From NCBI RefSeq assembly GCF_009674825.1, contig NZ_WKJH01000001.1:186001-250000 (forward strand): 64,000 nucleotides of DNA, given 5' to 3'. The notes beneath the pieces were generated by a model, which saw only the letters and a program-made list of their open reading frames with translations, searched no databases and was not told where the DNA came from. Below, piece after piece: positions 1 to 64,000 of the stretch (position 1 is its first letter; the number at the start of each line of letters is the position of its first letter). Source of the DNA: Maribacter luteus (GTDB lineage: Bacteria > Bacteroidota > Bacteroidia > Flavobacteriales > Flavobacteriaceae). The translations under genes and the position numbers were made by a program.

Positions 1-1259
1 ACTTGTAGGAAATAAGCAACATCTTTCCAAGATCCTCCCCTAATTACCTTTCTGGCATTGTTTCCGTCGCCACCATTAGGGTTCATCGTAGATACATATT
101 CGTATGAACTTGGATCATAACTGGAGTTTGTCCACTCCGAAACATTCCCTGCCATATTGTACAGGTTAAAGTCATTCGGTTCGTATGATTTGGCCTCAAC
201 GGTGTATAGTGCTTGATCGGCTGCGTAATCACCACGTTGTGGTTTAAAGTTTGCCATAAAACAACCGGTATCACTTATAACATAAGGACCACCCCAAGGA
301 TATGTACCTCCTTCGATACCTCCTCTTGCCGCATATTCCCATTCTGCCTCAGTAGGCAACCTGAATTTATTCACGAATTGTTTACCCCTGCTCTTTTGGT
401 CATCGTTCTTGAACTTGGTTCTCCAATTACAAAATGCCTTGGCCTGTTTCCAGGAAATACCGACTACAGGGTATTCACTATAAGCATCGTGCCAAAAATA
501 ATCGTTGTGCATGGGCTCATTATAGGAATATTCAAAATCCCTGATCCAAACGGTCGTATCTGGATAAATTTCCAATTCTTCATGCTTAATGAAATCTTTT
601 CTGTTTCCGTTTCTGGAACGGGCGGCAGCTTCGATATCCATCCAGCTATACTTATACTTGAGAGCGGTAACATCAATGGTCCTTTGACCATTATATGATT
701 CCTCTTCGGATATATATAAAGAATCCATTACTTCAGTATAATATTCATCTGGGTAGTCCGAGGTATCCCAGACCAAGTCCACATCGGTATTCAATGCACG
801 ACCCTCATAACCTGTTTCTCCCATGCCAGAATAATTATCCAACATATACTTGTCATAAACAGATGCTTTGGTCGTATCCGCATCTTTAAACGCATAATCA
901 CCGATACCTCCATCTTCAGGACCTAATCCCAGCTCATCGGCCAAAATAGCTAATTTGGTTCTGGTTATAGAATCTTTGACCCACTCAACGAACTGCCTAT
1001 ATTCACTGTTCGTTATTTCCGTGTCATCCATATAAAAGGATCGCACTGTAACAGTTTTGGTAGGTGCATTGAGAAGTTTGGCCTGATCTTCCTCACTTTT
1101 ACCCATGATGAAAGATCCGCGTGGGATCAATTCCATTCCATAAGGTTTTTCCGGGTACCACTTTTTGCCTTGGACGCCGACCAGCTCTCCTTTTGTTTTG
1201 GACCCACAACTGGTGAGTAAAAAAACAAATGCTATAGATGATAACAATAGCTTCTTCAT
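1..1259 (-). CDS. gldK: Gliding motility / type IX secretion lipoprotein GldK (partial, 3' end outside the window)
   Basis: About 419 residues are visible; the reading frame is still open at base 1, so the C-terminus is missing. Translation begins at the ATG ending at 1259. The N-terminus is a lipoprotein signal, with lipobox LLTSC and acylated Cys18. The mature part starts with the GldK-like stretch KGELVGVQGKKWYPEKPYGM. The remainder is an FGE-sulfatase (SUMF1-like) fold with the recognisable motifs RLPTEAEWEYAARGG, GNVSEWT and VIRGGSW. GldK forms the outer-membrane-associated ring of the type IX secretion/gliding machine together with GldN. The usual partners gldL, gldM and gldN would lie beyond base 1. 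It follows topA and the arginase-like gene on the same strand, separated by a 120-bp AT-rich gap that could hold its own promoter; I see no clean -7 box there. The identification is by family resemblance and gene context. Confidence 0.9.
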   Translation of the reverse strand, partial: MKKLLLSSIAFVFLLTSCGSKTKGELVGVQGKKWYPEKPYGMELIPRGSFIMGKSEEDQAKLLNAPTKTVTVRSFYMDDTEITNSEYRQFVEWVKDSITRTKLAILADELGLGPEDGGIGDYAFKDADTTKASVYDKYMLDNYSGMGETGYEGRALNTDVDLVWDTSDYPDEYYTEVMDSLYISEEESYNGQRTIDVTALKYKYSWMDIEAAARSRNGNRKDFIKHEELEIYPDTTVWIRDFEYSYNEPMHNDYFWHDAYSEYPVVGISWKQAKAFCNWRTKFKNDDQKSRGKQFVNKFRLPTEAEWEYAARGGIEGGTYPWGGPYVISDTGCFMANFKPQRGDYAADQALYTVEAKSYEPNDFNLYNMAGNVSEWTNSSYDPSSYEYVSTMNPNGGDGNNARKVIRGGSWKDVAYFLQ

Positions 1260-1379
1260 ACTTTAGGTTAAATTTCGATTAAGGTTATAAATGCAAACAC
1301 AATTATTATTCTACTCTCTAAAACTACGTTTTGGGTAAATTATTGTACGTTATACGATTATCGCCTAATTTTTTTTTAA

Positions 1380-2537
1380 TCAGTTAAAGCCTTTTCTGTA
1401 GGCCTTGAACCACCTCTCTGGAATATTCTGGTTGCAAGCATCCAAATAGTCCTGTTCGGTGCAAGGTAATAACGCCACTGATCCGGCTTTAGTATGTGAA
1501 GTCAAAATTGAAGGTACCTCTACCCACCATCTTTCGGTAAGATGGCTCTTATAATAGACCAACTGCTCAGTATCAGTCGGCACGGTATACTTTGTAAAAT
1601 CGTCTGATTTTGAATAAGGGGATTCATCGATCCTGAAATTGACCCCTTCTATGAAGTACCATATGATCTGGGCCAACAATTGGCAAGACTGATCTATATT
1701 TTCCATTTCATAGATGCCGAAAACACTGACCTTCTCGCTTAGGCCCGCATATCTGGCTATGGCACATATCTCCCTTCCATCAAAACCATTAGGTGAGAAA
1801 TTCGGTGAAATTCCAAATTCGCTCGACTTAATCGCCCTGGTATCCAAACTTACCATATGGGCATTTCGAAGTACTGGTTCTGCCAAAGAAACGTCATTGA
1901 TCAACTCACCCAACCTGTAGGCATCAAAAAAAAGGCGATCCATAAGATCTTTTTCTTCCTGCGCGATAAAATAACTTTGGTATCCTAAATTGGAAAAATT
2001 GAAAAGATTGTTCGGTTTATCAGTGATGATCTTACTCATATAGGAGTGGGAAGATATAAGTTCATCTTCCATTCCGAAATCAAAACGACTATCTATCGCC
2101 ACCAAATTCACCATATCACGGATACCGTCATAGGCACGGTAGGCTGCATAGGTAATATCTTGGGTAGCCCCTAAAATAACAGGTATGATATTCTCTTCAA
2201 GTAAACCTGCGACTATTTCCTTAACCACGAAATAGGTGTCATTGACGGTTTCCCCTTCTTCAATATCGCCCATGTCAACAATAGTTGAATTCCAATTGCC
2301 CAACATTAACTTGTACAGTTGAATCCGAATGGCGGAGACATCTAATTTTTCCAGTTTCTTTTCATAGGCGTTACGGGATTCCCGAACACCCAGAAGAGCA
2401 ATGGTCGCATTGGCCAGTACCGGAAGACCATCATTCTTTGTATGTGCATAAATATGTCTTCCAAGAGCCTGTGCGGGTAACAATTCGGTATGGGCCAATA
2501 CCTTATCTTCTACAGGAACCAAAAAATCGAATGCCAT
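1380..2537 (-). CDS. Arginase/formimidoylglutamase-fold protein lacking the metal ligands
   Basis: The protein has 385 residues and aligns by eye with the ureohydrolase (arginase, agmatinase, formimidoylglutamase) family. The three metal-binding motifs are degenerate. The GG(D/N)H position reads GATQD (residues 123-127), the DAHxD position reads DSRFD (149-153), and the SxDxD position reads SLDTR (230-234). Both histidines and an aspartate that hold the Mn2+ pair in active members are therefore replaced. It is probably a non-catalytic pseudoenzyme, although databases are likely to label it formimidoylglutamase. It starts two bases after the topA stop codon, so it is translationally linked to topA, and gldK follows it. 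This position beside gldK suggests, but does not prove, a link to type IX secretion or gliding. The protein has no signal peptide and should be cytoplasmic. Confidence 0.8.
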   Translation of the reverse strand: MAFDFLVPVEDKVLAHTELLPAQALGRHIYAHTKNDGLPVLANATIALLGVRESRNAYEKKLEKLDVSAIRIQLYKLMLGNWNSTIVDMGDIEEGETVNDTYFVVKEIVAGLLEENIIPVILGATQDITYAAYRAYDGIRDMVNLVAIDSRFDFGMEDELISSHSYMSKIITDKPNNLFNFSNLGYQSYFIAQEEKDLMDRLFFDAYRLGELINDVSLAEPVLRNAHMVSLDTRAIKSSEFGISPNFSPNGFDGREICAIARYAGLSEKVSVFGIYEMENIDQSCQLLAQIIWYFIEGVNFRIDESPYSKSDDFTKYTVPTDTEQLVYYKSHLTERWWVEVPSILTSHTKAGSVALLPCTEQDYLDACNQNIPERWFKAYRKGFN

Positions 2538-2539
2538 AC

Positions 2540-5053
2540 TTATTTCTTAGCTTTAGTTTTTGCCTTTGCTTTTGCCTTTGTTTTTGCCTTTGTTTTTCGT
2601 TTTGGGGTCTTCTTCTCTATTAAGGTCTTTGCTTCTTCCAAAGTCATCTTTGTGACGTCAACGGTTTTTGCGAGTTCTACCTTGACCTTACCCTTAATGA
2701 CATTGTGCCTTCCCCATCTGGCCTTTTCTATTCGGATTCCCTCTTCGGGCCATTCCTGTATAAGCTTATCTATTTCTTTTTGCTTCTTGGCCTCTATCAG
2801 TTCTTCAATATCCGCTTGTGAAAGGTTATCGAAATCGTATTTCTTATTTACATTGATGAACATGCCGTCCCATTTAATGAACGGACCAAATCTTCCAACC
2901 CCTTTAATCACATCCTTATTTTCATAAGATGCTATTGGCGCGTCGGCTTTTTGTTTTTCCTTGATCAACTCGATCGCTCGCTCCAAGGATACATCCATAG
3001 CGCTTTCGCCTTTGGCCAACGAAACGAACTTTTTGCCAAATTTCACATATGGCCCAAATCGCCCAACATTTGCCTCTATCTCCTCTCCTTCAAAAACCCC
3101 CAGTTTTCTGGGAAGCTTAAAGAGGTCCATCGCCTCTTCAAAAGTTATCGTATTCAACGATTGGTCTGGAGCCAAACTTGCAAATTGTGGTTTTTCCTCG
3201 TCATCAACGGTACCTATCTGTACCATTGGCCCGAACCTACCTAATCGTACCGAGACTTGTTTACCGGTCTTAGGGTCTTTACCCAATACTCGTTCACCAC
3301 TGGCACGATCTGCATTTTCTTCGACATCAACTACCGTAGGATGGAAATCTTTATAAAAATCTTTCATCACCTTGTGCCAATCTTCCTGGCCATCGGCAAT
3401 CTCATCAAAATCCTCTTCGACCTTAGCCGTAAAGTTATAATCTAAAATATTCGAAAAATGACTTACCAGGAAGTCATTGACGATCATACCTATATCGGTA
3501 GGTACCATTTTTCCTTTATCGGAGCCAACCGTTTCAGTCAATTCCTTTTCCTTGACCACGTTGGCCTTCAAAGTAAATTGAACGTACTTTCTCTCTGTAC
3601 CCTCTACAGTACCTTTCTCTACATAACCTCTATTCTGTATGGTAGAAATGGTAGGAGCATATGTCGACGGTCTTCCGATTCCCAATTCTTCCAATTTTTT
3701 AACCAAGGAGGCTTCGGTAAAACGATATGGAGGTCTTGAAAAACGCTCGGTTGCCGTCATATAATTATTGAACAAGGCATCACCTACCTTCATCGGTGGC
3801 AACATCCCTTCTTGTTCTTCAGAAATGTCCTCATCATCGAGTCCTTCCATATAAACCTTAAGAAAACCGTCGAATTTAATTATTTCACCATTGGCTGTGA
3901 ACTCATCTGAATGCGTACTGGCCTTGATTTTTACGTTGGTTCGCTCTAGCTGGGCATCGCTCATTTGCGAAGCTATGGTCCTTTTCCAAATAAGATCATA
4001 CAACTTTGATTGATCCCGTTCTAAAGAAGGCGACTGTCTTGACATATCGGTAGGTCGAATGGCCTCGTGTGCTTCTTGCGCTCCCTTGGACTTACCCTTG
4101 AAATTACGAACCGTACTGTATTCCTCACCGTAGTGGTCGATAATTTCATCTTTGGCCGCATTGATAGCTTCCCCTGAAAGGTTTACACTATCGGTCCTCA
4201 TATATGTTATAAGACCTGCTTCATATAATCGCTGGGCAACTTGCATGGTCCTAGCCACTGAAAAATATAATTTCCTGGATGCTTCTTGCTGTAAGGTAGA
4301 TGTTGTAAACGGTGCTGACGGGGATTTCTTAGCTGGTTTCTTATCTAAGTTCCCGATAGAAAAATCAGCTTTGATATTTTTATTCAGAAAGGCTTCTGCC
4401 TCTTCCTTTGTAGCAAAAGTTTTACCCAATTTAGCGGTGAATACACCTCCGCTCCCTGTTTTGAATTCTGCCGAAACCTTAAAAGAGGCTTGGGGGGTAA
4501 ATGCTTCAATATCACGCTCCCTTTCCACAATCAACCTTACGGCAACCGATTGTACACGACCTGCCGAAAGCCCTGGTTTTATTTTCTTCCAAAGTACCGG
4601 TGACAATTGGTAACCCACTAAACGATCCAATACCCTTCGCGCCTGTTGGGCGTTTACAAGATCATAATTTATCTCCCGTGGATTTTCAATGGCTTTTTGA
4701 ATTGCTGATTTGGTGATCGAGTTGAATACGATTCTTTTGGTCTTTGCCTTATCTAACCCTAAAGTCTCTGAAAGGTGCCATGAAATAGCTTCCCCCTCTC
4801 GGTCCTCATCACTGGCCAACCATATGGTCTCTGCTTTTTTCGCTAAATCCTTAAGCTTTTTTACTAGGGCTTTTTTGTCTTTATCGACGATATATTTTGG
4901 AATGAAACCATTTTCAACATCAACTCCCAATTCCTTCGAAGGCAAATCGGCTATGTGACCAAAGCTCGATTCCACCTTAAAATCCTTACCCAAAAACTTC
5001 TCTATAGTTTTGGCCTTTGCAGGAGACTCAACAATTACTAAATTTTTCGCCAT
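2540..5053 (-). CDS. topA: DNA topoisomerase I (type IA)
   Basis: The 837-residue protein relaxes negatively supercoiled DNA by cutting and religating one strand. The TOPRIM domain spans about residues 1-120, with Glu9 and the acidic triad in SDEDREGE (Asp82, Asp84, Glu86). The catalytic tyrosine is Tyr284 in LITYMRTDS. The C-terminus carries several TopA C-terminal repeats marked by GRFGPMVQ, GRFGPYVK, GRFGPFIK and a last divergent ARWGRHNV copy, instead of the Cys4 zinc fingers of E. coli TopA. It ends in an Ala/Lys tail of about 20 residues made of KTKAK/KAKAK units, which probably adds non-specific DNA binding. A TACATTTG -7 box lies 19 bp upstream of the ATG. The arginase-like gene follows at a 2-bp gap. 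Confidence 0.97.
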   Translation of the reverse strand: MAKNLVIVESPAKAKTIEKFLGKDFKVESSFGHIADLPSKELGVDVENGFIPKYIVDKDKKALVKKLKDLAKKAETIWLASDEDREGEAISWHLSETLGLDKAKTKRIVFNSITKSAIQKAIENPREINYDLVNAQQARRVLDRLVGYQLSPVLWKKIKPGLSAGRVQSVAVRLIVERERDIEAFTPQASFKVSAEFKTGSGGVFTAKLGKTFATKEEAEAFLNKNIKADFSIGNLDKKPAKKSPSAPFTTSTLQQEASRKLYFSVARTMQVAQRLYEAGLITYMRTDSVNLSGEAINAAKDEIIDHYGEEYSTVRNFKGKSKGAQEAHEAIRPTDMSRQSPSLERDQSKLYDLIWKRTIASQMSDAQLERTNVKIKASTHSDEFTANGEIIKFDGFLKVYMEGLDDEDISEEQEGMLPPMKVGDALFNNYMTATERFSRPPYRFTEASLVKKLEELGIGRPSTYAPTISTIQNRGYVEKGTVEGTERKYVQFTLKANVVKEKELTETVGSDKGKMVPTDIGMIVNDFLVSHFSNILDYNFTAKVEEDFDEIADGQEDWHKVMKDFYKDFHPTVVDVEENADRASGERVLGKDPKTGKQVSVRLGRFGPMVQIGTVDDEEKPQFASLAPDQSLNTITFEEAMDLFKLPRKLGVFEGEEIEANVGRFGPYVKFGKKFVSLAKGESAMDVSLERAIELIKEKQKADAPIASYENKDVIKGVGRFGPFIKWDGMFINVNKKYDFDNLSQADIEELIEAKKQKEIDKLIQEWPEEGIRIEKARWGRHNVIKGKVKVELAKTVDVTKMTLEEAKTLIEKKTPKRKTKAKTKAKAKAKTKAKK

Positions 5054-5071
5054 CTACCTTATTTATGGGTA

Positions 5072-5079
5072 CAAATGTA
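5072..5079 (-). promoter_or_regulatory. Bacteroidota -7 promoter box of topA
   Basis: On the minus strand this reads TACATTTG, a perfect TAnnTTTG. It would start transcription about 10-12 bases before the topA ATG. No clear -33 TTG is visible at the usual distance. Confidence 0.5.
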
Positions 5080-5251
5080 TACTAAAAATTAAACTTTGAA
5101 ATTTGAAGTATTCATTTTTCCCTATTATTCCTAAATAATAACCATTCAAAATAACGAAATCCATAGAAATATAAAAGTTTGGCAAAGTCGGGCACCAGTG
5201 CCCAAAAAATATTTCTATTTTTAAGGGAACTATCTAAAAAAGAACCCGATA

Positions 5252-8200
5252 ATGAAACAAATTTGCACGGCTATTCTATTCGCATTTCTCTTTCTACAAC
5301 CTTTTCAAGATACATATGCACAACGAAAGAAAAAGACCATTTCCTTTAATGACTCATTATATAATGGTATGAAATACCGTCCTATCGGGCCTTTTAGAGG
5401 CGGAAGGGCCGGTACGGTTTCGGGCGTGTTGAACAACCCAAACATTTATTACATGGGTACGGCCGGTGGTGGTGTTTGGAAAACGACGGATGCAGGCAAT
5501 TCATGGGAATGTATCTCTGACGGATTTTTCGGAGGCTCTATTGGTGCCGTGGCCGTATCGGAGTCCGACCCAAATATCATCTATGTCGGTGAGGGCGAAC
5601 AAACATTGCGGGGCAATGTTTCTTCCGGAAAAGGATTATGGAAAAGTATGGATGCAGGAGAAACCTGGAAATTCATCGGCCTCAAGGATTCAGAGCATAT
5701 TGCCAGAATACGAATTCATCCAAAAAACCCTGATTTGGTATATGTAGCGGCTATTGGTAATTTATGGAAGCCGAACGAAACAAGAGGTGTATTCCGCTCC
5801 AAAAATGGAGGTGATAATTGGGAAAAGGTTCTTTATGTAAGCGATAAGGCCGGTGCGGGTGATTTAATATTGGATCCCAACAATAGTAGGATTATTTACG
5901 CCACGACTTGGGAAATGAAAAGGAATGGCTACCGTATGGATAGTGGCGGACCGGACAGTAAGCTTTTTAAAAGTACCGATGGTGGTGATACTTGGAAAGA
6001 CATTTCATCCCAGACCGGACTACCAGATTTTCCTTGGGGTATTGTCGGCATAACGGTATCTCCAGTTGATTCCAATAGGGTTTGGGCCCTTATCGAAGCG
6101 GAAAATGGAGGCTTGTTCCGTTCTGACGACGCTGGAGCAACCTGGGAAAAAATAAACGAGAACAGAGCCCTTCGCCAACGTGCTTGGTATTACACCCGTA
6201 TTTATGCCGATACTGAAAATATAGATAAGCTTTACGTAATGAATGTCAGTTATGGGGTTTCTACCGATGGAGGAAAAACCTTTACGCTAAAAAATGCCCC
6301 ACATGGCGACCATCATGATTTATGGATAGACCCGCAAAACAATAACAGAATGGTAATTGCCGATGACGGCGGTGCCCAAATTTCAAATGATGGCGGTAAT
6401 AATTGGACCACTTATTACAATCAACCTACGGCACAGTTCTACCGTATTGCGACAGATAGTATTTTCCCTTATCGTATTTATGGTGCACAACAAGACAATA
6501 CGGCTTTGCGTATTTCCCATAGATCTTCCGGGGCTTCCATTTCAGAACGTGACTGGGAACCTACTGCAGGTGGGGAAAGTGCACATTTGGCACCTGACCC
6601 AAAAAACAATCAGATCGTTTACGGGGGTACTTACAAAGGCTATATGAATAGATTGGACCACACCACCGGCCAAGCTCGCTCGACCAATGTTTGGCCAGAC
6701 AATCCCGCAGGTTCCGGTGCTGAAATCATGAAATACAGGTTCAACTGGAATTACCCGGTCACTTTTAGCAGACATGATTCCAATAAATTATATGCAGGAT
6801 CCAACTATTTACATGTAACGACCGATGAAGGCCAGTCGTGGAAAACCATTTCCCCTGATCTTACAAGGGGTTTACCGGAAACGATAAAGTCATCCGGCGG
6901 ACCAATTACCCAAGACAATACCGGTGCGGAATTTTATTCGAATATTTTCGTAATCTCGGAGTCCATCTTGGAAAAAGGTGTCATATGGACGGGTAGCGAC
7001 GATGGTTTGATCCACGTAACCAGGGATAATGGTGTTTCATGGGACAATGTAACGCCTCCTTCATCCATTTCCCCTAAATTGAACATGATCAATTCCATTG
7101 ATCCAAGCCCTTTCCATAAAGGAACGGTTTACGTAGCTGCTACAGCCTACAAATTCGGCGATTACACACCATACCTATATAAGACTACCGATTATGGAAA
7201 AACATGGACTTTAATTACCAAGGGCATAAAAGACAATTATTACACACGGGTAATACGAACAGACCATGAACGCGAAGGACTTTTATATGCCGGAACCGAA
7301 TGGGGCATGTACATTTCATTCGATGATGGTAATTCTTGGTCCCCCTTTCAATTGAACTTACCGATTACGGCCATACGCGATTTACATGTTAGGGACAATG
7401 ACCTGATAGTGGCCACCCATGGTAGAAGTTTTTGGATCATTGATGACCTAACACCCTTACACCAACTTTCGAAAACTGTTGCCGACAGTTCTTTTTATCT
7501 GTACAAACCCGATACTTCATATAGGATGCATCAATCCGGTGGATGGTCAAAACCCAACACCAAACTCGTTGGGGAAAATCATCCAGATGGGGTAATGATT
7601 AATTTCTACTTGAAGAAATTTCAGGAAAAGGATACTGTACAACTCGAAATCTTAGAAGAAAACGGAGCTTTAATCCAAGGTTATTCAACACATGCCAAGG
7701 CCGACAAATTGAATCCCTCAGCCACCAAACGCTTAAAAGTCCAGGCTGGCGGCAATAATATGGTTTGGAACATGCGTTACCCTGGATACAAAACGTTCAA
7801 AGGCATGATCTTTTATTCTTCACCGAACAAGGGACCCAAGGCGGTTCCCGGAAATTACAAACTTAAACTTACCGTGAACGGTGTTTCCCAAGAACAGGGA
7901 TTTGAGATTATAAAAGACCCTAGATTACCCAACTCGCAAAATGATTACAGGGAACAATTTGACTTTTTGATCGCAGTACGCGACCAAGTAACCAAAGCGA
8001 ACGAAGCCATCATCAAAATAAGAAGCATTCAAAAAGATTTAAAATACTTAAAGGATAAGACAAAAGACAATGATAGTTTACAAACGTTGATCACGGAATA
8101 TGAAGCTGAACTTTCGGTGATAGAGAACAATATTCATATGACCAAGAACAAAAGTAGGCAAGACCCACTGAATTACGGTATACGCATTAATAATAGGCTG

Positions 8201-8392
8201 GCCTTTCTTTTAGCTGATTCACAAAGGGGCGATTACCGGCCTACCCAGCAGGCAAAAGAGTTTTTTAATGAGATCGTTGCGGAACTCGATGTGCAGATCA
8301 ACAACCTTAACGGCCTCGTGGATAAACAAACGGCAATAGTAAATTCCAAAATAGAGGAAGAGGAAATTAAATTCATATCTACCGAACCATGA
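5252..8392 (+). CDS. Secreted BNR/VPS10-like beta-propeller protein
   Basis: The 1046-residue protein has a Sec signal peptide (about residues 1-23, ending DTYAQ). Most of it consists of sortilin/VPS10-type or BNR propeller blades, with repeated turns such as GGGVWKTTDAGNSW, GKGLWKSMDAGETW, SKLFKSTDGGDTW, GGLFRSDDAGATW and YLYKTTDYGKTW. These blades (S/T-x-D-x-G-x-T/S-W) match the family often annotated as glycosyl hydrolase or VPS10 domain-containing protein in Bacteroidota. About residues 770-1046 form a separate C-terminal region with a predicted helical, coiled-coil segment (IIKIRSIQKDLKYLKDK). No glycosidase catalytic site can be assigned, so a substrate is not proposed. It is transcribed divergently from topA, and a bidirectional terminator follows. 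Confidence 0.8.
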   Translation: MKQICTAILFAFLFLQPFQDTYAQRKKKTISFNDSLYNGMKYRPIGPFRGGRAGTVSGVLNNPNIYYMGTAGGGVWKTTDAGNSWECISDGFFGGSIGAVAVSESDPNIIYVGEGEQTLRGNVSSGKGLWKSMDAGETWKFIGLKDSEHIARIRIHPKNPDLVYVAAIGNLWKPNETRGVFRSKNGGDNWEKVLYVSDKAGAGDLILDPNNSRIIYATTWEMKRNGYRMDSGGPDSKLFKSTDGGDTWKDISSQTGLPDFPWGIVGITVSPVDSNRVWALIEAENGGLFRSDDAGATWEKINENRALRQRAWYYTRIYADTENIDKLYVMNVSYGVSTDGGKTFTLKNAPHGDHHDLWIDPQNNNRMVIADDGGAQISNDGGNNWTTYYNQPTAQFYRIATDSIFPYRIYGAQQDNTALRISHRSSGASISERDWEPTAGGESAHLAPDPKNNQIVYGGTYKGYMNRLDHTTGQARSTNVWPDNPAGSGAEIMKYRFNWNYPVTFSRHDSNKLYAGSNYLHVTTDEGQSWKTISPDLTRGLPETIKSSGGPITQDNTGAEFYSNIFVISESILEKGVIWTGSDDGLIHVTRDNGVSWDNVTPPSSISPKLNMINSIDPSPFHKGTVYVAATAYKFGDYTPYLYKTTDYGKTWTLITKGIKDNYYTRVIRTDHEREGLLYAGTEWGMYISFDDGNSWSPFQLNLPITAIRDLHVRDNDLIVATHGRSFWIIDDLTPLHQLSKTVADSSFYLYKPDTSYRMHQSGGWSKPNTKLVGENHPDGVMINFYLKKFQEKDTVQLEILEENGALIQGYSTHAKADKLNPSATKRLKVQAGGNNMVWNMRYPGYKTFKGMIFYSSPNKGPKAVPGNYKLKLTVNGVSQEQGFEIIKDPRLPNSQNDYREQFDFLIAVRDQVTKANEAIIKIRSIQKDLKYLKDKTKDNDSLQTLITEYEAELSVIENNIHMTKNKSRQDPLNYGIRINNRLAFLLADSQRGDYRPTQQAKEFFNEIVAELDVQINNLNGLVDKQTAIVNSKIEEEEIKFISTEP

Positions 8393-8400
8393 CCAACAAA

Positions 8401-8428
8401 AAAGGGAAGCTGAAATAAGCTTCCCTTT
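8401..8428. terminator. Bidirectional rho-independent terminator
   Basis: A perfect 10-bp stem (AAAGGGAAGC / GCTTCCCTTT) with an 8-base loop is flanked by A-rich and T-rich tracts. It lies between the convergent BNR and LVIVD genes and can serve both. Confidence 0.85.
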
Positions 8429-8446
8429 ACTTTTTAACTGGTAGTT

Positions 8447-9688
8447 CTATAATTGCAAGGTACTCAATAGGGCTATCTCATTGTCGAGATAATCATATTG
8501 ATATAGGACATCCTCACCAACCATAAGTAATGTATTCTCTAAAGGAATTACATCGAATGTATTGATGTTTTTAAAATGGTTCAAGGCCTGTAAATCCTCA
8601 ACATTGGACTTATCATATACCTTTAATCCGGAATCCCCGTCACAAACGAACAATTTCTCTTCTTTAACACCAAGTCCATAAGGTTCATCCATAGGATATT
8701 CCGCCGTTAATTCCGGCTTATTGATGTTTGAAATATCAACAATGAACAATCCACTTGATATTGCCCCACAGGCGTTACCTCCTCTTAAGGTAACATAGGC
8801 ATAATCACCGTCTACCACAACGGGGTCACAGGCCGTACCATGTTCAAATTCAGAAACAAAGGTCGGCGTTGCCGGTGAAGAGATGTCATAGATATACATT
8901 CCCCGCATACTGCCCAAGAACAAATGCTGCCCTCTATTGAATATGGTCTCAATATCAAAACCTGCATACACATCCTCCAGATCTTCCGGGTTCTCTAAAT
9001 CCTGGATATTGAAGATATTAATATTGTGACTGTCGACCGCATAAAGAAAATCCCCTACGATCTTAAAGCGCGCCAAGGAACCTCCTTGACCTACCAAAGC
9101 ATCAGTGGCAGATTCTGCCATTGCAAATAATTCACCATCAACGGTAAACCGTTCCTCATATTCCAAAATAGGCCTTCTTTCGGTCACCGTTTCCCACCCG
9201 AGCAATATGTCGTTTTCGTAATCTATGCCATCATACTCATAGAAATCTGCCACGGGCCATATCACATTGTCACGCAATACATCCTCAAGTCGATCCACTA
9301 TTTTGATATTCATAATATCCGAAATATCCAACACGACCAAATCCGTTAGGCTATCGGCATATAGATAATCATCCTTTATAGAAATATCCACATTTCCGGC
9401 AATTTTGATGAACGATACTTTTCTGGGGTTATTCGGGTCACTATTATCAATAACATGAACCCCTCTATACTTATCATTTACAAAAATATAATCCTGATAA
9501 GCGTATATTTTCCCTGACTCCGTTACAGGCATGGGAGCGATCACATCCACACTATTTTTAAATTCTGTTTTACTTATGGTCAAAGGTTTGGCAACCAGAT
9601 AATCAGCATATTTACCGTCATCGGATTTTTCACAGGACACCAAAGCCATGGCCGTCACGAACAGAAGCAGCATCACTTTCTTTTTCAT
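8447..9688 (-). CDS. LVIVD-repeat lipoprotein
   Basis: The 413-residue protein carries a lipoprotein signal with lipobox ALVSC (Cys19). The mature part has the short propeller-like LVIVD repeats: GVHVIDNSDPNNPRKVSF, LVVLDISDIMNIKIVDR, INIFNIQDLENPEDL, MYIYDISSPATPTFVSEF, LFIVDISNINKPELTAEY and LKVYDKSNVEDLQAL. Proteins of this family are predicted surface or outer-membrane beta-propellers of unknown ligand. It is monocistronic as far as can be seen and ends at the shared terminator. No function beyond the fold can be supported. Confidence 0.85.
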   Translation of the reverse strand: MKKKVMLLLFVTAMALVSCEKSDDGKYADYLVAKPLTISKTEFKNSVDVIAPMPVTESGKIYAYQDYIFVNDKYRGVHVIDNSDPNNPRKVSFIKIAGNVDISIKDDYLYADSLTDLVVLDISDIMNIKIVDRLEDVLRDNVIWPVADFYEYDGIDYENDILLGWETVTERRPILEYEERFTVDGELFAMAESATDALVGQGGSLARFKIVGDFLYAVDSHNINIFNIQDLENPEDLEDVYAGFDIETIFNRGQHLFLGSMRGMYIYDISSPATPTFVSEFEHGTACDPVVVDGDYAYVTLRGGNACGAISSGLFIVDISNINKPELTAEYPMDEPYGLGVKEEKLFVCDGDSGLKVYDKSNVEDLQALNHFKNINTFDVIPLENTLLMVGEDVLYQYDYLDNEIALLSTLQL

Positions 9689-9845
9689 AAAATGGTTTTT
9701 ATATTAAAAAGCCTGAAGCAATCTACCTTTTGGAACACCTAAAAAACCTGATGACCTCATGGTTTATTCCATTACCTTTTTAATGCGGTTATGCATTTAA
9801 GATGCACAAACTGTTCATACGTTGCGTAATGGTATGTAAACAAGA

Positions 9846-10574
9846 TTATCTTTCAGAAGAAAAACCAACGGCATCCTTATACATGAAATAAACAGGTATT
9901 TTAGCCAACATAGCAGTAAAGAACACCCCTACAAAACAAAGCAGAATACCCATTTCCGCCACTAAACCCATTACGATGATGAGTCCGAAAATCACGAGCC
10001 AATTTTTATTGCCCAAGGTAAAACTCGATTTTACGATTTCCATAGCCGACAACTCTTTTTCAAAGGCCAAAAAGGCAGGTATCAAGGATATAGGCACTAC
10101 CAAATAAAAAATGCCCAACCCACAGGCCAACATTCCCAAAAGCATCAATCCCAACATGATCAAGGATAATACGAGTGATTTTAAGATATATTCTTTCTTG
10201 AAGTAATAAAAGTAACTATCGGACAAGGATATATTTTGATCATTATTCTTACAGATGCGTAAAAAGGCCGCATTGAGCAGAAGACTTACTGTCATGATTC
10301 CTAAAAACACCAAAGGCATGAGAATCACCATGGGCAATAATATTTCCGGGGGCATCTCCTCACTTTTAAACATTTCGGGATCGGATACCCCTGCAATCAA
10401 AAGAGGTATATAAATTAAAACGTAAAAAGGAACAATGGTCAAAAACGTCAGCAAAACGACCACAAAACCTTGCAACCAGACTTTTTTGAATAGATCTATG
10501 GAATTACTGAAAATGGTTCCAAAATCCAACGGATCACTATTTTTAATATGATTTTCAAGTTCTTTAAAGTTCAT
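9846..10574 (-). CDS. Hypothetical multi-pass membrane protein
   Basis: I prefer the start MNFKELENHI at 10574, which has an AAAGG-like sequence just upstream, over a start nine codons earlier. The 242-residue protein has a soluble N-terminus of about 30 residues followed by roughly five or six hydrophobic segments. These include GFVVVLLTFLTIVPFYVLIY, ILLPMVILMPLVFLGIMTVS, LVLSLIMLGLMLLGMLACGL and WLVIFGLIIVMGLVAEMGIL. The pattern resembles the glycerophosphodiesterase-type or DUF975-like integral membrane domains found across Bacteroidota. I see no catalytic motif. It is divergent from miaB and shares that intergenic region. Confidence 0.65.
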   Translation of the reverse strand: MNFKELENHIKNSDPLDFGTIFSNSIDLFKKVWLQGFVVVLLTFLTIVPFYVLIYIPLLIAGVSDPEMFKSEEMPPEILLPMVILMPLVFLGIMTVSLLLNAAFLRICKNNDQNISLSDSYFYYFKKEYILKSLVLSLIMLGLMLLGMLACGLGIFYLVVPISLIPAFLAFEKELSAMEIVKSSFTLGNKNWLVIFGLIIVMGLVAEMGILLCFVGVFFTAMLAKIPVYFMYKDAVGFSSER

Positions 10575-10645
10575 GGCCACCTTTAATTTACAGAAGTACA
10601 TTAAACGGTTTAAAACCTAAATTAGTACTAAATTATACTGTCATA

Positions 10646-10677
10646 TTGTCATTAAATTGGAATAAGCGTTATCTTTG
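10646..10677 (+). promoter_or_regulatory. Promoter of the miaB operon
   Basis: A -33 TTG (10646-10648) and a perfect -7 TATCTTTG (10670-10677) are separated by 21 bp, which fits the Bacteroidota housekeeping consensus. Transcription would begin about 25 bases before the miaB ATG. Confidence 0.65.
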
Positions 10678-10707
10678 CTGCCCCTTATCCTAGATAAAGG
10701 TAATTAT

Positions 10708-12153
10708 ATGGAGAAAATAATTGATGAATCAGTTCAGGGAAATTCACTTTCCCTTAAAAAGGACGAAAAGAATACACGTAACCTTTACATTGAAAGTTAT
10801 GGGTGTTCCATGAATTTTTCAGATAGTGAAATCGTAGCCTCGATCTTGGCCAATGAAGGGTTCAATACCACCCAAGAATTGGAAAATGCCGATCTGGTAT
10901 TGGTCAACACCTGTTCAATACGTGAAAAGGCCGAAACCACGGTACGCAAACGTCTTGAAAAATTCAATGCGATAAAAAAGAATCGGCCCCATATGAAAGT
11001 AGGGGTATTGGGCTGCATGGCCGAACGCCTTAAAAGCAAACTGCTCGAAGAGGAAAAAATAGTGGATATGGTCGTTGGCCCAGATGCCTATAAAGACCTA
11101 CCCAACCTTATTCAGGAAATCGACGAGGGGAGAGATGCCGTGAATGTCGTTCTCTCCAAAGATGAAACCTATGGCGATATCTCCCCAGTGAGATTAAACA
11201 CCAATGGGGTGAGCGCATTCGTATCGATTACCAGGGGTTGTGACAATATGTGCACATTCTGCGTAGTGCCTTTTACCAGGGGACGTGAACGCAGCAGGGA
11301 TCCACAATCAATAATTGATGAAGTAAACGATTTAGGGGCCAAAGGCTATAAAGAAATTACCTTACTGGGTCAAAATGTCGATAGTTATCTTTGGTATGGT
11401 GGTGGACTAAAAAAAGATTTTGATAAGGCATCGGAAATGCAAATCGCCACAGCGGTTGATTTCGCCAATCTTTTGGATATGGTTGCCGTTGCCCAACCCA
11501 AAATGCGCATACGTTTTTCAACTTCAAATCCCCAGGATATGAGTTTGGACGTTATCCGAACCATGGCGAAACACGATAATATCTGTAAGCACATTCACTT
11601 GCCCGTTCAAAGTGGAAGTAACGATATACTTAAGAAAATGAACCGCCTTCATACTATTGAGGAATATTTTGACCTTATAGATAATATCAAAAAGATTATT
11701 CCGGATTGTGCATTCTCACATGATATGATCACAGGTTTCCCAACTGAAACGGAAGAAGATCACAAAGCCACCTTGGCCGTACTTGACTATGTAAAATATG
11801 ATTATGGCTATATGTTCGCCTACTCAGAACGCCCTGGAACCTTGGCCGCAAGAAAAATGGAAGACGACATTCCTAATGATGTTAAGCAGCGGAGGCTTTC
11901 CGAGATAATAGCTTTACAAAGGGAACATTGTTTGCTACGCACAAAGAATCACTTAAACAAAGTCCAGGAAATATTGATTGAAGGCACCTCGAAAAAAGAC
12001 GACACCATGTGGATGGGACGAAACTCCCAAAACGTGGTAGCTGTTTTCCCTAAAGAGAATTACAAGGTAGGGGATTTTGTGAACGTGAAAATGAATGATT
12101 GTACCTCTGCTACCTTAATTGGGGAAGCTGTGGATTTTGGTAAATCTAATTAA
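10708..12153 (+). CDS. miaB: tRNA-2-methylthio-N6-dimethylallyladenosine synthase
   Basis: This radical SAM enzyme adds a methylthio group to i6A37 of tRNAs reading UNN codons. I place the start at MEKIIDES, preceded by AAAGG, rather than 11 codons upstream where the frame runs into the promoter; the protein then has 481 residues. The order is an N-terminal methylthiotransferase domain ([31 protein letters not shown]; three Cys for the auxiliary Fe-S cluster), the radical SAM core with [13 protein letters not shown] (CxxxCxxC) and a C-terminal TRAM domain. The extra charged segment near [10 protein letters not shown] is common in Bacteroidota MiaB. It heads a plus-strand run continuing into the sigma-54 activator, lptE, the TPR gene and secG. 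Confidence 0.97.
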
Positions 12154-12180
12154 GTTATACTTGAAGTTACAAGAGCAATT

Positions 12181-13452
12181 ATGGAAAGTGTACAAGCAAT
12201 AAAACAACGTTTTGAAATTATCGGGAACGACCCAAAACTGAACCGAGCTTTGGAAAAGGCCATTCAGGTCGCCCCGACTGACATTTCCGTATTGGTTACC
12301 GGGGAAAGTGGTGTAGGTAAAGAATCAATTCCCAAAATCATACACTCCCTTTCGCACCGGAAACACGCAAAGTACATTGCGGTAAACTGCGGTGCCATAC
12401 CTGAAGGCACTATCGACAGTGAACTTTTTGGACATGAAAAAGGATCGTTCACGGGGGCAACATCTACCCGAAGCGGTTATTTTGAAGTTGCTGACGGAGG
12501 TACCATTTTCCTTGACGAGGTCGGGGAACTCCCTTTAACAACACAAGTTCGTTTATTAAGGGTACTTGAAAACGGTGAGTTTTTAAAAGTAGGGTCGTCC
12601 CAAGTTCAAAAGACAGATGTGCGTATCGTTGCGGCCACGAACATGAACATGATCGAGGCCATTAAAAAAGAAAAGTTCCGGGAAGACCTATATTATCGAT
12701 TAAGTACGGTCGAGATCAACATTCCGCCCTTACGTGAACGCAAAGAGGACATTCATCTATTGTTCAGGAAATTTGCTTCTGATTTTGGACAGAAATATAA
12801 AATGCCGACCATTCGCCTAGATGAGGATGCCGTGCAGCTCTTGTTCAAATACAGATGGCCGGGCAATATTCGACAACTTCGTAACATTGCCGAACAGGTT
12901 TCCGTACTGGAGAGCGATAGAAACATATCGGCCATAACATTGAACAGTTATTTACCGAATACAGGTAGTTCACAATTACCGGCCGTGGTACGCCAAAATA
13001 AAAATGAAAGCGACTTCAGTAACGAACGCGAAATCCTTTACAAGGTTTTATTCGATATGAAGGGGGACCTTACCGACCTTAAAAAATTGACTTTGGAATT
13101 GTTGAAAAACAAGGATACCCAAAAAGTTCAAGAGGAGAACGAAGGTCTAATACAAAAAATATATGGAGGTGATCAAGATGGCTTTCAGGAAGAAGACAAT
13201 GAGGAAACCATGGAGGTATTGCAGCTTCCCGAGCCTCAGTTAGAACAAAAAACCTTTGAGACCCCCCAAGAGGACAAGTACCATTTTGCAGAAGAAATAG
13301 AAGAGGAAGAAACCTTATCTTTACAGGAAAAGGAAGTGGAATTGATCAAGAAATCATTGGAAAGAAACCGCGGCAAACGAAAAGCCGCTGCGGCCGAACT
13401 GGGAATTTCCGAACGCACTCTATATAGAAAAATAAAACAATACGACCTTTAA
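12181..13452 (+). CDS. Sigma-54-dependent AAA+ transcriptional activator without a sensor domain
   Basis: The 423-residue protein begins directly with the AAA+ domain: Walker A GESGVGKE (41-48), the sigma-54 contact loop GSFTGA (88-93, a variant of GAFTGA), Walker B GGTIFLDEVGEL (106-117) and an arginine-finger region. A low-complexity acidic linker (about residues 300-385, rich in E and Q) precedes a Fis-type helix-turn-helix at the C-terminus (RKAAAAELGISERTLYRKIK). No receiver, GAF or PAS domain is present, so it is not a classical response regulator; activity may be set by abundance or a partner protein. It lies 27 bp after miaB and abuts lptE with no gap. Its regulon cannot be deduced here. 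Confidence 0.92.
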   Translation: MESVQAIKQRFEIIGNDPKLNRALEKAIQVAPTDISVLVTGESGVGKESIPKIIHSLSHRKHAKYIAVNCGAIPEGTIDSELFGHEKGSFTGATSTRSGYFEVADGGTIFLDEVGELPLTTQVRLLRVLENGEFLKVGSSQVQKTDVRIVAATNMNMIEAIKKEKFREDLYYRLSTVEINIPPLRERKEDIHLLFRKFASDFGQKYKMPTIRLDEDAVQLLFKYRWPGNIRQLRNIAEQVSVLESDRNISAITLNSYLPNTGSSQLPAVVRQNKNESDFSNEREILYKVLFDMKGDLTDLKKLTLELLKNKDTQKVQEENEGLIQKIYGGDQDGFQEEDNEETMEVLQLPEPQLEQKTFETPQEDKYHFAEEIEEEETLSLQEKEVELIKKSLERNRGKRKAAAAELGISERTLYRKIKQYDL

Positions 13453-13974
13453 ATGAAGAACATACAAAAAACATTATTAATCTTCACGATTCTTACTGTG
13501 ATCATAGGGTGTGGCGCATATAACTTTACGGGTGGCGACGTGGGTACCGCTACCACTTTCCAAGTGAATTATTTTCAAAACTATGCGACCCAAAGCCCAG
13601 GATCAACCTTTGAACCGGGAATGGACCGTGATTTTACACTTGCCTTGCAGGACAGGATCATGAACCAAACCAGTTTGGATCTGGTCAACAATAACAATGC
13701 GGATTTATTGTATGAAGGTGAAATCGTGGAATACAGGATCTCACCTATGAGTGCAACGGCCGAACAAACTGCCGCTCAAAATAGACTTTCGATAGCCGTT
13801 AATGTTCGTTTTTACAATAAAACCAAAGAAGATGCCGATTTTGAAAAACGATTTTCATTTTTTTATGATTACGACGGCAGTACCCAATTGTCATCTGTAA
13901 AAACGGAAGCACATGAAGTGATCTTTGAAAGGATCACCCAAGATATTTTCAATGCATCGCTTGCCGATTGGTAA
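13453..13974 (+). CDS. lptE: LPS-assembly lipoprotein LptE
   Basis: The 173-residue protein starts immediately after the activator's stop codon. The N-terminus is a lipoprotein signal with lipobox VIIGC, followed by the GAYNFTGGD start of mature Bacteroidota LptE proteins. LptE plugs the LptD barrel in the outer membrane and helps to place LPS in the outer leaflet. The mature domain (about 150 residues) has the expected alternation of strands and two helices, and no enzymatic motif. Another LPS-transport gene, lptC, lies at the far end of the window. Confidence 0.85.
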   Translation: MKNIQKTLLIFTILTVIIGCGAYNFTGGDVGTATTFQVNYFQNYATQSPGSTFEPGMDRDFTLALQDRIMNQTSLDLVNNNNADLLYEGEIVEYRISPMSATAEQTAAQNRLSIAVNVRFYNKTKEDADFEKRFSFFYDYDGSTQLSSVKTEAHEVIFERITQDIFNASLADW

Positions 13975-14019
13975 ACAATAAAATTAAGATTCAGGATTTT
14001 ATCGAATCATAACAAAACA

Positions 14020-14964
14020 ATGAACGTACAGGATTTTACATTTTTATTACAAAACCCTGATAAGGTCGTTACTCCGATACAGACCAAACAATTGGAGGAT
14101 GTTTTGGATGAATACCCCTACTTCCAAGCAGCCAGAGCACTGCATTTGAAAGGGCTTAAAAACCTGAACAGCTTTAAATACAACAATGCCTTAAAGATTA
14201 CCGCCGCCTATACTACAGATCGTGATATCCTTTTTGATTTTATCACATCTACCAATTTCCTGCAGAACAACATTGCCAATGCCATTTCGGGTAAAAAACC
14301 CATTATAGACAAGGCGGAAACCATATCTGGGAAAGAAGCCGACATAGCACCAACGGAAAAGACAGAACCCAATGCTTTGATCCCCAAATCGGAAGACAAA
14401 CCCTTACCACAAGATATAGAGGACGCCAATCAAATCCTAGATCCAAAACTATTTACATCAAAAGACCCCGAAATTGACCGTAAACTTAAAGCCGAAAAAG
14501 ATAAAGCCGAGGAGGAACTTAAGTTAGGCCAACCACTGCCATTTACCAAAAAAGAAAAACATTCATTTAGTGAATGGCTACAACTGGCCAAAGTAAAGAC
14601 CATAGAAAGGGAATCTAAAGCACCTGAAAATGAAGGGCCGGCCATAGAGGAAGATTTTGATTTTCCGATGGAAAAAGATGTATTGAAAAAGAAAAAATTT
14701 GAATTGATCGATAAGTTCATCGAGAACAATCCCAAAATAAGTCCGACCCCAAAGACTACAACAAAAGTCGATATAAAGGAATCTATTAAAATAGATAAGT
14801 CCGAATTGATGACAGAGACTTTGGCCAAAGTATATTTAGAACAGAAAAAGTATAAAAAAGCCATTCAAGCTTATAAGATTTTAAGTTTGAAATATCCAGA
14901 AAAAAGTAGTTTCTTTGCAGACCGAATAAAAGCGGCAAAAAAAATACAACAAGAAAATACATAG
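14020..14964 (+). CDS. Hypothetical protein with a C-terminal TPR-like motif
   Basis: The 314-residue protein has no signal peptide. The N-terminal ~90 residues are helical (FTFLLQNPDKVVTPIQTKQL, EYPYFQAARALHLKGLKNL). A long charged, probably disordered middle (about 100-260; many Lys, Glu and Pro) links to a single C-terminal TPR-like hairpin, LAKVYLEQKKYKKAIQAYKILSLKYPEKSSFF. It sits between lptE and secG, 6 bp before the latter. The order is conserved in flavobacteria, but a function is not established by the sequence. It may be a scaffold. Confidence 0.7.
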   Translation: MNVQDFTFLLQNPDKVVTPIQTKQLEDVLDEYPYFQAARALHLKGLKNLNSFKYNNALKITAAYTTDRDILFDFITSTNFLQNNIANAISGKKPIIDKAETISGKEADIAPTEKTEPNALIPKSEDKPLPQDIEDANQILDPKLFTSKDPEIDRKLKAEKDKAEEELKLGQPLPFTKKEKHSFSEWLQLAKVKTIERESKAPENEGPAIEEDFDFPMEKDVLKKKKFELIDKFIENNPKISPTPKTTTKVDIKESIKIDKSELMTETLAKVYLEQKKYKKAIQAYKILSLKYPEKSSFFADRIKAAKKIQQENT

Positions 14965-14969
14965 TACTA

Positions 14970-15329
14970 ATGAGCACATTTACAATATTCTTGGTTCTTA
15001 TCATCGCAGTTTGCTTTTTATTAGTGTTGGTGATCATGGTTCAAAACCCTAAAGGAGGCGGATTATCGTCCTCTTTCGGTGGCGGAGGCAGCCAAGTCGT
15101 TGGTGGTGTCAAGAAAACAGGGGACTTTTTAGATAAAAGTACTTGGACACTGGCCGCATTACTCATTGTTTTGATTTTGGCATCGAACATTGCCTTAAAA
15201 GGGAACTTTAGTGATGCAGAATCTAAAATTTTACAAGGTGACGGTATAGAAGAAACCGTTCCCGAGGCCGTACCGGAAGAAGTTCCTGCGCCTGCAATAA
15301 ACAACAATAGCGCATCAGATAGTCTTTAA
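14970..15329 (+). CDS. secG: Preprotein translocase subunit SecG
   Basis: The 119-residue protein is the small accessory subunit of the SecYEG channel. It has two transmembrane helices (about residues 3-23, IFLVLIIAVCFLLVLVIMVQ, and 54-73, WTLAALLIVLILASNIALKG). They are joined by a cytoplasmic loop holding the hallmark MVQNPKGGGLSSSFGG and ending in the helix-capping KKTGDFLDKSTW. The acidic Pro/Glu-rich C-terminal tail (about 40 residues) is longer than in E. coli SecG and common in Bacteroidota. A strong terminator follows, so groESL is a separate unit. Confidence 0.95.
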   Translation: MSTFTIFLVLIIAVCFLLVLVIMVQNPKGGGLSSSFGGGGSQVVGGVKKTGDFLDKSTWTLAALLIVLILASNIALKGNFSDAESKILQGDGIEETVPEAVPEEVPAPAINNNSASDSL

Positions 15330-15350
15330 GATATCTGTTTTTTAAAATAA

Positions 15351-15385
15351 AAAAATGCCAGCCTGAATGACAAGCTGGCATTTTT
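15351..15385 (+). terminator. Rho-independent terminator after secG
   Basis: A 12-bp stem (AAAAATGCCAGC / GCTGGCATTTTT) with an 11-base loop is followed by a T-rich run. It closes the miaB-secG unit. Confidence 0.9.
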
Positions 15386-15396
15386 ATTTTACAATA

Positions 15397-15429
15397 TGTC
15401 AGTTTTTATCATATGGCATAATTTCTGAC
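15397..15429 (+). promoter_or_regulatory. Candidate groESL regulatory region
   Basis: The segment holds TGTCAG (from 15397) and TGGCATAATTTCTGAC (15414-15429), 42-74 bp before the groES ATG. TGGCA followed by TTTCTG resembles, but does not match exactly, a sigma-54-like -24/-12 element. No CIRCE inverted repeat (TTAGCACTC-N9-GAGTGCTAA) is present, so HrcA control is not indicated. The assignment is tentative. Confidence 0.35.
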
Positions 15430-15470
15430 TATCATATCCGGTAATTTTAAATCAACTTAAAATAATTAAT

Positions 15471-15749
15471 ATGGCTAAAGTTAACATTAAACCATTGGCA
15501 GATCGAGTTCTTATTGAGCCAATGGCTGCAGAAACCAAAACCGCATCTGGATTGTACATTCCGGATACCGCTAAAGAAAAACCTCAAAAAGGAAAAGTAG
15601 TTGCTGTAGGCCCTGGAACAAAGGATGAGCAAATTACCGTTAAGATCGGTGACACTGTTCTTTATGGAAAATATGCCGGTACAGAACTGAAATTGGAAGG
15701 TACCGATTACCTTATGATGAGGGAAAGTGACATTTTAGCGATTATATAA
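15471..15749 (+). CDS. groES: Co-chaperonin GroES
   Basis: The 92-residue protein forms the heptameric lid of the GroEL folding chamber. It has the family start [35 protein letters not shown] with the mobile loop (about 17-33), the GKVVAVGPG strand, and [30 protein letters not shown] at the C-terminus. GroEL follows after 116 bp. That spacer has no terminator, so the pair is probably co-transcribed. Confidence 0.98.
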
Positions 15750-15841
15750 CTAACATAAATTCCAGAGTAAATACATCCGAATGCCATTAGAACAACATTT
15801 AGTTTAAAATAGGTATTTGGACAATGAAACTTGGAGCTTAA

Positions 15842-17497
<1,656 letters not shown>

Positions 17498-17522
17498 TCA
17501 TTCCAAAATGCAAGCAAGCATA

Positions 17523-17555
17523 AAAAAGCCCTGACATTTATGGTCAGGGCTTTTT
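17523..17555. terminator. Bidirectional terminator after groEL
   Basis: A 13-bp stem (AAAAAGCCCTGAC / GTCAGGGCTTTTT) with a 7-base loop lies between convergent groEL and the small HMA gene and has A and T tracts on both sides. Confidence 0.9.
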
Positions 17556-17558
17556 ATT

Positions 17559-17915
17559 TTAATGGGCATGACTATCATCGGTATCATCATCCCGATATTT
17601 ACAACACGGGTGCACGGAGTTATAGGCTTCCTCTGTGGCTTTTAATTCCTTGGTATCATGGCCTACGGCCACTATGGCCGTTTTTATTTTCATCGGATCG
17701 GTCTTACGCTCATCGATAATGAGCGACAATTGATGTGACGGAATGTCCCAAGATGCGTATTTAACCCCCTTTACTCCCAAAGCGGCCTTTTCTATACGGG
17801 TTTTACACATTATACATTTACCATCAACCTCCATGGTCATTTTTTTATTCTTCTCCTGTGCAAAAGAAACTGCTGTTAACATCATCAAGGTTATTCCTAA
17901 AATCACTGTTTTCAT
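17559..17915 (-). CDS. Periplasmic heavy-metal-associated (HMA) domain protein
   Basis: The 118-residue protein has a Sec signal peptide (residues 1-19, ending SFAQ) and then an HMA-like ferredoxin fold with the metal-binding CxxC in DGKCIMCKTRIEKA. The C-terminus is rich in Cys, Asp and His (HPCCKYRDDDTDDSHAH), a second plausible metal site. By analogy with CopZ/Atx1-type chaperones it should bind Cu+ in the periplasm, possibly on the receptor encoded just upstream. It is the last gene of the minus-strand copper cluster, 17 bp after the TonB receptor. Confidence 0.8.
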   Translation of the reverse strand: MKTVILGITLMMLTAVSFAQEKNKKMTMEVDGKCIMCKTRIEKAALGVKGVKYASWDIPSHQLSLIIDERKTDPMKIKTAIVAVGHDTKELKATEEAYNSVHPCCKYRDDDTDDSHAH

Positions 17916-17932
17916 ATTGTATTGGTTAATTG

Positions 17933-20176
17933 TTAAAGTTTAAATCTAAATCCGCCATAGAACATTCTGCCCATTATCGGGGCATACACGATACTAGTAT
18001 CAAAATTTGCGCCAAAAGGCTCATCAGCACCTAAAACGGCAGCATCCTGGGTATAATCAGATAAGTTCTCACCCCCTATATATACCTCAAAATTGCTATT
18101 GAATACCTTAGTGATCTGTGCATTCATTAAGCTATAAGGTTCTGAATAATCCTCTAATTGATAATCTTCAGAATAAACTGAAGTATCAGGTAATCGTTGC
18201 TCCCCTAAAGTATGTATCGTATAATCAAAACGCCATTGTGAACCATTTTCCTTTGCCGTAGTTTCGTAACCCAAATTAGCAAAAAAGCGATGTTTGGCCT
18301 GCAAAGGCTTCTGTAAGCGACCTGTTCTATAATCGGTTTGTACATCGTAATATTTATAAGCCGTTCTAAAATCCAAATTATTTATTACTTCATAATTCAC
18401 TTCGAACTGAAAACTATTGGCCACGCTTTTACCGTCCAAATTATAAAATGCCACTTCATTCGGATTTTCGTAATCTACAACGATCTGGTTTTTAAAATCG
18501 GTTCTGTAATAATCAAGGGTAACATTCCCTTTTCGTTCGAACAAAAGAAAACCTTGAAGAAAACTAACCCCATAATTCCAAGCATCTTCTGGCTCAAAAC
18601 CATAAATACTGCCTTCATTGGCGCCTATCAGGTTTATTTGTCGTGAAGAAGCGAAAATCTGTTGGTTCTCGGCAAAAATATTGGCCGCTCTCCTACCCCT
18701 TCCAAAAGAACCCCTTAAACTTCCCAATTCCCAAGGTGTATAGCGAATATGGAATCTAGGGGTCACAAAGGTACCTAGACGGTTGTGACTATCTACCCTT
18801 AAACCAGCTGTTAAACTTACCTTGTCAAGATTATCATAACTATATTCAAAAAAGGCACCTACTGAATTATCATGACGGTTGTAATTATCCTTATTCACCA
18901 ATTCATTATACCCATCATAAGCAAAGGTTAATCCTGTCTTGAACTTATTCTGGGTATCACCGATGATCGAGTTGAAGATAAAATTTGAATATATACTTTC
19001 ATGGTCAATATTATATTGATTTAACCCATAATAAGAATCTTGCTTGTGCATACTATAAGAGCCCTGAATACCAAAGCTTTGATAAGGTAATTCCGGAAAA
19101 ACATAACCCAGTTTTACTGAGGAATCAAACCTTCGGGTATCAACCTCACCTCCCCATGCATTAGTGGTAAACTTATCTTCAAAGGGGTCAAAATCGGTTT
19201 GTCCCACCTGCTTTTCATCCTTTAAAAAACGAACATTGAAAAAACTTACCCATCCTGTTTCGGGGTTTTGGTATTGCCATCGGTTCATTACATTGATTTG
19301 ATTCGCCAATGGGGCATCCAAGAATCCGTCTCCATTGTTGTCTTCTTTTTCATCCCTTCTATTCGCATGTATGTATAGGCCAGAACTCCATTTATCGGTC
19401 AGTTTTTTATTGAAATGGGTATTTAATTCATACCGGCCATTTTGATTCCCATACCCGTTTACGAAAATAGCATTATCGGTTAGCGGTTTTACCAACTCGG
19501 TATTGATCTGACCCGAAATGCTTTCATAACCATTGACAACGCTTCCGGCACCTTTGGTAATCTGTATACTTTCTACCCAGGTTCCTGGGGTAAAGGTTAA
19601 TCCGAAAGCCTGGGAAGCACCCCGAACCATTGGGATGTTCTCTTGGGTAATCAATAGATAAGGACTCGTTAACCCCAGCATCTGAATCTGTTTGGTTCCT
19701 GTTAGGGCATCGGAAAAATTTACATCGATTGCCGGATTGGTCTCAAAGCTTTCCGAAAGGTTGCAACAAGCTGCCTTTAACAATTCGGCACTATTTACCG
19801 TAACCACATTTTGGGCACTGTAGAATGTTTTCTGGACTGCATCCCTTTTCTTGTTCACCACTACCTCATCCAAGGCATTTGAAGGTTTTAAGGTATGATG
19901 GATCATTCTAGGTGAATTTACCGTTAAGGTATCCGATTCAAAACCTATATAACTTATTACCAGTTTATTATACTCTTTTTTATATGGAATGGAGAACAAC
20001 CCATCCCCATTGGTCATTGTCCCTATTTGGGAACCCATCCAATACACATTTGCCCCGGATAACCCCAAATGCTGATTTGCCTCACTTGACTCCATGACCA
20101 TTCCTTCTACTTTCTCTTGAGAGAAAGCCAGCCAAGGCATAAGTATGGAAACCATTACTATGATATATTTATTCAT
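17933..20176 (-). CDS. TonB-dependent outer-membrane receptor, probably for copper or a metal chelate
   Basis: The 747-residue protein has a signal peptide (about 1-19), an N-terminal carboxypeptidase-regulatory-like (CnaB-type) extension (GLSGANVYWMGSQIGTMTNGDGLFSIPY), a plug domain and a C-terminal barrel ending in an aromatic/basic strand (MFYGGFRFKL). The plug has a Cys pair in LLKAACCNLSESFETNPAIDV, a feature I associate with receptors next to copper ATPases. Substrate assignment rests on context: the Cu+ P-type ATPase is 20 bp upstream and the HMA protein 17 bp downstream on the same strand. It uses TonB/ExbBD energy supplied from elsewhere in the genome. Confidence 0.88.
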   Translation of the reverse strand: MNKYIIVMVSILMPWLAFSQEKVEGMVMESSEANQHLGLSGANVYWMGSQIGTMTNGDGLFSIPYKKEYNKLVISYIGFESDTLTVNSPRMIHHTLKPSNALDEVVVNKKRDAVQKTFYSAQNVVTVNSAELLKAACCNLSESFETNPAIDVNFSDALTGTKQIQMLGLTSPYLLITQENIPMVRGASQAFGLTFTPGTWVESIQITKGAGSVVNGYESISGQINTELVKPLTDNAIFVNGYGNQNGRYELNTHFNKKLTDKWSSGLYIHANRRDEKEDNNGDGFLDAPLANQINVMNRWQYQNPETGWVSFFNVRFLKDEKQVGQTDFDPFEDKFTTNAWGGEVDTRRFDSSVKLGYVFPELPYQSFGIQGSYSMHKQDSYYGLNQYNIDHESIYSNFIFNSIIGDTQNKFKTGLTFAYDGYNELVNKDNYNRHDNSVGAFFEYSYDNLDKVSLTAGLRVDSHNRLGTFVTPRFHIRYTPWELGSLRGSFGRGRRAANIFAENQQIFASSRQINLIGANEGSIYGFEPEDAWNYGVSFLQGFLLFERKGNVTLDYYRTDFKNQIVVDYENPNEVAFYNLDGKSVANSFQFEVNYEVINNLDFRTAYKYYDVQTDYRTGRLQKPLQAKHRFFANLGYETTAKENGSQWRFDYTIHTLGEQRLPDTSVYSEDYQLEDYSEPYSLMNAQITKVFNSNFEVYIGGENLSDYTQDAAVLGADEPFGANFDTSIVYAPIMGRMFYGGFRFKL

Positions 20177-20196
20177 TTATTTCTTTATTAACTTTA

Positions 20197-22692
20197 TTAA
20201 TCAATTTTTACGGTACGTAATCGCAATGCATTCGCAATTACGGATACTGAACTAAAACTCATGGCCAATGCAGCGATCATAGGTGACAATAATATTCCAA
20301 AAATTGGGAATAAAACCCCGGCCGCAATGGGTATACCAACCGTATTGTAAATCAATGCGAAAAATAGATTCTGTTTTATATTCCTCATTACGGCATTGCT
20401 CAATTTGTGAGCCTTTACAATACCGTGCAAGTCCCCTTTCACCAAAGTAATCGAAGCGCTTTCTATCGCCACATCGGTTCCTGTACCCATTGCAATACCC
20501 ACATCACTTTTTGCCAATGCAGGGGCATCATTGATGCCATCACCGGCGACGGCGACCTTTTTACCCTCTGCCTGCAACTGCGCTACCATGGCAAGCTTAT
20601 CTTGTGGCAGCATTTCCGCCTTAAAATCGGTCAACTGCAATTCGTCTGCCACTGCCTTAGCCGTATCATGATTATCACCTGTAAGCATAATCACGGTAAT
20701 ACCTGAAGATTGTAATTCTTGAATCGCCTTTTTACTTGTTTCCTTTATTTTATCCCCTACGGCAACAAAACCGACGGCCTTTTTACCGATTGCCAAATAC
20801 GAAACCGTTTTTCCTTGTTTTTGATAAGAAACGACATCCGATCGTAAAGTATCCGGGATACTGACTTGCGCATCGGCCATAAGCCTACCATTACCCAAGG
20901 TGACGGAATCGCCCCCAATTTCACCAGCAACCCCTTTGCCCGCGACAGCTTTGAAATCGGACACCCTTAGGAGTCCGACATTTTGGAACTTCCCGTATTT
21001 GACAATCGCATCGGCCAAGGGGTGTTCGCTATATTGGTTCAATGAAATTATATATTGCTCCACTTTTCGTGAATCGAAACCGGCCACGGTGCCTACTTTC
21101 TCAACCGATGGTTTGCCCTCGGTAATGGTCCCCGTTTTATCAATAACCAGTGTATCTATCTTGTCCATGCGCTCCAATGCCTCGGCATTCCTGACCAAAA
21201 CCCCCGATTGCGCTCCTTTGCCCACACCGACCATAACTGACATTGGCGTGGCCAACCCCAAGGCACATGGGCAAGCGATTATCAAAACCGCAATTGCATT
21301 GACCAAGGCGTACACATAGGCAGGTTCCGGGCCAAAAAAGACCCAAACAACAAAAGTGACTACGGACACGACAACCACGGTGGGCACAAAATAACCGGAG
21401 ATCTTATCGGCCAGTTTTTGGATAGGGGCCTGACTTCGGCTTGCCTTGTTCACCATATCGATAATTTGTGACAACAACGTTTCCGCACCCACTTTTGTAG
21501 CCTTCATCACAAAAGAGCCTTTACCGTTTATGGTACCCGAGCTTATGTTATCGCCCTCTACTTTTCGAACAGGAACAGGCTCACCGGTAATCATGGATTC
21601 ATCAACTGCGCTTTCACCTTCAGTGACAATACCATCCACAGGAATTTTGTCCCCCGGTTTAACACGTAATAAATCCCCTTTTGAAATTTTATCTATTGCA
21701 ATGGTTTCTTCCTTTCCATCCGTGATTCGTATAGCCGTGTTGGGTGCCAATTTCAAAAGCTCCTTTACTGCGGAATTGGTTTTACTATGCGCCCGGGCCT
21801 CTAGTATTTGCCCAAAAAGCACCAAAGTCAAAATAACAGTGGTGGCTTCAAAATATACATGTACATTACCCTGATCCGTTTTAAACTGACTTGGGAAAAA
21901 ATCGGGCACTAAAATGGCGAATACGCTGAATAACCATGCAACTCCGGCACCAATGCCAATTAGCGTGAACATATTTAGATTCCATGTTTTTACTGAACGA
22001 TAAGCTCGTTCAAAGAACATCCAGGTTGCATAAAAAACAACGGGTAGTGACAGTACGAATTGAATCCAATTCCAATACTTCACACGTAGCATATCATGAA
22101 GCGGGTTATTGGGCAACATTCCCCACATGGCGATGATAAAAATCGGCAAGGTAAAGGCGACTGCAATCTTAAACTTGCCCAAAAGCCTGTTGTAACTCTT
22201 ATCCTCGGCCGATACCTCTGCCTGTTTTGGCACCAAATCCATACCACATATGGGGCACTCGCCTGGCTCGTCATGTACAATTTCCGGATGCATGGGACAT
22301 GTATAATTAGCTGATGTAGTACTAGTAGTATTCACTTCCTCTACTAAATCCATTCCGCATACGGGACAATCGCCGGGTTTGTCATAGGTCTTTTCCCCCT
22401 CGCAATGCATTGGACAATAAAAAACACCATTGCCTTTGACATGCTTTTCCTCTTTTTTTACTTCATGATGCTGGTACTCGCCCTGGCCATGAATGGAATA
22501 ATGCCCACCGTCCTGTTCCATGGCTTGTTGCAATTTTTGTAAGGGAATTTCCTTATCTGACTCCAAAACTGCCTCGGCCTTTTCCAAGTCCACGATAACA
22601 TTGGTGACACCCTTAACACCTGCCAGTGTTTGTTCTACATGAGCCCTACAACCGTTACAGCTCATTCCGTGAATATGATAAGTATGTTTCAT
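20197..22692 (-). CDS. Cu+-exporting P1B-type ATPase
   Basis: The 831-residue protein begins with an HMA domain (GMSCNGC; Cys12, Cys15), followed by two Cys/His heavy-metal-binding modules (YCPMH...CPVCGMDLV, about 92-117; TCPMHPE...CPICGMDLV, 131-154). The ATPase core has the TGE phosphatase motif (MITGEPVPV), the intramembrane CPC (474-476), the phosphorylated Asp518 in DKTGTITEGK and the GDGINDAPAL hinge. Tyr-Asn in TM7 (LIYNTVG) and Met-Ser-Ser in TM8 (MSFSSVSV) fit the Cu+-specific P1B-1 group. It should pump Cu+ out of the cytoplasm. A palindromic sequence 67-89 bp upstream may be an operator. Confidence 0.93.
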   Translation of the reverse strand: MKHTYHIHGMSCNGCRAHVEQTLAGVKGVTNVIVDLEKAEAVLESDKEIPLQKLQQAMEQDGGHYSIHGQGEYQHHEVKKEEKHVKGNGVFYCPMHCEGEKTYDKPGDCPVCGMDLVEEVNTTSTTSANYTCPMHPEIVHDEPGECPICGMDLVPKQAEVSAEDKSYNRLLGKFKIAVAFTLPIFIIAMWGMLPNNPLHDMLRVKYWNWIQFVLSLPVVFYATWMFFERAYRSVKTWNLNMFTLIGIGAGVAWLFSVFAILVPDFFPSQFKTDQGNVHVYFEATTVILTLVLFGQILEARAHSKTNSAVKELLKLAPNTAIRITDGKEETIAIDKISKGDLLRVKPGDKIPVDGIVTEGESAVDESMITGEPVPVRKVEGDNISSGTINGKGSFVMKATKVGAETLLSQIIDMVNKASRSQAPIQKLADKISGYFVPTVVVVSVVTFVVWVFFGPEPAYVYALVNAIAVLIIACPCALGLATPMSVMVGVGKGAQSGVLVRNAEALERMDKIDTLVIDKTGTITEGKPSVEKVGTVAGFDSRKVEQYIISLNQYSEHPLADAIVKYGKFQNVGLLRVSDFKAVAGKGVAGEIGGDSVTLGNGRLMADAQVSIPDTLRSDVVSYQKQGKTVSYLAIGKKAVGFVAVGDKIKETSKKAIQELQSSGITVIMLTGDNHDTAKAVADELQLTDFKAEMLPQDKLAMVAQLQAEGKKVAVAGDGINDAPALAKSDVGIAMGTGTDVAIESASITLVKGDLHGIVKAHKLSNAVMRNIKQNLFFALIYNTVGIPIAAGVLFPIFGILLSPMIAALAMSFSSVSVIANALRLRTVKID

Positions 22693-22758
22693 ATTATGAT
22701 TTAAACATTTTCAAACAACAACTCTACTCCCAAAACCTTTTATGGGTTGGCACTAAAA

Positions 22759-22781
22759 CCAGTACATCTTAATGTAACTGG
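22759..22781. promoter_or_regulatory. Candidate operator upstream of the copper ATPase
   Basis: An interrupted palindrome: CCAGT-ACAT-CTTA-ATGT-A-ACTGG. Its core TACAT-N4-ATGTA resembles a stretched CopY/BlaI-type box (TACAnnTGTA). It sits in the 204-bp gap between the HYC_CC_PP gene and the ATPase. No regulator gene lies nearby, so this is only a candidate. Confidence 0.35.
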
Positions 22782-22896
22782 CCTTAAATGCACGAATAGT
22801 CGTCTTTATTTTTTTTATTTTGTTATTCGTTAGCTTATCTCGATCCTTATAAATCGAAAGCACAAATAACCAGCGGTAAGAAAAAATACGAATGAA

Positions 22897-23310
22897 TCAA
22901 ATCAGGAATACATCATCAAGCAATTGGATATCCTTGACGATTTTTGGCGGAATATATTTTTTATGGGGAATTTCCCTAGTCTCCTTTAACGTAAAAAGAC
23001 CAAGATAACTATATGAGTACGCAACCAAGAACTGTTGCTGTTCTACATCAATATCATTTAAGGAAGGCTTAACATCATTTTGACCTTGTATGGCGATCAC
23101 CTCATCATCACAACATGATTTTTTATCAATGGAAGTTTCGGATGAAGATTCTGAAACCAAATCCATTCCGCAATCCTGGGCATCAACGAAGAAAGCCAAA
23201 TCTACAAGATGTCCCATACAAAAGTGCTTCTCTACCTTCCATGAGGTAGTGGACACCAAGAGAAGGAGCGCCATGCATACTGCGGTTATTTTAAACACGA
23301 TGGATTTCAC
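22897..23310 (-). CDS. HYC_CC_PP family protein
   Basis: The 137-residue protein shows the three marks of this Bacteroidota family: a His/Cys motif after the signal segment (KHFCMGHLVD), a CC pair (KKSCCDDE) and a PP pair near the C-terminus (YIPPKIVKDIQ). The N-terminus (MKSIVFKITAVCMALLLLVS) is a signal peptide or membrane anchor. The only in-frame start that keeps this signal is a GTG at 23310; an in-frame TAA lies just upstream. The family is often found next to copper or heavy-metal transport genes, as here, and its biochemical role is unknown. Cys and His suggest metal binding. Confidence 0.8.
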   Translation of the reverse strand: MKSIVFKITAVCMALLLLVSTTSWKVEKHFCMGHLVDLAFFVDAQDCGMDLVSESSSETSIDKKSCCDDEVIAIQGQNDVKPSLNDIDVEQQQFLVAYSYSYLGLFTLKETREIPHKKYIPPKIVKDIQLLDDVFLI

Positions 23311-23314
23311 GGTG

Positions 23315-23322
23315 CAAAATTA
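23315..23322 (-). promoter_or_regulatory. Possible -7 box of the copper cluster
   Basis: The minus strand reads TAATTTTG, a perfect TAnnTTTG. It ends only 4 bp before the GTG start, so if it is used the transcript would be leaderless or nearly so. Confidence 0.35.
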
Positions 23323-23439
23323 CAAATAATTGAAATAGCATGATTTGCCGTTTAGTTAATTAACGATTTTTTTGGTTTAAAGGATTTAAACATGCAATAA
23401 AAAACCACCCTGATTTAATATCTTAGCCGAAAAATTGAT

Positions 23440-23892
23440 ATGCTCAAAGACCTACAACCAAAGATAACCGAACTTCTATCCGATTCAAAGGCTACTGCTG
23501 ATGAACGGATGCAAGGAATCTGTAACCTCCTAAAAGACTCAGTTCCCCATTACGATTGGGTCGGGTTCTATTTTAAGAACGGCGACAAGGAAGAGCTGAA
23601 ACTTGGTCCTTATGCCGGCGCCCCCACCGACCACACCATCATTCCTTTCGGTAAGGGTATTTGCGGACAAGTTGCCGTAAGCAATCAAAACTTTGTGGTC
23701 CCCGATGTCAAGGCCCAGGACAATTACATTGCCTGTAGCATTACCGTTAAAGCTGAAATCGTTGTTCCTCTTTTTGTAAATGGAGAGAACATTGGTCAAA
23801 TCGATATCGATTCGAATACCCCGGACCCTTTTACCGAAGAAGATGAAAAACTTCTGGAATATATTAATGCCCAAGTTGCCAAAATCCTGTAA
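23440..23892 (+). CDS. GAF-domain protein, free methionine-(R)-sulfoxide reductase-like
   Basis: The 150-residue protein is a single GAF domain of the fRMsr (YebR) type, which reduces free Met-(R)-O with thioredoxin. The diagnostic segments are WVGFYF, LGPYAG, GKGICGQVA (Cys75), VPDVKAQDNYIACS (Cys99) and EIVVPLF. Of the three cysteines in E. coli fRMsr, the two in GKG-C-G and IAC-S are present, while the one in the GP...AC loop is replaced (TDHTII). The protein may use a two-cysteine cycle or may only bind a ligand. It is monocistronic upstream of purH. Two peptide Met-sulfoxide reductases are encoded near 32-33 kb. Confidence 0.8.
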   Translation: MLKDLQPKITELLSDSKATADERMQGICNLLKDSVPHYDWVGFYFKNGDKEELKLGPYAGAPTDHTIIPFGKGICGQVAVSNQNFVVPDVKAQDNYIACSITVKAEIVVPLFVNGENIGQIDIDSNTPDPFTEEDEKLLEYINAQVAKIL

Positions 23893-24086
23893 AAAGAATT
23901 GAAACAACACCTTTAAGGGCAAGAATATATTTATTGGGTTAAAGCATCATACAACCGGTGTATTTTTAGCTCTTAATTAAATCGCTTTACATTAATCGAC
24001 CTCTTTAAACACGAAAAACACGCGTTTGCCGCAACCGGAAACGATTTTGGTTAAAACTTTAGTGGTTTTGTTGATAACCTACGGCA

Positions 24087-24114
24087 TTTGTTCGCTTCAA
24101 AAAAATTACTTTTG
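24087..24114 (+). promoter_or_regulatory. Promoter of purH
   Basis: TTTG (24087-24090) and a perfect -7 TACTTTTG (24107-24114) are spaced 16 bp apart, 35 bp upstream of the purH ATG. Confidence 0.55.
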
Positions 24115-24148
24115 TGTGCTTTAGAAACTTAATTACAGCCACACAAAA

Positions 24149-25678
24149 ATGAGTACCAAAAAAGCAACATCAGCCTTAATTTCAGTTTTTCACAAAGACG
24201 GACTTGAACCCATCGTAAAAAAATTCAATGAGCTAGGAATTACCATTTATTCAACAGGTGGTACCGAAAAATTCATCAAGGATCTGGGCATAGATGTTGT
24301 CCCGGTTGAAGAGGTTACCAGTTACCCTTCAATTCTTGGAGGCAGGGTAAAAACCTTACATCCTAAGGTTTTTGGTGGAATTTTAAACAGACAGGACAAT
24401 GAAAGTGACCTTGCCCAATTGGAAGAATTTGAAATTCCTCAATTGGATATTGTTATCGTTGACCTTTATCCTTTTGAAAAAACAGTTGCGAGTGGTGCTT
24501 CTGAGCAAGAGATTATTGAAAAAATAGATATTGGTGGCATTTCTTTGATCCGCGCGGCAGCCAAAAACTACAAGGATGTTCTTTGTGTTTCATCAATGGA
24601 GGATTATGCCGAAGTTTTGGAAATAATAACTGAAGGAAATGGCTCTACGACCTTAGAGGAAAGAAGACGTTTCGCAACAAAATCCTTCAACGTTTCCTCG
24701 CATTACGATTCGGCAATTTTCAACTATTTCAATGCCGGCCATGATATAGCGGCCTTAAAAATCAGCGAGACCCAGGGGAAAGTCCTTCGTTATGGCGAAA
24801 ACCCACATCAAAAAGGGTTCTTCTTTGGTGATTTTGATGCCATGTTCAATAAGCTTCACGGTAAAGAGCTATCATACAATAACCTTTTGGATGTTGATGC
24901 GGCGGTAAACCTAATGAACGAATTTAAAAATGACGGTCCCACATTCGCTATTTTAAAACATAATAATGCTTGTGGCCTGGCGATGAGGGATACCCTTCAC
25001 CAAGCCTATGTTGACGCATTGGCCGGTGACCCGGTTTCAGCCTTTGGAGGAGTACTCATCAGTAACAAACAAATAGACAAGGCCACGGCTGAGGAAATTC
25101 ACAAATTATTCTGTGAGGTTGTGATTGCCCCAAGCTATGCCAATGATGCCCTTGAAATATTAAAAGGCAAGAAAAATAGGATTATCCTGATCCAAAATGA
25201 GGTCGAAATGCCAGATATGCTCGTTAGAACATGTTTAAATGGTGTTTTACTTCAGGAAAAGGACCATAAGACCGATGCGGAGTCCGACTTATCCAAAGTA
25301 ACAACAACCGCGCCTACAGATCGAGAAATCGAGGATCTTATATTCGCCTCAAAATTATGTAAGCACACAAAATCGAATACTATCGTACTTGCAAAGAACA
25401 AACAACTTTGCGCCAGTGGAACCGGGCAAACCTCGCGTGTAGATGCCCTGAACCAAGCTATACACAAAGCAAAATCTTTCAATTTTGATTTAAATGGGGC
25501 GGTTATGGCAAGTGACGCTTTCTTCCCTTTCCCCGATTGTGTAGAGATTGCGCATAAAAGTGGCATAACTAGCGTTATACAGCCAGGAGGTTCTATCAAG
25601 GACCAATTGAGCATCGATTACTGTAATGAAAATAATATTGCAATGGTTATGACAGGCACACGTCATTTTAAGCATTAA
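24149..25678 (+). CDS. purH: Bifunctional AICAR transformylase / IMP cyclohydrolase
   Basis: The 509-residue enzyme carries out the last two steps of de novo IMP synthesis. The N-terminal cyclohydrolase domain begins with KKATSALISVFHKDGLEPIVKKFNELGITIYSTGGT and includes GGRVKTLHPKVFGGIL. The C-terminal transformylase has LRYGENPHQKG, the catalytic Lys-His pair in ILKHNNACG, and ends FPFPDCVEIAHKSGITSVIQPGGSIKD...GTRHFKH. The length and the C-terminal RHFxH ending are complete. It lies just upstream of the mreB operon, which has its own promoter box. Confidence 0.98.
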   Translation: MSTKKATSALISVFHKDGLEPIVKKFNELGITIYSTGGTEKFIKDLGIDVVPVEEVTSYPSILGGRVKTLHPKVFGGILNRQDNESDLAQLEEFEIPQLDIVIVDLYPFEKTVASGASEQEIIEKIDIGGISLIRAAAKNYKDVLCVSSMEDYAEVLEIITEGNGSTTLEERRRFATKSFNVSSHYDSAIFNYFNAGHDIAALKISETQGKVLRYGENPHQKGFFFGDFDAMFNKLHGKELSYNNLLDVDAAVNLMNEFKNDGPTFAILKHNNACGLAMRDTLHQAYVDALAGDPVSAFGGVLISNKQIDKATAEEIHKLFCEVVIAPSYANDALEILKGKKNRIILIQNEVEMPDMLVRTCLNGVLLQEKDHKTDAESDLSKVTTTAPTDREIEDLIFASKLCKHTKSNTIVLAKNKQLCASGTGQTSRVDALNQAIHKAKSFNFDLNGAVMASDAFFPFPDCVEIAHKSGITSVIQPGGSIKDQLSIDYCNENNIAMVMTGTRHFKH

Positions 25679-25684
25679 TTTCAT

Positions 25685-25692
25685 TACTTTTG
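25685..25692 (+). promoter_or_regulatory. -7 promoter box of the mreB operon
   Basis: TACTTTTG matches TAnnTTTG and begins 6 bp after the end of purH, 41 bp before the mreB ATG. No clear -33 element is visible. Confidence 0.5.
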
Positions 25693-25733
25693 TCGATGAA
25701 ATACACCTTTTAATCGAAACCAAATAACTTAAA

Positions 25734-26762
25734 ATGGGATTTTTTGACTTCTTAACCGAGGAAATTGCCATTGACCTAGGTACGGCAAATACCCTCATCA
25801 TTCATGCGGACAAGGTCGTTGTAGACAGTCCGTCAATCGTTGCCAGAGACCGAGTTTCGGGCAAGATCATCGCTGTTGGCAAGGAAGCCAACATGATGCA
25901 AGGGAAAACCCACGAGAACATAAAGACCATTAGGCCATTGAAAGATGGGGTTATTGCGGATTTCGATGCTTCGGAAAAGATGATCAATATGTTCATCAAG
26001 AATATTCCGGCTTTAAAGAAGAAATGGTTTCCACCAGCATTACGAATGGTAATCTGCATACCTTCCGGAATTACGGAGGTAGAAATGCGAGCGGTTAAAG
26101 AATCCGCAGAGCGGGTTAACGGCAAAGAGGTATATCTGATCCACGAACCCATGGCCGCGGCCATAGGTATTGGCTTGGATATAATGCAACCCAAAGGAAA
26201 CATGATCGTTGATATAGGTGGTGGTACCACTGAAATCGCCGTAATCGCACTTGGAGGTATCGTTTGTGACAAATCGGTGAAAATCGCAGGTGATGTATTC
26301 ACCAATGACATTATATATTACATGCGTACGCAACACAACCTTTATGTTGGTGAAAGTACTGCTGAAGCCATAAAAATCGATATAGGATCTGCTACGGAAG
26401 ACTTACAGTCACCCCCCGATGAAAAATCGGTTCAAGGTCGGGATTTGCTTACAGGAAAACCAAAACAAGTACAGATATCTTATAGGGAAATTGCGAAAGC
26501 ACTGGACAAATCGATCCTAAGGGTCGAGGATGCCGTAATGGAAACACTATCGCAAACCCCTCCAGAATTGGCTGCCGATATTTACAATACCGGAATTTAC
26601 CTTGCAGGTGGTGGTTCTATGCTACGTGGTTTGGACCGAAGGCTTTCGCAAAAAACAGACCTTCCGGTTTATATCGCCGAAGACCCATTACGTGCAGTAG
26701 TTAGAGGTACGGGAATAGCATTGAAAAACCTGGAGCGATACAAGAGTATATTGATCAAATAA
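25734..26762 (+). CDS. mreB: Rod shape-determining protein MreB
   Basis: The 342-residue bacterial actin has phosphate-1 IDLGTANTLI, phosphate-2 IVDIGGGTTEIAVI and adenosine-loop GIYLAGGGSMLRGLDRRL motifs. MreB filaments organise lateral peptidoglycan synthesis with MreC, MreD, PBP2 and RodA, all encoded next in order. The N-terminus (MGFFDFLTEEIAIDLG) carries the short amphipathic segment that binds membranes. Confidence 0.98.
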   Translation: MGFFDFLTEEIAIDLGTANTLIIHADKVVVDSPSIVARDRVSGKIIAVGKEANMMQGKTHENIKTIRPLKDGVIADFDASEKMINMFIKNIPALKKKWFPPALRMVICIPSGITEVEMRAVKESAERVNGKEVYLIHEPMAAAIGIGLDIMQPKGNMIVDIGGGTTEIAVIALGGIVCDKSVKIAGDVFTNDIIYYMRTQHNLYVGESTAEAIKIDIGSATEDLQSPPDEKSVQGRDLLTGKPKQVQISYREIAKALDKSILRVEDAVMETLSQTPPELAADIYNTGIYLAGGGSMLRGLDRRLSQKTDLPVYIAEDPLRAVVRGTGIALKNLERYKSILIK

Positions 26763-26803
26763 CACATTCAAGAAATCAAGTTGCTATAAGCAGGAAAAAT
26801 TAC

Positions 26804-26836
26804 GGCAAGATACTGGGGTAGTCAGACCTTCTTGCC
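26804..26836 (+). other. Hairpin in the mreB-mreC intercistronic gap
   Basis: GGCAAGA (26804-26810) can pair with TCTTGCC (26830-26836), with a smaller CTG/CAG pairing inside. There is no T-run, so it is not a classical terminator. It may tune mreC relative to mreB or mark a processing site. Confidence 0.4.
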
Positions 26837-26852
26837 AAAACAAAAAAAGTGA

Positions 26853-27668
26853 ATGCAGCAGATCATCAATTTTATAATTCGATATAAGAATTTTCTACTT
26901 TATATCCTATTGATGATCATTGCCTTTGCCTTTACGGTTCAGTCCCACTCGTACCACCAGTCACGCTTCTTTAATTCCTCTAATTGGTTAACCGGGGGTA
27001 TTTATGGTACGTTCTATGGCATTAACACCTATTTTGACCTGGATGATGAAAACGAACGTTTACTTAAGGAAAACCAAAGGCTACGCTCCCAATTATTCAA
27101 CCAAGACACTTCCCCGAACATCAAATTAGATAGTACAAATCTCAAATATACCATTGTTACCGGACAGGTAATCAAAAATAGTTATGCAGAGAACAGGAAC
27201 TATATTACCATAAATCGAGGAGAAAAGGATAGTGTAAAACAAGACATGGGTGTCATTACCGATTTAGGCATTCTCGGTATCGTAGAAAACACCTCCCGTA
27301 ATTTTGCGACTATACAAAGTATCCTAAATACTAAATCCAATATAAACGCCAAATTGAAGAATACCGATCATTTCGGGTCTTTGATTTGGGATGCTAAAAC
27401 GTACAACGTAGTACAATTGATAGACATTCCGCGTTTGGTTCCCTTACACATTGGAGATACCATAGTGACCGGGGCAATGAGCAGTATTTTTCCTGAAAAC
27501 ATTCCTATCGGCACTATTAAAAAATACGATTTGGACACTTCAAAGAGTTTTTACCGTATAGATGTTAGCCTATTCAACGACATGACCAATATCAAAAACG
27601 TATACATCATCAACAATCTTAATAGAAAGGAAATCCTAGAACTGGAAGAAACCACAGAGAATGAGTAG
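26853..27668 (+). CDS. mreC: Rod shape-determining protein MreC
   Basis: The 271-residue protein has one N-terminal transmembrane helix (about 12-29), a short coiled coil (DENERLLKENQRLRSQL) and the periplasmic beta-barrel domains (VITDLGILGIVENTSRNFATIQSILN, GDTIVTGAMSSIFPENIPIGTIK). It links cytoplasmic MreB to periplasmic cell-wall synthases. Its end overlaps the start of mreD by 8 bases, indicating translational coupling. Confidence 0.95.
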   Translation: MQQIINFIIRYKNFLLYILLMIIAFAFTVQSHSYHQSRFFNSSNWLTGGIYGTFYGINTYFDLDDENERLLKENQRLRSQLFNQDTSPNIKLDSTNLKYTIVTGQVIKNSYAENRNYITINRGEKDSVKQDMGVITDLGILGIVENTSRNFATIQSILNTKSNINAKLKNTDHFGSLIWDAKTYNVVQLIDIPRLVPLHIGDTIVTGAMSSIFPENIPIGTIKKYDLDTSKSFYRIDVSLFNDMTNIKNVYIINNLNRKEILELEETTENE

Positions 27669-28167
27669 GGGAATTTTCATAAATATTGTTCGCTTTGTTT
27701 TACTCGTACTTGTACAGGTACTGGTTTTCAACAGGCTCAATTTTTTTGGGTATATCAACCCTATGGTGTATATCATGTTCCTTTATTGGTACCCTATAAA
27801 AGAAAACAGGGCACTCTTCATTGGTTTGAGTTTTCTTTTAGGTATTTCAGTCGACCTTTTTTCCGATACTATGGCCATACATACGGCGGCAACCACCACT
27901 ATAGCTTATTTAAGACCGTTTATAATGCGATTCGTTTTCGGTATCAATTACGAATTTCAAAGTTTCAAGTTAAGTAATACCACTAAGGCACAACAATTTA
28001 CATTTTTGGCGTTATTAATATTGGTGCACCACACGGTTTTCTTCTCATTGGAGATTTTCAGTATTGCCAATTTGTTATTAATTGTGAAAAAAGTGTTATC
28101 TATTGGTGCTGCCTCATTAATTTTGTGTTTATTGTTCAGTTCTTTGTTCAGTGTGAATAAAGAATAA
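27661..28167 (+). CDS. mreD: Rod shape-determining protein MreD
   Basis: The 168-residue integral membrane protein has about five hydrophobic segments and little soluble sequence. Its identity rests on size, topology and position between mreC (8-bp overlap) and the PBP2 gene. The segment YPIKENRALFIGLSFLLGISVDLFSDT fits MreD of Bacteroidota. Confidence 0.88.
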   Translation: MSRGIFINIVRFVLLVLVQVLVFNRLNFFGYINPMVYIMFLYWYPIKENRALFIGLSFLLGISVDLFSDTMAIHTAATTTIAYLRPFIMRFVFGINYEFQSFKLSNTTKAQQFTFLALLILVHHTVFFSLEIFSIANLLLIVKKVLSIGAASLILCLLFSSLFSVNKE

Positions 28168-28276
28168 GACGTTTTTCCTGAGGTTGACCTCTTTTGAGAC
28201 AAACCATAAAGAAAGGTGTTTGAATAGTTGTTGAATTTTATACGGATTGATTTCCTAAATCAAAAAATCATCTTCA

Positions 28277-30145
28277 ATGAAGAAGATTCTTTTATCATCA
28301 ATAATCCTGATTATCGGAATAGTTTTTATCGGCAGGTTATCTTATTTGCAGATATTCAGCTTCTCCGCCGATCAAGTATTGGAAGACCCTGCAATCAAAG
28401 CCATCTACGATTATCCTGAAAGGGGTTACATTTATGATCGTAACGGCAAACTATTGGTGGGTAATGACCCGGCTTATGATGTAATGGTGATACCAAGGGA
28501 GGTAAAATCATTGGACACCTTGGAATTCTGTAATTTAATTGGTCTTGAAAAGGATAATTTTATTAAAAAACTGAAACGGGCAAGGATATATTCCCCTCGA
28601 TTGCCTTCTGTATTGGTTCCACAACTTTCTAAAGAAGACTACGCCAAACTTCAGGAAAAAATGCGCCATTTTGAAGGATTCTACATTCAAAAAAGGTCAT
28701 TGCGTTATTATGATACGAAAAGTGCAGCCAATGTTCTTGGTTATATCAGTGAGGTAAATGAACGCGACCTAGCTCAAAACCCTTATTACGTTCAAGGAGA
28801 ACTCAAAGGTAGAACAGGGGTCGAAAAAACCTATGAAGACGTTTTAAGGGGAAAAAAAGGGGTACAGTATATTCAAAAAGACAGGTTCAACAGGGACATA
28901 GGCCCATATAAAGATGGTACTTTGGACACCCCCCCAGAGCAAGGAAAGGAAATCAGTATTACCATAGACAAGGATTTACAAGAATATGGGGAATTATTGA
29001 TGCATGGTAAACGTGGAGGTATCGTAGCCATTGAACCTGCAACGGGAGAAATATTGTCCATGATTTCCGGTCCTACTTATGACCCATCCCTTTTGGTCGG
29101 TCGAAAACGATCCAAGAATTACACTAAACTTTATAACGACTCCATAGCAAACCCTACTTGGGATCGGGCGCTATTGGCAGAACCCTCTCCAGGTTCACCT
29201 TTTAAAACCTTAAATGCCTTAATAGCCTTGCAAGAGGGTGTTATAACCCCAGACACCAAGATTACCTGCCATCATGGTTTTTACGTAGGAAAAACAAAAC
29301 GTGGTTGTCATTGTGGGGGCGGGGTCCGTAATCTGAATTCCGGTATTTACAAGTCTTGTAATGCCTATTTTGCAGGCACTTTCAGAAAAATATTCGACAA
29401 ATTCGATACCACGGATGAGGCCATGGATGTCTGGGAAAAACACATGCGAAGCTTTGGTCTCGGAGGGTATTTGGGCTCTGACCTTCATACGGGAAGACCG
29501 GGCCGTATCCCTTCAAAAGAATATTACGACAAATGGTATGGGGACAACCGATGGAGTTCCTCATATATCATATCGAACTCTATAGGACAAGGAGAAGTTG
29601 CCGTAACACCGATTCAACTGGCCAATATGACGGCGGCCATTGCCAACAGAGGGCATTTCTTTACGCCCCATATCCTTAAAAAGGTAAATGGTGAGGATAT
29701 TACCATTCCCGAATTCACCGAAATGAAACAAACCACGATTGAGCGTAAATATTTTGAACCTGTGATCCAAGGAATGGCCGATGTTTATCATAAAGGTACT
29801 GCTCGTTGGGTGCAAATACCTGATATTGAAATTGCCGGTAAAACCGGTACAGTGGAAAATTATACGATTATTGATGGCGTAAAGACCCAACTTACCGACC
29901 ATTCTATCTTCGTTGCTTTTGCACCCGTAAACAACCCTAAAATCGCAATTGCGGTTTACATTGAGAATGGATATTATGGGTCACGGTATGCGGGACATAT
30001 AGCTTCTTTGATGATTGAAAAATATATTAAAGGCGAAATTACAAGAAAAGACCTAGAAAAAAGGATGTTGGAAAAAACCCTGGACCACGAATACGCAAAA
30101 CCATATAGTGGAGAAGAGTTCAAGATAAACGAATATGTTTGGTAA
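28277..30145 (+). CDS. mrdA: Penicillin-binding protein 2 (peptidoglycan transpeptidase)
   Basis: The 622-residue class B PBP cross-links peptidoglycan during elongation. It has an N-terminal membrane anchor (about 4-22) and the pedestal/dimerisation region with RGYIYDRNGKLL and GYISEVNERDL. The transpeptidase active site has Ser307 and Lys310 in SPGSPFKT, KSCNAYF as the SxN motif and AGKTGTVEN as the KTG box. The last codons overlap rodA by 11 bases, as expected for a PBP2-RodA pair acting as one synthase complex. Confidence 0.96.
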   Translation: MKKILLSSIILIIGIVFIGRLSYLQIFSFSADQVLEDPAIKAIYDYPERGYIYDRNGKLLVGNDPAYDVMVIPREVKSLDTLEFCNLIGLEKDNFIKKLKRARIYSPRLPSVLVPQLSKEDYAKLQEKMRHFEGFYIQKRSLRYYDTKSAANVLGYISEVNERDLAQNPYYVQGELKGRTGVEKTYEDVLRGKKGVQYIQKDRFNRDIGPYKDGTLDTPPEQGKEISITIDKDLQEYGELLMHGKRGGIVAIEPATGEILSMISGPTYDPSLLVGRKRSKNYTKLYNDSIANPTWDRALLAEPSPGSPFKTLNALIALQEGVITPDTKITCHHGFYVGKTKRGCHCGGGVRNLNSGIYKSCNAYFAGTFRKIFDKFDTTDEAMDVWEKHMRSFGLGGYLGSDLHTGRPGRIPSKEYYDKWYGDNRWSSSYIISNSIGQGEVAVTPIQLANMTAAIANRGHFFTPHILKKVNGEDITIPEFTEMKQTTIERKYFEPVIQGMADVYHKGTARWVQIPDIEIAGKTGTVENYTIIDGVKTQLTDHSIFVAFAPVNNPKIAIAVYIENGYYGSRYAGHIASLMIEKYIKGEITRKDLEKRMLEKTLDHEYAKPYSGEEFKINEYVW

Positions 30146-31418
30146 AAGTATCGTAAAACGTATCGATTGGTTTTCCATACTCATTTATGTGGCATTGGTA
30201 TTAATCGGTTGGCTAAATATCTATTCTAGTACCTTTACCGAAAATGATGCTTCAATTTTCAATTTGACCACCTTACACGGTAAGCAATTGTTCTTTTTCG
30301 GGGCCAGCATCATTGCTATAATTATAATCATGGGACTTGAGGCCAATTTCTATGAACGCTTCTCGAGCTTAATGTATGTAATCGCCATTGTTTTATTGCT
30401 AGGCCTTTTTGTATTCGGAAAAACCATTGCTGGGGCCACATCATGGTATAATCTCGGGTTTTTCAACTTACAACCTTCCGAATTCGCTAAAGTCGCCACC
30501 GCTTTGGCGTTGGCGAAATATTTAAGTGATATACAAACGGACATCAAAAGGCGAAAAGATCAATTTTATGCACTGGGAATCATTTTGCTGCCCGCGATTT
30601 TGATTATTCCACAACCCGACCCTGGTAGTGCCCTGGTTTTCTTTGCTTTAATATTCGTTATATTCAGGGAAGGACTCCCTCTTTATTATCTGACCATATC
30701 GCTTTTGACCATTTTGGTTTTTATTGCGACCTTGATGTTCGGTACCATATGGATCGTCATATTTTTGGGCCTGCTCATTGTCCTCTTTTTTCTTCTAAAA
30801 AAGAAATCATTCAAGGTACCGGTATTTCCATTGCTGGGAATTATTACGGTTACCATACTGTTTTCACTGTCGGTCAATTTTGTATTCAACAATGTTTTTG
30901 AACAAAGGCATAGAGATCGATTTAGTTTATGGCTTCGTCTGGAAAAAGACCCTAAAAAACTGGAACAGATAAGAAAGACCATTGGATATAACACCTACCA
31001 GTCGGAAAAGGCCATAGAATCCGGCGGTTTTTTTGGCAAAGGTTTTTTAGAAGGAACAAGGACCAAAGGTGATTTTGTCCCTGAACAGCATACTGACTAT
31101 ATATTCAGTACCGTAGGTGAGGAATGGGGATTTATGGGTACTGCTACCGTGATACTCCTATTTACATCCTTATTTCTACGGCTGGTGTATTTGGCCGAAA
31201 GACAAAAGAACCCATTTTCAAGAATGTACGGGTATGGGGTCATCTCTATCTTATTGATCCATTATTTCATTAACATTGGTATGGTCATCGGAGTTTTACC
31301 TACTATCGGTATACCTTTGCCGTTTTTCAGTTATGGTGGCTCCGGTCTGCTCTTTTTTACCATCTTGCTTTTTATTTTCCTGAAACTGGATTCTAACCGA
31401 CTGAAGGAAGGGATTTAG
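30135..31418 (+). CDS. rodA: Peptidoglycan glycosyltransferase RodA (SEDS family)
   Basis: The 427-residue membrane protein has about ten transmembrane segments. It shows SEDS marks: FFNLQPSEFAKVATALALAKYL, QPDPGSALVFFALIF, the large extracellular loop with PEQHTDYIFSTVGEEWGFMG, and the C-terminal GIPLPFFSYGGSGLLF. It polymerises lipid II together with PBP2. Its stop codon overlaps that of the convergent nuclease gene by 4 bases, and no terminator is visible between them. Confidence 0.97.
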   Translation: MFGKSIVKRIDWFSILIYVALVLIGWLNIYSSTFTENDASIFNLTTLHGKQLFFFGASIIAIIIIMGLEANFYERFSSLMYVIAIVLLLGLFVFGKTIAGATSWYNLGFFNLQPSEFAKVATALALAKYLSDIQTDIKRRKDQFYALGIILLPAILIIPQPDPGSALVFFALIFVIFREGLPLYYLTISLLTILVFIATLMFGTIWIVIFLGLLIVLFFLLKKKSFKVPVFPLLGIITVTILFSLSVNFVFNNVFEQRHRDRFSLWLRLEKDPKKLEQIRKTIGYNTYQSEKAIESGGFFGKGFLEGTRTKGDFVPEQHTDYIFSTVGEEWGFMGTATVILLFTSLFLRLVYLAERQKNPFSRMYGYGVISILLIHYFINIGMVIGVLPTIGIPLPFFSYGGSGLLFFTILLFIFLKLDSNRLKEGI

Positions 31419-32227
31419 AATTTCCATCCGGCCACTGAAGAACGGCTTTCCAATTTGGCCTCTACCTTATCGGGCAGATTTTCAAAAAAATCCAAGCCCG
31501 TAACCTTTTCAACCTTATCTACAGGAACAAGGAACATTTGCAATGCTTCCGAACTTTCACGATTGGGCATTAAAAAAGCAAGAACCTCTAAGTCTTCCTT
31601 ATCCCCTTTGGCTATGATTTTATAATAATACTTTGGAACATCTACATCTTCTTCGCCGATTTCCTCTAGACCCTCTTCCAAAACACCGCCGGTTACGACA
31701 AAAACCTCACCATAACGCTTGGCCCAACGCCTAACCTGCATTTCCAGCCGATTCCAAATACCGGCATTGAAATCACGGTCTTGCGGACTAATATTACTGG
31801 TATAGAAGGTTTCATCATAAGCATATTTTGAAAACCGGCGATCACCGGCAGGGCATAAATGTCCCCGATCATAACCCGAACCTTTATAATTACGCCAATC
31901 CGCCGATTTGGTCCTTACCTTAGGATCCTCAATAAAATAAGGCCGTTTGCGATCGTCATAGGTCAAATGGCTCTTTTTCAACATATAAGCCACCCATTCT
32001 GCCTGTTCAAATGGTTCGTTGTACGACAACATAAAATGATCATGAACCGTAATATCACCAGTTGATGAATTAGGCAACAGATAAGCAGGAATTTCGGTTT
32101 CCTGCCCATCATCATCCGATGTTGAATAGGTGTCCGGTGTATAAAAATTATCGAATAACCAAAATCCAACGATACATACTGCAATTAAAATAGTATATAG
32201 GGTTTTGTTTTTTCCAGTATAGTTCAT
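31415..32227 (-). CDS. DNA/RNA non-specific endonuclease (NUC1, beta-beta-alpha-Me), membrane-anchored or secreted
   Basis: The 270-residue protein has an N-terminal hydrophobic segment (about 9-24, TLYTILIAVCIVGFWLF) serving as an uncleaved anchor or signal. A short linker leads to the nuclease domain with the catalytic DRGH (120-123) and the metal-binding Asn region TSNISPQDRDFNAGIWNRLE. Such enzymes are Mg2+-dependent and cut DNA and RNA without strong sequence preference. Location outside the cytoplasm would protect the host. A nutritional role (phosphate, nucleotides) is as likely as a defensive one. A TAAATTTG box lies 4 bp before the ATG. Confidence 0.9.
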   Translation of the reverse strand: MNYTGKNKTLYTILIAVCIVGFWLFDNFYTPDTYSTSDDDGQETEIPAYLLPNSSTGDITVHDHFMLSYNEPFEQAEWVAYMLKKSHLTYDDRKRPYFIEDPKVRTKSADWRNYKGSGYDRGHLCPAGDRRFSKYAYDETFYTSNISPQDRDFNAGIWNRLEMQVRRWAKRYGEVFVVTGGVLEEGLEEIGEEDVDVPKYYYKIIAKGDKEDLEVLAFLMPNRESSEALQMFLVPVDKVEKVTGLDFFENLPDKVEAKLESRSSVAGWKF

Positions 32228-32231
32228 CTGG

Positions 32232-32239
32232 CAAATTTA
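32232..32239 (-). promoter_or_regulatory. Possible -7 box of the nuclease gene
   Basis: The minus strand reads TAAATTTG, a perfect TAnnTTTG, only 4 bp before the start codon. A leaderless transcript would result if it is used. Confidence 0.3.
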
Positions 32240-32341
32240 GTTTAAATTAGTAAAGTCCCATACCAACCTTTAAACAGGTCCCAATATAATGGGAACTAGA
32301 AAATGGGACAAAGCTGATCTACACTAAAAAAGAAGGCAAAA

Positions 32342-32812
32342 ATGATAACTTGGAAAGAGGTAATCAATTTTACAGTGAAAGGCAACCCCAAACCAGACAG
32401 GAGGGTAGAGAAATCAGAGGCAGAATGGCGCGAGGTCTTAAGTCCGGATCAATTCAGGATTACCAGAAAAAAAGGGACCGAAGCACCCCATTCAGGTGCC
32501 TTATGCTCCATTCACGAGGCAGGAAAATATAAATGCGTATGCTGTGGCACACCATTATTCGATTCAACCATAAAATTTGAATCGGGAACAGGTTGGCCAA
32601 GTTTTACCCAACCGGTAAAGGACAATGCCATTAAATACGAAAAAGACAGTAGCTTTGGAATGATCCGTGTAGAAGTCATGTGCAATACATGTGATGCCCA
32701 TTTAGGACATGTTTTTCCTGATGGTCCCGAGCCTAGCGGTCTGCGATACTGTGTTAATTCCGAATCTATGGAGTTAGACCCACAAGCCATTGAGGATAAG
32801 AATGAAGACTAA
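32342..32812 (+). CDS. msrB: Peptide-methionine (R)-S-oxide reductase MsrB
   Basis: The 156-residue enzyme reduces Met-(R)-sulfoxide in proteins. It has the Zn site of two CxxC pairs (Cys65/Cys68 in KCVCCGTPLF; Cys114/Cys117 in MCNTCDAHLGH) and the catalytic Cys137 in RYCVNS. It has no signal peptide, so it is cytoplasmic. The reading frame overlaps msrA by about 11 bases, giving a coupled pair covering both sulfoxide stereoisomers. Confidence 0.95.
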   Translation: MITWKEVINFTVKGNPKPDRRVEKSEAEWREVLSPDQFRITRKKGTEAPHSGALCSIHEAGKYKCVCCGTPLFDSTIKFESGTGWPSFTQPVKDNAIKYEKDSSFGMIRVEVMCNTCDAHLGHVFPDGPEPSGLRYCVNSESMELDPQAIEDKNED

Positions 32813-33344
32813 ATTACAATTGGCCACTTTGGGAGGTGGTTGTTTTTGGTGTATCGAGGCAATTTACGGTCAAATAAAAGGAGTCAAAAAGGTAGTTTCA
32901 GGTTATTCCGGAGGTAGGGCCCCAGGCAGACCGACCTATAGGGAGGTTCGTTCGGGATTAACAGGTGATGCGGAAGTTGTTCAAGTTACTTTTGATCCAG
33001 ATATCATTACTTACAAAGATATTATGACGGTATTCATGACAAGCCATGACCCAACAACCTTGAACCAACAAGGTGCTGATAAAGGCACCCAATACCGCTC
33101 TGTTATTTTTTACCACAATGACGCCCAGAAAAAAACGGCCAATGAATTAATTAAGGATATGGTTCATACGTTCAGGAAGCCCATTGTGACCGAAATACTT
33201 CCATCCCCTATTTTTCACAAAGCCGAGGATTATCATCAGGAATATTACAAAAACAATCCGTCACAAATGTATTGTAAAGTTGTTATTACCCCTAAGTTAT
33301 TGAAATTAAGAAAGATGCATCCAAACAAAATTAAACAACAATAA
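32802..33344 (+). CDS. msrA: Peptide-methionine (S)-S-oxide reductase MsrA
   Basis: I choose the ATG giving MKTKLQLATLGGGCFWCIEA, the usual MsrA start distance to the active site, over one four codons earlier. The 180-residue enzyme has its catalytic Cys14 in GGGCFWC, followed by VVSGYSGG and the conserved DPTTLNQQGADKGTQYRS segment and YHQEYY. It is coupled to msrB. Confidence 0.95.
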   Translation: MKTKLQLATLGGGCFWCIEAIYGQIKGVKKVVSGYSGGRAPGRPTYREVRSGLTGDAEVVQVTFDPDIITYKDIMTVFMTSHDPTTLNQQGADKGTQYRSVIFYHNDAQKKTANELIKDMVHTFRKPIVTEILPSPIFHKAEDYHQEYYKNNPSQMYCKVVITPKLLKLRKMHPNKIKQQ

Positions 33345-33471
33345 GAAGTAATTAATACATCGGTAATTTGTTCGAAATCGATAATTATAACCAACAATAA
33401 AAAGGATATTGAAATTAATAGAACCCTAAAATTATTAAATGCCTAAAAGGGAATCTTAGCTAACAAAAAGT

Positions 33472-33479
33472 TATCTTTG
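33472..33479 (+). promoter_or_regulatory. -7 promoter box of the sugar transporter gene
   Basis: TATCTTTG is a perfect TAnnTTTG. It overlaps an in-frame TTG that could be read as an alternative start; this is one reason for preferring the ATG at 33516. Confidence 0.5.
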
Positions 33480-33515
33480 GTAGAGCAATTTCAAAACCTA
33501 AAACCAATCAATACC

Positions 33516-34967
33516 ATGGGGAAAAGACCAACCACTAAAATCAACATTTATTTCATTACCATTGTCATCACTTTGGGTGGACTGTTATTCGGTTATGACA
33601 CGGGTGTTATCAATGGAACACAATTTTATTTTTCCAAATATTTTGAGCTTACCGGAGCATTAAAAGGCTTTATCGTTAGTAGTGCCCTATTGGGCGCCTT
33701 GGCAGGTGCAGCTACGGCCGGCATAATAAGTAAGGCGATAGGCCGTAAGAACTCCCTTATTATTTCCGCTATTTTATTTATAATATCGGCATGGGGATCG
33801 GGATTGCCTAGCATATTACCGGAATCTACAACCTTATTGGTCGTTTTTAGGCTTATTGGGGGAATCGCGATAGGTATTGCCTCTATGAACGCCCCTATGT
33901 ACATCGCTGAGATCGCCCCTGCAAAGAATAGGGGAATCTTGGTAACTTTTTACCAACTAGCTGTGGTTATAGGGTTCTTCGTAGTATTCTTGGTCACCTA
34001 TTTCATTGGTGCCAAATTAAGTGAAAGTGAAAATATAGCCTTTGGGTGGCGTAACATGTTCTGGTCAGAATTGATACCGGCCGGAATCTTTTTGGTTTTC
34101 CTTTTCTTTGTTCCCAAAAGCCCTCGTTGGTTAATGATCAATGGAAAAGAGGAAGAGGCCGAAAATATCTTGACAAGGATTCATGGTGAAGAAATCGCAG
34201 CCAAGGAATTCAAAGACATCAAAGATTCGATTATAGCGGAAAGCACCAAGAAAAAAGCTTCTATCTTTAGTAAGACCATGCTACCGATCGTAATCATAGG
34301 CACCGTATTATCTGCCTTACAACAATTTACGGGTATCAATGCCGTACTTTATTATGGAGCCGATATTTTTGAACAAGCCTTGGGCTTTGGGCAAGATGAT
34401 ATTCTTTTACAACAGATACTGTTGGCTACCGTTAACTTGGTCTTTACTTTCATAGCAATGTTCACCGTAGATAAACTAGGTAGAAAACCATTGTTGATCA
34501 TTGGTGGTTTTGGAATGCTGATCGGGTTCTTATTAATGGGCTTTACCCTGTATTTCAGTGATTATGCCAATGTAAATTCTGCCGGACTACCAACGATTTC
34601 GACAACTGAAGGAATCATCAGTTTAATTGGTGTCCTTATCTTTATTGGTTCGTTCGCCATGTCTATGGGCCCAATTGTCTGGGTATTGTTATCCGAGATA
34701 TTCCCTAACAAAATTCGTAGTGCAGCAATGGCAGTGGCCGTCGCCGTTCAATGGTTGGCCAACTATTTTGTTTCACAGACCTTTCCCATGGTCGTTGAAA
34801 GTGAGGCAAACGGCCTTATCATGAACGGAGGAACCTGGAACAACGCACTCCCCTATTTCCTTTTCTCGGCCTTTATCGTTATCATTATCGTATTTGTTTA
34901 CAAATATATACCTGAGACCAAAGGAAAAACATTGGAAGAGATGGAAGCCTTGTTCGAGAGGAAATAA
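33516..34967 (+). CDS. Sugar porter family MFS transporter (sugar:H+ symporter)
   Basis: The 483-residue protein has 12 transmembrane helices and the sugar-porter signatures GGLLFGYDTGVINGTQ (TM1), GRKNSL, PKSPRWLMINGK (a PESPRW variant), QQFTGINAVLYYGADIFE (TM7), GRKPLLIIGG and the C-terminal PETKGKTLEEMEALF. It resembles XylE/AraE/GLUT transporters; the exact sugar cannot be read from the sequence. It is monocistronic between its own promoter box and the terminator at 35.0 kb. The next element downstream is the old end of the CRISPR array. Confidence 0.9.
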   Translation: MGKRPTTKINIYFITIVITLGGLLFGYDTGVINGTQFYFSKYFELTGALKGFIVSSALLGALAGAATAGIISKAIGRKNSLIISAILFIISAWGSGLPSILPESTTLLVVFRLIGGIAIGIASMNAPMYIAEIAPAKNRGILVTFYQLAVVIGFFVVFLVTYFIGAKLSESENIAFGWRNMFWSELIPAGIFLVFLFFVPKSPRWLMINGKEEEAENILTRIHGEEIAAKEFKDIKDSIIAESTKKKASIFSKTMLPIVIIGTVLSALQQFTGINAVLYYGADIFEQALGFGQDDILLQQILLATVNLVFTFIAMFTVDKLGRKPLLIIGGFGMLIGFLLMGFTLYFSDYANVNSAGLPTISTTEGIISLIGVLIFIGSFAMSMGPIVWVLLSEIFPNKIRSAAMAVAVAVQWLANYFVSQTFPMVVESEANGLIMNGGTWNNALPYFLFSAFIVIIIVFVYKYIPETKGKTLEEMEALFERK

Positions 34968-35007
34968 AGAAATCATTCTATTTCAATTCCTAATTATCAT
35001 ATAGAAG

Positions 35008-35040
35008 AATGCCCTGCAGGATTATGTGGGGCATTTTTTC
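35008..35040 (+). terminator. Terminator after the sugar transporter
   Basis: AATGCCC pairs with GGGGCATT around a 12-13-base loop and is followed by TTTTTTCTTTTT. It separates transporter transcription from the CRISPR array. Confidence 0.8.
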
Positions 35041-35092
35041 TTTTTCTACTTATTTCATATTAACGACACTACGCATTATTAATGATTTCATA

Positions 35093-35178
35093 CGCTTTAA
35101 AATATACACAGTAAGCATGCAATACCAGTTCTTAAAATTCAATTCCGAACACCCGAAGGATTAGGGGTGATTCACATG
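35093..35178 (+). repeat. Degenerate terminal CRISPR repeat (repeat 0)
   Basis: This stretch keeps pieces of the array repeat: GCTTTAA (35093-35099), CAGTTCTTAAAATTC (35126-35140), GAAGGAT and GGTGATTCACATG (ending 35178, against GATGATTCACAGG in intact copies). It is followed by exactly 30 nt (35179-35208) before repeat 1, a normal spacer length, so it is a true decayed array unit and not chance similarity. GCTTTAA matches the long repeats (GCTTTAACTC) and not the short ones (GCTTTCAG), hinting that this old copy was of the long type. The exact left border is uncertain. Confidence 0.7.
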
Positions 35179-35208
35179 ACTCGTAGTATAAATCAGAATA
35201 TGTGCCGT

Positions 35209-35301
35209 GTTGTGAATTGCTTTAATTCATTAACGCTTATTTTTATAGGAATTCGTTGAATCTTCGATTTCAGTTCTTTAATTTTAAGGATGATTCACAG
35301 G
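35209..35301 (+). repeat. Long CRISPR repeat 1 (93 nt)
   Basis: Long form with the 47-nt internal block. It differs from the other three long copies by one base (T instead of C at 35226, GCTTTAATTC against GCTTTAACTC). Confidence 0.95.
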
Positions 35302-35331
35302 TATTTCTGTCAACACATCATCGACAATGGC

Positions 35332-35424
35332 GTTGTGAATTGCTTTAACTCATTAACGCTTATTTTTATAGGAATTCGTTGAATCTTCGATTTCAGTTCT
35401 TTAATTTTAAGGATGATTCACAGG
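35332..35424 (+). repeat. Long CRISPR repeat 2 (93 nt)
   Basis: Identical to long repeats 3 and 8. The second half begins GTTGAATCTTCGATTTCAG, a diverged version of the repeat start. Confidence 0.95.
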
Positions 35425-35454
35425 ATCAAGGCAACATTGGGTTTCCTTGAAGGT

Positions 35455-35547
35455 GTTGTGAATTGCTTTAACTCATTAACGCTTATTTTTATAGGAATTC
35501 GTTGAATCTTCGATTTCAGTTCTTTAATTTTAAGGATGATTCACAGG
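35455..35547 (+). repeat. Long CRISPR repeat 3 (93 nt)
   Basis: Last of the three consecutive long copies at the old end. The next four repeats (35577-35850) are short. Confidence 0.95.
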
Positions 35548-35879
35548 AATACCAGCCCATCGGTTAATTATTGTTTGTTGTGAATTGCTTTCAGTTCTTT
35601 AATTTTAAGGATGATTCACAGGTTTTATAGACACAAATGATACTAGTCCTGTGTTGTGAATTGCTTTCAGTTCTTTAATTTTAAGGATGATTCACAGGAA
35701 AAAACCATTGCGGAAATTGAAAACAGCAGTTGTGAATTGCTTTCAGTTCTTTAATTTTAAGGATGATTCACAGGCCTTCTTTAAATTACGCACTAACTTT
35801 AATTGTTGTGAATTGCTTTCAGTTCTTTAATTTTAAGGATGATTCACAGGAGTAACCGAAAAGAGTATTTTGACATTTT

Positions 35880-35972
35880 GTTGTGAATTGCTTTAACTCA
35901 TTAACGCTTATTTTTATAGGAATTCGTTGAATCTTCGATTTCAGTTCTTTAATTTTAAGGATGATTCACAGG
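35880..35972 (+). repeat. Long CRISPR repeat 8 (93 nt), isolated among short copies
   Basis: Identical to long repeats 2 and 3 but flanked on both sides by short repeats (7 and 9), so the long form re-appears once after the switch to short repeats. Confidence 0.95.
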
Positions 35973-37256
35973 ATATTGTCCAACGTACTTAAATAGCGGT
36001 TGTTGTGAATTGCTTTCAGTTCTTTAATTTTAAGGATGATTCACAGGTTAAATGACGTGGTACGCATGGAAGATGGGTTGTGAATTGCTTTCAGTTCTTT
36101 AATTTTAAGGATGATTCACAGGCCGCGAACCAAGCGGCATTGAGTACCGTAAGTTGTGAATTGCTTTCAGTTCTTTAATTTTAAGGATGATTCACAGGTG
36201 GTTGATCAACCCGGCGTCCAACATTTCCGTTGTGAATTGCTTTCAGTTCTTTAATTTTAAGGATGATTCACAGGTAGAAAGTCCTGTATATCTAGGTAGT
36301 TTAAGTTGTGAATTGCTTTCAGTTCTTTAATTTTAAGGATGATTCACAGGACAGCGATAGGTTTTAGGCATGAGGATATGGTTGTGAATTGCTTTCAGTT
36401 CTTTAATTTTAAGGATGATTCACAGGAGCTGCGGAAAAACCCAAAAACAAGAACCCGTTGTGAATTGCTTTCAGTTCTTTAATTTTAAGGATGATTCACA
36501 GGAAACCTTATCTATCAATGTCACCATCCATTGTTGTGAATTGCTTTCAGTTCTTTAATTTTAAGGATGATTCACAGGTTCCTTCCAGAAATTCAAGGAT
36601 AACTTTAGTTGTGAATTGCTTTCAGTTCTTTAATTTTAAGGATGATTCACAGGTTTAATGATTATAGACATTTGTAATGAATGTTGTGAATTGCTTTCAG
36701 TTCTTTAATTTTAAGGATGATTCACAGGAAGAAAGGGTCTAACTATGTGATGGACTGTGTTGTGAATTGCTTTCAGTTCTTTAATTTTAAGGATGATTCA
36801 CAGGTGTTTGTATTTTTTTCTTTGCCATAATCAGTTGTGAATTGCTTTCAGTTCTTTAATTTTAAGGATGATTCACAGGTGGAAAGATACCGAAGCTATC
36901 GACGTAATCGTTGTGAATTGCTTTCAGTTCTTTAATTTTAAGGATGATTCACAGGAGATGATAGATGGGTGTTTGATAAGAACTGGTTGTGAATTGCTTT
37001 CAGTTCTTTAATTTTAAGGATGATTCACAGGCTATAACTTGTGCCGTTGGTATGCTGCCCTGTTGTGAATTGCTTTCAGTTCTTTAATTTTAAGGATGAT
37101 TCACAGGTTGAAACCGTCTGCCCGTGTGATTGAGTAGGTTGTGAATTGCTTTCAGTTCTTTAATTTTAAGGATGATTCACAGGAAATAAAAGAATTTGGA
37201 ATGATACCAACTGTTGTGAATTGCTTTCAGTTCTTTAATTTTAAGGATGATTCACA

Positions 37257-37284
37257 GGATACCAGCTGCAAAACACTGGTATCC
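37257..37284 (+). promoter_or_regulatory. Hairpin at the array/leader junction
   Basis: GGATACCAG (37257-37265; its GG is the last two bases of repeat 25) pairs perfectly with CTGGTATCC (37276-37284) around a 10-base loop. It begins the 109-bp AT-rich stretch between the array and the end of cas2. It could anchor the integration site or stop transcription leaving the array; the run after it (TGTTATTT) is weak for a terminator. Confidence 0.5.
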
Positions 37285-37367
37285 TGTTATTTAAGACCCG
37301 TCTTAGGAATAAAAAATGAGTCCTGCAATTAGACCAATATCAAGCTCTAACCACCTATTTTTATATT

Positions 37368-37745
<378 letters not shown>

Positions 37746-37789
37746 TTAACCAAATCTTCTTACATTTCACTTTCTATTTCCATGTTATA

Positions 37790-38686
37790 TCATATGAATG
37801 TAGGATACAGCAATTTTCTGCTACTACCCTCAAAACATTCATATAAACTATTGGTGGTACGACTCATGGCGTTCATTAACGGGCTTTGTTTCCCATCTAT
37901 TACCACGTCCATGGCCGGTATACTTAATAGTTCGGCTTTCAAATTCTGGTTCAATTCTTCTAACTGACAACCCGTTTCTACAATATCGTACACCAAAGTA
38001 TCTACAAAAGGCCGATAGGGTTCCATAATATCATCGGCCAAACAAAAGGCGTTGTACTTATTTCGGTGAAAAATACCTATCGAGGGCAAAAGGCCACTAC
38101 TGCATAAGGCCCTTGCCGTTACGGCCCTAAGTATCGCATAACCGTAATTCAACAGATTATTAGGAGCCATTCCTTTTTGGTTACGGCTAAAACCTTCTAT
38201 ATCAAATAGGTTTTGAAAGTAAAAAGCCGCAGCATAGGCTTCATGGTTGTCAGTGTCGCCACTTTTGACTTCTTTAGCCCATCTTTTTAATTTAAGGGCA
38301 TTTTTACCTTGTGCCAAAAGATGTTGAGCCTGGTTTTCTATTTTGGCCATTACGGTTTGTTGCCATAATTGTTTTTTTAGGGGTAAACTGGCATTTAATT
38401 GGTGGCGCATACGCTCAGTCTGTTCGCTATGCCCCACTAAAGGTTGTAACATAGAACATGGTAAATGCTGTTTATCGCAGGTTATTACAGCGGTATTATT
38501 TTGCACCAGCTTCATCAACAAACCATTGGTCATGGTAATCTGTGGGTTTTCCAATACCACAAACCCTAAATCTTCTATGGGGGTGGTAGCGTCTTTATTG
38601 TCTTCCTCTGGAAAACTAACCACCAATTGTTCATTTCTGGAACTAAGGTATGCAGGATTGCCAAAAAAGAGAGTACGTTTAATCAT
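37790..38686 (-). CDS. cas1: CRISPR-associated integrase Cas1
   Basis: The 298-residue integrase has the expected metal-binding residues: Glu149 in DNHEAYAAAFYFQNLF, His207 in GIFHRNKYN and the acidic group in ADDIMEPYRPFVD (Asp218, Asp219, Glu222). With Cas2 it inserts new spacers at the array end. It starts 4 bp after the cas9 stop codon, so the two are co-translated; cas2 follows after a 74-bp gap. No frameshift or truncation is seen, so adaptation should be possible. Confidence 0.97.
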   Translation of the reverse strand: MIKRTLFFGNPAYLSSRNEQLVVSFPEEDNKDATTPIEDLGFVVLENPQITMTNGLLMKLVQNNTAVITCDKQHLPCSMLQPLVGHSEQTERMRHQLNASLPLKKQLWQQTVMAKIENQAQHLLAQGKNALKLKRWAKEVKSGDTDNHEAYAAAFYFQNLFDIEGFSRNQKGMAPNNLLNYGYAILRAVTARALCSSGLLPSIGIFHRNKYNAFCLADDIMEPYRPFVDTLVYDIVETGCQLEELNQNLKAELLSIPAMDVVIDGKQSPLMNAMSRTTNSLYECFEGSSRKLLYPTFI

Positions 38687-38690
38687 AACA

Positions 38691-41600
38691 CTAAGCTTTG
38701 GATATATTTCCGAGTCTGTCTATGTTGAGTTTGATGCATCTTTCTTTAATTCTAATGGCGTTCGAATACATTGTTGTTTCCTGTTTATTTAAACTGCCTA
38801 ATTCTCCATTTTTAGACTTCGAATCATAATTTTTAACTAAAGATGCTAGTGTATGAAAAATGAAATGACATTCACTTCCTGTACAACTTACCATTTTATA
38901 CACTCGATTTGCTTTTTCTTGATTAAAATTGTTAAAATCAATTGCACTTGGGTTGGTTAACTCTTCATCGGTTGGAACATAAACTAAATCGTTGGGAGAT
39001 AACGTAAATAGAAAAGTGCCTTTATTACTGTTGGGCTGTATTGGTAAACGTTCCCTTTTAGGTAAATGTGCCATTTGTTTTTGATGTTCAATAACCTCAT
39101 TTAACGGTACTGTTTCGTAACTTCTTTTCTGCTTTTTATCATCCCAATACACAGCAAAAAATAGGTTTGTGCCTTTTGCAGCTTCAACGTATTTCATATT
39201 CTTTGCTGAATTTTCATTTTCGGATATGGAAAATTTACTTCCTATTTCAAAAAATTTAACTTTGTGTATTGGTTGATGATTTTTACCATTGTTTAAAACG
39301 ACAATATTTTTGTTCAAATCTTCGATTCCTTCGTCGCTAAAAGCAGCATCAAATTTTATTTTTCCTTTTTCGTCAATATAGTTTTTTAAATGGTGAGGTA
39401 AAATCACCTCTCTTATTTGTGGGTCCGTTATTTTAGCTAGGTGTTTTTCGTTTTTAATATCTGCCAAAGCCCCTCTTACAGCAGTTGCTATTTTACCCTT
39501 AGGAGTTTCAATATGGTATTTACCAGAAACGGTTTCTTTGTGCATTGCCTTACGTATTGCCCAATTATCTCCCTTGGTTTGTTTTCTAAGTTTTTTAACG
39601 GGGTTGCCGTTTTTGTCTAGGTTCAAGTTGCCATTTTCATCTTTGTAAGACCAAAATTTATTGTTAGCTTTATTGATAACCCGCAAGTTTTGCTTAAAAC
39701 TGATAACTGTTTTTTCTAGTTGTTCTTTAGCCTCAGTTGTAAAACCTTGCCAAGGCATTTGGAATGCTTTGGTATAATCACCTTTTTTGTTTTTAACCAA
39801 TAACTTATCACGTAAGCCGTAATTTTTATTTTCGGCATTTAAAGCGCTCAAATAGTGCCCATGAATTCTCGTACAACAAGCTACCACCAAAGCGTCTAAC
39901 GCGTGATGTCGATGGTCTATACGTTTTTTGCTAAAGCCTTTTAGCAATTCATCCGGTACACATGGTATGGTGTTGCCATTGGTATTGGTTGTTGTAAAAT
40001 CATTGGTTTGTGTTAATTGGTTTAAACGCTCAAACCGTGGTAAAATGAGTTCGTTCCACTTATCGTTTAGCCCCCAATCGTTTTTAAGTTTTGAGGTTAC
40101 AGAACCAGTTACGGGAATCAAGTTTTTAGATGTTGCTTCTTGTTCTCCTTCTTCACGAACAATGTTGCTCAACAAACCTTTAACCAATTTACTTATGTAG
40201 CGGCTGTCGTTCATTTGCCTATTGATGAAACCTTCTGGGATATCTTCACTCAATAGGTTTTTAAGTTTTTGTCGATTGTTTTTGAAGTATTGGTTAACAT
40301 GGGCTTCGTATTCTGAAAGAACTAATAACTTATGACCATTAATAACGCTGCCACTTTTTTCTTTTAAATATTCAAATGCTGTTTTATTGTCTTTATCTTC
40401 GTTTACGGCACTTTCACAAATCACCTTATTGCTCATTGAGTTGTCAAAATAGCGAGACTGCGGTATAATATGTTCTATTTGATATTCGTGCGTAAACAGT
40501 TTTGACAACGGTATAGGTTTGCCTGTGTAAGGAGAAATGTAGCCTTGCTCTAGCCATAAGCGATAACGCTGAATTTCCTTTTGTGTTGGGCTGTTATTGC
40601 GTCTAATTTTAGTGATTTCATCTTCGCTAACTCTTGAATAATCCACCTTTGGATTTTGGTAAACGCCTTCTTCATAGATTTTTAATAAATCTTGTTGACT
40701 AGGCGAATAATCCCTCACATCACCCTGTATAGAAACATCGTTCATCAAATCTTTTAAAACTTCTCTAATACGATGATTGGTATTTTCGTTTTCGGTGTTT
40801 CTATCTGAAATTCTTTTTCGCTTATCCGCTGGGTTTTTCATTTCACGACCTAGCTCTACATGAATTTCATTGAAAAATTCAGGTTGGCTTTCTCCGTGGT
40901 GTTTCCAAATGTCACGTACCACCCGTAATGTTTCTGTAACTACTTGCTCTACAATAGGATTGCGAAGCGAGTGCTGTTTAAAGTTTTTAAGATAAGTGTC
41001 TATATCTTCTGGAGTTTTCCAATTTTGGATATCACCAATCTCTGAGTGCCTACCATAAACCAAATACGTAGCTTGATAAGTATTTAAGCCGGTTAAAGGA
41101 TTTTTATCTTTAAACGGCACAAAACTTTTTATTAGTTGCTTTTTTACGTCATCATCACTAACATTTGCTATAGCTTCAGATAATTCTTTAGTGTTGTAAT
41201 CCTCTTTTAAGTTTAGCGCATTTACCCTTTCCATAATTTCAGAAACACGCTTTTTTACTTGCTCTGAAATATCATTTTCGTTCCAATACTTACCCCTACG
41301 CATTAAAGGCAATAACTTGTTTAACGCTTTTTTAGAGTAGCTACCATAATCACTTTTAAAAGGGGGGAATTTGATAAAATTATCTACAAAAGACAATTTG
41401 TCTATATGATGCTTACTTGCAAATTTTTCTAAAGCAGATTTGTATTCCTTGATATCTGAAACCGAATAGATAATATGCCACAATTGCTCGATTATAGTTA
41501 CAAAAGGACTGTTATCTTTATTGCCGAGTTTTGTTTTTGAATCTAAAAATGTGTTGACGTCATCAATACCTTCAACTTTGGTAAGGCGCGAAATAAATTG

Positions 41601-43187
41601 TGCCCGGGTTTCTGCAAAAGGGTATTTTTTATCTTCAACATAATTCCATCTGTAATGATCTTTTTCAGTTTTATTGATTAGTTTTTTGTCAATGAAATAT
41701 TTTATGAACTGACTTTGTTCTAATTCCTTTTTGCTCTGTAAAAAGTCAAACAATTTCACCCAATCTTCTTCGTTTGGTAATAACTTTTTAGTTTCATCAG
41801 TCAGCTCACCTTTATCCGTAGCTACTTTATTATAGATTTTTAAGTTTTGTAACCACTGCCAATTTCTAAACTCTTGAAATAAAGGATGGGATTTTGGAAT
41901 AGCTTTTACAGCTTGCTTAACTTCCTCTTTATTGCCTGTGTCTTTATTTGTTTTAAAATAAATACGCTGCTCTAGCTGACAACCGGAAATATTAGATTTT
42001 TGACTTTTAAGTGGACGCTGATAAAAAATAATATCATCCATCAATAAATAGAGAAAGTCCCGGTTTATTATGGCATTTTTGTGGGCTTCATTTCTAGGGT
42101 ATAATTCTTCTATACAAGCTTTGTATAACTCGGCAGAAAAAAGATCGGATTGTAGCTCAATTTGTTTGGCTAATATTTTTTTTAATTCCTCTTTGTAGAA
42201 CTTCCGTTCGATGGTTTTTACAAGTTTACCTCTTATTTTCTGGGTTGGGTTTTCAAGTAAAGTTTCATAAATAAATTCGCCTACTGTTTTGTCTGAACGC
42301 TCGATATCCTGTTCGGTTTTTGCCTTTATGGCGGCCCAATCTTTTTCGGAATCAACTGCTTTATAGGTTCTTTTTATATCTCCATTTTTGAGTGTTTTTG
42401 TAGTTACTATAAATTCTTTTGTTCTATCTATCCAATCTTCGGTTTTAACTATTTGTTTATCGTATTTCCAACCGTTTTCAAAAATCACATCAAATAGTGG
42501 TTTTCCTTTCACGGCTTCGCCAGAGTCAATAACTTCCTTAACCTTCAGCTCTACAAATTGTTTGTCTTTTTCATCATCTAGTTCTTCTCCACGTAATTGA
42601 TAATACCCGCGTTTTTGATTAAAATTTAGAATAATCCAAGCCAACTCGTGTTTGGTTAATGGCTGTGAAAGCGCTTTTTTACGTAAATAATAGAGTGTCC
42701 AGTCATAAGGTATTTTAGTTTCTTTTCCGTTGGGTTTTACATAAAACAACTCAGGTTGGTCTTTTTTAAATTCGGCAACCATCTCATTAAAAGAGGATTG
42801 AAAAATAAACTCGTATTTACCATGTGCTTTAGGTTTATAGTTGAGTTTTATTTCTTTGCCTTCCTTAAATTGGCCTAATCGTTTTTCAAAATCGATATGT
42901 TCGGCATAATGCTGTGGTAAAAAATCAAGTATATTCAATACGCGATGCAAACGTTCTCTACGTAAATTATCACGTTGGTATAAACGTCTTATACCACGGT
43001 AAGCCGTTCTCTCTGCTGTCTGAGAATGTGATTGGCCTGCATCAAATTTCCCTAAAATGTCAGCGCTCATAGGTATAATACGAACGCCTAAGTCATTAAT
43101 CTGCCCTTCTTTTTTTTCGAAATTGTGTTGTATTAAGCTCCACCCAATACTGTTGGTTCCCAAATCCAAACCTAATATTCGTTTCAT
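38691..43187 (-). CDS. cas9: CRISPR-associated endonuclease Cas9 (type II-C)
   Basis: The 1498-residue nuclease is in the large size class found in Bacteroidota, well above the ~1000-1100 residues of Neisseria or Campylobacter II-C proteins. All catalytic parts are present. RuvC-I has GLDLGTNSIGW (Asp8), followed by the arginine-rich bridge helix RTAYRGIRRLYQRDNLRRERLHR. RuvC-II is EIHVELGREM (Glu778), the HNH domain is YQIEHIIPQSRYFDNS (His906), and RuvC-III is RHHALDALVV (Asp1098). About 400 residues follow RuvC-III and should contain the wedge and PAM-interacting parts. It is first in the operon and diverges from the tracrRNA across 94 bp. A weak -7 box (TATTTTTA) lies 22 bp upstream of the ATG. 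Confidence 0.98.
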   Translation of the reverse strand: MKRILGLDLGTNSIGWSLIQHNFEKKEGQINDLGVRIIPMSADILGKFDAGQSHSQTAERTAYRGIRRLYQRDNLRRERLHRVLNILDFLPQHYAEHIDFEKRLGQFKEGKEIKLNYKPKAHGKYEFIFQSSFNEMVAEFKKDQPELFYVKPNGKETKIPYDWTLYYLRKKALSQPLTKHELAWIILNFNQKRGYYQLRGEELDDEKDKQFVELKVKEVIDSGEAVKGKPLFDVIFENGWKYDKQIVKTEDWIDRTKEFIVTTKTLKNGDIKRTYKAVDSEKDWAAIKAKTEQDIERSDKTVGEFIYETLLENPTQKIRGKLVKTIERKFYKEELKKILAKQIELQSDLFSAELYKACIEELYPRNEAHKNAIINRDFLYLLMDDIIFYQRPLKSQKSNISGCQLEQRIYFKTNKDTGNKEEVKQAVKAIPKSHPLFQEFRNWQWLQNLKIYNKVATDKGELTDETKKLLPNEEDWVKLFDFLQSKKELEQSQFIKYFIDKKLINKTEKDHYRWNYVEDKKYPFAETRAQFISRLTKVEGIDDVNTFLDSKTKLGNKDNSPFVTIIEQLWHIIYSVSDIKEYKSALEKFASKHHIDKLSFVDNFIKFPPFKSDYGSYSKKALNKLLPLMRRGKYWNENDISEQVKKRVSEIMERVNALNLKEDYNTKELSEAIANVSDDDVKKQLIKSFVPFKDKNPLTGLNTYQATYLVYGRHSEIGDIQNWKTPEDIDTYLKNFKQHSLRNPIVEQVVTETLRVVRDIWKHHGESQPEFFNEIHVELGREMKNPADKRKRISDRNTENENTNHRIREVLKDLMNDVSIQGDVRDYSPSQQDLLKIYEEGVYQNPKVDYSRVSEDEITKIRRNNSPTQKEIQRYRLWLEQGYISPYTGKPIPLSKLFTHEYQIEHIIPQSRYFDNSMSNKVICESAVNEDKDNKTAFEYLKEKSGSVINGHKLLVLSEYEAHVNQYFKNNRQKLKNLLSEDIPEGFINRQMNDSRYISKLVKGLLSNIVREEGEQEATSKNLIPVTGSVTSKLKNDWGLNDKWNELILPRFERLNQLTQTNDFTTTNTNGNTIPCVPDELLKGFSKKRIDHRHHALDALVVACCTRIHGHYLSALNAENKNYGLRDKLLVKNKKGDYTKAFQMPWQGFTTEAKEQLEKTVISFKQNLRVINKANNKFWSYKDENGNLNLDKNGNPVKKLRKQTKGDNWAIRKAMHKETVSGKYHIETPKGKIATAVRGALADIKNEKHLAKITDPQIREVILPHHLKNYIDEKGKIKFDAAFSDEGIEDLNKNIVVLNNGKNHQPIHKVKFFEIGSKFSISENENSAKNMKYVEAAKGTNLFFAVYWDDKKQKRSYETVPLNEVIEHQKQMAHLPKRERLPIQPNSNKGTFLFTLSPNDLVYVPTDEELTNPSAIDFNNFNQEKANRVYKMVSCTGSECHFIFHTLASLVKNYDSKSKNGELGSLNKQETTMYSNAIRIKERCIKLNIDRLGNISKA

Positions 43188-43281
43188 TTATATAGAGTTT
43201 TTTTAAATTTAAAAATAACCGTGCTCATTACCTTACAGAAAAGCGTAATGCCATTAATAATCTTTTTTTTACATTTACAGT

Positions 43282-43366
43282 ACTGAAAGCAATTCACAAT
43301 AAGGATTATTCCGTTGTGAAAACATTTAAAGCGGCATTGGTTTAATCTAATGTCGCTTTCTTTTTT
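43282..43366 (+). ncRNA. tracrRNA of the type II-C system
   Basis: Bases 43282-43299 (ACTGAAAGCAATTCACAA) are a perfect 18-nt complement of repeat positions 2-19. A -7-like TACATTTA (43270-43277) would start the RNA right at the anti-repeat. After it come a small GGA/TCC hairpin, AAAACATTTAA and an 11-bp stem with one G-U pair (AAAGCGGCATT / AATGTCGCTTT). The stem is followed by CTTTTTT and acts as terminator. The RNA is divergent from cas9. It pairs fully with short repeats but with only the first 14 nt in long repeats. Confidence 0.9.
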
Positions 43367-43384
43367 ACTCTTAAGGCTTCACGA

Positions 43385-43462
43385 ACGCAAACCAATTCAT
43401 TACTCTGCGAGTAAAACATTTAAGCCGCCTCGACTTCCAATTCGGAGCTTTTTTATTCTTAA
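43385..43462 (+). ncRNA. Diverged tandem copy of the tracrRNA
   Basis: This segment repeats the layout of the tracrRNA about 90 nt further on. It has an anti-repeat-like AAACCAATTCA (10 of 11 complementary to the repeat start), a perfect hairpin TTACTC-TGC-GAGTAA in place of the first one, and an exact AAAACATTTAA (43413-43423). A second GC-rich stem region, a T6 tract and TTTTTTATTCTTAA (against TTTTTTACTCTTAA in the first copy) follow. Shared blocks in the same order argue for duplication. Whether it is transcribed, for example by read-through or its own promoter, is unknown. Confidence 0.55.
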
Positions 43463-43749
43463 ATGTGACAATGACTCCAGTACAATGATAATTTACTTGA
43501 CCATACTTTTACCAAGTGATAAAATCTTCCATAATCAATGCTATCACTTTTAATTTTTCAATAGGTTTAGAACCCCATACATTCATCCTCTATAGGGCCT
43601 TAAAGCCTATGCGCCCTAGAAACGCCGACTTTAGTTACTTGTAGAAATAGTAACCTTTGTAGTATTAAATGTAAGAAAAATAAAAGGTTTGTCGGTATAT
43701 ACATAAAATGAAAACCCAAACTTTTTGGAAGGCCATTTTCTCATCTGTG
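43463..43749. other. Intergenic region with several small hairpins
   Basis: No credible open frame or homology is visible. It contains three inverted repeats: AAGTGATA / TATCACTT (43514-43549), TAGGGC / GCCCTA around 43593-43619 and GTTACT / AGTAAC around 43635-43655. They could belong to an uncharacterised RNA or be remnants next to the tracrRNA genes. Confidence 0.4.
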
Positions 43750-43750
43750 C

Positions 43751-43782
43751 ACAAAAAAACCCTGACACTAACGGTCAGGGTT
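43751..43782 (-). terminator. Terminator after prc
   Basis: A 9-bp stem (AACCCTGAC / GTCAGGGTT) is followed on the minus strand by TTTTTTTGTG. It lies 26 bp beyond the prc stop codon. Confidence 0.85.
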
Positions 43783-43808
43783 CTCATTTGTATTATTTGT
43801 ATGGCTTA

Positions 43809-45986
43809 TTAGCCTTTTACACTGGCCAATTTAGCTTGCTTCAAGTTGTTCATCTTAAGGTCTTGTAAAACGTTTACGGCCTCTTCAACATAAATATCCT
43901 TGGCAAGGTTCTTATGCCAGCGATCTCTTTTCTCTCTTAAATCGGCATCTTGGGTAAACAATTCCTCTTCATACTTTAAGGATTTGAAAGTCAACTTTGA
44001 ATCATATTCGGTCAACGACTTAAAGTAATCAGATTGTTTTTTGTCTTTTTCCTCTTCCGCCTTATAAGTATCGTAATTCAATGAAATAAGATCTTCATTC
44101 TGTTCCTGTTTGATCCATTTGGCATTTTCCTCGATCAATTTAATTTGAGGATTGGCCGCCATACGTTTCTTGCTATTGGCAACGGTTTGTTCGTAGTCGA
44201 TATAACCGTCCCAAATATCATATTGGGCCGGGCTGATCTTATCCCACTTTAAAGGATTGGATTGATCCCTTTCGCCTAAATCGATATAACTATACTTGTC
44301 CGGAACAACAACATCGCTCTTTACACCTTCTAACTGTGTTGAGCCCCCATTGATCCTATAAAACTTTTGCGTGGTCAACTTTATGGCCCCTAAGTCGCCA
44401 TGTTCATTGCTACGAACTATATTTTCCAATGGAATCACATTTTGAACCGTTCCTTTACCGAACGTTTGTTTACTACCGATTACAATCGCTCGCTTATAGT
44501 CTTGCATGGCAGCGGCCAAAATTTCCGAAGCTGAAGCCGAAAGCTCATTCACTAAAATCACTAAAGGACCGTCCCACTGAATGCGTTCATCCTTATCATC
44601 ATATACATCTTTTCCTTGACCATTGGATCGCACCTGTACTATTGGTCCGTCTTTTATGAACAACCCGGCCATTTCTACCACGGTCTTTAACGATCCACCT
44701 CCATTGTCACGCAAATCAAGAATTAAGCCTTCCGCGCCTTCCTGTTTTAAACGTTCAACTTCTTTGGCCACATCAGTAGCTGCATTACGCTCAGAATAAT
44801 CATTGAAATCAACATAAAACTTAGGAAGATTGATCAACCCGAATTTCTGGTCTCCTTTAATGATGTTGGCAGATTTGGCATAAGACTCTTCAAGCTCAAC
44901 CACATCCCTTGTCAAAGAAATGACCTCAATAGACCCATCTACTTTTCTTACGGTAAGATCAACTATGGTACCTTCTGGGCCTTTTATCAATTTGATGGCA
45001 TCGTCTAAACGCATACCAACAATATCTATTGGATCTTTACCATCTTGACCTACACGAATGATCTCATCGCCCACTTCCATACGTTGATCTCTCCAAACCG
45101 GTCCTCCGGAAATAATCTCAACGACCTTGGCCCCTTCTGGTTTCTTTTGTAAACGTGCACCGATTCCTTCAAACTTACCCGACATACTTACATCGAACTT
45201 TTCCTTATCCTCCGGTGCAAAATAAAAGGTATGGGGGTCAAATTCATCTACAATGGTATTGATATACTGAACGAACCAATCTTTTCTTTCCAAATCATCG
45301 ATAAAATCAAAAAATTCGTCCAGGGTTTTCTCTGTAGCCTCCCTAGCCGCTTTCTCCGCCTCTTCGGGTGTCAATGGTTTTTTCACCTCCTCTGGGGCAG
45401 CTTCTGAATTCACATCAAATACTTCCTCCTTTTTAGCTTCCGCATCTTTTTTAGAACGGGTCAATTTAGAATCGTATGTGCCAATGGTAGCATATTTCAA
45501 TTGTTTTCTCCAACGCTCTTTAAGCTCATTCCTTGAAGCTGCAAAAGGCTCATTTTCATATTTGATACTGATACTCTCCTCAATGGAATAATCGAAAGGC
45601 TCTTTCAACACCTCTTTATAAATTCCTTTAGCCTCGTTCATACGTTTAATGAGTCGATCGTATACCGCATTGAAAAATGTGATATCGGTATTGTTGATCT
45701 GATCATCGATTTGAAATTTATATTGTTCAAATTCTGTAATATCACTTTGTAAAAAATATCTTTTTGTGGGGTCTAGGACATCAATGAAATCCTCGAACAC
45801 ATGTACCGAGAAATCGTCATCGATCGATTTTGGCTCATAATGCCCCCTTTCCAATACGTACGTGATAAGATCCAACAACAATTTATCCTTGTCATCATTC
45901 TCGAAATCATAAGATTTATTGGTGAAACTGCAAGATGCAACGGCAACAAGCATAACAGTTAGGGCGTAGGCAAGATTCCTTTTCAT
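43809..45986 (-). CDS. prc: C-terminal processing (tail-specific) protease, S41 family
   Basis: The 725-residue periplasmic protease has a lipoprotein signal (VAVASC, Cys19). A long N-terminal helical domain precedes the PDZ domain (about 245-330, SGKFEGIGARLQKK...GDEIIRVGQDG). The S41 catalytic core has GLILDLRDNGGGSLKTVVEMAGLF, the nucleophile Ser in NELSASASEILAAAMQ, and the general-base Lys in GSKQTFGKGTVQ. A DUF3340-like helical C-terminus completes the Prc architecture. It degrades or trims periplasmic proteins from their C-termini. It is monocistronic, with its own terminator, and divergent from surE. Confidence 0.95.
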   Translation of the reverse strand: MKRNLAYALTVMLVAVASCSFTNKSYDFENDDKDKLLLDLITYVLERGHYEPKSIDDDFSVHVFEDFIDVLDPTKRYFLQSDITEFEQYKFQIDDQINNTDITFFNAVYDRLIKRMNEAKGIYKEVLKEPFDYSIEESISIKYENEPFAASRNELKERWRKQLKYATIGTYDSKLTRSKKDAEAKKEEVFDVNSEAAPEEVKKPLTPEEAEKAAREATEKTLDEFFDFIDDLERKDWFVQYINTIVDEFDPHTFYFAPEDKEKFDVSMSGKFEGIGARLQKKPEGAKVVEIISGGPVWRDQRMEVGDEIIRVGQDGKDPIDIVGMRLDDAIKLIKGPEGTIVDLTVRKVDGSIEVISLTRDVVELEESYAKSANIIKGDQKFGLINLPKFYVDFNDYSERNAATDVAKEVERLKQEGAEGLILDLRDNGGGSLKTVVEMAGLFIKDGPIVQVRSNGQGKDVYDDKDERIQWDGPLVILVNELSASASEILAAAMQDYKRAIVIGSKQTFGKGTVQNVIPLENIVRSNEHGDLGAIKLTTQKFYRINGGSTQLEGVKSDVVVPDKYSYIDLGERDQSNPLKWDKISPAQYDIWDGYIDYEQTVANSKKRMAANPQIKLIEENAKWIKQEQNEDLISLNYDTYKAEEEKDKKQSDYFKSLTEYDSKLTFKSLKYEEELFTQDADLREKRDRWHKNLAKDIYVEEAVNVLQDLKMNNLKQAKLASVKG

Positions 45987-46192
45987 AAATTATTCTTTGC
46001 TATTTTATACTTCTCTTTTCTTTAAAAAAACAAGGATTACGCACAACCTTATTATGGTCGGGGCGCAACCAATTCCCTAATATACTGAAAAAACCGTGCC
46101 AGCACTTAAGCCTGAGCCATTAAATTTTTGTTAAACACCATATGGGAACTTCTGTTTTTTTAAACGTATTTTTACCTAATAAAGTATAAAAA

Positions 46193-46966
46193 ATGAAAAA
46201 ACCGCTAATTCTGGTTACCAATGATGACGGAATTACCGCACCGGGACTAAGGGCCCTCATACGTTTTATGTCAGAAATCGGGGAGGTAGTCGTCGTTGCA
46301 CCTGACAGCCCACAATCCGGAATGGGCCATGCAATTACCGTTGATGACACCCTTCAGGCATCAAAAGATGACAAAGAAAGTCCTGATGGTGCCTTGGTCG
46401 AATATAGCTGTAGTGGCACACCGGCCGATTGTGTAAAATTAGCACTCCAAGAAATATTGGACCGTAAGCCCGACATCTGCATTAGCGGTATAAACCATGG
46501 TTCCAATGCATCGATCAACGTCATATATTCAGGAACCATGAGTGCGGCAATAGAAGCGGGAATCGAAGGTGTACCCGCCATCGGTTTCTCATTATGTGAC
46601 TATTCATGGAATGCCAATTTTGAATTTGCCCGTGAAGCTATCAAAAGCATCGTTAGTGAGGCTCTTCATAATAAAATGCCAAAAGGCGTTGTGCTCAATG
46701 TCAATATTCCGAAAATGGAAGCCGATCTGCCCAAGGGAATAAAAATATGCCGACAGGCACGTGCCAATTGGAAAGAAAAATTTGACAAAAGAATCAACCC
46801 CAGAGGAAAGGAATACTATTGGCTTACCGGAGAATTTGAATTGTTGGACAAAGGGGAAGATACCGATGAATGGGCGCTTGCCAATGGTTATATCTCTGTT
46901 GTCCCCACCCAATTCGACCTTACAGCACACCATGCCATTCAAGAACTCAATAGCTGGAGTTTATAA
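46193..46966 (+). CDS. surE: 5'/3'-nucleotidase SurE
   Basis: The 257-residue metal-dependent phosphatase shows the family's N-terminal metal site LVTNDDGITAPG (Asp11, Asp12), VVAPDSPQSGMGHAIT, and SGINHGSNASINVIYSGTMSAAIEA. It dephosphorylates nucleoside monophosphates and is tied to stationary-phase survival. A weak -7 box (TATTTTTA) precedes it. Confidence 0.96.
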   Translation: MKKPLILVTNDDGITAPGLRALIRFMSEIGEVVVVAPDSPQSGMGHAITVDDTLQASKDDKESPDGALVEYSCSGTPADCVKLALQEILDRKPDICISGINHGSNASINVIYSGTMSAAIEAGIEGVPAIGFSLCDYSWNANFEFAREAIKSIVSEALHNKMPKGVVLNVNIPKMEADLPKGIKICRQARANWKEKFDKRINPRGKEYYWLTGEFELLDKGEDTDEWALANGYISVVPTQFDLTAHHAIQELNSWSL

Positions 46967-47034
46967 TTTTTAATGATGGATAACGTTGTTGACACTTTAA
47001 TATTTATATCATATCTGAATTTGAGAATTTACCC

Positions 47035-47319
47035 ATGAACACTAAAAAAGAAATTATCATCGGTTTCATTATTGGGATAATAGCGAATACAATAGGTACG
47101 TTGGCCTATATACTCCTGTTTTCCGATTTTGGGATCGTAGAGACTTTTGAAGCCGCCATTCAACAAGGACATGTTGGCAGTTTGCTGGCATTAGGGGCTA
47201 TTTTAAATTTAGCCGCCTTTTTCGGGTTCCTTAAAATTCGAAGGGACAACCGTGCCAAAGGAGTATTGATCGCGACACTACTTACTGCTTTGGTCATTTT
47301 GTATTATAAAGTATTTTAA
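47035..47319 (+). CDS. Small hypothetical membrane protein (94 aa)
   Basis: The protein has three hydrophobic segments (IIIGFIIGIIANTIGTLAYILLF, SLLALGAILNLAAFFGFL, GVLIATLLTALVILYYKVF) and a basic patch KIRRDNRAKG between the last two. It lies between surE and lpxB on the same strand with 68- and 74-bp gaps. I do not recognise the family. Size, clean start and coding context support it as a real gene. Confidence 0.75.
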   Translation: MNTKKEIIIGFIIGIIANTIGTLAYILLFSDFGIVETFEAAIQQGHVGSLLALGAILNLAAFFGFLKIRRDNRAKGVLIATLLTALVILYYKVF

Positions 47320-47393
47320 AATCCTACCTTAAGGACTGAATAAGAATATAAAACGGATGTCACTTTGAAATCGGTTTTGAACTTGAACAAATC

Positions 47394-48506
47394 ATGAAAT
47401 ACTATATTATAGCTGGGGAAGCCTCGGGAGACCTTCATGGATCTAATTTGATTAAGGCATTAAGACATAAAGATACCGAAGCCGAAATTAGATGCTGGGG
47501 CGGGGATCTTATGCAGGCAGCAGGCGGAACTTTAGCAAAACACTATAAAGAGTTGGCCTTTATGGGATTCCTAGAGGTCATTATGAATTTAGGTACCATT
47601 TTCGCCAATATCAAATACTGTAAAAATGATATCTCCCAATTTGACCCTGATGTGATTATTTTTATCGATTACTCCGGTTTTAACCTACGGATAGCGGAAT
47701 GGGCAAAGCAACAAAATTACAAGACGAATTATTATATCTCACCGCAAATATGGGCCTCTAGGGAAGGTAGGATCCATAAAATAAAAAAGAATATCGATGC
47801 CATGTACGTTATTCTGCCATTTGAAAAGGCATTTTATGAAGAGAAACATGGTTTTCCGGTACATTTCGTTGGCCATCCCCTTATCGATGCAATAGACAAT
47901 CGAGATGTTATCGATGAACAGACCTTTAGAAAACAAAACGATCTAGATAACGGTAAACCCATTATCGCTTTACTTCCTGGTAGCCGTAAACAAGAGGTTA
48001 CGAAAATGCTAACGACCATGCTATCGGTAACCGAGGATTTTCCAGATTACCATTTTGTCATTGCCGGTGCCCCTAGTTTGGACAATACATTTTATGCACC
48101 GTTTTTAAAAAACGCAAACGTGGGTTTTGTGGCCAATAAAACCTATTCCCTATTAAGCATATCCCATGCCGCTTTGGTCACAAGTGGTACGGCTACCCTG
48201 GAAACCGCTTTGTTCAAAGTACCCCAAGTGGTTTGCTATAAGGCCAATTGGATATCTTACCAAATAGCAAAACGTATTATTACCTTAAAATATATTTCAT
48301 TGGTAAACCTGATCATGGATCAAGAGATCGTCAAGGAATTGATCCAGAATGACCTTACCACCAAAAACCTCAAGGGTGAACTCTCAAAAATAATAAGAGG
48401 AAAAGGCCGGGAAGATCAATTAAAGGCTTATAAACTATTGGAACAGAAACTGGGAGGTAAAGGGGCCAGTGCCAAGGCTGCCAACTTAATTGTAGAAAAT
48501 GTTTAA
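47394..48506 (+). CDS. lpxB: Lipid-A-disaccharide synthase
   Basis: The 370-residue GT19 glycosyltransferase joins UDP-2,3-diacylglucosamine and lipid X to form the lipid A disaccharide on the inner membrane. Markers are YYIIAGEASGDLHGSNLIKAL, FIDYSGFNLRIAEWAK, YYISPQIWASREGRIHKIKK, VHFVGHPLID and LLPGSRKQEV with TSGTATLETAL. The length is normal. An NlpC/P60 lipoprotein and comEC follow closely on the same strand. Confidence 0.97.
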   Translation: MKYYIIAGEASGDLHGSNLIKALRHKDTEAEIRCWGGDLMQAAGGTLAKHYKELAFMGFLEVIMNLGTIFANIKYCKNDISQFDPDVIIFIDYSGFNLRIAEWAKQQNYKTNYYISPQIWASREGRIHKIKKNIDAMYVILPFEKAFYEEKHGFPVHFVGHPLIDAIDNRDVIDEQTFRKQNDLDNGKPIIALLPGSRKQEVTKMLTTMLSVTEDFPDYHFVIAGAPSLDNTFYAPFLKNANVGFVANKTYSLLSISHAALVTSGTATLETALFKVPQVVCYKANWISYQIAKRIITLKYISLVNLIMDQEIVKELIQNDLTTKNLKGELSKIIRGKGREDQLKAYKLLEQKLGGKGASAKAANLIVENV

Positions 48507-48539
48507 ATTTGGTATCCAAAGACAATCTATAATCCTTGG

Positions 48540-49097
48540 ATGAAAAGAATCTTACCCCTTATATTACTACCCTTACTTTTTTTAGGCAGCTGCGCGACCA
48601 AAAAAAGAACCACCCATTCCAAGGAACGTAAAATATCGGTTGCCGCTTCTCCCCGCAATTCAATGGAAGAAGCACCTGACCCGGTGTTGGAAACCCCGGA
48701 AAACCCAGCAGCAGCATCCAAAATCAACAACATTATCAATACGGCCCTAACCTATTCGGGAGTGCGCTATAAATACGGGGGAACAACAAAAAAAGGAATG
48801 GATTGCTCAGGACTACTTTATGTGGCCTTTAAAAAGAATGATGTTGATTTACCCAGGGTTTCCTCTGCCATGGCCAATGAAGGTAAACGTATTCGGGTAA
48901 ACCAAGTAGAAAAAGGTGACCTATTGTTCTTCAAAACCCGAAAAGGCAAAAAAATAAACCATGTTGGTCTAGTGGTCGCCGTGGAAAATGATGACATTAA
49001 ATTTATACACGCCTCAACTTCTAGAGGTGTAATCGTTTCCTCCCTGCGTGAAGGGTATTGGAATTATGCGTTTGTAAAAGCCAATAGGATCCTTTAA
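48540..49097 (+). CDS. NlpC/P60 (C40) peptidoglycan hydrolase lipoprotein
   Basis: The 185-residue protein has a lipoprotein signal (lipobox LGSC, Cys18) and a Pro/Glu-rich linker of about 40 residues. The C40 papain-like domain has the catalytic Cys89 in KKGMDCSGLLYVAF and His141 in INHVGLVV. Such enzymes cleave stem or cross-bridge peptides of peptidoglycan, here from the periplasmic face of a membrane. Its stop codon is one base away from the comEC start, so the two are probably co-translated. Confidence 0.92.
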   Translation: MKRILPLILLPLLFLGSCATKKRTTHSKERKISVAASPRNSMEEAPDPVLETPENPAAASKINNIINTALTYSGVRYKYGGTTKKGMDCSGLLYVAFKKNDVDLPRVSSAMANEGKRIRVNQVEKGDLLFFKTRKGKKINHVGLVVAVENDDIKFIHASTSRGVIVSSLREGYWNYAFVKANRIL

Positions 49098-49098
49098 A

Positions 49099-51123
49099 AT
49101 GAAATTGCTTCAATTTATCCCTATTAAGCTAACCATGCTTTTAGTTTTGGGGATTCTTACAGGCTACTATCTTGATACCGGAATTATAGGCCCCATAATT
49201 TTAACCCTATTATCGTTAACAGTTCTTGGTTATTTGTTTTTCTCCAAAAAGGTTACAAATGCCTTTACCTTTGGAGGAGTTACGGCCATTACTACACTTT
49301 TTATTGGGGTAATGATCATAGGGGTTGCACAACCAAAGAATTATGCCGATCATTATTCAAATCAGCACACCAGCGAAATAGGGGAATGGAAATTAAAGGT
49401 TACCGAAGTTTTAAAAAGCTCCACATTTTCTAACCGCTTCATTGCCGATGTTGTAGCGTTGAATACCAAAAAAGTATCTGGCAAAATTATCTTGAGCCAG
49501 GCAATAGATTCAACCCAAAAATCCTTAGAAGTAGACGATGAATTGGTAGTTCTAACCCATAAAACGGAAATAACCCATCCTTTAAATCCCCATCAATTCA
49601 ACTATAAGGACTATTTGGAAAAACAGGGAATCTACGACCAATTAAAATTGAACAACCAGAACACCCTCGTACTTGAAAATCCGAAGAAGACCCTTTTCGG
49701 CGCTACAGCGACTTTAAGGAACAATATTAGAACCTCTTTACAGAAAGCAGGTTTCGGAGAAAATGAATTTGGAATTATACAAGCATTGTTCCTGGGGCAA
49801 AGGAACGATATTACCGATGCGACCTATACGGCCTACAAAAATGCCGGGGCCGTTCATATTCTGGCCGTTTCCGGCCTACATATTGGGATTCTCCTTTTGT
49901 TCTTGCAATTTTTACTGCGCCCTATGGAAATGCTTCCGAAAGGAAAAACCTTAAAACTAATAACAATTGTGATCCTGCTTTGGGGCTTTGCCTTATTGGC
50001 AGGTTTATCTGCCTCAGTGGTTCGCGCGGTGACCATGTTCTCTTTTGTGGCATACGCCCTTTATTTGAACAGGCCCAGCAATACATTCAATATTTTGGCA
50101 TTGTCCATGTTCTTCATTCTTTTGGTGATAGACCCTATGCTATTGTTCCATGTTGGTTTTCAAATGAGTTATGCCGCTGTTTTTGCCATTGTATGGATCT
50201 TTCCTCTTTTACAAAAATTCTGGTACCCCAAAAATTGGTTGGTGAACAAAGTATGGCAATTGCTCTCTGTCAGTATTGCCGCCCAAATCGGGGTTTTACC
50301 CATTAGCTTGTTTTATTTTCATCAATTTCCGGGTCTGTTTTTTATATCGAACTTATTGATCATACCCTTCTTGGGATTCATATTGGGGCTGGGTATTATC
50401 GTTATCGCCTTGGTTGTTATTGATTTTGCCCCGGAGGAACTTATTACGGTCTACAATTATATAATAGGTCTAATGAACGGTATTATTGATTGGGTAGCCC
50501 AACAGGAAGCCTTTATATTTTGGAATATCCCATTTGACCCCGTTCAAGTTATCCTAACATATGCCTTTCTGATAGCATTGATATGGGTGTTGAATTCATT
50601 TACCTTCAGGCGATTATCAATTGCCCTATTTTGTGTCATTGCAATACAATTTTGGTCTATCTACCAATTATACCAGACCAAGAACATTGAGGAACTTTTA
50701 GTGGCACATCAGACTAAAAATACGATAATAATGCATCGGTCAGGACCCCACCTTACGGTCTTTACCCAAGATAGTATCACATCAAAAAACTTAGTTGAGG
50801 ATTATGCCGTTGGGGAGCATATTACCACACATTCCTTTAAACCACTTTCGAATGCTTATGCAATAGACGGACGAAAACTGACAATAAGTGATAGCCTAGG
50901 TATTTCCCTTAAAACCATCGATAGTTTAGACTATATGGTATTGACACAATCCCCTAAAATTAATCTGGAACGACTGCTGGATTCTTTAAACCCAAAAATA
51001 TTGATAGCCGATGGCAGCAATTATCGAAGTTATATTCAACGTTGGGAAACAACATGCCTCCAAAAAAACATACCCTTTCACTATACCGGTACCAAAGGCG
51101 CTTTTAAATTGAAGCTTGAATAA
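49099..51123 (+). CDS. ComEC/Rec2 family DNA-uptake channel protein
   Basis: The 674-residue membrane protein begins with two or three hydrophobic segments and a soluble DUF4131-like/OB-fold part (about 85-200). The Competence domain follows, with multiple helices and the marks GLLFLGQRNDI-type (QALFLGQRNDITDATYTAYKNAGAVHILAVSGLHIGIL). The C-terminal ~170 residues are soluble but lack the HxHxDH motif of the metallo-beta-lactamase domain seen in Bacillus ComEC, which is common in Bacteroidota. The role is passage of single-stranded DNA across the inner membrane during transformation. It ends 10 bp before the convergent POT gene, with no terminator seen. Confidence 0.9.
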   Translation: MKLLQFIPIKLTMLLVLGILTGYYLDTGIIGPIILTLLSLTVLGYLFFSKKVTNAFTFGGVTAITTLFIGVMIIGVAQPKNYADHYSNQHTSEIGEWKLKVTEVLKSSTFSNRFIADVVALNTKKVSGKIILSQAIDSTQKSLEVDDELVVLTHKTEITHPLNPHQFNYKDYLEKQGIYDQLKLNNQNTLVLENPKKTLFGATATLRNNIRTSLQKAGFGENEFGIIQALFLGQRNDITDATYTAYKNAGAVHILAVSGLHIGILLLFLQFLLRPMEMLPKGKTLKLITIVILLWGFALLAGLSASVVRAVTMFSFVAYALYLNRPSNTFNILALSMFFILLVIDPMLLFHVGFQMSYAAVFAIVWIFPLLQKFWYPKNWLVNKVWQLLSVSIAAQIGVLPISLFYFHQFPGLFFISNLLIIPFLGFILGLGIIVIALVVIDFAPEELITVYNYIIGLMNGIIDWVAQQEAFIFWNIPFDPVQVILTYAFLIALIWVLNSFTFRRLSIALFCVIAIQFWSIYQLYQTKNIEELLVAHQTKNTIIMHRSGPHLTVFTQDSITSKNLVEDYAVGEHITTHSFKPLSNAYAIDGRKLTISDSLGISLKTIDSLDYMVLTQSPKINLERLLDSLNPKILIADGSNYRSYIQRWETTCLQKNIPFHYTGTKGAFKLKLE

Positions 51124-51133
51124 AGCCTTGGGG

Positions 51134-52921
51134 TTACCGAACGCCGTGCATCAGTTTTTTCAATACGGGATTTAAGACAATGGATATAAAACCTACACCG
51201 ATAGGCACCAGAGTGAAAATCAAAAAGAAAATACTGAGTGAATATTCTTCCGAAATCTTATCGATCATTCCTCCCATAGTCCCGGCAGCTTTTTGACCAA
51301 TGGCAATGGCCAAATACCATATACCGAACATAAAGCCGATCATTCTAGCGGGCACCAATTTACTAAGATAGGAAAGACCCACAGGTGATAGGCACAATTC
51401 GCCCATGGTATGCAACAAATAGGCCAAGATCAAGAAAACCATACTTACCGAGGCTGTTTTAGCCCCTTGTGGAATTCCCATGGTACCATAAGATAAAATG
51501 GCGAAACCGAGTCCGAGCAAAATCAGTCCCAAGCCATATTTCATTGCGGCACTAGGATTGTACTTACTCTCCCACCATCTAGAAAACAATGGCGCCAAGG
51601 TTATGATGAAAAAAGAATTCAATATCCCGAACCAAGAGGCTTCTATCTGGTTGCCTTCTTGTGTAAACTTGTCATTCAATCTATATAAGACCAATATCCA
51701 AATACCTACAAAGGCCAATCCCAAAATAATATTTGAAAGTCCTATTTTCGAGTAGGTTTTTTTAAATAAAAGAATCAACACCCAAGTTATGATCATAAGG
51801 GGAACGGTGGTCAATAATGCATCGACAATTTTAAAGATCATAGCGGAAGAACCAACCAGGTCACGGTTGGTATAATCCCTTGCGAACAAGGTCATTGACC
51901 CTAGCGATTGCTCAAAAGCCGCAAAGAAAAATACGGTGAACAAGCCAAATATGGCCACTGCGATTATCCTATCCCTAACAATAGGTATATATCTAGATAC
52001 CCTGGAAACCAGAAGGATCAAGAACAGGACAAGTGCCGTTAAAATAACAACCGAAGAACCGTCTAAATTGCCGACTTTAAAAGGAAGTAAATTCACTTCA
52101 CCGATTTTGGACAATGGATCATTAAAAAGGTACAACAATCCGCCAATGGCCGAAACCCCTATCAGGATATAGTCGAGAAGGGTAAACGGATTCAATTTTT
52201 CATCAACACTTGTTTCTTCGACTACAGCCGGACTTTCCTCATTTATATTTTGAGGAAGTTCAACTTCATATTTTTTAGAAGGTTTAGCCCCAACCCCACC
52301 GAAAAGGTTCTTTGCCATTAGAAATTGAAGCATCCCAAAAAACATGAATATCCCTGCAAGGCCAAAGCCCCAAGACCATCCTACATTTTCGGCCAAGTAA
52401 CCACAGAGCATCATTCCGAAGAAAGCACCGGCATTTACCCCCATATAGAAAATGGTATAGGCCCCATCTTTTTTAGATTCCTTTCCCTTGTACATCTCGG
52501 AAATAATGGATGTAATGTTCGGTTTAAAAAATCCCGTACCGATAACCAATAAAGCCAAGCCTAAATAGAATGTTGCCGTCGTTTCCAAAGCCATTGAGGC
52601 ATGGCCAAGTGTCATAATGGTACAACCGATCACTACGGCGATGCGATAACCTGTGAATTTATCCGCAATATAACCTCCAATAATAGGAGTTAAATATAAT
52701 AAGGAAGCATAGGTACCTATTAATGCCAACGCATGTTCCCTGGGCCATTCCCAACCGGGATTATCACTGATAATGGGGGCCGTAAGAAACAACACCAATA
52801 AAATACGCATTCCATAAAACGAAAAACGTTCCCACATTTCAGTAAAAAATAGAACGAACAATCCTGCCGGATGTCCAAGAACCTTGTCTTTGAATAAATT
52901 TTCAATATCGGTATTCATCAA
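51134..52921 (-). CDS. POT-family peptide:H+ symporter (595 aa)
   Basis: The protein has the proton-coupling ExxERF motif (FFTEMWERFSFYGMR, TM1) and the PTR2 signatures GGYIADKFTGYR and NAGAFFGMMLCGYLAENVGW. At 595 residues it is larger than its neighbour, mainly through an insertion of soluble and extra hydrophobic sequence in the middle (about 205-270), as in POTs with two additional helices. It should import di- and tripeptides with protons. It is last in the minus-strand run peptidase-POT-POT, 86 bp after the shorter POT gene. Confidence 0.93.
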   Translation of the reverse strand: MMNTDIENLFKDKVLGHPAGLFVLFFTEMWERFSFYGMRILLVLFLTAPIISDNPGWEWPREHALALIGTYASLLYLTPIIGGYIADKFTGYRIAVVIGCTIMTLGHASMALETTATFYLGLALLVIGTGFFKPNITSIISEMYKGKESKKDGAYTIFYMGVNAGAFFGMMLCGYLAENVGWSWGFGLAGIFMFFGMLQFLMAKNLFGGVGAKPSKKYEVELPQNINEESPAVVEETSVDEKLNPFTLLDYILIGVSAIGGLLYLFNDPLSKIGEVNLLPFKVGNLDGSSVVILTALVLFLILLVSRVSRYIPIVRDRIIAVAIFGLFTVFFFAAFEQSLGSMTLFARDYTNRDLVGSSAMIFKIVDALLTTVPLMIITWVLILLFKKTYSKIGLSNIILGLAFVGIWILVLYRLNDKFTQEGNQIEASWFGILNSFFIITLAPLFSRWWESKYNPSAAMKYGLGLILLGLGFAILSYGTMGIPQGAKTASVSMVFLILAYLLHTMGELCLSPVGLSYLSKLVPARMIGFMFGIWYLAIAIGQKAAGTMGGMIDKISEEYSLSIFFLIFTLVPIGVGFISIVLNPVLKKLMHGVR

Positions 52922-53007
52922 TCATAAATTTAAATGCCAATTACCACTACTATCTTTTATTCATTACAGAAAACCGGTTCTAGTAGCTTTTTGGCGTGTT
53001 AAAGCCC

Positions 53008-54375
53008 TTAAGCCTCCTCTGCTGTTATAACATGTTCATTATCCTCAGCCCCATGGGTCAAGGCCTTTAATTTTTTTATAAATAGGAGAATAAGGAATCC
53101 GAAAAGAATACAGAAAATGGCAATTCCCGTAAAAACGGTATACTCGCCAAATTCAGATGCGGACTCACCCAATAGGCCAGCCAATTTATTGCCAAAACCT
53201 GTCGTTGCAAAATACAGCCCCATCATAAGCGAGGCATATTTGGCAGGTGCTAATTTTGTAACAAAAGACAAAGAAACCGGTGAAAGACTCAACTCACCAA
53301 CGGTATGGAACAAATAGGCCAAAACCAACCAATACATGGCCGATGAACCTGAACTTTGATACTCAGCAGTGGCCGCTGTCATGAACAAAAATCCGGTTCC
53401 CATAATCATTAGTCCAATGATCATTTTAAAAAGTGAAGAAGCTTCTTTTCCTTTTAATTTACGTTTGGCCCAATAGCCAGCAACAATAGTTCCCAAGGTT
53501 ATAATGAAAAAGGCGTTCAATGATTGAAACCATGAGGCGGGCACTTCCCAACCCAACAACATTCTGTTGGTGTAATCTTTTGCATATATGTTCATTAAGC
53601 CCCCTGCTTGTTCAAAAGCCCCAAAAAAGACGATAACCATAAAAAAGGAAAGAATCAAAACGATTACCCTATCCTTTTCAATTTTGGACAATGGCCTTTT
53701 CAAAGCTTCTCGATCTTCAGCATTTTCAGACTTACCTAAGTAACCACCAACTCCTTTAAGATACTTTTGACCATATACAAACTGAATAAGTCCAAAGAGC
53801 ATACAAATACCAGCAAGGCCAAAACCATAATGCCAGCCGTAGACTTCCCCGACGTACCCAACAATCAAACTGGATAAAAATGCCCCAACGTTAATTCCAA
53901 TGTAAAAAATAGTGAAACCTTTATCCCTGCGAATATCCCCCGGTTTATATAGTCCACCGACCATTGTTGAAATATTCGGCTTTAACATGCCCACACCGGC
54001 TATTATAAAACCAAGACCGGTATAAAATGCCCACATTTGTTCAATAGCCAAAACACTATGACCTATTACAAGTAAAATGGCCCCTACAATTACCGCTTTT
54101 TTCTGGCCCAACAGTCTATCAGCAATTATACCCCCTGGAATGGAAGCAACATATACCAGCATGGTATACCAGCCATATAGGGCCAAGGCCTCTCCGTTGG
54201 TCCAACCCAAACCAGGGTTTTTATCGGTTGTCTGAGTCACAAGATAAAGTACTAAGATCGCCCTCATTCCATAATAGGAGAAACGCTCCCACATTTCAGT
54301 AAAAAATAGTACGTACAACCCTACTGGATGTCCGAAAAGTTCTTTTTGATGTGCTGGTTTATCAATGACTGCCAT
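53008..54375 (-). CDS. POT-family peptide:H+ symporter (455 aa)
   Basis: The protein is a paralogue of the following gene. It has the full FFTEMWERFSYYGMR motif, GGIIADRLLGQKKAV, IGINVGAFLSSLIVGYVGEVYGWHYGF and LAYLFHTVGELSLSPVSLSFVTKLAP. It lies 16 bp after the dipeptidyl-peptidase, so uptake of the peptidase's dipeptide products is the likely role. It lacks the central insertion of the 595-residue paralogue. Confidence 0.94.
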   Translation of the reverse strand: MAVIDKPAHQKELFGHPVGLYVLFFTEMWERFSYYGMRAILVLYLVTQTTDKNPGLGWTNGEALALYGWYTMLVYVASIPGGIIADRLLGQKKAVIVGAILLVIGHSVLAIEQMWAFYTGLGFIIAGVGMLKPNISTMVGGLYKPGDIRRDKGFTIFYIGINVGAFLSSLIVGYVGEVYGWHYGFGLAGICMLFGLIQFVYGQKYLKGVGGYLGKSENAEDREALKRPLSKIEKDRVIVLILSFFMVIVFFGAFEQAGGLMNIYAKDYTNRMLLGWEVPASWFQSLNAFFIITLGTIVAGYWAKRKLKGKEASSLFKMIIGLMIMGTGFLFMTAATAEYQSSGSSAMYWLVLAYLFHTVGELSLSPVSLSFVTKLAPAKYASLMMGLYFATTGFGNKLAGLLGESASEFGEYTVFTGIAIFCILFGFLILLFIKKLKALTHGAEDNEHVITAEEA

Positions 54376-54391
54376 ATATATTTTGAATTGG

Positions 54392-56557
54392 TTATAGATT
54401 TGCTTTTATAAAATCGGTCATCTTAGTAAAAAGATGTATTCGGGTGTTCCCGCCATATATCCCGTGGTTCCTATCGGGATAAATAGCCCAATCGAACTGT
54501 TTGTTCGCCTGAACCAAAGCCTCGACCATGCGCATGGTATTCTGTACATGAACATTATCGTCCCCTGATCCATGGATCAATAAATATTTACCTTTCAGTA
54601 ATTCAGGATAGTTGAAAGGCGAATTATCGTCATAGCCACTTGCATTCTCTTGCGGAGTCTGCATGTAGCGCTCTGTATAAATCGTGTCATAAAACCTCCA
54701 TGACGTTACTGGGGCAACCGCAATGGCGGTTTCAAAAACATCGTTCCCCTTTAGGATGCAATTGGTAGACATAAAGCCACCATAGCTCCAACCCCAAATT
54801 CCCGTTCTATTTTCGTCAATGAATGAAAGTTCGCTTAATTTTTTAGCCGCTGCGATTTGGTCCTCTACTTCATATTTACCCAATTCCTTTTGGGTGATTT
54901 TCTTAAAATCCCTACCCTTGAATCCGGTTCCCCTACCATCTACACATGCGATAACATATCCTTCCGAAGCCAACATTTGGTGCCAAAAATCATTGGCCCC
55001 CATCCATCTATTAGCAACTTGCTGTGATCCCGGACCACTATATTGGAACATCAAAAGCGGATATTTCTTCGAAGCATCAAAATTTGATGGCTTTATCATG
55101 TACATATTCAGGTCATTGCCATTGATCGCCAACGTTGAAAATTCTTTTGGGGAAGCATCATACCCCTTTAACATATCGGCCAGTGCCCTGTTATCCTTTA
55201 TATCTTTCAACTTTTCACCGGTCAAAGCCTTGTGTAAAGTAAAACGATAGGGTGTTGCTGCGCTGGAAAAGGTATTTATGAAGTAAGAGAAATCGGCACT
55301 GAAAGATGCTGCATTCGTTCCCGTTTCGGCAGCAAGCGCCTTTTTCTTTTTGCCATTGCTCTCTATACTGTAAACCCCTCGGTTAATAGAGCCATTCTCG
55401 GTAGACTGGTAATAGATCTTATCCTCATTCTGGTCGTAACCGTAATAATCGGTGACTTCCCATTTCCCTTTGGTAATTTGGTTCATCATTTCCCCATCAG
55501 GGTTATAGAGGTACAAATGATTATAGCCGTCCCTCTCACTTGACCAAATAAAACTGTCATCGGCCATAAAGGTTAGGTTGTCATTAATATCCACATAGGC
55601 TTCATCCTTTTCTTCCAACAAAACGTTCACCGAACCGCTCTTTGCATTTACGGCATATAATTTTAAATGGTTCTGATGCCTATTGAGAGTCGTTACACTT
55701 AAATAATCGGCATTGTTCATCCATTTGATACGCGGAATATAATAAGGATCCCCTAAATCTATTTTTGTCGTGTTCCGGGAAGACACATCGAACATATGCA
55801 AGGACACCAAGGCATTGTTCTCCCCCGCCTTTGGGTATTTGAAAACATATTGGTACTGATATAGGTCTTTACCGTAGAAATCCATGGAAAACTCAGGAAC
55901 ATTGGTCTCATCAAAACGAAGAAATGCAATTTTCGTCCCGTCGGAATTCCATGCAAAAGCCCTGACGAAAGCAAATTCCTCTTCATAGACCCAATCGGTA
56001 ATCCCATTAATTACTTTATTTGATTCCCCATCGTTGGTAATTTGACTTGTTTCACCACTTTCGATATTGAAAATATAAAGATTATTGGCCCTGACATAAG
56101 CTATCTGACGACCATCCGGAGAAAGTAAAGGTTCCTGTATTTTCTCGTTGGACACCTTTACTGCAGATTTTGAAGCTATATCATAAACATAATAAATCCC
56201 CAATTTCGAATGTCTGTAAATGGGTTCCAGATCAGTTGCCAAAAGCACCTTACTTTCGTCCTCACTAAAACTATAAGAGCTAAAACCCGGAATGGCTTCA
56301 CTATCGTTTGAACTAAGAATGGTTTCAACCTTTTCCAAGGTAGCATAATCGTATTTATCTATGCTGGAAGAATTATTACCCCTATTATAATTCAGCAAGG
56401 TATATTGCTCTCCGTTTTTCATTGACCGAAGCACTTCCATGCTATTGGTCCTAAAAGTTCCTCGATATATTTCTTCAATAGTGATTTTCTTCCCTTGTGC
56501 AAATGTAATGGCAACAAAACCAACCATTAGCAACAAGAGCATATGACGTTTATTCAT
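54392..56557 (-). CDS. Dipeptidyl-peptidase IV-like S9 serine peptidase
   Basis: I use the ATG giving MNKRHMLLLLMVGFVAITFAQ, a proper signal peptide; a TTG seven codons earlier overlaps a promoter box. The 721-residue protein has an N-terminal beta-propeller (DPPIV_N, about 40-480) and an alpha/beta-hydrolase domain. The nucleophile Ser is in WGWSYGGFMSTN, the Asp in HGSGDDNVHVQN and the His in DRNHGIYGG. The double-Glu motif that fixes the peptide N-terminus in DPP IV is visible in DWVYEEEFAFVRAF. It should release N-terminal dipeptides (often Xaa-Pro) in the periplasm, feeding the two POT transporters downstream. Confidence 0.95.
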   Translation of the reverse strand: MNKRHMLLLLMVGFVAITFAQGKKITIEEIYRGTFRTNSMEVLRSMKNGEQYTLLNYNRGNNSSSIDKYDYATLEKVETILSSNDSEAIPGFSSYSFSEDESKVLLATDLEPIYRHSKLGIYYVYDIASKSAVKVSNEKIQEPLLSPDGRQIAYVRANNLYIFNIESGETSQITNDGESNKVINGITDWVYEEEFAFVRAFAWNSDGTKIAFLRFDETNVPEFSMDFYGKDLYQYQYVFKYPKAGENNALVSLHMFDVSSRNTTKIDLGDPYYIPRIKWMNNADYLSVTTLNRHQNHLKLYAVNAKSGSVNVLLEEKDEAYVDINDNLTFMADDSFIWSSERDGYNHLYLYNPDGEMMNQITKGKWEVTDYYGYDQNEDKIYYQSTENGSINRGVYSIESNGKKKKALAAETGTNAASFSADFSYFINTFSSAATPYRFTLHKALTGEKLKDIKDNRALADMLKGYDASPKEFSTLAINGNDLNMYMIKPSNFDASKKYPLLMFQYSGPGSQQVANRWMGANDFWHQMLASEGYVIACVDGRGTGFKGRDFKKITQKELGKYEVEDQIAAAKKLSELSFIDENRTGIWGWSYGGFMSTNCILKGNDVFETAIAVAPVTSWRFYDTIYTERYMQTPQENASGYDDNSPFNYPELLKGKYLLIHGSGDDNVHVQNTMRMVEALVQANKQFDWAIYPDRNHGIYGGNTRIHLFTKMTDFIKANL

Positions 56558-56575
56558 CTTTTTTGGGATAGGTGA

Positions 56576-56583
56576 CAAAAATA
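56576..56583 (-). promoter_or_regulatory. -7 promoter box of the peptidase-POT-POT unit
   Basis: The minus strand reads TATTTTTG (TAnnTTTG), 18 bp before the ATG at 56557. Confidence 0.5.
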
Positions 56584-56712
56584 GGTCAAGTTTAGTGAAT
56601 ATTTTACAATTAATTAAACTTTAAGACCAAAAACCAATGGGTTTCAAAGGGTTTTCCCCGCTAATGTATATCGAGGTAATGACTATCTTTACAGCCATAA
56701 ACAAAATTGAAC

Positions 56713-58035
56713 ATGACCGATCCTATTTTGGGCTTCTCAAAATTGTCTAAACAAGAAAAAATAGACTGGGTTGCCGAACAATATACCCATGACCCCGCCC
56801 AAACCAAGAAATTATTGCTACAATATTGGAACGCGGACACCACGTTGCAAAAGTTGCACGATGAGTTCATTGAAAACACCATTTCCAATTATTATCTTCC
56901 ACTGGGAATCGCACCGAATTTTCTTATCAATGATAAATTATACGCCATTCCCATGGCGATCGAAGAAAGTTCCGTGGTTGCCGCCGCTAGTAAAGCTGCC
57001 AAATTTTGGTTAAATCGTGGCGGATTCAAGACCAAGGTCCTGGCTACAGAAAAAATAGGTCAGGTACATTTCATGTATTCAGGTAATCCGGAACATTTAG
57101 AGGCTTTTTTTAAGAACGTAAAACCAAAACTAATAGAAGAAGCCAAGCCATTGACCGCAAATATGGAAAAAAGAGGTGGTGGCATTAGCAATATAGAACT
57201 CCGGAACAAGACCTCACAACTTAAGGATTATTATCAATTACACTGCACCTTTGAGACTTTGGATGCCATGGGCGCCAATTTCATTAACTCGTGCCTAGAA
57301 CAGTTCGCCAAGACGTTTGAGGTAGAAGCCGGGAAATCCCCATACTTTGAGAAAGAGGAAGGCCAAATCGAAATCGTAATGAGTATACTGTCCAACTACG
57401 TTCCAAATTGCTTGGTCCGGGCAGAAGTATCATGTTCTATAAACGAACTTACATTGAGCGAGGCGGTAAGTCCGGAGGAATTTGCCGAGAAAATGATTCG
57501 GGCCGTTGCCATAGCCAATGTTGAACCACACCGGGCGGTTACCCACAACAAAGGTATAATGAACGGGATAGATGCCGTAGTTTTGGCCACAGGAAATGAT
57601 TTTAGGGCCGTTGAAGCAGGCGTACACGCTTATGCAGCCAAAGAAGGAAACTACAGGAGCCTAACCCATGCATCATTGGAAGATGGTATTTTCAAGTTTT
57701 GGATTGAATTACCCTTGGCATTGGGAACTATCGGAGGTTTAACGAACCTTCACCCCTTGGTGAAATTGGCTATGGAAATACTTCATAAACCATCGGCCGA
57801 GGAGCTTATGCAGATTGTTGCCGTTGCTGGGCTCGCACAGAATTTCGCAGCGGTAAGTTCACTTGTTACGACAGGAATACAGGAAGGCCATATGAAAATG
57901 CACTTGTTGAATATCCTGAACCAATTAGGAGCGACAGAAATTGAAAAAAACAAGATTGTGGACTATTTTAAGAACCATACCGTTACCCATAGCTCCGTTG
58001 TTGCCGAATTCAACAAATTAAGGGGCACAAGATGA
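56713..58035 (+). CDS. Hydroxymethylglutaryl-CoA reductase (class II)
   Basis: I use the ATG giving MTDPILGFSKLSK, not a TTG two codons earlier. The 440-residue enzyme converts HMG-CoA to mevalonate, the committed step of the mevalonate route to isoprenoids used by flavobacteria. Motifs are PMAIEESSVVAAASKAAKFW (substrate-binding Glu), DAMGANFINSCLEQ, HNKGIMNGIDAVVLATGNDFRAVEAG (catalytic Lys-Asn) and LALGTIGGLTNLHP. It overlaps the GHMP kinase gene by 4 bases (ATGA). The class II form is often labelled degradative, but here context points to synthesis. Confidence 0.94.
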   Translation: MTDPILGFSKLSKQEKIDWVAEQYTHDPAQTKKLLLQYWNADTTLQKLHDEFIENTISNYYLPLGIAPNFLINDKLYAIPMAIEESSVVAAASKAAKFWLNRGGFKTKVLATEKIGQVHFMYSGNPEHLEAFFKNVKPKLIEEAKPLTANMEKRGGGISNIELRNKTSQLKDYYQLHCTFETLDAMGANFINSCLEQFAKTFEVEAGKSPYFEKEEGQIEIVMSILSNYVPNCLVRAEVSCSINELTLSEAVSPEEFAEKMIRAVAIANVEPHRAVTHNKGIMNGIDAVVLATGNDFRAVEAGVHAYAAKEGNYRSLTHASLEDGIFKFWIELPLALGTIGGLTNLHPLVKLAMEILHKPSAEELMQIVAVAGLAQNFAAVSSLVTTGIQEGHMKMHLLNILNQLGATEIEKNKIVDYFKNHTVTHSSVVAEFNKLRGTR

Positions 58036-58943
58036 AACATTCTTTCTACAGTAATGGCAAGTTATTGCTATCCGCGGAGTACGCTGTTCTTGACGGTGCC
58101 AAAGCGCTTGCCTTACCTACAAAATACGGTCAGTTTTTAACCGTGGAGGAGTTTGCCGATTCAAAATATCTGTCATGGAAGAGTTTGGACAATGAAAAAA
58201 ATATTTGGTTCCAAGCTGTTTTCGATTTGAAATCAATGACCACAATTTCTTCCTCCAACACTGAAATCTCGGATACCGCCCTTAAAATCCTCCAGTCCGC
58301 ATTGTCTATAAACCCCAATTTTATAAATAATGACCAAGGATACAAACTAACAACACGCTTGACTTTTCCTAAAGATTGGGGCCTTGGATCATCTAGCACC
58401 TTGATAAACAACATTGCGCAATGGGCCGAAATTGATCCTTACCAATTATTGAAAGATACTTTTGGAGGAAGCGGTTATGACATTGCATGTGCACAGCACA
58501 ATACTCCGATAACCTACAAATTGATTGAAGGCATTCCCACAGTAGAAGAAGTAACATTTAACCCAGCGTTTAAAGATCAACTTTACTTTATCTATCTCAA
58601 TAAAAAACAAAACAGTAGGGAAGGTATTTCTAGTTATAGAAAACAAGAATTCGACACCAAAGAACTCATTCGTGTCATCGACGATTTAACGTCTAAAATG
58701 ATTTCCTGTTCAAACATCAATACTTTTGAAATAGTATTGCAACTTCATGAATCGGCCATATCACAAACACTCGGTATACCGACGGTAAAAAGCGAACTTT
58801 TTCCGGATTACCCACAAGCCATCAAAAGTCTTGGGGCATGGGGAGGTGATTTTATCATGGTCGTAGGCAATTCAAAATCTATGGATTATTTTCGGAAAAA
58901 AGGATATGAAACCATCATCCCTTATTCTGAAATGATTTTATAA
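58032..58943 (+). CDS. GHMP-family kinase, probably of the mevalonate pathway
   Basis: The 303-residue kinase has the GHMP ATP loop FPKDWGLGSSSTLINN (PxxxGLGSSA-like), an N-terminal substrate segment GKLLLSAEYAVLDGAKALALP, and GGSGYDIACAQHNTPI, the GYDIA signature of a Bacteroidota GHMP group. The C-terminal GxGGD-type loop reads LGAWGGDFIMVV. Coupling to HMG-CoA reductase by a 4-base overlap makes mevalonate or phosphomevalonate the probable substrate; which one cannot be decided here. Confidence 0.85.
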   Translation: MKHSFYSNGKLLLSAEYAVLDGAKALALPTKYGQFLTVEEFADSKYLSWKSLDNEKNIWFQAVFDLKSMTTISSSNTEISDTALKILQSALSINPNFINNDQGYKLTTRLTFPKDWGLGSSSTLINNIAQWAEIDPYQLLKDTFGGSGYDIACAQHNTPITYKLIEGIPTVEEVTFNPAFKDQLYFIYLNKKQNSREGISSYRKQEFDTKELIRVIDDLTSKMISCSNINTFEIVLQLHESAISQTLGIPTVKSELFPDYPQAIKSLGAWGGDFIMVVGNSKSMDYFRKKGYETIIPYSEMIL

Positions 58944-58975
58944 AAAAAGTCCCAACTAAAAGTTGGGACTTTTCA
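58943..58975. terminator. Bidirectional terminator between the GHMP kinase and ppiD genes
   Basis: A 12-bp stem (AAAAGTCCCAAC / GTTGGGACTTTT) with a 5-base loop is flanked by A and T tracts on both sides. Confidence 0.9.
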
Positions 58976-58995
58976 TTTACCAAAGGTATGTTCTA

Positions 58996-61116
58996 TTAAT
59001 AAAATATACTTCTGTTATCTTCAACCTCCGCAGCTTCTTTCAACGCATTATAAACAGCTGAATTAACCCTAGCTGCATTGGACGTTTTTATTGAATTTGC
59101 GAATGTACTATAGTTCTCCAATTTAGGACCTTCTTGTTTATTGGTCACTGAAATAAGAAAAACGCCACTTTCACCTATAATGAAATCGGAACTGTCACCA
59201 ACGTTCATTGCAAACGCGGTACCAACAACAGCAGGCTCACGTCCCGCACCCGGAATGGTAGGTGCTTTTACGGTCAATGCGGAAGCATTGGAAACGGACA
59301 CGGAATTATCCTTGGCCACATCTTCCATTGACTTACCTTTATTGGCAGCAATTAATTGTTTGGCTTTTCTTTCTTTTCTTAAAATAGGCAATACGGTTGT
59401 AGAGGCATCTTCAACAGATTGCAACCCTTCCTCATATTTACCGGTCATTTGGGCAATAACATAGCCGTTGTTCACACTGAACCTTTTGACATTACCAACT
59501 TCGGTATCTTCTTTAAATGCCCATTGAACAATACTTCTTTGGGTACTAAGACCAGGTAAATTCTCATCCATAGCCTTTATTTTGTTCACAGGACGAACTT
59601 CATATTTATTTTCCTTGGCCAAATCAACAAATTCCTTTTCTCCGGAAATGGCATCCATTTCAAACTTGGTGGCATCTTGGAACAATGTGTTAATGGTAGC
59701 TTCGGATGGCTCAATTTCCCTTGCCAAAGTTGCAATTTTATATACATCCTGTTTGTCATCGATCTTAATGACATGGTACCCAAACTCGGTTTCTACAAGG
59801 CCAATGGTCCCTACTTTGTTCCCAAAGACGAAATCATTGAAATCGGCGACCATTGCACCTTCTTGGAAATATCCTAAATCACCTCCGTTAGGAGCTGAAG
59901 GTCCGTCAGAATTGTCACGGGCCAACTGCACGAATACCGTACCATCTTTCTTGGCTTCGGCCAAAAGTTCCTTGGCCTTTGCCTCTGCCTCTTCTTTAGT
60001 TCTTGTAACGTTCGCACCAGCTCTTTCCCCACCTTTCCAGGATATTAAAATATGACTGGCCTTAGCGGAACCATTCTCTTTTTTATCGACCATCTTAGAT
60101 ACCTTAAAATAGTTTCCATCCCTGTAAGGACCGAATATTTCTCCAATTTTCAAAGTAACCAAAGTATCTGCGAAACTAGTTGGCAAATCCTTCTTGGCCC
60201 TATAAATCGTATCATATTTTATATCTGACTTTCGATCCAGAAAATCTACCAAGTCCTTGGTATTTCTAAATCCGGCAATAGTGTCCATTCTATCGGTAGC
60301 TTCACGATACTCAACGGTATCATCCAACAACTTAATGGTTTCTTCCTTTACAGCGTTAACATCATCAACTGAAGCTTTCTCCTCGAAATAAACATATTGG
60401 ATATCCCGGGCATTCTCTTGTTTGAACTCCTCTTTGTGATCGTTTATATAGGATTGTATTTCGCTTTTGGTAATACTTATGGTACTATCCGCGATAGAAG
60501 TATATGGCAACCTTACATATTTGATATCAACCTTATCATTCGCCAATTTATAATCCAACTCGCCTTCTTTCAACGTTGCCCCTACACCGGCCTTCACCAA
60601 ATTGAAATAAGTTTGTTGTTTGGCATTTTGAATGATCGACTGTTCATCTTGTAACCATAGTTCATATTGAGAAGGGCTGTTCGCTCTTAAATCCGCAATA
60701 AAATCACGGAATTTACCTTCGTCGAAAATACCACTTTCATTCATGAATTGTGGATTTTGGCTGTATGCCGGAATCGTTTTGATGTAATTCATGATCTGAT
60801 CCCTTTCAATATCGATACCAAGATCCTCGAACTGCTGTGCTAGAATCGCGTTCCTAACTTCTTGTTCGTAAACTTGGTTCACCACCATCATTGATGATGC
60901 CGAAGACCCAAACCTGTTCTTCGCTACCTCGACCTTTCTTCTAAAATCGTTAATCGAGATTTCATCCCCATTAACTTCAGCGACCGAAGAACCAGTCTTA
61001 CCGCCTGAAAGATTATTCTTAGTAAACACTCCGGATATGACAAACGCAAAAAGCGCTAGACCTATGATCAATATCAATACGGTGGTTCTCTTTCTTATAT
61101 TCTCTAAAATCGCCAT
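58996..61116 (-). CDS. ppiD: Membrane-anchored peptidyl-prolyl isomerase, PpiD/SurA-like
   Basis: The 706-residue protein has one N-terminal transmembrane helix (about 12-31, VLILIIGLALFAFVISGVF) and a SurA_N-like chaperone region (GDEISINDFRRKVEVAKNRF). The parvulin PPIase domain (about 345-460) has ASHILISW, FVQLARDNSDGPSAPNGGDLGYFQEGAMVADFNDFVFGNKVGTIGLVETEFGYHVIKI. It assists folding of secreted proteins leaving SecYEG. It is the last gene of the minus-strand run that starts beyond the right edge. Confidence 0.93.
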   Translation of the reverse strand: MAILENIRKRTTVLILIIGLALFAFVISGVFTKNNLSGGKTGSSVAEVNGDEISINDFRRKVEVAKNRFGSSASSMMVVNQVYEQEVRNAILAQQFEDLGIDIERDQIMNYIKTIPAYSQNPQFMNESGIFDEGKFRDFIADLRANSPSQYELWLQDEQSIIQNAKQQTYFNLVKAGVGATLKEGELDYKLANDKVDIKYVRLPYTSIADSTISITKSEIQSYINDHKEEFKQENARDIQYVYFEEKASVDDVNAVKEETIKLLDDTVEYREATDRMDTIAGFRNTKDLVDFLDRKSDIKYDTIYRAKKDLPTSFADTLVTLKIGEIFGPYRDGNYFKVSKMVDKKENGSAKASHILISWKGGERAGANVTRTKEEAEAKAKELLAEAKKDGTVFVQLARDNSDGPSAPNGGDLGYFQEGAMVADFNDFVFGNKVGTIGLVETEFGYHVIKIDDKQDVYKIATLAREIEPSEATINTLFQDATKFEMDAISGEKEFVDLAKENKYEVRPVNKIKAMDENLPGLSTQRSIVQWAFKEDTEVGNVKRFSVNNGYVIAQMTGKYEEGLQSVEDASTTVLPILRKERKAKQLIAANKGKSMEDVAKDNSVSVSNASALTVKAPTIPGAGREPAVVGTAFAMNVGDSSDFIIGESGVFLISVTNKQEGPKLENYSTFANSIKTSNAARVNSAVYNALKEAAEVEDNRSIFY

Positions 61117-61208
61117 TATATGGTATGTTTAAAATCAGTTTGCGAAATTACCATTTTCTTTTGAAATATTAAAAAGTAAAACGGGCTTAAAACTTGCTTA
61201 CTAGACGT

Positions 61209-62498
61209 TTATTCATCATCTAAGACAACTAGCTTCAACAAATCTATTTTTGTGTTTGAAACTTCCAAAACGGTAAACTGGAATTTTCCGATTTTAATTT
61301 CGGCATCCTTTTCGGGTATTTCGCCCGTTACGTTGACAAGAAGACCTCCTAAAGTTTCATATTCATCGTTTTCAGGTAGTTCCAATTTGTAATTTTCGTT
61401 GATATAATCGACCTCTAACCGAGCGGAAAATTTATAACTTTTCTCATCTAGTTGCTCTTCGATCAAATCAGTGGAATCATGCTCATCCTCAATTTCGCCG
61501 AACAGCTCTTCTACGATATCCTCTACTGTCATTAAACCTGACGTTCCCCCATATTCATCCAAAACTACCGCGATGCTCTTTCGTTTTTTGGTCAGAACAT
61601 TCAAGATATCATGAATAAGCATAGTCTCCGGAACAAACTCTACCGGTCTAAGAATACTTTTTATGGTCTTAGGCTTTTTAAACAATTCGTAAGAATGCAC
61701 ATAACCTATGATATTATCTATAGTATCCTTATAGATCAATATTTTCGAATATCCTGTTTCCGTAAACAATTTTGCCAGGTTTTTTGTAGTCTCATGAAGT
61801 TCCACGGCAGCAATCTCGGTCCTTGGCACCATAACCTCCCTTGCTTTAACCAGCGTAAACTCTAAAGCATTTTGAAAAATCTGGATTTCGGAATCTATCA
61901 CGTCTTCCTCTTCTATACTACCCATTTGTTCATTAATATAATCCCCAAGCTCAACTTTACTAAACACAAGCTGGGTCTCATCACCATCAGTCTTGAAAAA
62001 AGTCTTTAAGATAATATCCGAAAGTTTGATCACGAACTCAGAAATGACAGAGAAAAGAAGATAGAAAATATATGCAGGCACTGCCAAGATCTTCAACAAG
62101 CTGTTGGCATATATCTGGAACAGGACTTTCGGCAAAAACTCAGCCGTGATCAATATGATCAATGTTGAAATAACGGTTTGTGTAAACAAACTGAAATCGG
62201 TTAGGATCAGGTGCAAAAATCGATTTTGGATCGGCAAAAGCCCTACGAACCAATTCATAAGCAATTCGCCCATGAACAAGCCATAGATGACCAAGGCAAT
62301 ATTATTCCCGATCAACATTGTTGCTATAAACTTGGAAGGCCTTTTTGTAAGGCGCGAAAGCACCTTTGCCAAAAAATCATCTTGCTTTTTTTCAATCTCA
62401 ATATGAATTTTATTGGCTGAAATAAAAGCGATTTCCATGCCCGAAAAGAAGGCCGAAAACACCAAGGAAAGTATTATTATGACAATGGAGGTCTCCAT
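61209..62498 (-). CDS. CNNM/CorC (hemolysin C-like) membrane protein with CBS pair
   Basis: The 429-residue protein has an N-terminal DUF21/CNNM membrane domain with about four helices (IIILSLVFSAFFSGMEIAFISANK first), two CBS domains (about 195-330; VMVPRTEIAAVE, VVLDEYGGTSGLMTVEDIVEELFGEIEDEHD) and a C-terminal CorC_HlyC domain. Members are implicated in Mg2+ or Co2+ efflux and were historically called hemolysins. GldE of flavobacteria has the same architecture, but the gldD neighbour is missing here, so I do not call it gldE. Confidence 0.9.
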   Translation of the reverse strand: METSIVIIILSLVFSAFFSGMEIAFISANKIHIEIEKKQDDFLAKVLSRLTKRPSKFIATMLIGNNIALVIYGLFMGELLMNWFVGLLPIQNRFLHLILTDFSLFTQTVISTLIILITAEFLPKVLFQIYANSLLKILAVPAYIFYLLFSVISEFVIKLSDIILKTFFKTDGDETQLVFSKVELGDYINEQMGSIEEEDVIDSEIQIFQNALEFTLVKAREVMVPRTEIAAVELHETTKNLAKLFTETGYSKILIYKDTIDNIIGYVHSYELFKKPKTIKSILRPVEFVPETMLIHDILNVLTKKRKSIAVVLDEYGGTSGLMTVEDIVEELFGEIEDEHDSTDLIEEQLDEKSYKFSARLEVDYINENYKLELPENDEYETLGGLLVNVTGEIPEKDAEIKIGKFQFTVLEVSNTKIDLLKLVVLDDE

Positions 62499-62503
62499 TT
62501 CTA

Positions 62504-62704
62504 CTATTGGTTATCCTTTTTTCGATTCTCGAATTTCTTTCGATAATTTCTCCTGAAAGCGAACATGGCAATGGAGACGATGGCAAAAAATATGAATATA
62601 TAAGTGCCCTCCCTATTGGTATTCCAATCTGTAAAAATCCGGTAAAGTGAAAAAATAGCTACAACCAAGTACAAGTACTCTGTATATCTTAAAATCTTAA
62701 TCAT
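62504..62704 (-). CDS. Small hypothetical membrane protein (66 aa)
   Basis: The protein has two hydrophobic segments (YLYLVVAIFSLYRIF and YIFIFFAIVSIAMFAF) and a strongly basic tail (RRNYRKKFENRKKDNQ), suggesting both ends are cytoplasmic. Its start overlaps the end of lptC by 8 bases, and its end is 5 bp from the CNNM gene, so it is embedded in a translationally coupled run. No family is recognised. Confidence 0.75.
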   Translation of the reverse strand: MIKILRYTEYLYLVVAIFSLYRIFTDWNTNREGTYIFIFFAIVSIAMFAFRRNYRKKFENRKKDNQ

Positions 62705-63305
62705 TGCTTGCTTCTTTTATGGTCATAAGACCATAGGTTCTATGTGCATTTAAAAAAGTAAAATCCTTATTGAAATCCATACCCTCGCCATCCATTACCG
62801 TACCTTCTTCAGGATTGGTGTATTTGAATTTATCTTGGGTAAAAGCCCATTCATTGGACTGATCATAATATAATCTCGGGGTTTCCAATTTTTTACCATC
62901 ATGGGTCTCCAATACGACATTGCCCCTTAAATCTATTAATCCCGTTGACGAATATCGAATGCAATAATCCGCGGTAATCCTGTTTTTATAATTGTTCTCA
63001 TCATAAATATCGACAACGATACCTTCTGGAAAGGTACGATAAGGGAATTCCAGATTTTCGTAATTTTCGGTAATAGGCCCTGATAATACAGATATGATCT
63101 TGGTAGTATCCTTATCCTCGTTTGCCATGACCTTATTGGCCTCGGAGTACATAAACGAAAAGTTTTCCGCAACTCCTTGGGGAAACACCAATGGCAAGGC
63201 CTCATCGCCGACCCTTTTATAGTTGTCCGCACAAGAAAAAAAAAGCATTGCCCCGGAAAATACCAGGGCAATGCTCTTAAGATTATATCCTAAAGGTTGT
63301 TTCAT
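62697..63305 (-). CDS. lptC: LPS export periplasmic protein LptC
   Basis: I use the ATG giving MKQPLGYNLKSIALVFSGAMLFFSC, one base after the preceding gene's stop codon. The 202-residue protein has a lipoprotein-like signal (FFSC, Cys25). LptC in E. coli is instead a single-span membrane protein; the Cys form is usual in Bacteroidota. The rest is the beta-jellyroll domain of the Lpt bridge (GIVVDIYDENNYKNRITADYCIRY, GLIDLRGNVVLETHDGKKLETPRLYYDQ). It hands LPS from LptBFG to LptA. Confidence 0.9.
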   Translation of the reverse strand: MKQPLGYNLKSIALVFSGAMLFFSCADNYKRVGDEALPLVFPQGVAENFSFMYSEANKVMANEDKDTTKIISVLSGPITENYENLEFPYRTFPEGIVVDIYDENNYKNRITADYCIRYSSTGLIDLRGNVVLETHDGKKLETPRLYYDQSNEWAFTQDKFKYTNPEEGTVMDGEGMDFNKDFTFLNAHRTYGLMTIKEASND

Positions 63306-63306
63306 C

Positions 63307-64000
63307 TTATAAATTGGGAACCTTGACACTACCACCGACCCAGCAATTGAAAGTTACTGTTTTACCAGCCATACCAGAATTGAAGATATCGGTTTTGGAA
63401 GGTGCTTTAGCTGAATAACTTGCAGCTGATTGATTGGCCCTTCCACTTAAAGAAGGATCAACCCTTCCTGCTTTTCTAGCCATTTCGGCAGCTCTCCAGT
63501 AAACCGCTCTTTTTTCAAAAGGTGTACTACCACAATCGTTAGCACTTGTAGCATATAAATTAGCGATCAATAAATAAGCCCTACCATTAGAAGGATTGGC
63601 ATCGATAGCCTTTTGAGCATAACTTCTTGCCGTTGATTTACTGCTTCTTCTAAATACAGTAGCTACTTTATAAGCAATGTTGGATTTTTTCCTTGCATCT
63701 GTTTCCAAATCCAAGGCCTTGTTGAAATCCGCTACCGCACCGTTACGGTCACCAGCTTTAAGTTTAAGGTTACCACCATAAACATACGCATCGGCAGAAG
63801 GATCAAGTGCCATTTGGGCTTCAAATAATTTTTTGAACATCGGGTCATCGGTACATTCTTTGTTGAACATTCTACCAACAGCTCTTTTCACCCAGTTAAC
63901 ATCATTTTTCTTTTCCTCGAAACTCTTTTGATACAAAGGAATCAAGTTACCACAATCGGCCAAATCCCCTAACTTGGAATCTATACTACCTTCAATCTTA
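63307..64000 (-). CDS. Tetratricopeptide-repeat protein (partial, 5' end outside the window)
   Basis: The frame is open through base 64000 (upstream codons read KIEGSIDSKLGDLADCGN), so the N-terminus is missing. About 230 residues are visible: TPR-like helices (ALDPSADAYVYGGNLKLKAGDRNGAVADFNKALDLE, ARSYAQKAIDANPSNGRAYLLIANLYATS) and a C-terminal segment with conserved aromatic and Gly residues (GKTVTFNCWVGGSVKVPNL). It directly precedes lptC. The position is typical for flavobacteria, but the function is not known from sequence. Confidence 0.8.
   Translation of the reverse strand, partial: KIEGSIDSKLGDLADCGNLIPLYQKSFEEKKNDVNWVKRAVGRMFNKECTDDPMFKKLFEAQMALDPSADAYVYGGNLKLKAGDRNGAVADFNKALDLETDARKKSNIAYKVATVFRRSSKSTARSYAQKAIDANPSNGRAYLLIANLYATSANDCGSTPFEKRAVYWRAAEMARKAGRVDPSLSGRANQSAASYSAKAPSKTDIFNSGMAGKTVTFNCWVGGSVKVPNL

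Follow-up and report, generated by a model that had tools for sequence, protein, structure and literature searches.

Probable insertion of a small dispersed element at one fixed site in the oldest repeats of type II-C CRISPR arrays of Flavobacteriaceae

The CRISPR array of Maribacter luteus described here carries repeats of two lengths, and we consider it likely that the longer form arose when a small dispersed element inserted at one fixed site of ordinary 46-nt type II-C repeats, where it has been kept at the old end of the array. The element would enter between GCTTT and CAG, and apart from a shared TTT no duplication of the target accompanies it. The array was analysed within a window of 64,000 nucleotides (NCBI RefSeq assembly GCF_009674825.1, contig NZ_WKJH01000001.1, positions 186,001 to 250,000; coordinates below count from the first letter of the window).

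Array structure and system type

The array (35209–37258) comprises 25 repeats and 24 spacers, with 21 identical repeats of 46 nt and four repeats of 93 nt at positions 1, 2, 3 and 8 (Table 1). Each 93-nt repeat consists of the 15-nt and 31-nt parts of the short repeat with 47 nt between them. A preliminary description made from the sequence had reported four long repeats among short ones, outer parts identical to the short repeat and spacers of 29–30 nt beside both forms; the repeat list of the array agrees with it on all three counts, and no spacer is duplicated among the 24. Its claim that repeats 1, 2, 3 and 8 hold the same 47-nt block is right as to the site and not as to full identity, three copies being identical and repeat 1 differing by one base (AATTC rather than AACTC). 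The array also extends far beyond the end of the 35209–35972 first described. Upstream of repeat 1, at exactly the spacer distance of 30 nt, 18 bases agree with the end of the repeat at 15 positions, a match equalled in none of 100,000 mono-nucleotide shuffles, so that an older, degenerate repeat (R0) precedes the array.

Table 1 Features of the CRISPR locus in the Maribacter luteus window
Feature	Coordinates	Strand	Basis or remark
R0, 3' end of degenerate oldest repeat	35161..35178	+	match to repeat end, shuffle test
Long repeat R1, 93 nt	35209..35301	+	insert 35224-35270, one base off the other three
Long repeat R2, 93 nt	35332..35424	+	insert 35347-35393
Long repeat R3, 93 nt	35455..35547	+	insert 35470-35516
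Short repeats R4-R7 and spacers, between long repeats	35577..35850	+	
Long repeat R8, 93 nt	35880..35972	+	insert 35895-35941
Short repeats R9-R25 and spacers, younger part of array	36002..37258	+	polarity from literature and flank conservation
Conserved leader-side flank, hairpin with end of last repeat (CAGGATACC/GGTATCCTG)	37259..37292	+	
cas2	37368..37715	-	NCBIfam TIGR01573 above cut-off
cas1, type II	37790..38686	-	NCBIfam TIGR03639 above cut-off
cas9, type II, 1498 aa	38691..43187	-	NCBIfam TIGR01865 above cut-off
tracrRNA: anti-repeat 43269-43299, then nexus and terminator-like hairpin	43269..43367	+	ends by eye

A 43-nt piece of the block occurs four times in the window against none expected, and a 23-nt piece, searched with up to three mismatches, occurs in the 4.65-Mb assembly only at the four long repeats. 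The predicted structure of the block is not unusual (z-score -0.68). The window had no Rfam match at the gathering score, three patterns had no exact match in IMG/VR and the array had no match in phage and plasmid records. A repetitive region such as this one invites assembly or sequencing artefacts, an explanation that we find scarcely credible: the same structure is found in L010, in G360 and in G032, a genome in one contig, which argues against an assembly scar. The earlier view of the long forms as integrated units is right, and all of them have the block at the same site.

Type II-C loci carry cas9, cas1 and cas2 without csn2 or cas4, a tracrRNA and a promoter in each repeat, and they grow at the 3' end. 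In the window, cas9, cas1 and cas2 are adjacent, with no csn2 or cas4, and, as the preliminary description had supposed of an intact set beside mixed repeats, all three score above their NCBIfam cut-offs; no other ORF of 80 aa lies between cas2 and the array, and the side upstream of cas9 was inspected by eye only. Upstream of cas9 we located a tracrRNA, conserved near cas9 in relatives, whose anti-repeat matches the repeat by sequence: 31 nt with 4 mismatches against the short repeat, and only 14 nt against the long one. As judged from its sequence, the locus is a Flavobacteriaceae type II-C array.

Since the anti-repeat pairs with the repeat as read on the plus strand, transcription of crRNAs runs toward cas2. 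Passages in three sources (PMC12080349, PMC12638026, PMC8092290) describe II-C arrays in which the last repeat receives new spacers and the first is the oldest and 'extra', and one passage of PMC12638026 cautions that growth polarity may vary among II-C arrays. Between 19 arrays, mean identity was 74% in the 40 nt after the last repeat versus 33% in the 40 nt before the first; this conserved flank on the 3' side and the degenerate repeat on the 5' side are sequence indicators of 3' growth. With this polarity, all four long repeats fall within the eight oldest, and none of the 17 youngest repeats is long. The mixture once thought unusual for an array that copies the repeat at its growing end is thus real and does not sit at that end, so the copying rule is not violated at present.

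Inserts in other arrays

We searched 397 genomes of the family with a long-repeat profile, scoring 10 candidates per genome. At least 104 genomes matched; in most of them the match was weak or came from short repeats or dispersed copies, and full-length matches were obtained in other genera. Long repeats can be missed when only ten candidates are scored, as G127 was. A search of related genomes for the block inside repeats, one of the checks proposed at the outset, proved positive in the arrays of six other genomes. Complete long repeats occupy positions 1 and 3 of 26 in L010 (an uncultured Cellulophaga), positions 1–4, 8 and 9 of 38 in G032, and position 4 of 17 in G360, where further degenerate copies lie upstream. 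At positions 1 and 2 of 6 in G127, the insert follows the same GTTGTGAATTGCTTT and then runs into other sequence, and the short repeats of this genome differ at the insert site. G183 and G223 carry, at the same site of the first repeat, an insert with a similar left part and a different hairpin; that hairpin type is present at two other places in the window's genome, with 3 mismatches each, apparently inside one larger repeated unit.

Altogether, inserts after GCTTT were found in 17 of 586 repeats and in 7 of the 22 arrays read, a fraction that is not a prevalence because the arrays were picked by Cas9 similarity or by the long-repeat profile. Fifteen inserts belong to the family seen in the window and two (G183, G223) have the other hairpin; three further units, in G360, G145 and G143, have an unusual length and were left out of the count. 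Every insert lies at positions 1–9. Across six arrays (G223, with one repeat, was omitted), none of 200,000 permutations was as skewed toward the old end when all inserts were counted, and 518 of 200,000 were when each array was treated as one event at its youngest insert. The arrays of G186, L012 and G235 start at contig ends, and their oldest repeats are unseen.

In a junction search at the order level, 7 of 395 genomes matched, namely the window's own and six with single one-mismatch matches, which we take as chance. A second, largely overlapping draw from the family gave 7 of 381, with G032 and G360 again, G127 new and four single one-mismatch matches. Among 12 genomes of the genus, only the window's own matched.

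The order of long and short repeats would also follow if the element had inserted into the leader-proximal repeat in each lineage, Cas1-Cas2 had duplicated the 93-nt repeat along with several spacers, and later precise deletions between the two TTT runs had removed the insert from one or other daughter repeat until only short repeats were being added. The arrays of the window, L010 and G032 each pass from an early long phase to a short one, the inserts within one array are nearly identical, and three insert-bearing repeat copies adjoin leader copies on the cas2 side of G186. We nevertheless hold this course of events to be rather doubtful, as it requires integration across a double-length repeat and repeated precise loss, and makes a coincidence of the long phase standing at the oldest end in every insert-bearing array.

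Dispersed element family

The 47-nt block is, by sequence similarity, one member of a family of small dispersed elements. A 19-nt core of the block, searched with at most one mismatch in the 397-genome sample of Flavobacteriaceae, was present in 79 genomes, against 4 of 397 for the backward control (read from the table). G230 holds 34 core copies, G172 15, G382 7, G323 6 and the window's own genome 3. Copies of the block with conserved ends and no surrounding CRISPR repeat were also found, and some dispersed copies form inverted doublets. The element begins where TTT meets A(R)CTC, ends in a hairpin of the form TGAATC-loop-GATTTC, and measures about 47–57 nt in the complete long repeats. The stem letters of the hairpin are alike in 53 of 58 matched rows, and such near-invariance leaves covariation support thin; 7 of 65 element rows fall outside the pattern used. 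Searching 15 loci against Rfam at E values up to 0.5 returned only a tRNA, a sub-threshold L20 leader and one match at chance level.

The relatives outside CRISPR loci rule out the block as a second repeat design. They weigh equally on the idea that a long repeat is two repeats of 46 and 47 nt fused without a spacer, each with a palindrome-like end: the lengths sum correctly and GTTG starts both halves, but the dispersed copies keep the same ends away from any array, and we set the idea aside on finding them as highly improbable.

Several copies lie at gene starts, where reversed copies (L097/G186, L098/G085, L030, L044, L095/G000 C18) would add an N-terminal MKSKIHEY... before a second start. 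Copies at gene starts may act as movable 5' regions. Their position also weighs against the insertion model, as the dispersed copies might be something else.

Element class and mobility

REP and REPIN sequences are dispersed, mostly intergenic imperfect palindromes that flank a RAYT gene and carry a tag of the GTAG/CGTC type. The element studied here is likewise a dispersed, mostly intergenic imperfect palindrome. GTAG or CGTC stood within 8 nt of the hairpin in none of 63 rows and anywhere in 3, and we saw no RAYT gene flanked by the element in the window's genome or at 11 of 14 PF01797 matches in five others. The resemblance to the REP/REPIN elements treated in parts of PMC3733652 and PMC12306157 therefore lies in small size, dispersal, an imperfect hairpin and, for some copies, inverted doublets; the differences lie in the missing hairpin-adjacent tag (63 rows) and in the lack of a Y1/RAYT link in the surroundings read.

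The genome of the window encodes no Y1 transposase (PF01797), and the surroundings of 11 of the 14 PF01797 matches in five other genomes hold no significant copy of the element. A RAYT or IS200 enzyme as the mover is thus unsupported, and no element-mobilising enzyme was found in the window's genome or in the Y1 surroundings read in the five others.

Classical MITEs have terminal inverted repeats and a target duplication. Aligned by eye, the element shows no terminal inverted repeats, only TTT is common to both ends, and the TTT at the right end is carried by the dispersed copies themselves. Derivatives of the IS200/IS605 (HUH) kind make no target duplication, use a fixed short target on the left and have a subterminal hairpin. 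On the alignment, the features of the element are consistent with this pattern, with no enzyme linked. RNA folding of the short repeat predicts the insert site to be unpaired, in a stretch beside the terminal stem, a position that would suit an enzyme acting on single strands.

Each insert might instead be a separate transposition from a resident copy into an identical target. The fixed site and orientation fit this, and every copy of the repeat offers the target. The genome of the window, on the other hand, has no close copy elsewhere and no Y1 transposase, no young repeat has been struck in the arrays read, and its four inserts are at most one base apart; we think such independent events distinctly unlikely.

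Descent of the inserts

Insert-bearing arrays are scattered over the Cas1 tree. With 24 loci, the six insert-bearing arrays need six changes, of which the starred branches force at least four, and a single clade of such arrays was rejected (AU p = 3e-11). G223 is absent from this tree (no Cas1 in the stretch read), L012, G186 and G235 were scored as insert-less with their old ends unseen, L014 sits on a long branch, and bootstrap values were still just short of convergence. Omitting L012, G186, G235 and L014-L016 (18 loci) left six changes and one clade again rejected, and omitting G183 as well still rejected one clade (AU p = 3e-5). The nearest Cas1 relative of the window, L011 (a Maribacter; 91% identity), has no insert in the array read, with a run of 100 Ns shortly upstream of that array.

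The element tree was built from rows covering model positions 4–51 at E < 0.01, leaving out G127, G183 and G223, and holds 58 of 63 distinct rows, five near-copies from G230 (L101-L104) having been removed in advance. The in-array inserts need five changes on it and one clade is not rejected (AU p = 0.175), its 54 columns being too few to settle the number of origins. AGCTC is present in 10 of 12 in-array rows versus 9 of 51 dispersed rows, a sharing that suggests some array-specific descent.

These sequence affinities lend something to an older history, in which one ancient insert in the first repeat was inherited at the array end and often lost, its 3' half being homogenised with the short repeats since any recombination that removes spacers produces a first repeat of hybrid origin. 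Complete long repeats are present in four genomes (window, L010, G032 and G360); within each, long and short repeats have the 31-nt 3' half in common, and between genomes this half differs, which indicates that repeats are being homogenised; the AGCTC tendency and the single origin permitted by the element tree point the same way. The Cas1 tree offers no matching clade, L011 as the nearest relative has no insert, the hairpin differs in G183 and G223, and many losses or exchanges of array ends would be required, so that a single ancient insertion seems to us a somewhat improbable account. Recurrent insertion at one site is the simplest reading of the scatter on the Cas1 tree, the alternatives to it being an old insertion with many losses and exchange of array ends between lineages.

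The insertion model that we prefer would have three steps. The element would move, with the repeat site as a recurrent target; copies would reach adjacent repeats when repeats recombine or convert one another, or when a long repeat is copied at spacer acquisition, although recombination-driven spread is not seen in the array of the window; and inserts would persist at the oldest positions alone, since spacers there are presumably under weak selection.

Predicted effects on transcription and tracrRNA pairing

The motif TTG-N19-TAnnTT, picked after viewing the repeats, is present in 18 of 19 short repeat sequences. We take it to be the -33/-7 pattern of Bacteroidetes promoters. For II-C repeats, a -33 element with TTG has been proposed (PMC8092290). 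The insert separates the two halves of the motif in each of the four long forms tested, and by the same motif the inserts of L010, G032 and G360 supply no replacement promoter. The long repeat of the window gains a new TTG-N20-TAATTTTA and another match within the insert, so a promoter may not be lost there; a conserved replacement promoter in the insert was rejected, as by the motif used only the window's insert has one.

In the window, the short repeat is predicted to form its best anti-repeat duplex at -29.8 kcal/mol and the long one at -20.1; in L010 the values are -28.9 and -20.5 kcal/mol. When the entire repeat and the anti-repeat were folded together, the energies were -30.8 (short) and -30.6 (long), nearly equal because the long repeat folds on itself, and the loss of pairing may therefore matter less than the duplex figure implies. 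The question raised earlier of how long-repeat crRNAs are made and loaded stands, sharpened to a split promoter motif and a shorter predicted tracrRNA duplex. On these predictions, expression may differ for spacers 1, 2, 3 and 8, an odd handle may mark the crRNAs from spacers 1, 2 and 7, and the inserts may weaken old memory entries of the array. A block serving as a tracrRNA nexus piece in a natural single-guide RNA was dropped as a candidate, since reading by eye showed no anti-repeat in the long repeat.

We propose that inserts are confined to the oldest repeats because each one costs the spacer that follows an intact promoter motif and leaves the spacer before it with a shorter tracrRNA duplex. 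An insert may even help when it lies in the extra repeat at position 1, by silencing an extraneous crRNA. Taken further, the insert could be a recurrent, tolerated II-C end-cap that homes to GCTTT^CAG and silences the oldest or extra repeats through the split promoter and tracrRNA duplex, with Cas1-Cas2 copying the double-length repeat intact; this extended version we rate as unlikely.

Relation to known systems

Mobile DNA within CRISPR repeats has been described before: as far as the relevant part of PMC4852346 goes, IS or MITE insertions lie in direct repeats of 59 CRISPRs, including a 180-bp Microcystis MITE with a 5-bp duplication. The inserts reported here are of the same general kind. 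They differ from the cases in that part of the paper in being about 50 nt long, without clear target duplication and at a fixed site in several repeats per array, and they recur across genera and are confined to the old end in the arrays read.

A second parallel comes from the extra repeats of II-C arrays, for which a portion of PMC12080349 gives medians of predicted tracrRNA pairing of -26 versus -31 kcal/mol for the consensus, computed with a different program. As in those repeats, the oldest repeats here are altered so that predicted tracrRNA pairing weakens; unlike what that portion describes, the change is an insertion and also affects repeats that serve spacers. The same portion states that repeats differing by 2 nt or more in length from the consensus were dropped, a filter that would make long repeats invisible to that survey. 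In the open-licence literature we found no report of recurrent, same-site, old-end insertions in II-C repeats, several per array and across genera.

The arrays suggest that a tiny element can land repeatedly in a CRISPR repeat, and surveys that filter by length would miss such inserts. They are also natural test cases for how far a repeat-borne promoter and the tracrRNA duplex tolerate a 47-nt interruption, and for whether the acquisition machinery measures repeat length or reads only the two repeat ends.

Additional features of the loci

Several further structures were noted beside the arrays. On the cas2 side of the G186 locus (L054, 3000-3900), three tandem units of about 250 nt each join a degenerate repeat that bears an insert to the leader copy directly after it, and within them is another small palindrome (CCTGAGCGTAGCCGAAGG-like). 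The L010 array has, about 500 nt upstream (reverse coordinates ~6020-6110), a lone degenerate long repeat with an eroded 15-nt left part. In G032 (L052), the array contains two copies of several spacers, among them the first two that follow long repeats, which points to repeat recombination in that genome. The cas1 gene of G360 (L053) is split into two pieces in the same frame, so its array may no longer grow.

At eight loci (L052, L053, L056, L061, L064, L125, L126 and L127), Cas1 is 76–83% identical to that of the window (over partial length in L053) and the repeat is nearly identical, and the best Cas9 match in the fetched stretch is partial and only 21–30% identical. Cas9 seems to have been exchanged within this locus type, unless the fetched stretches cut Cas9.

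In the window (37250-37292) and at the 3' side of 19 other arrays, a conserved 9-bp hairpin joins the end of the last repeat to the leader flank, with a run of T after it in most cases. Three of 20 sequences have a repeat ending in T rather than G, and in these the partner base has changed as well; 99.4% of cells are paired. The hairpin may be a terminator, an integration mark or both.
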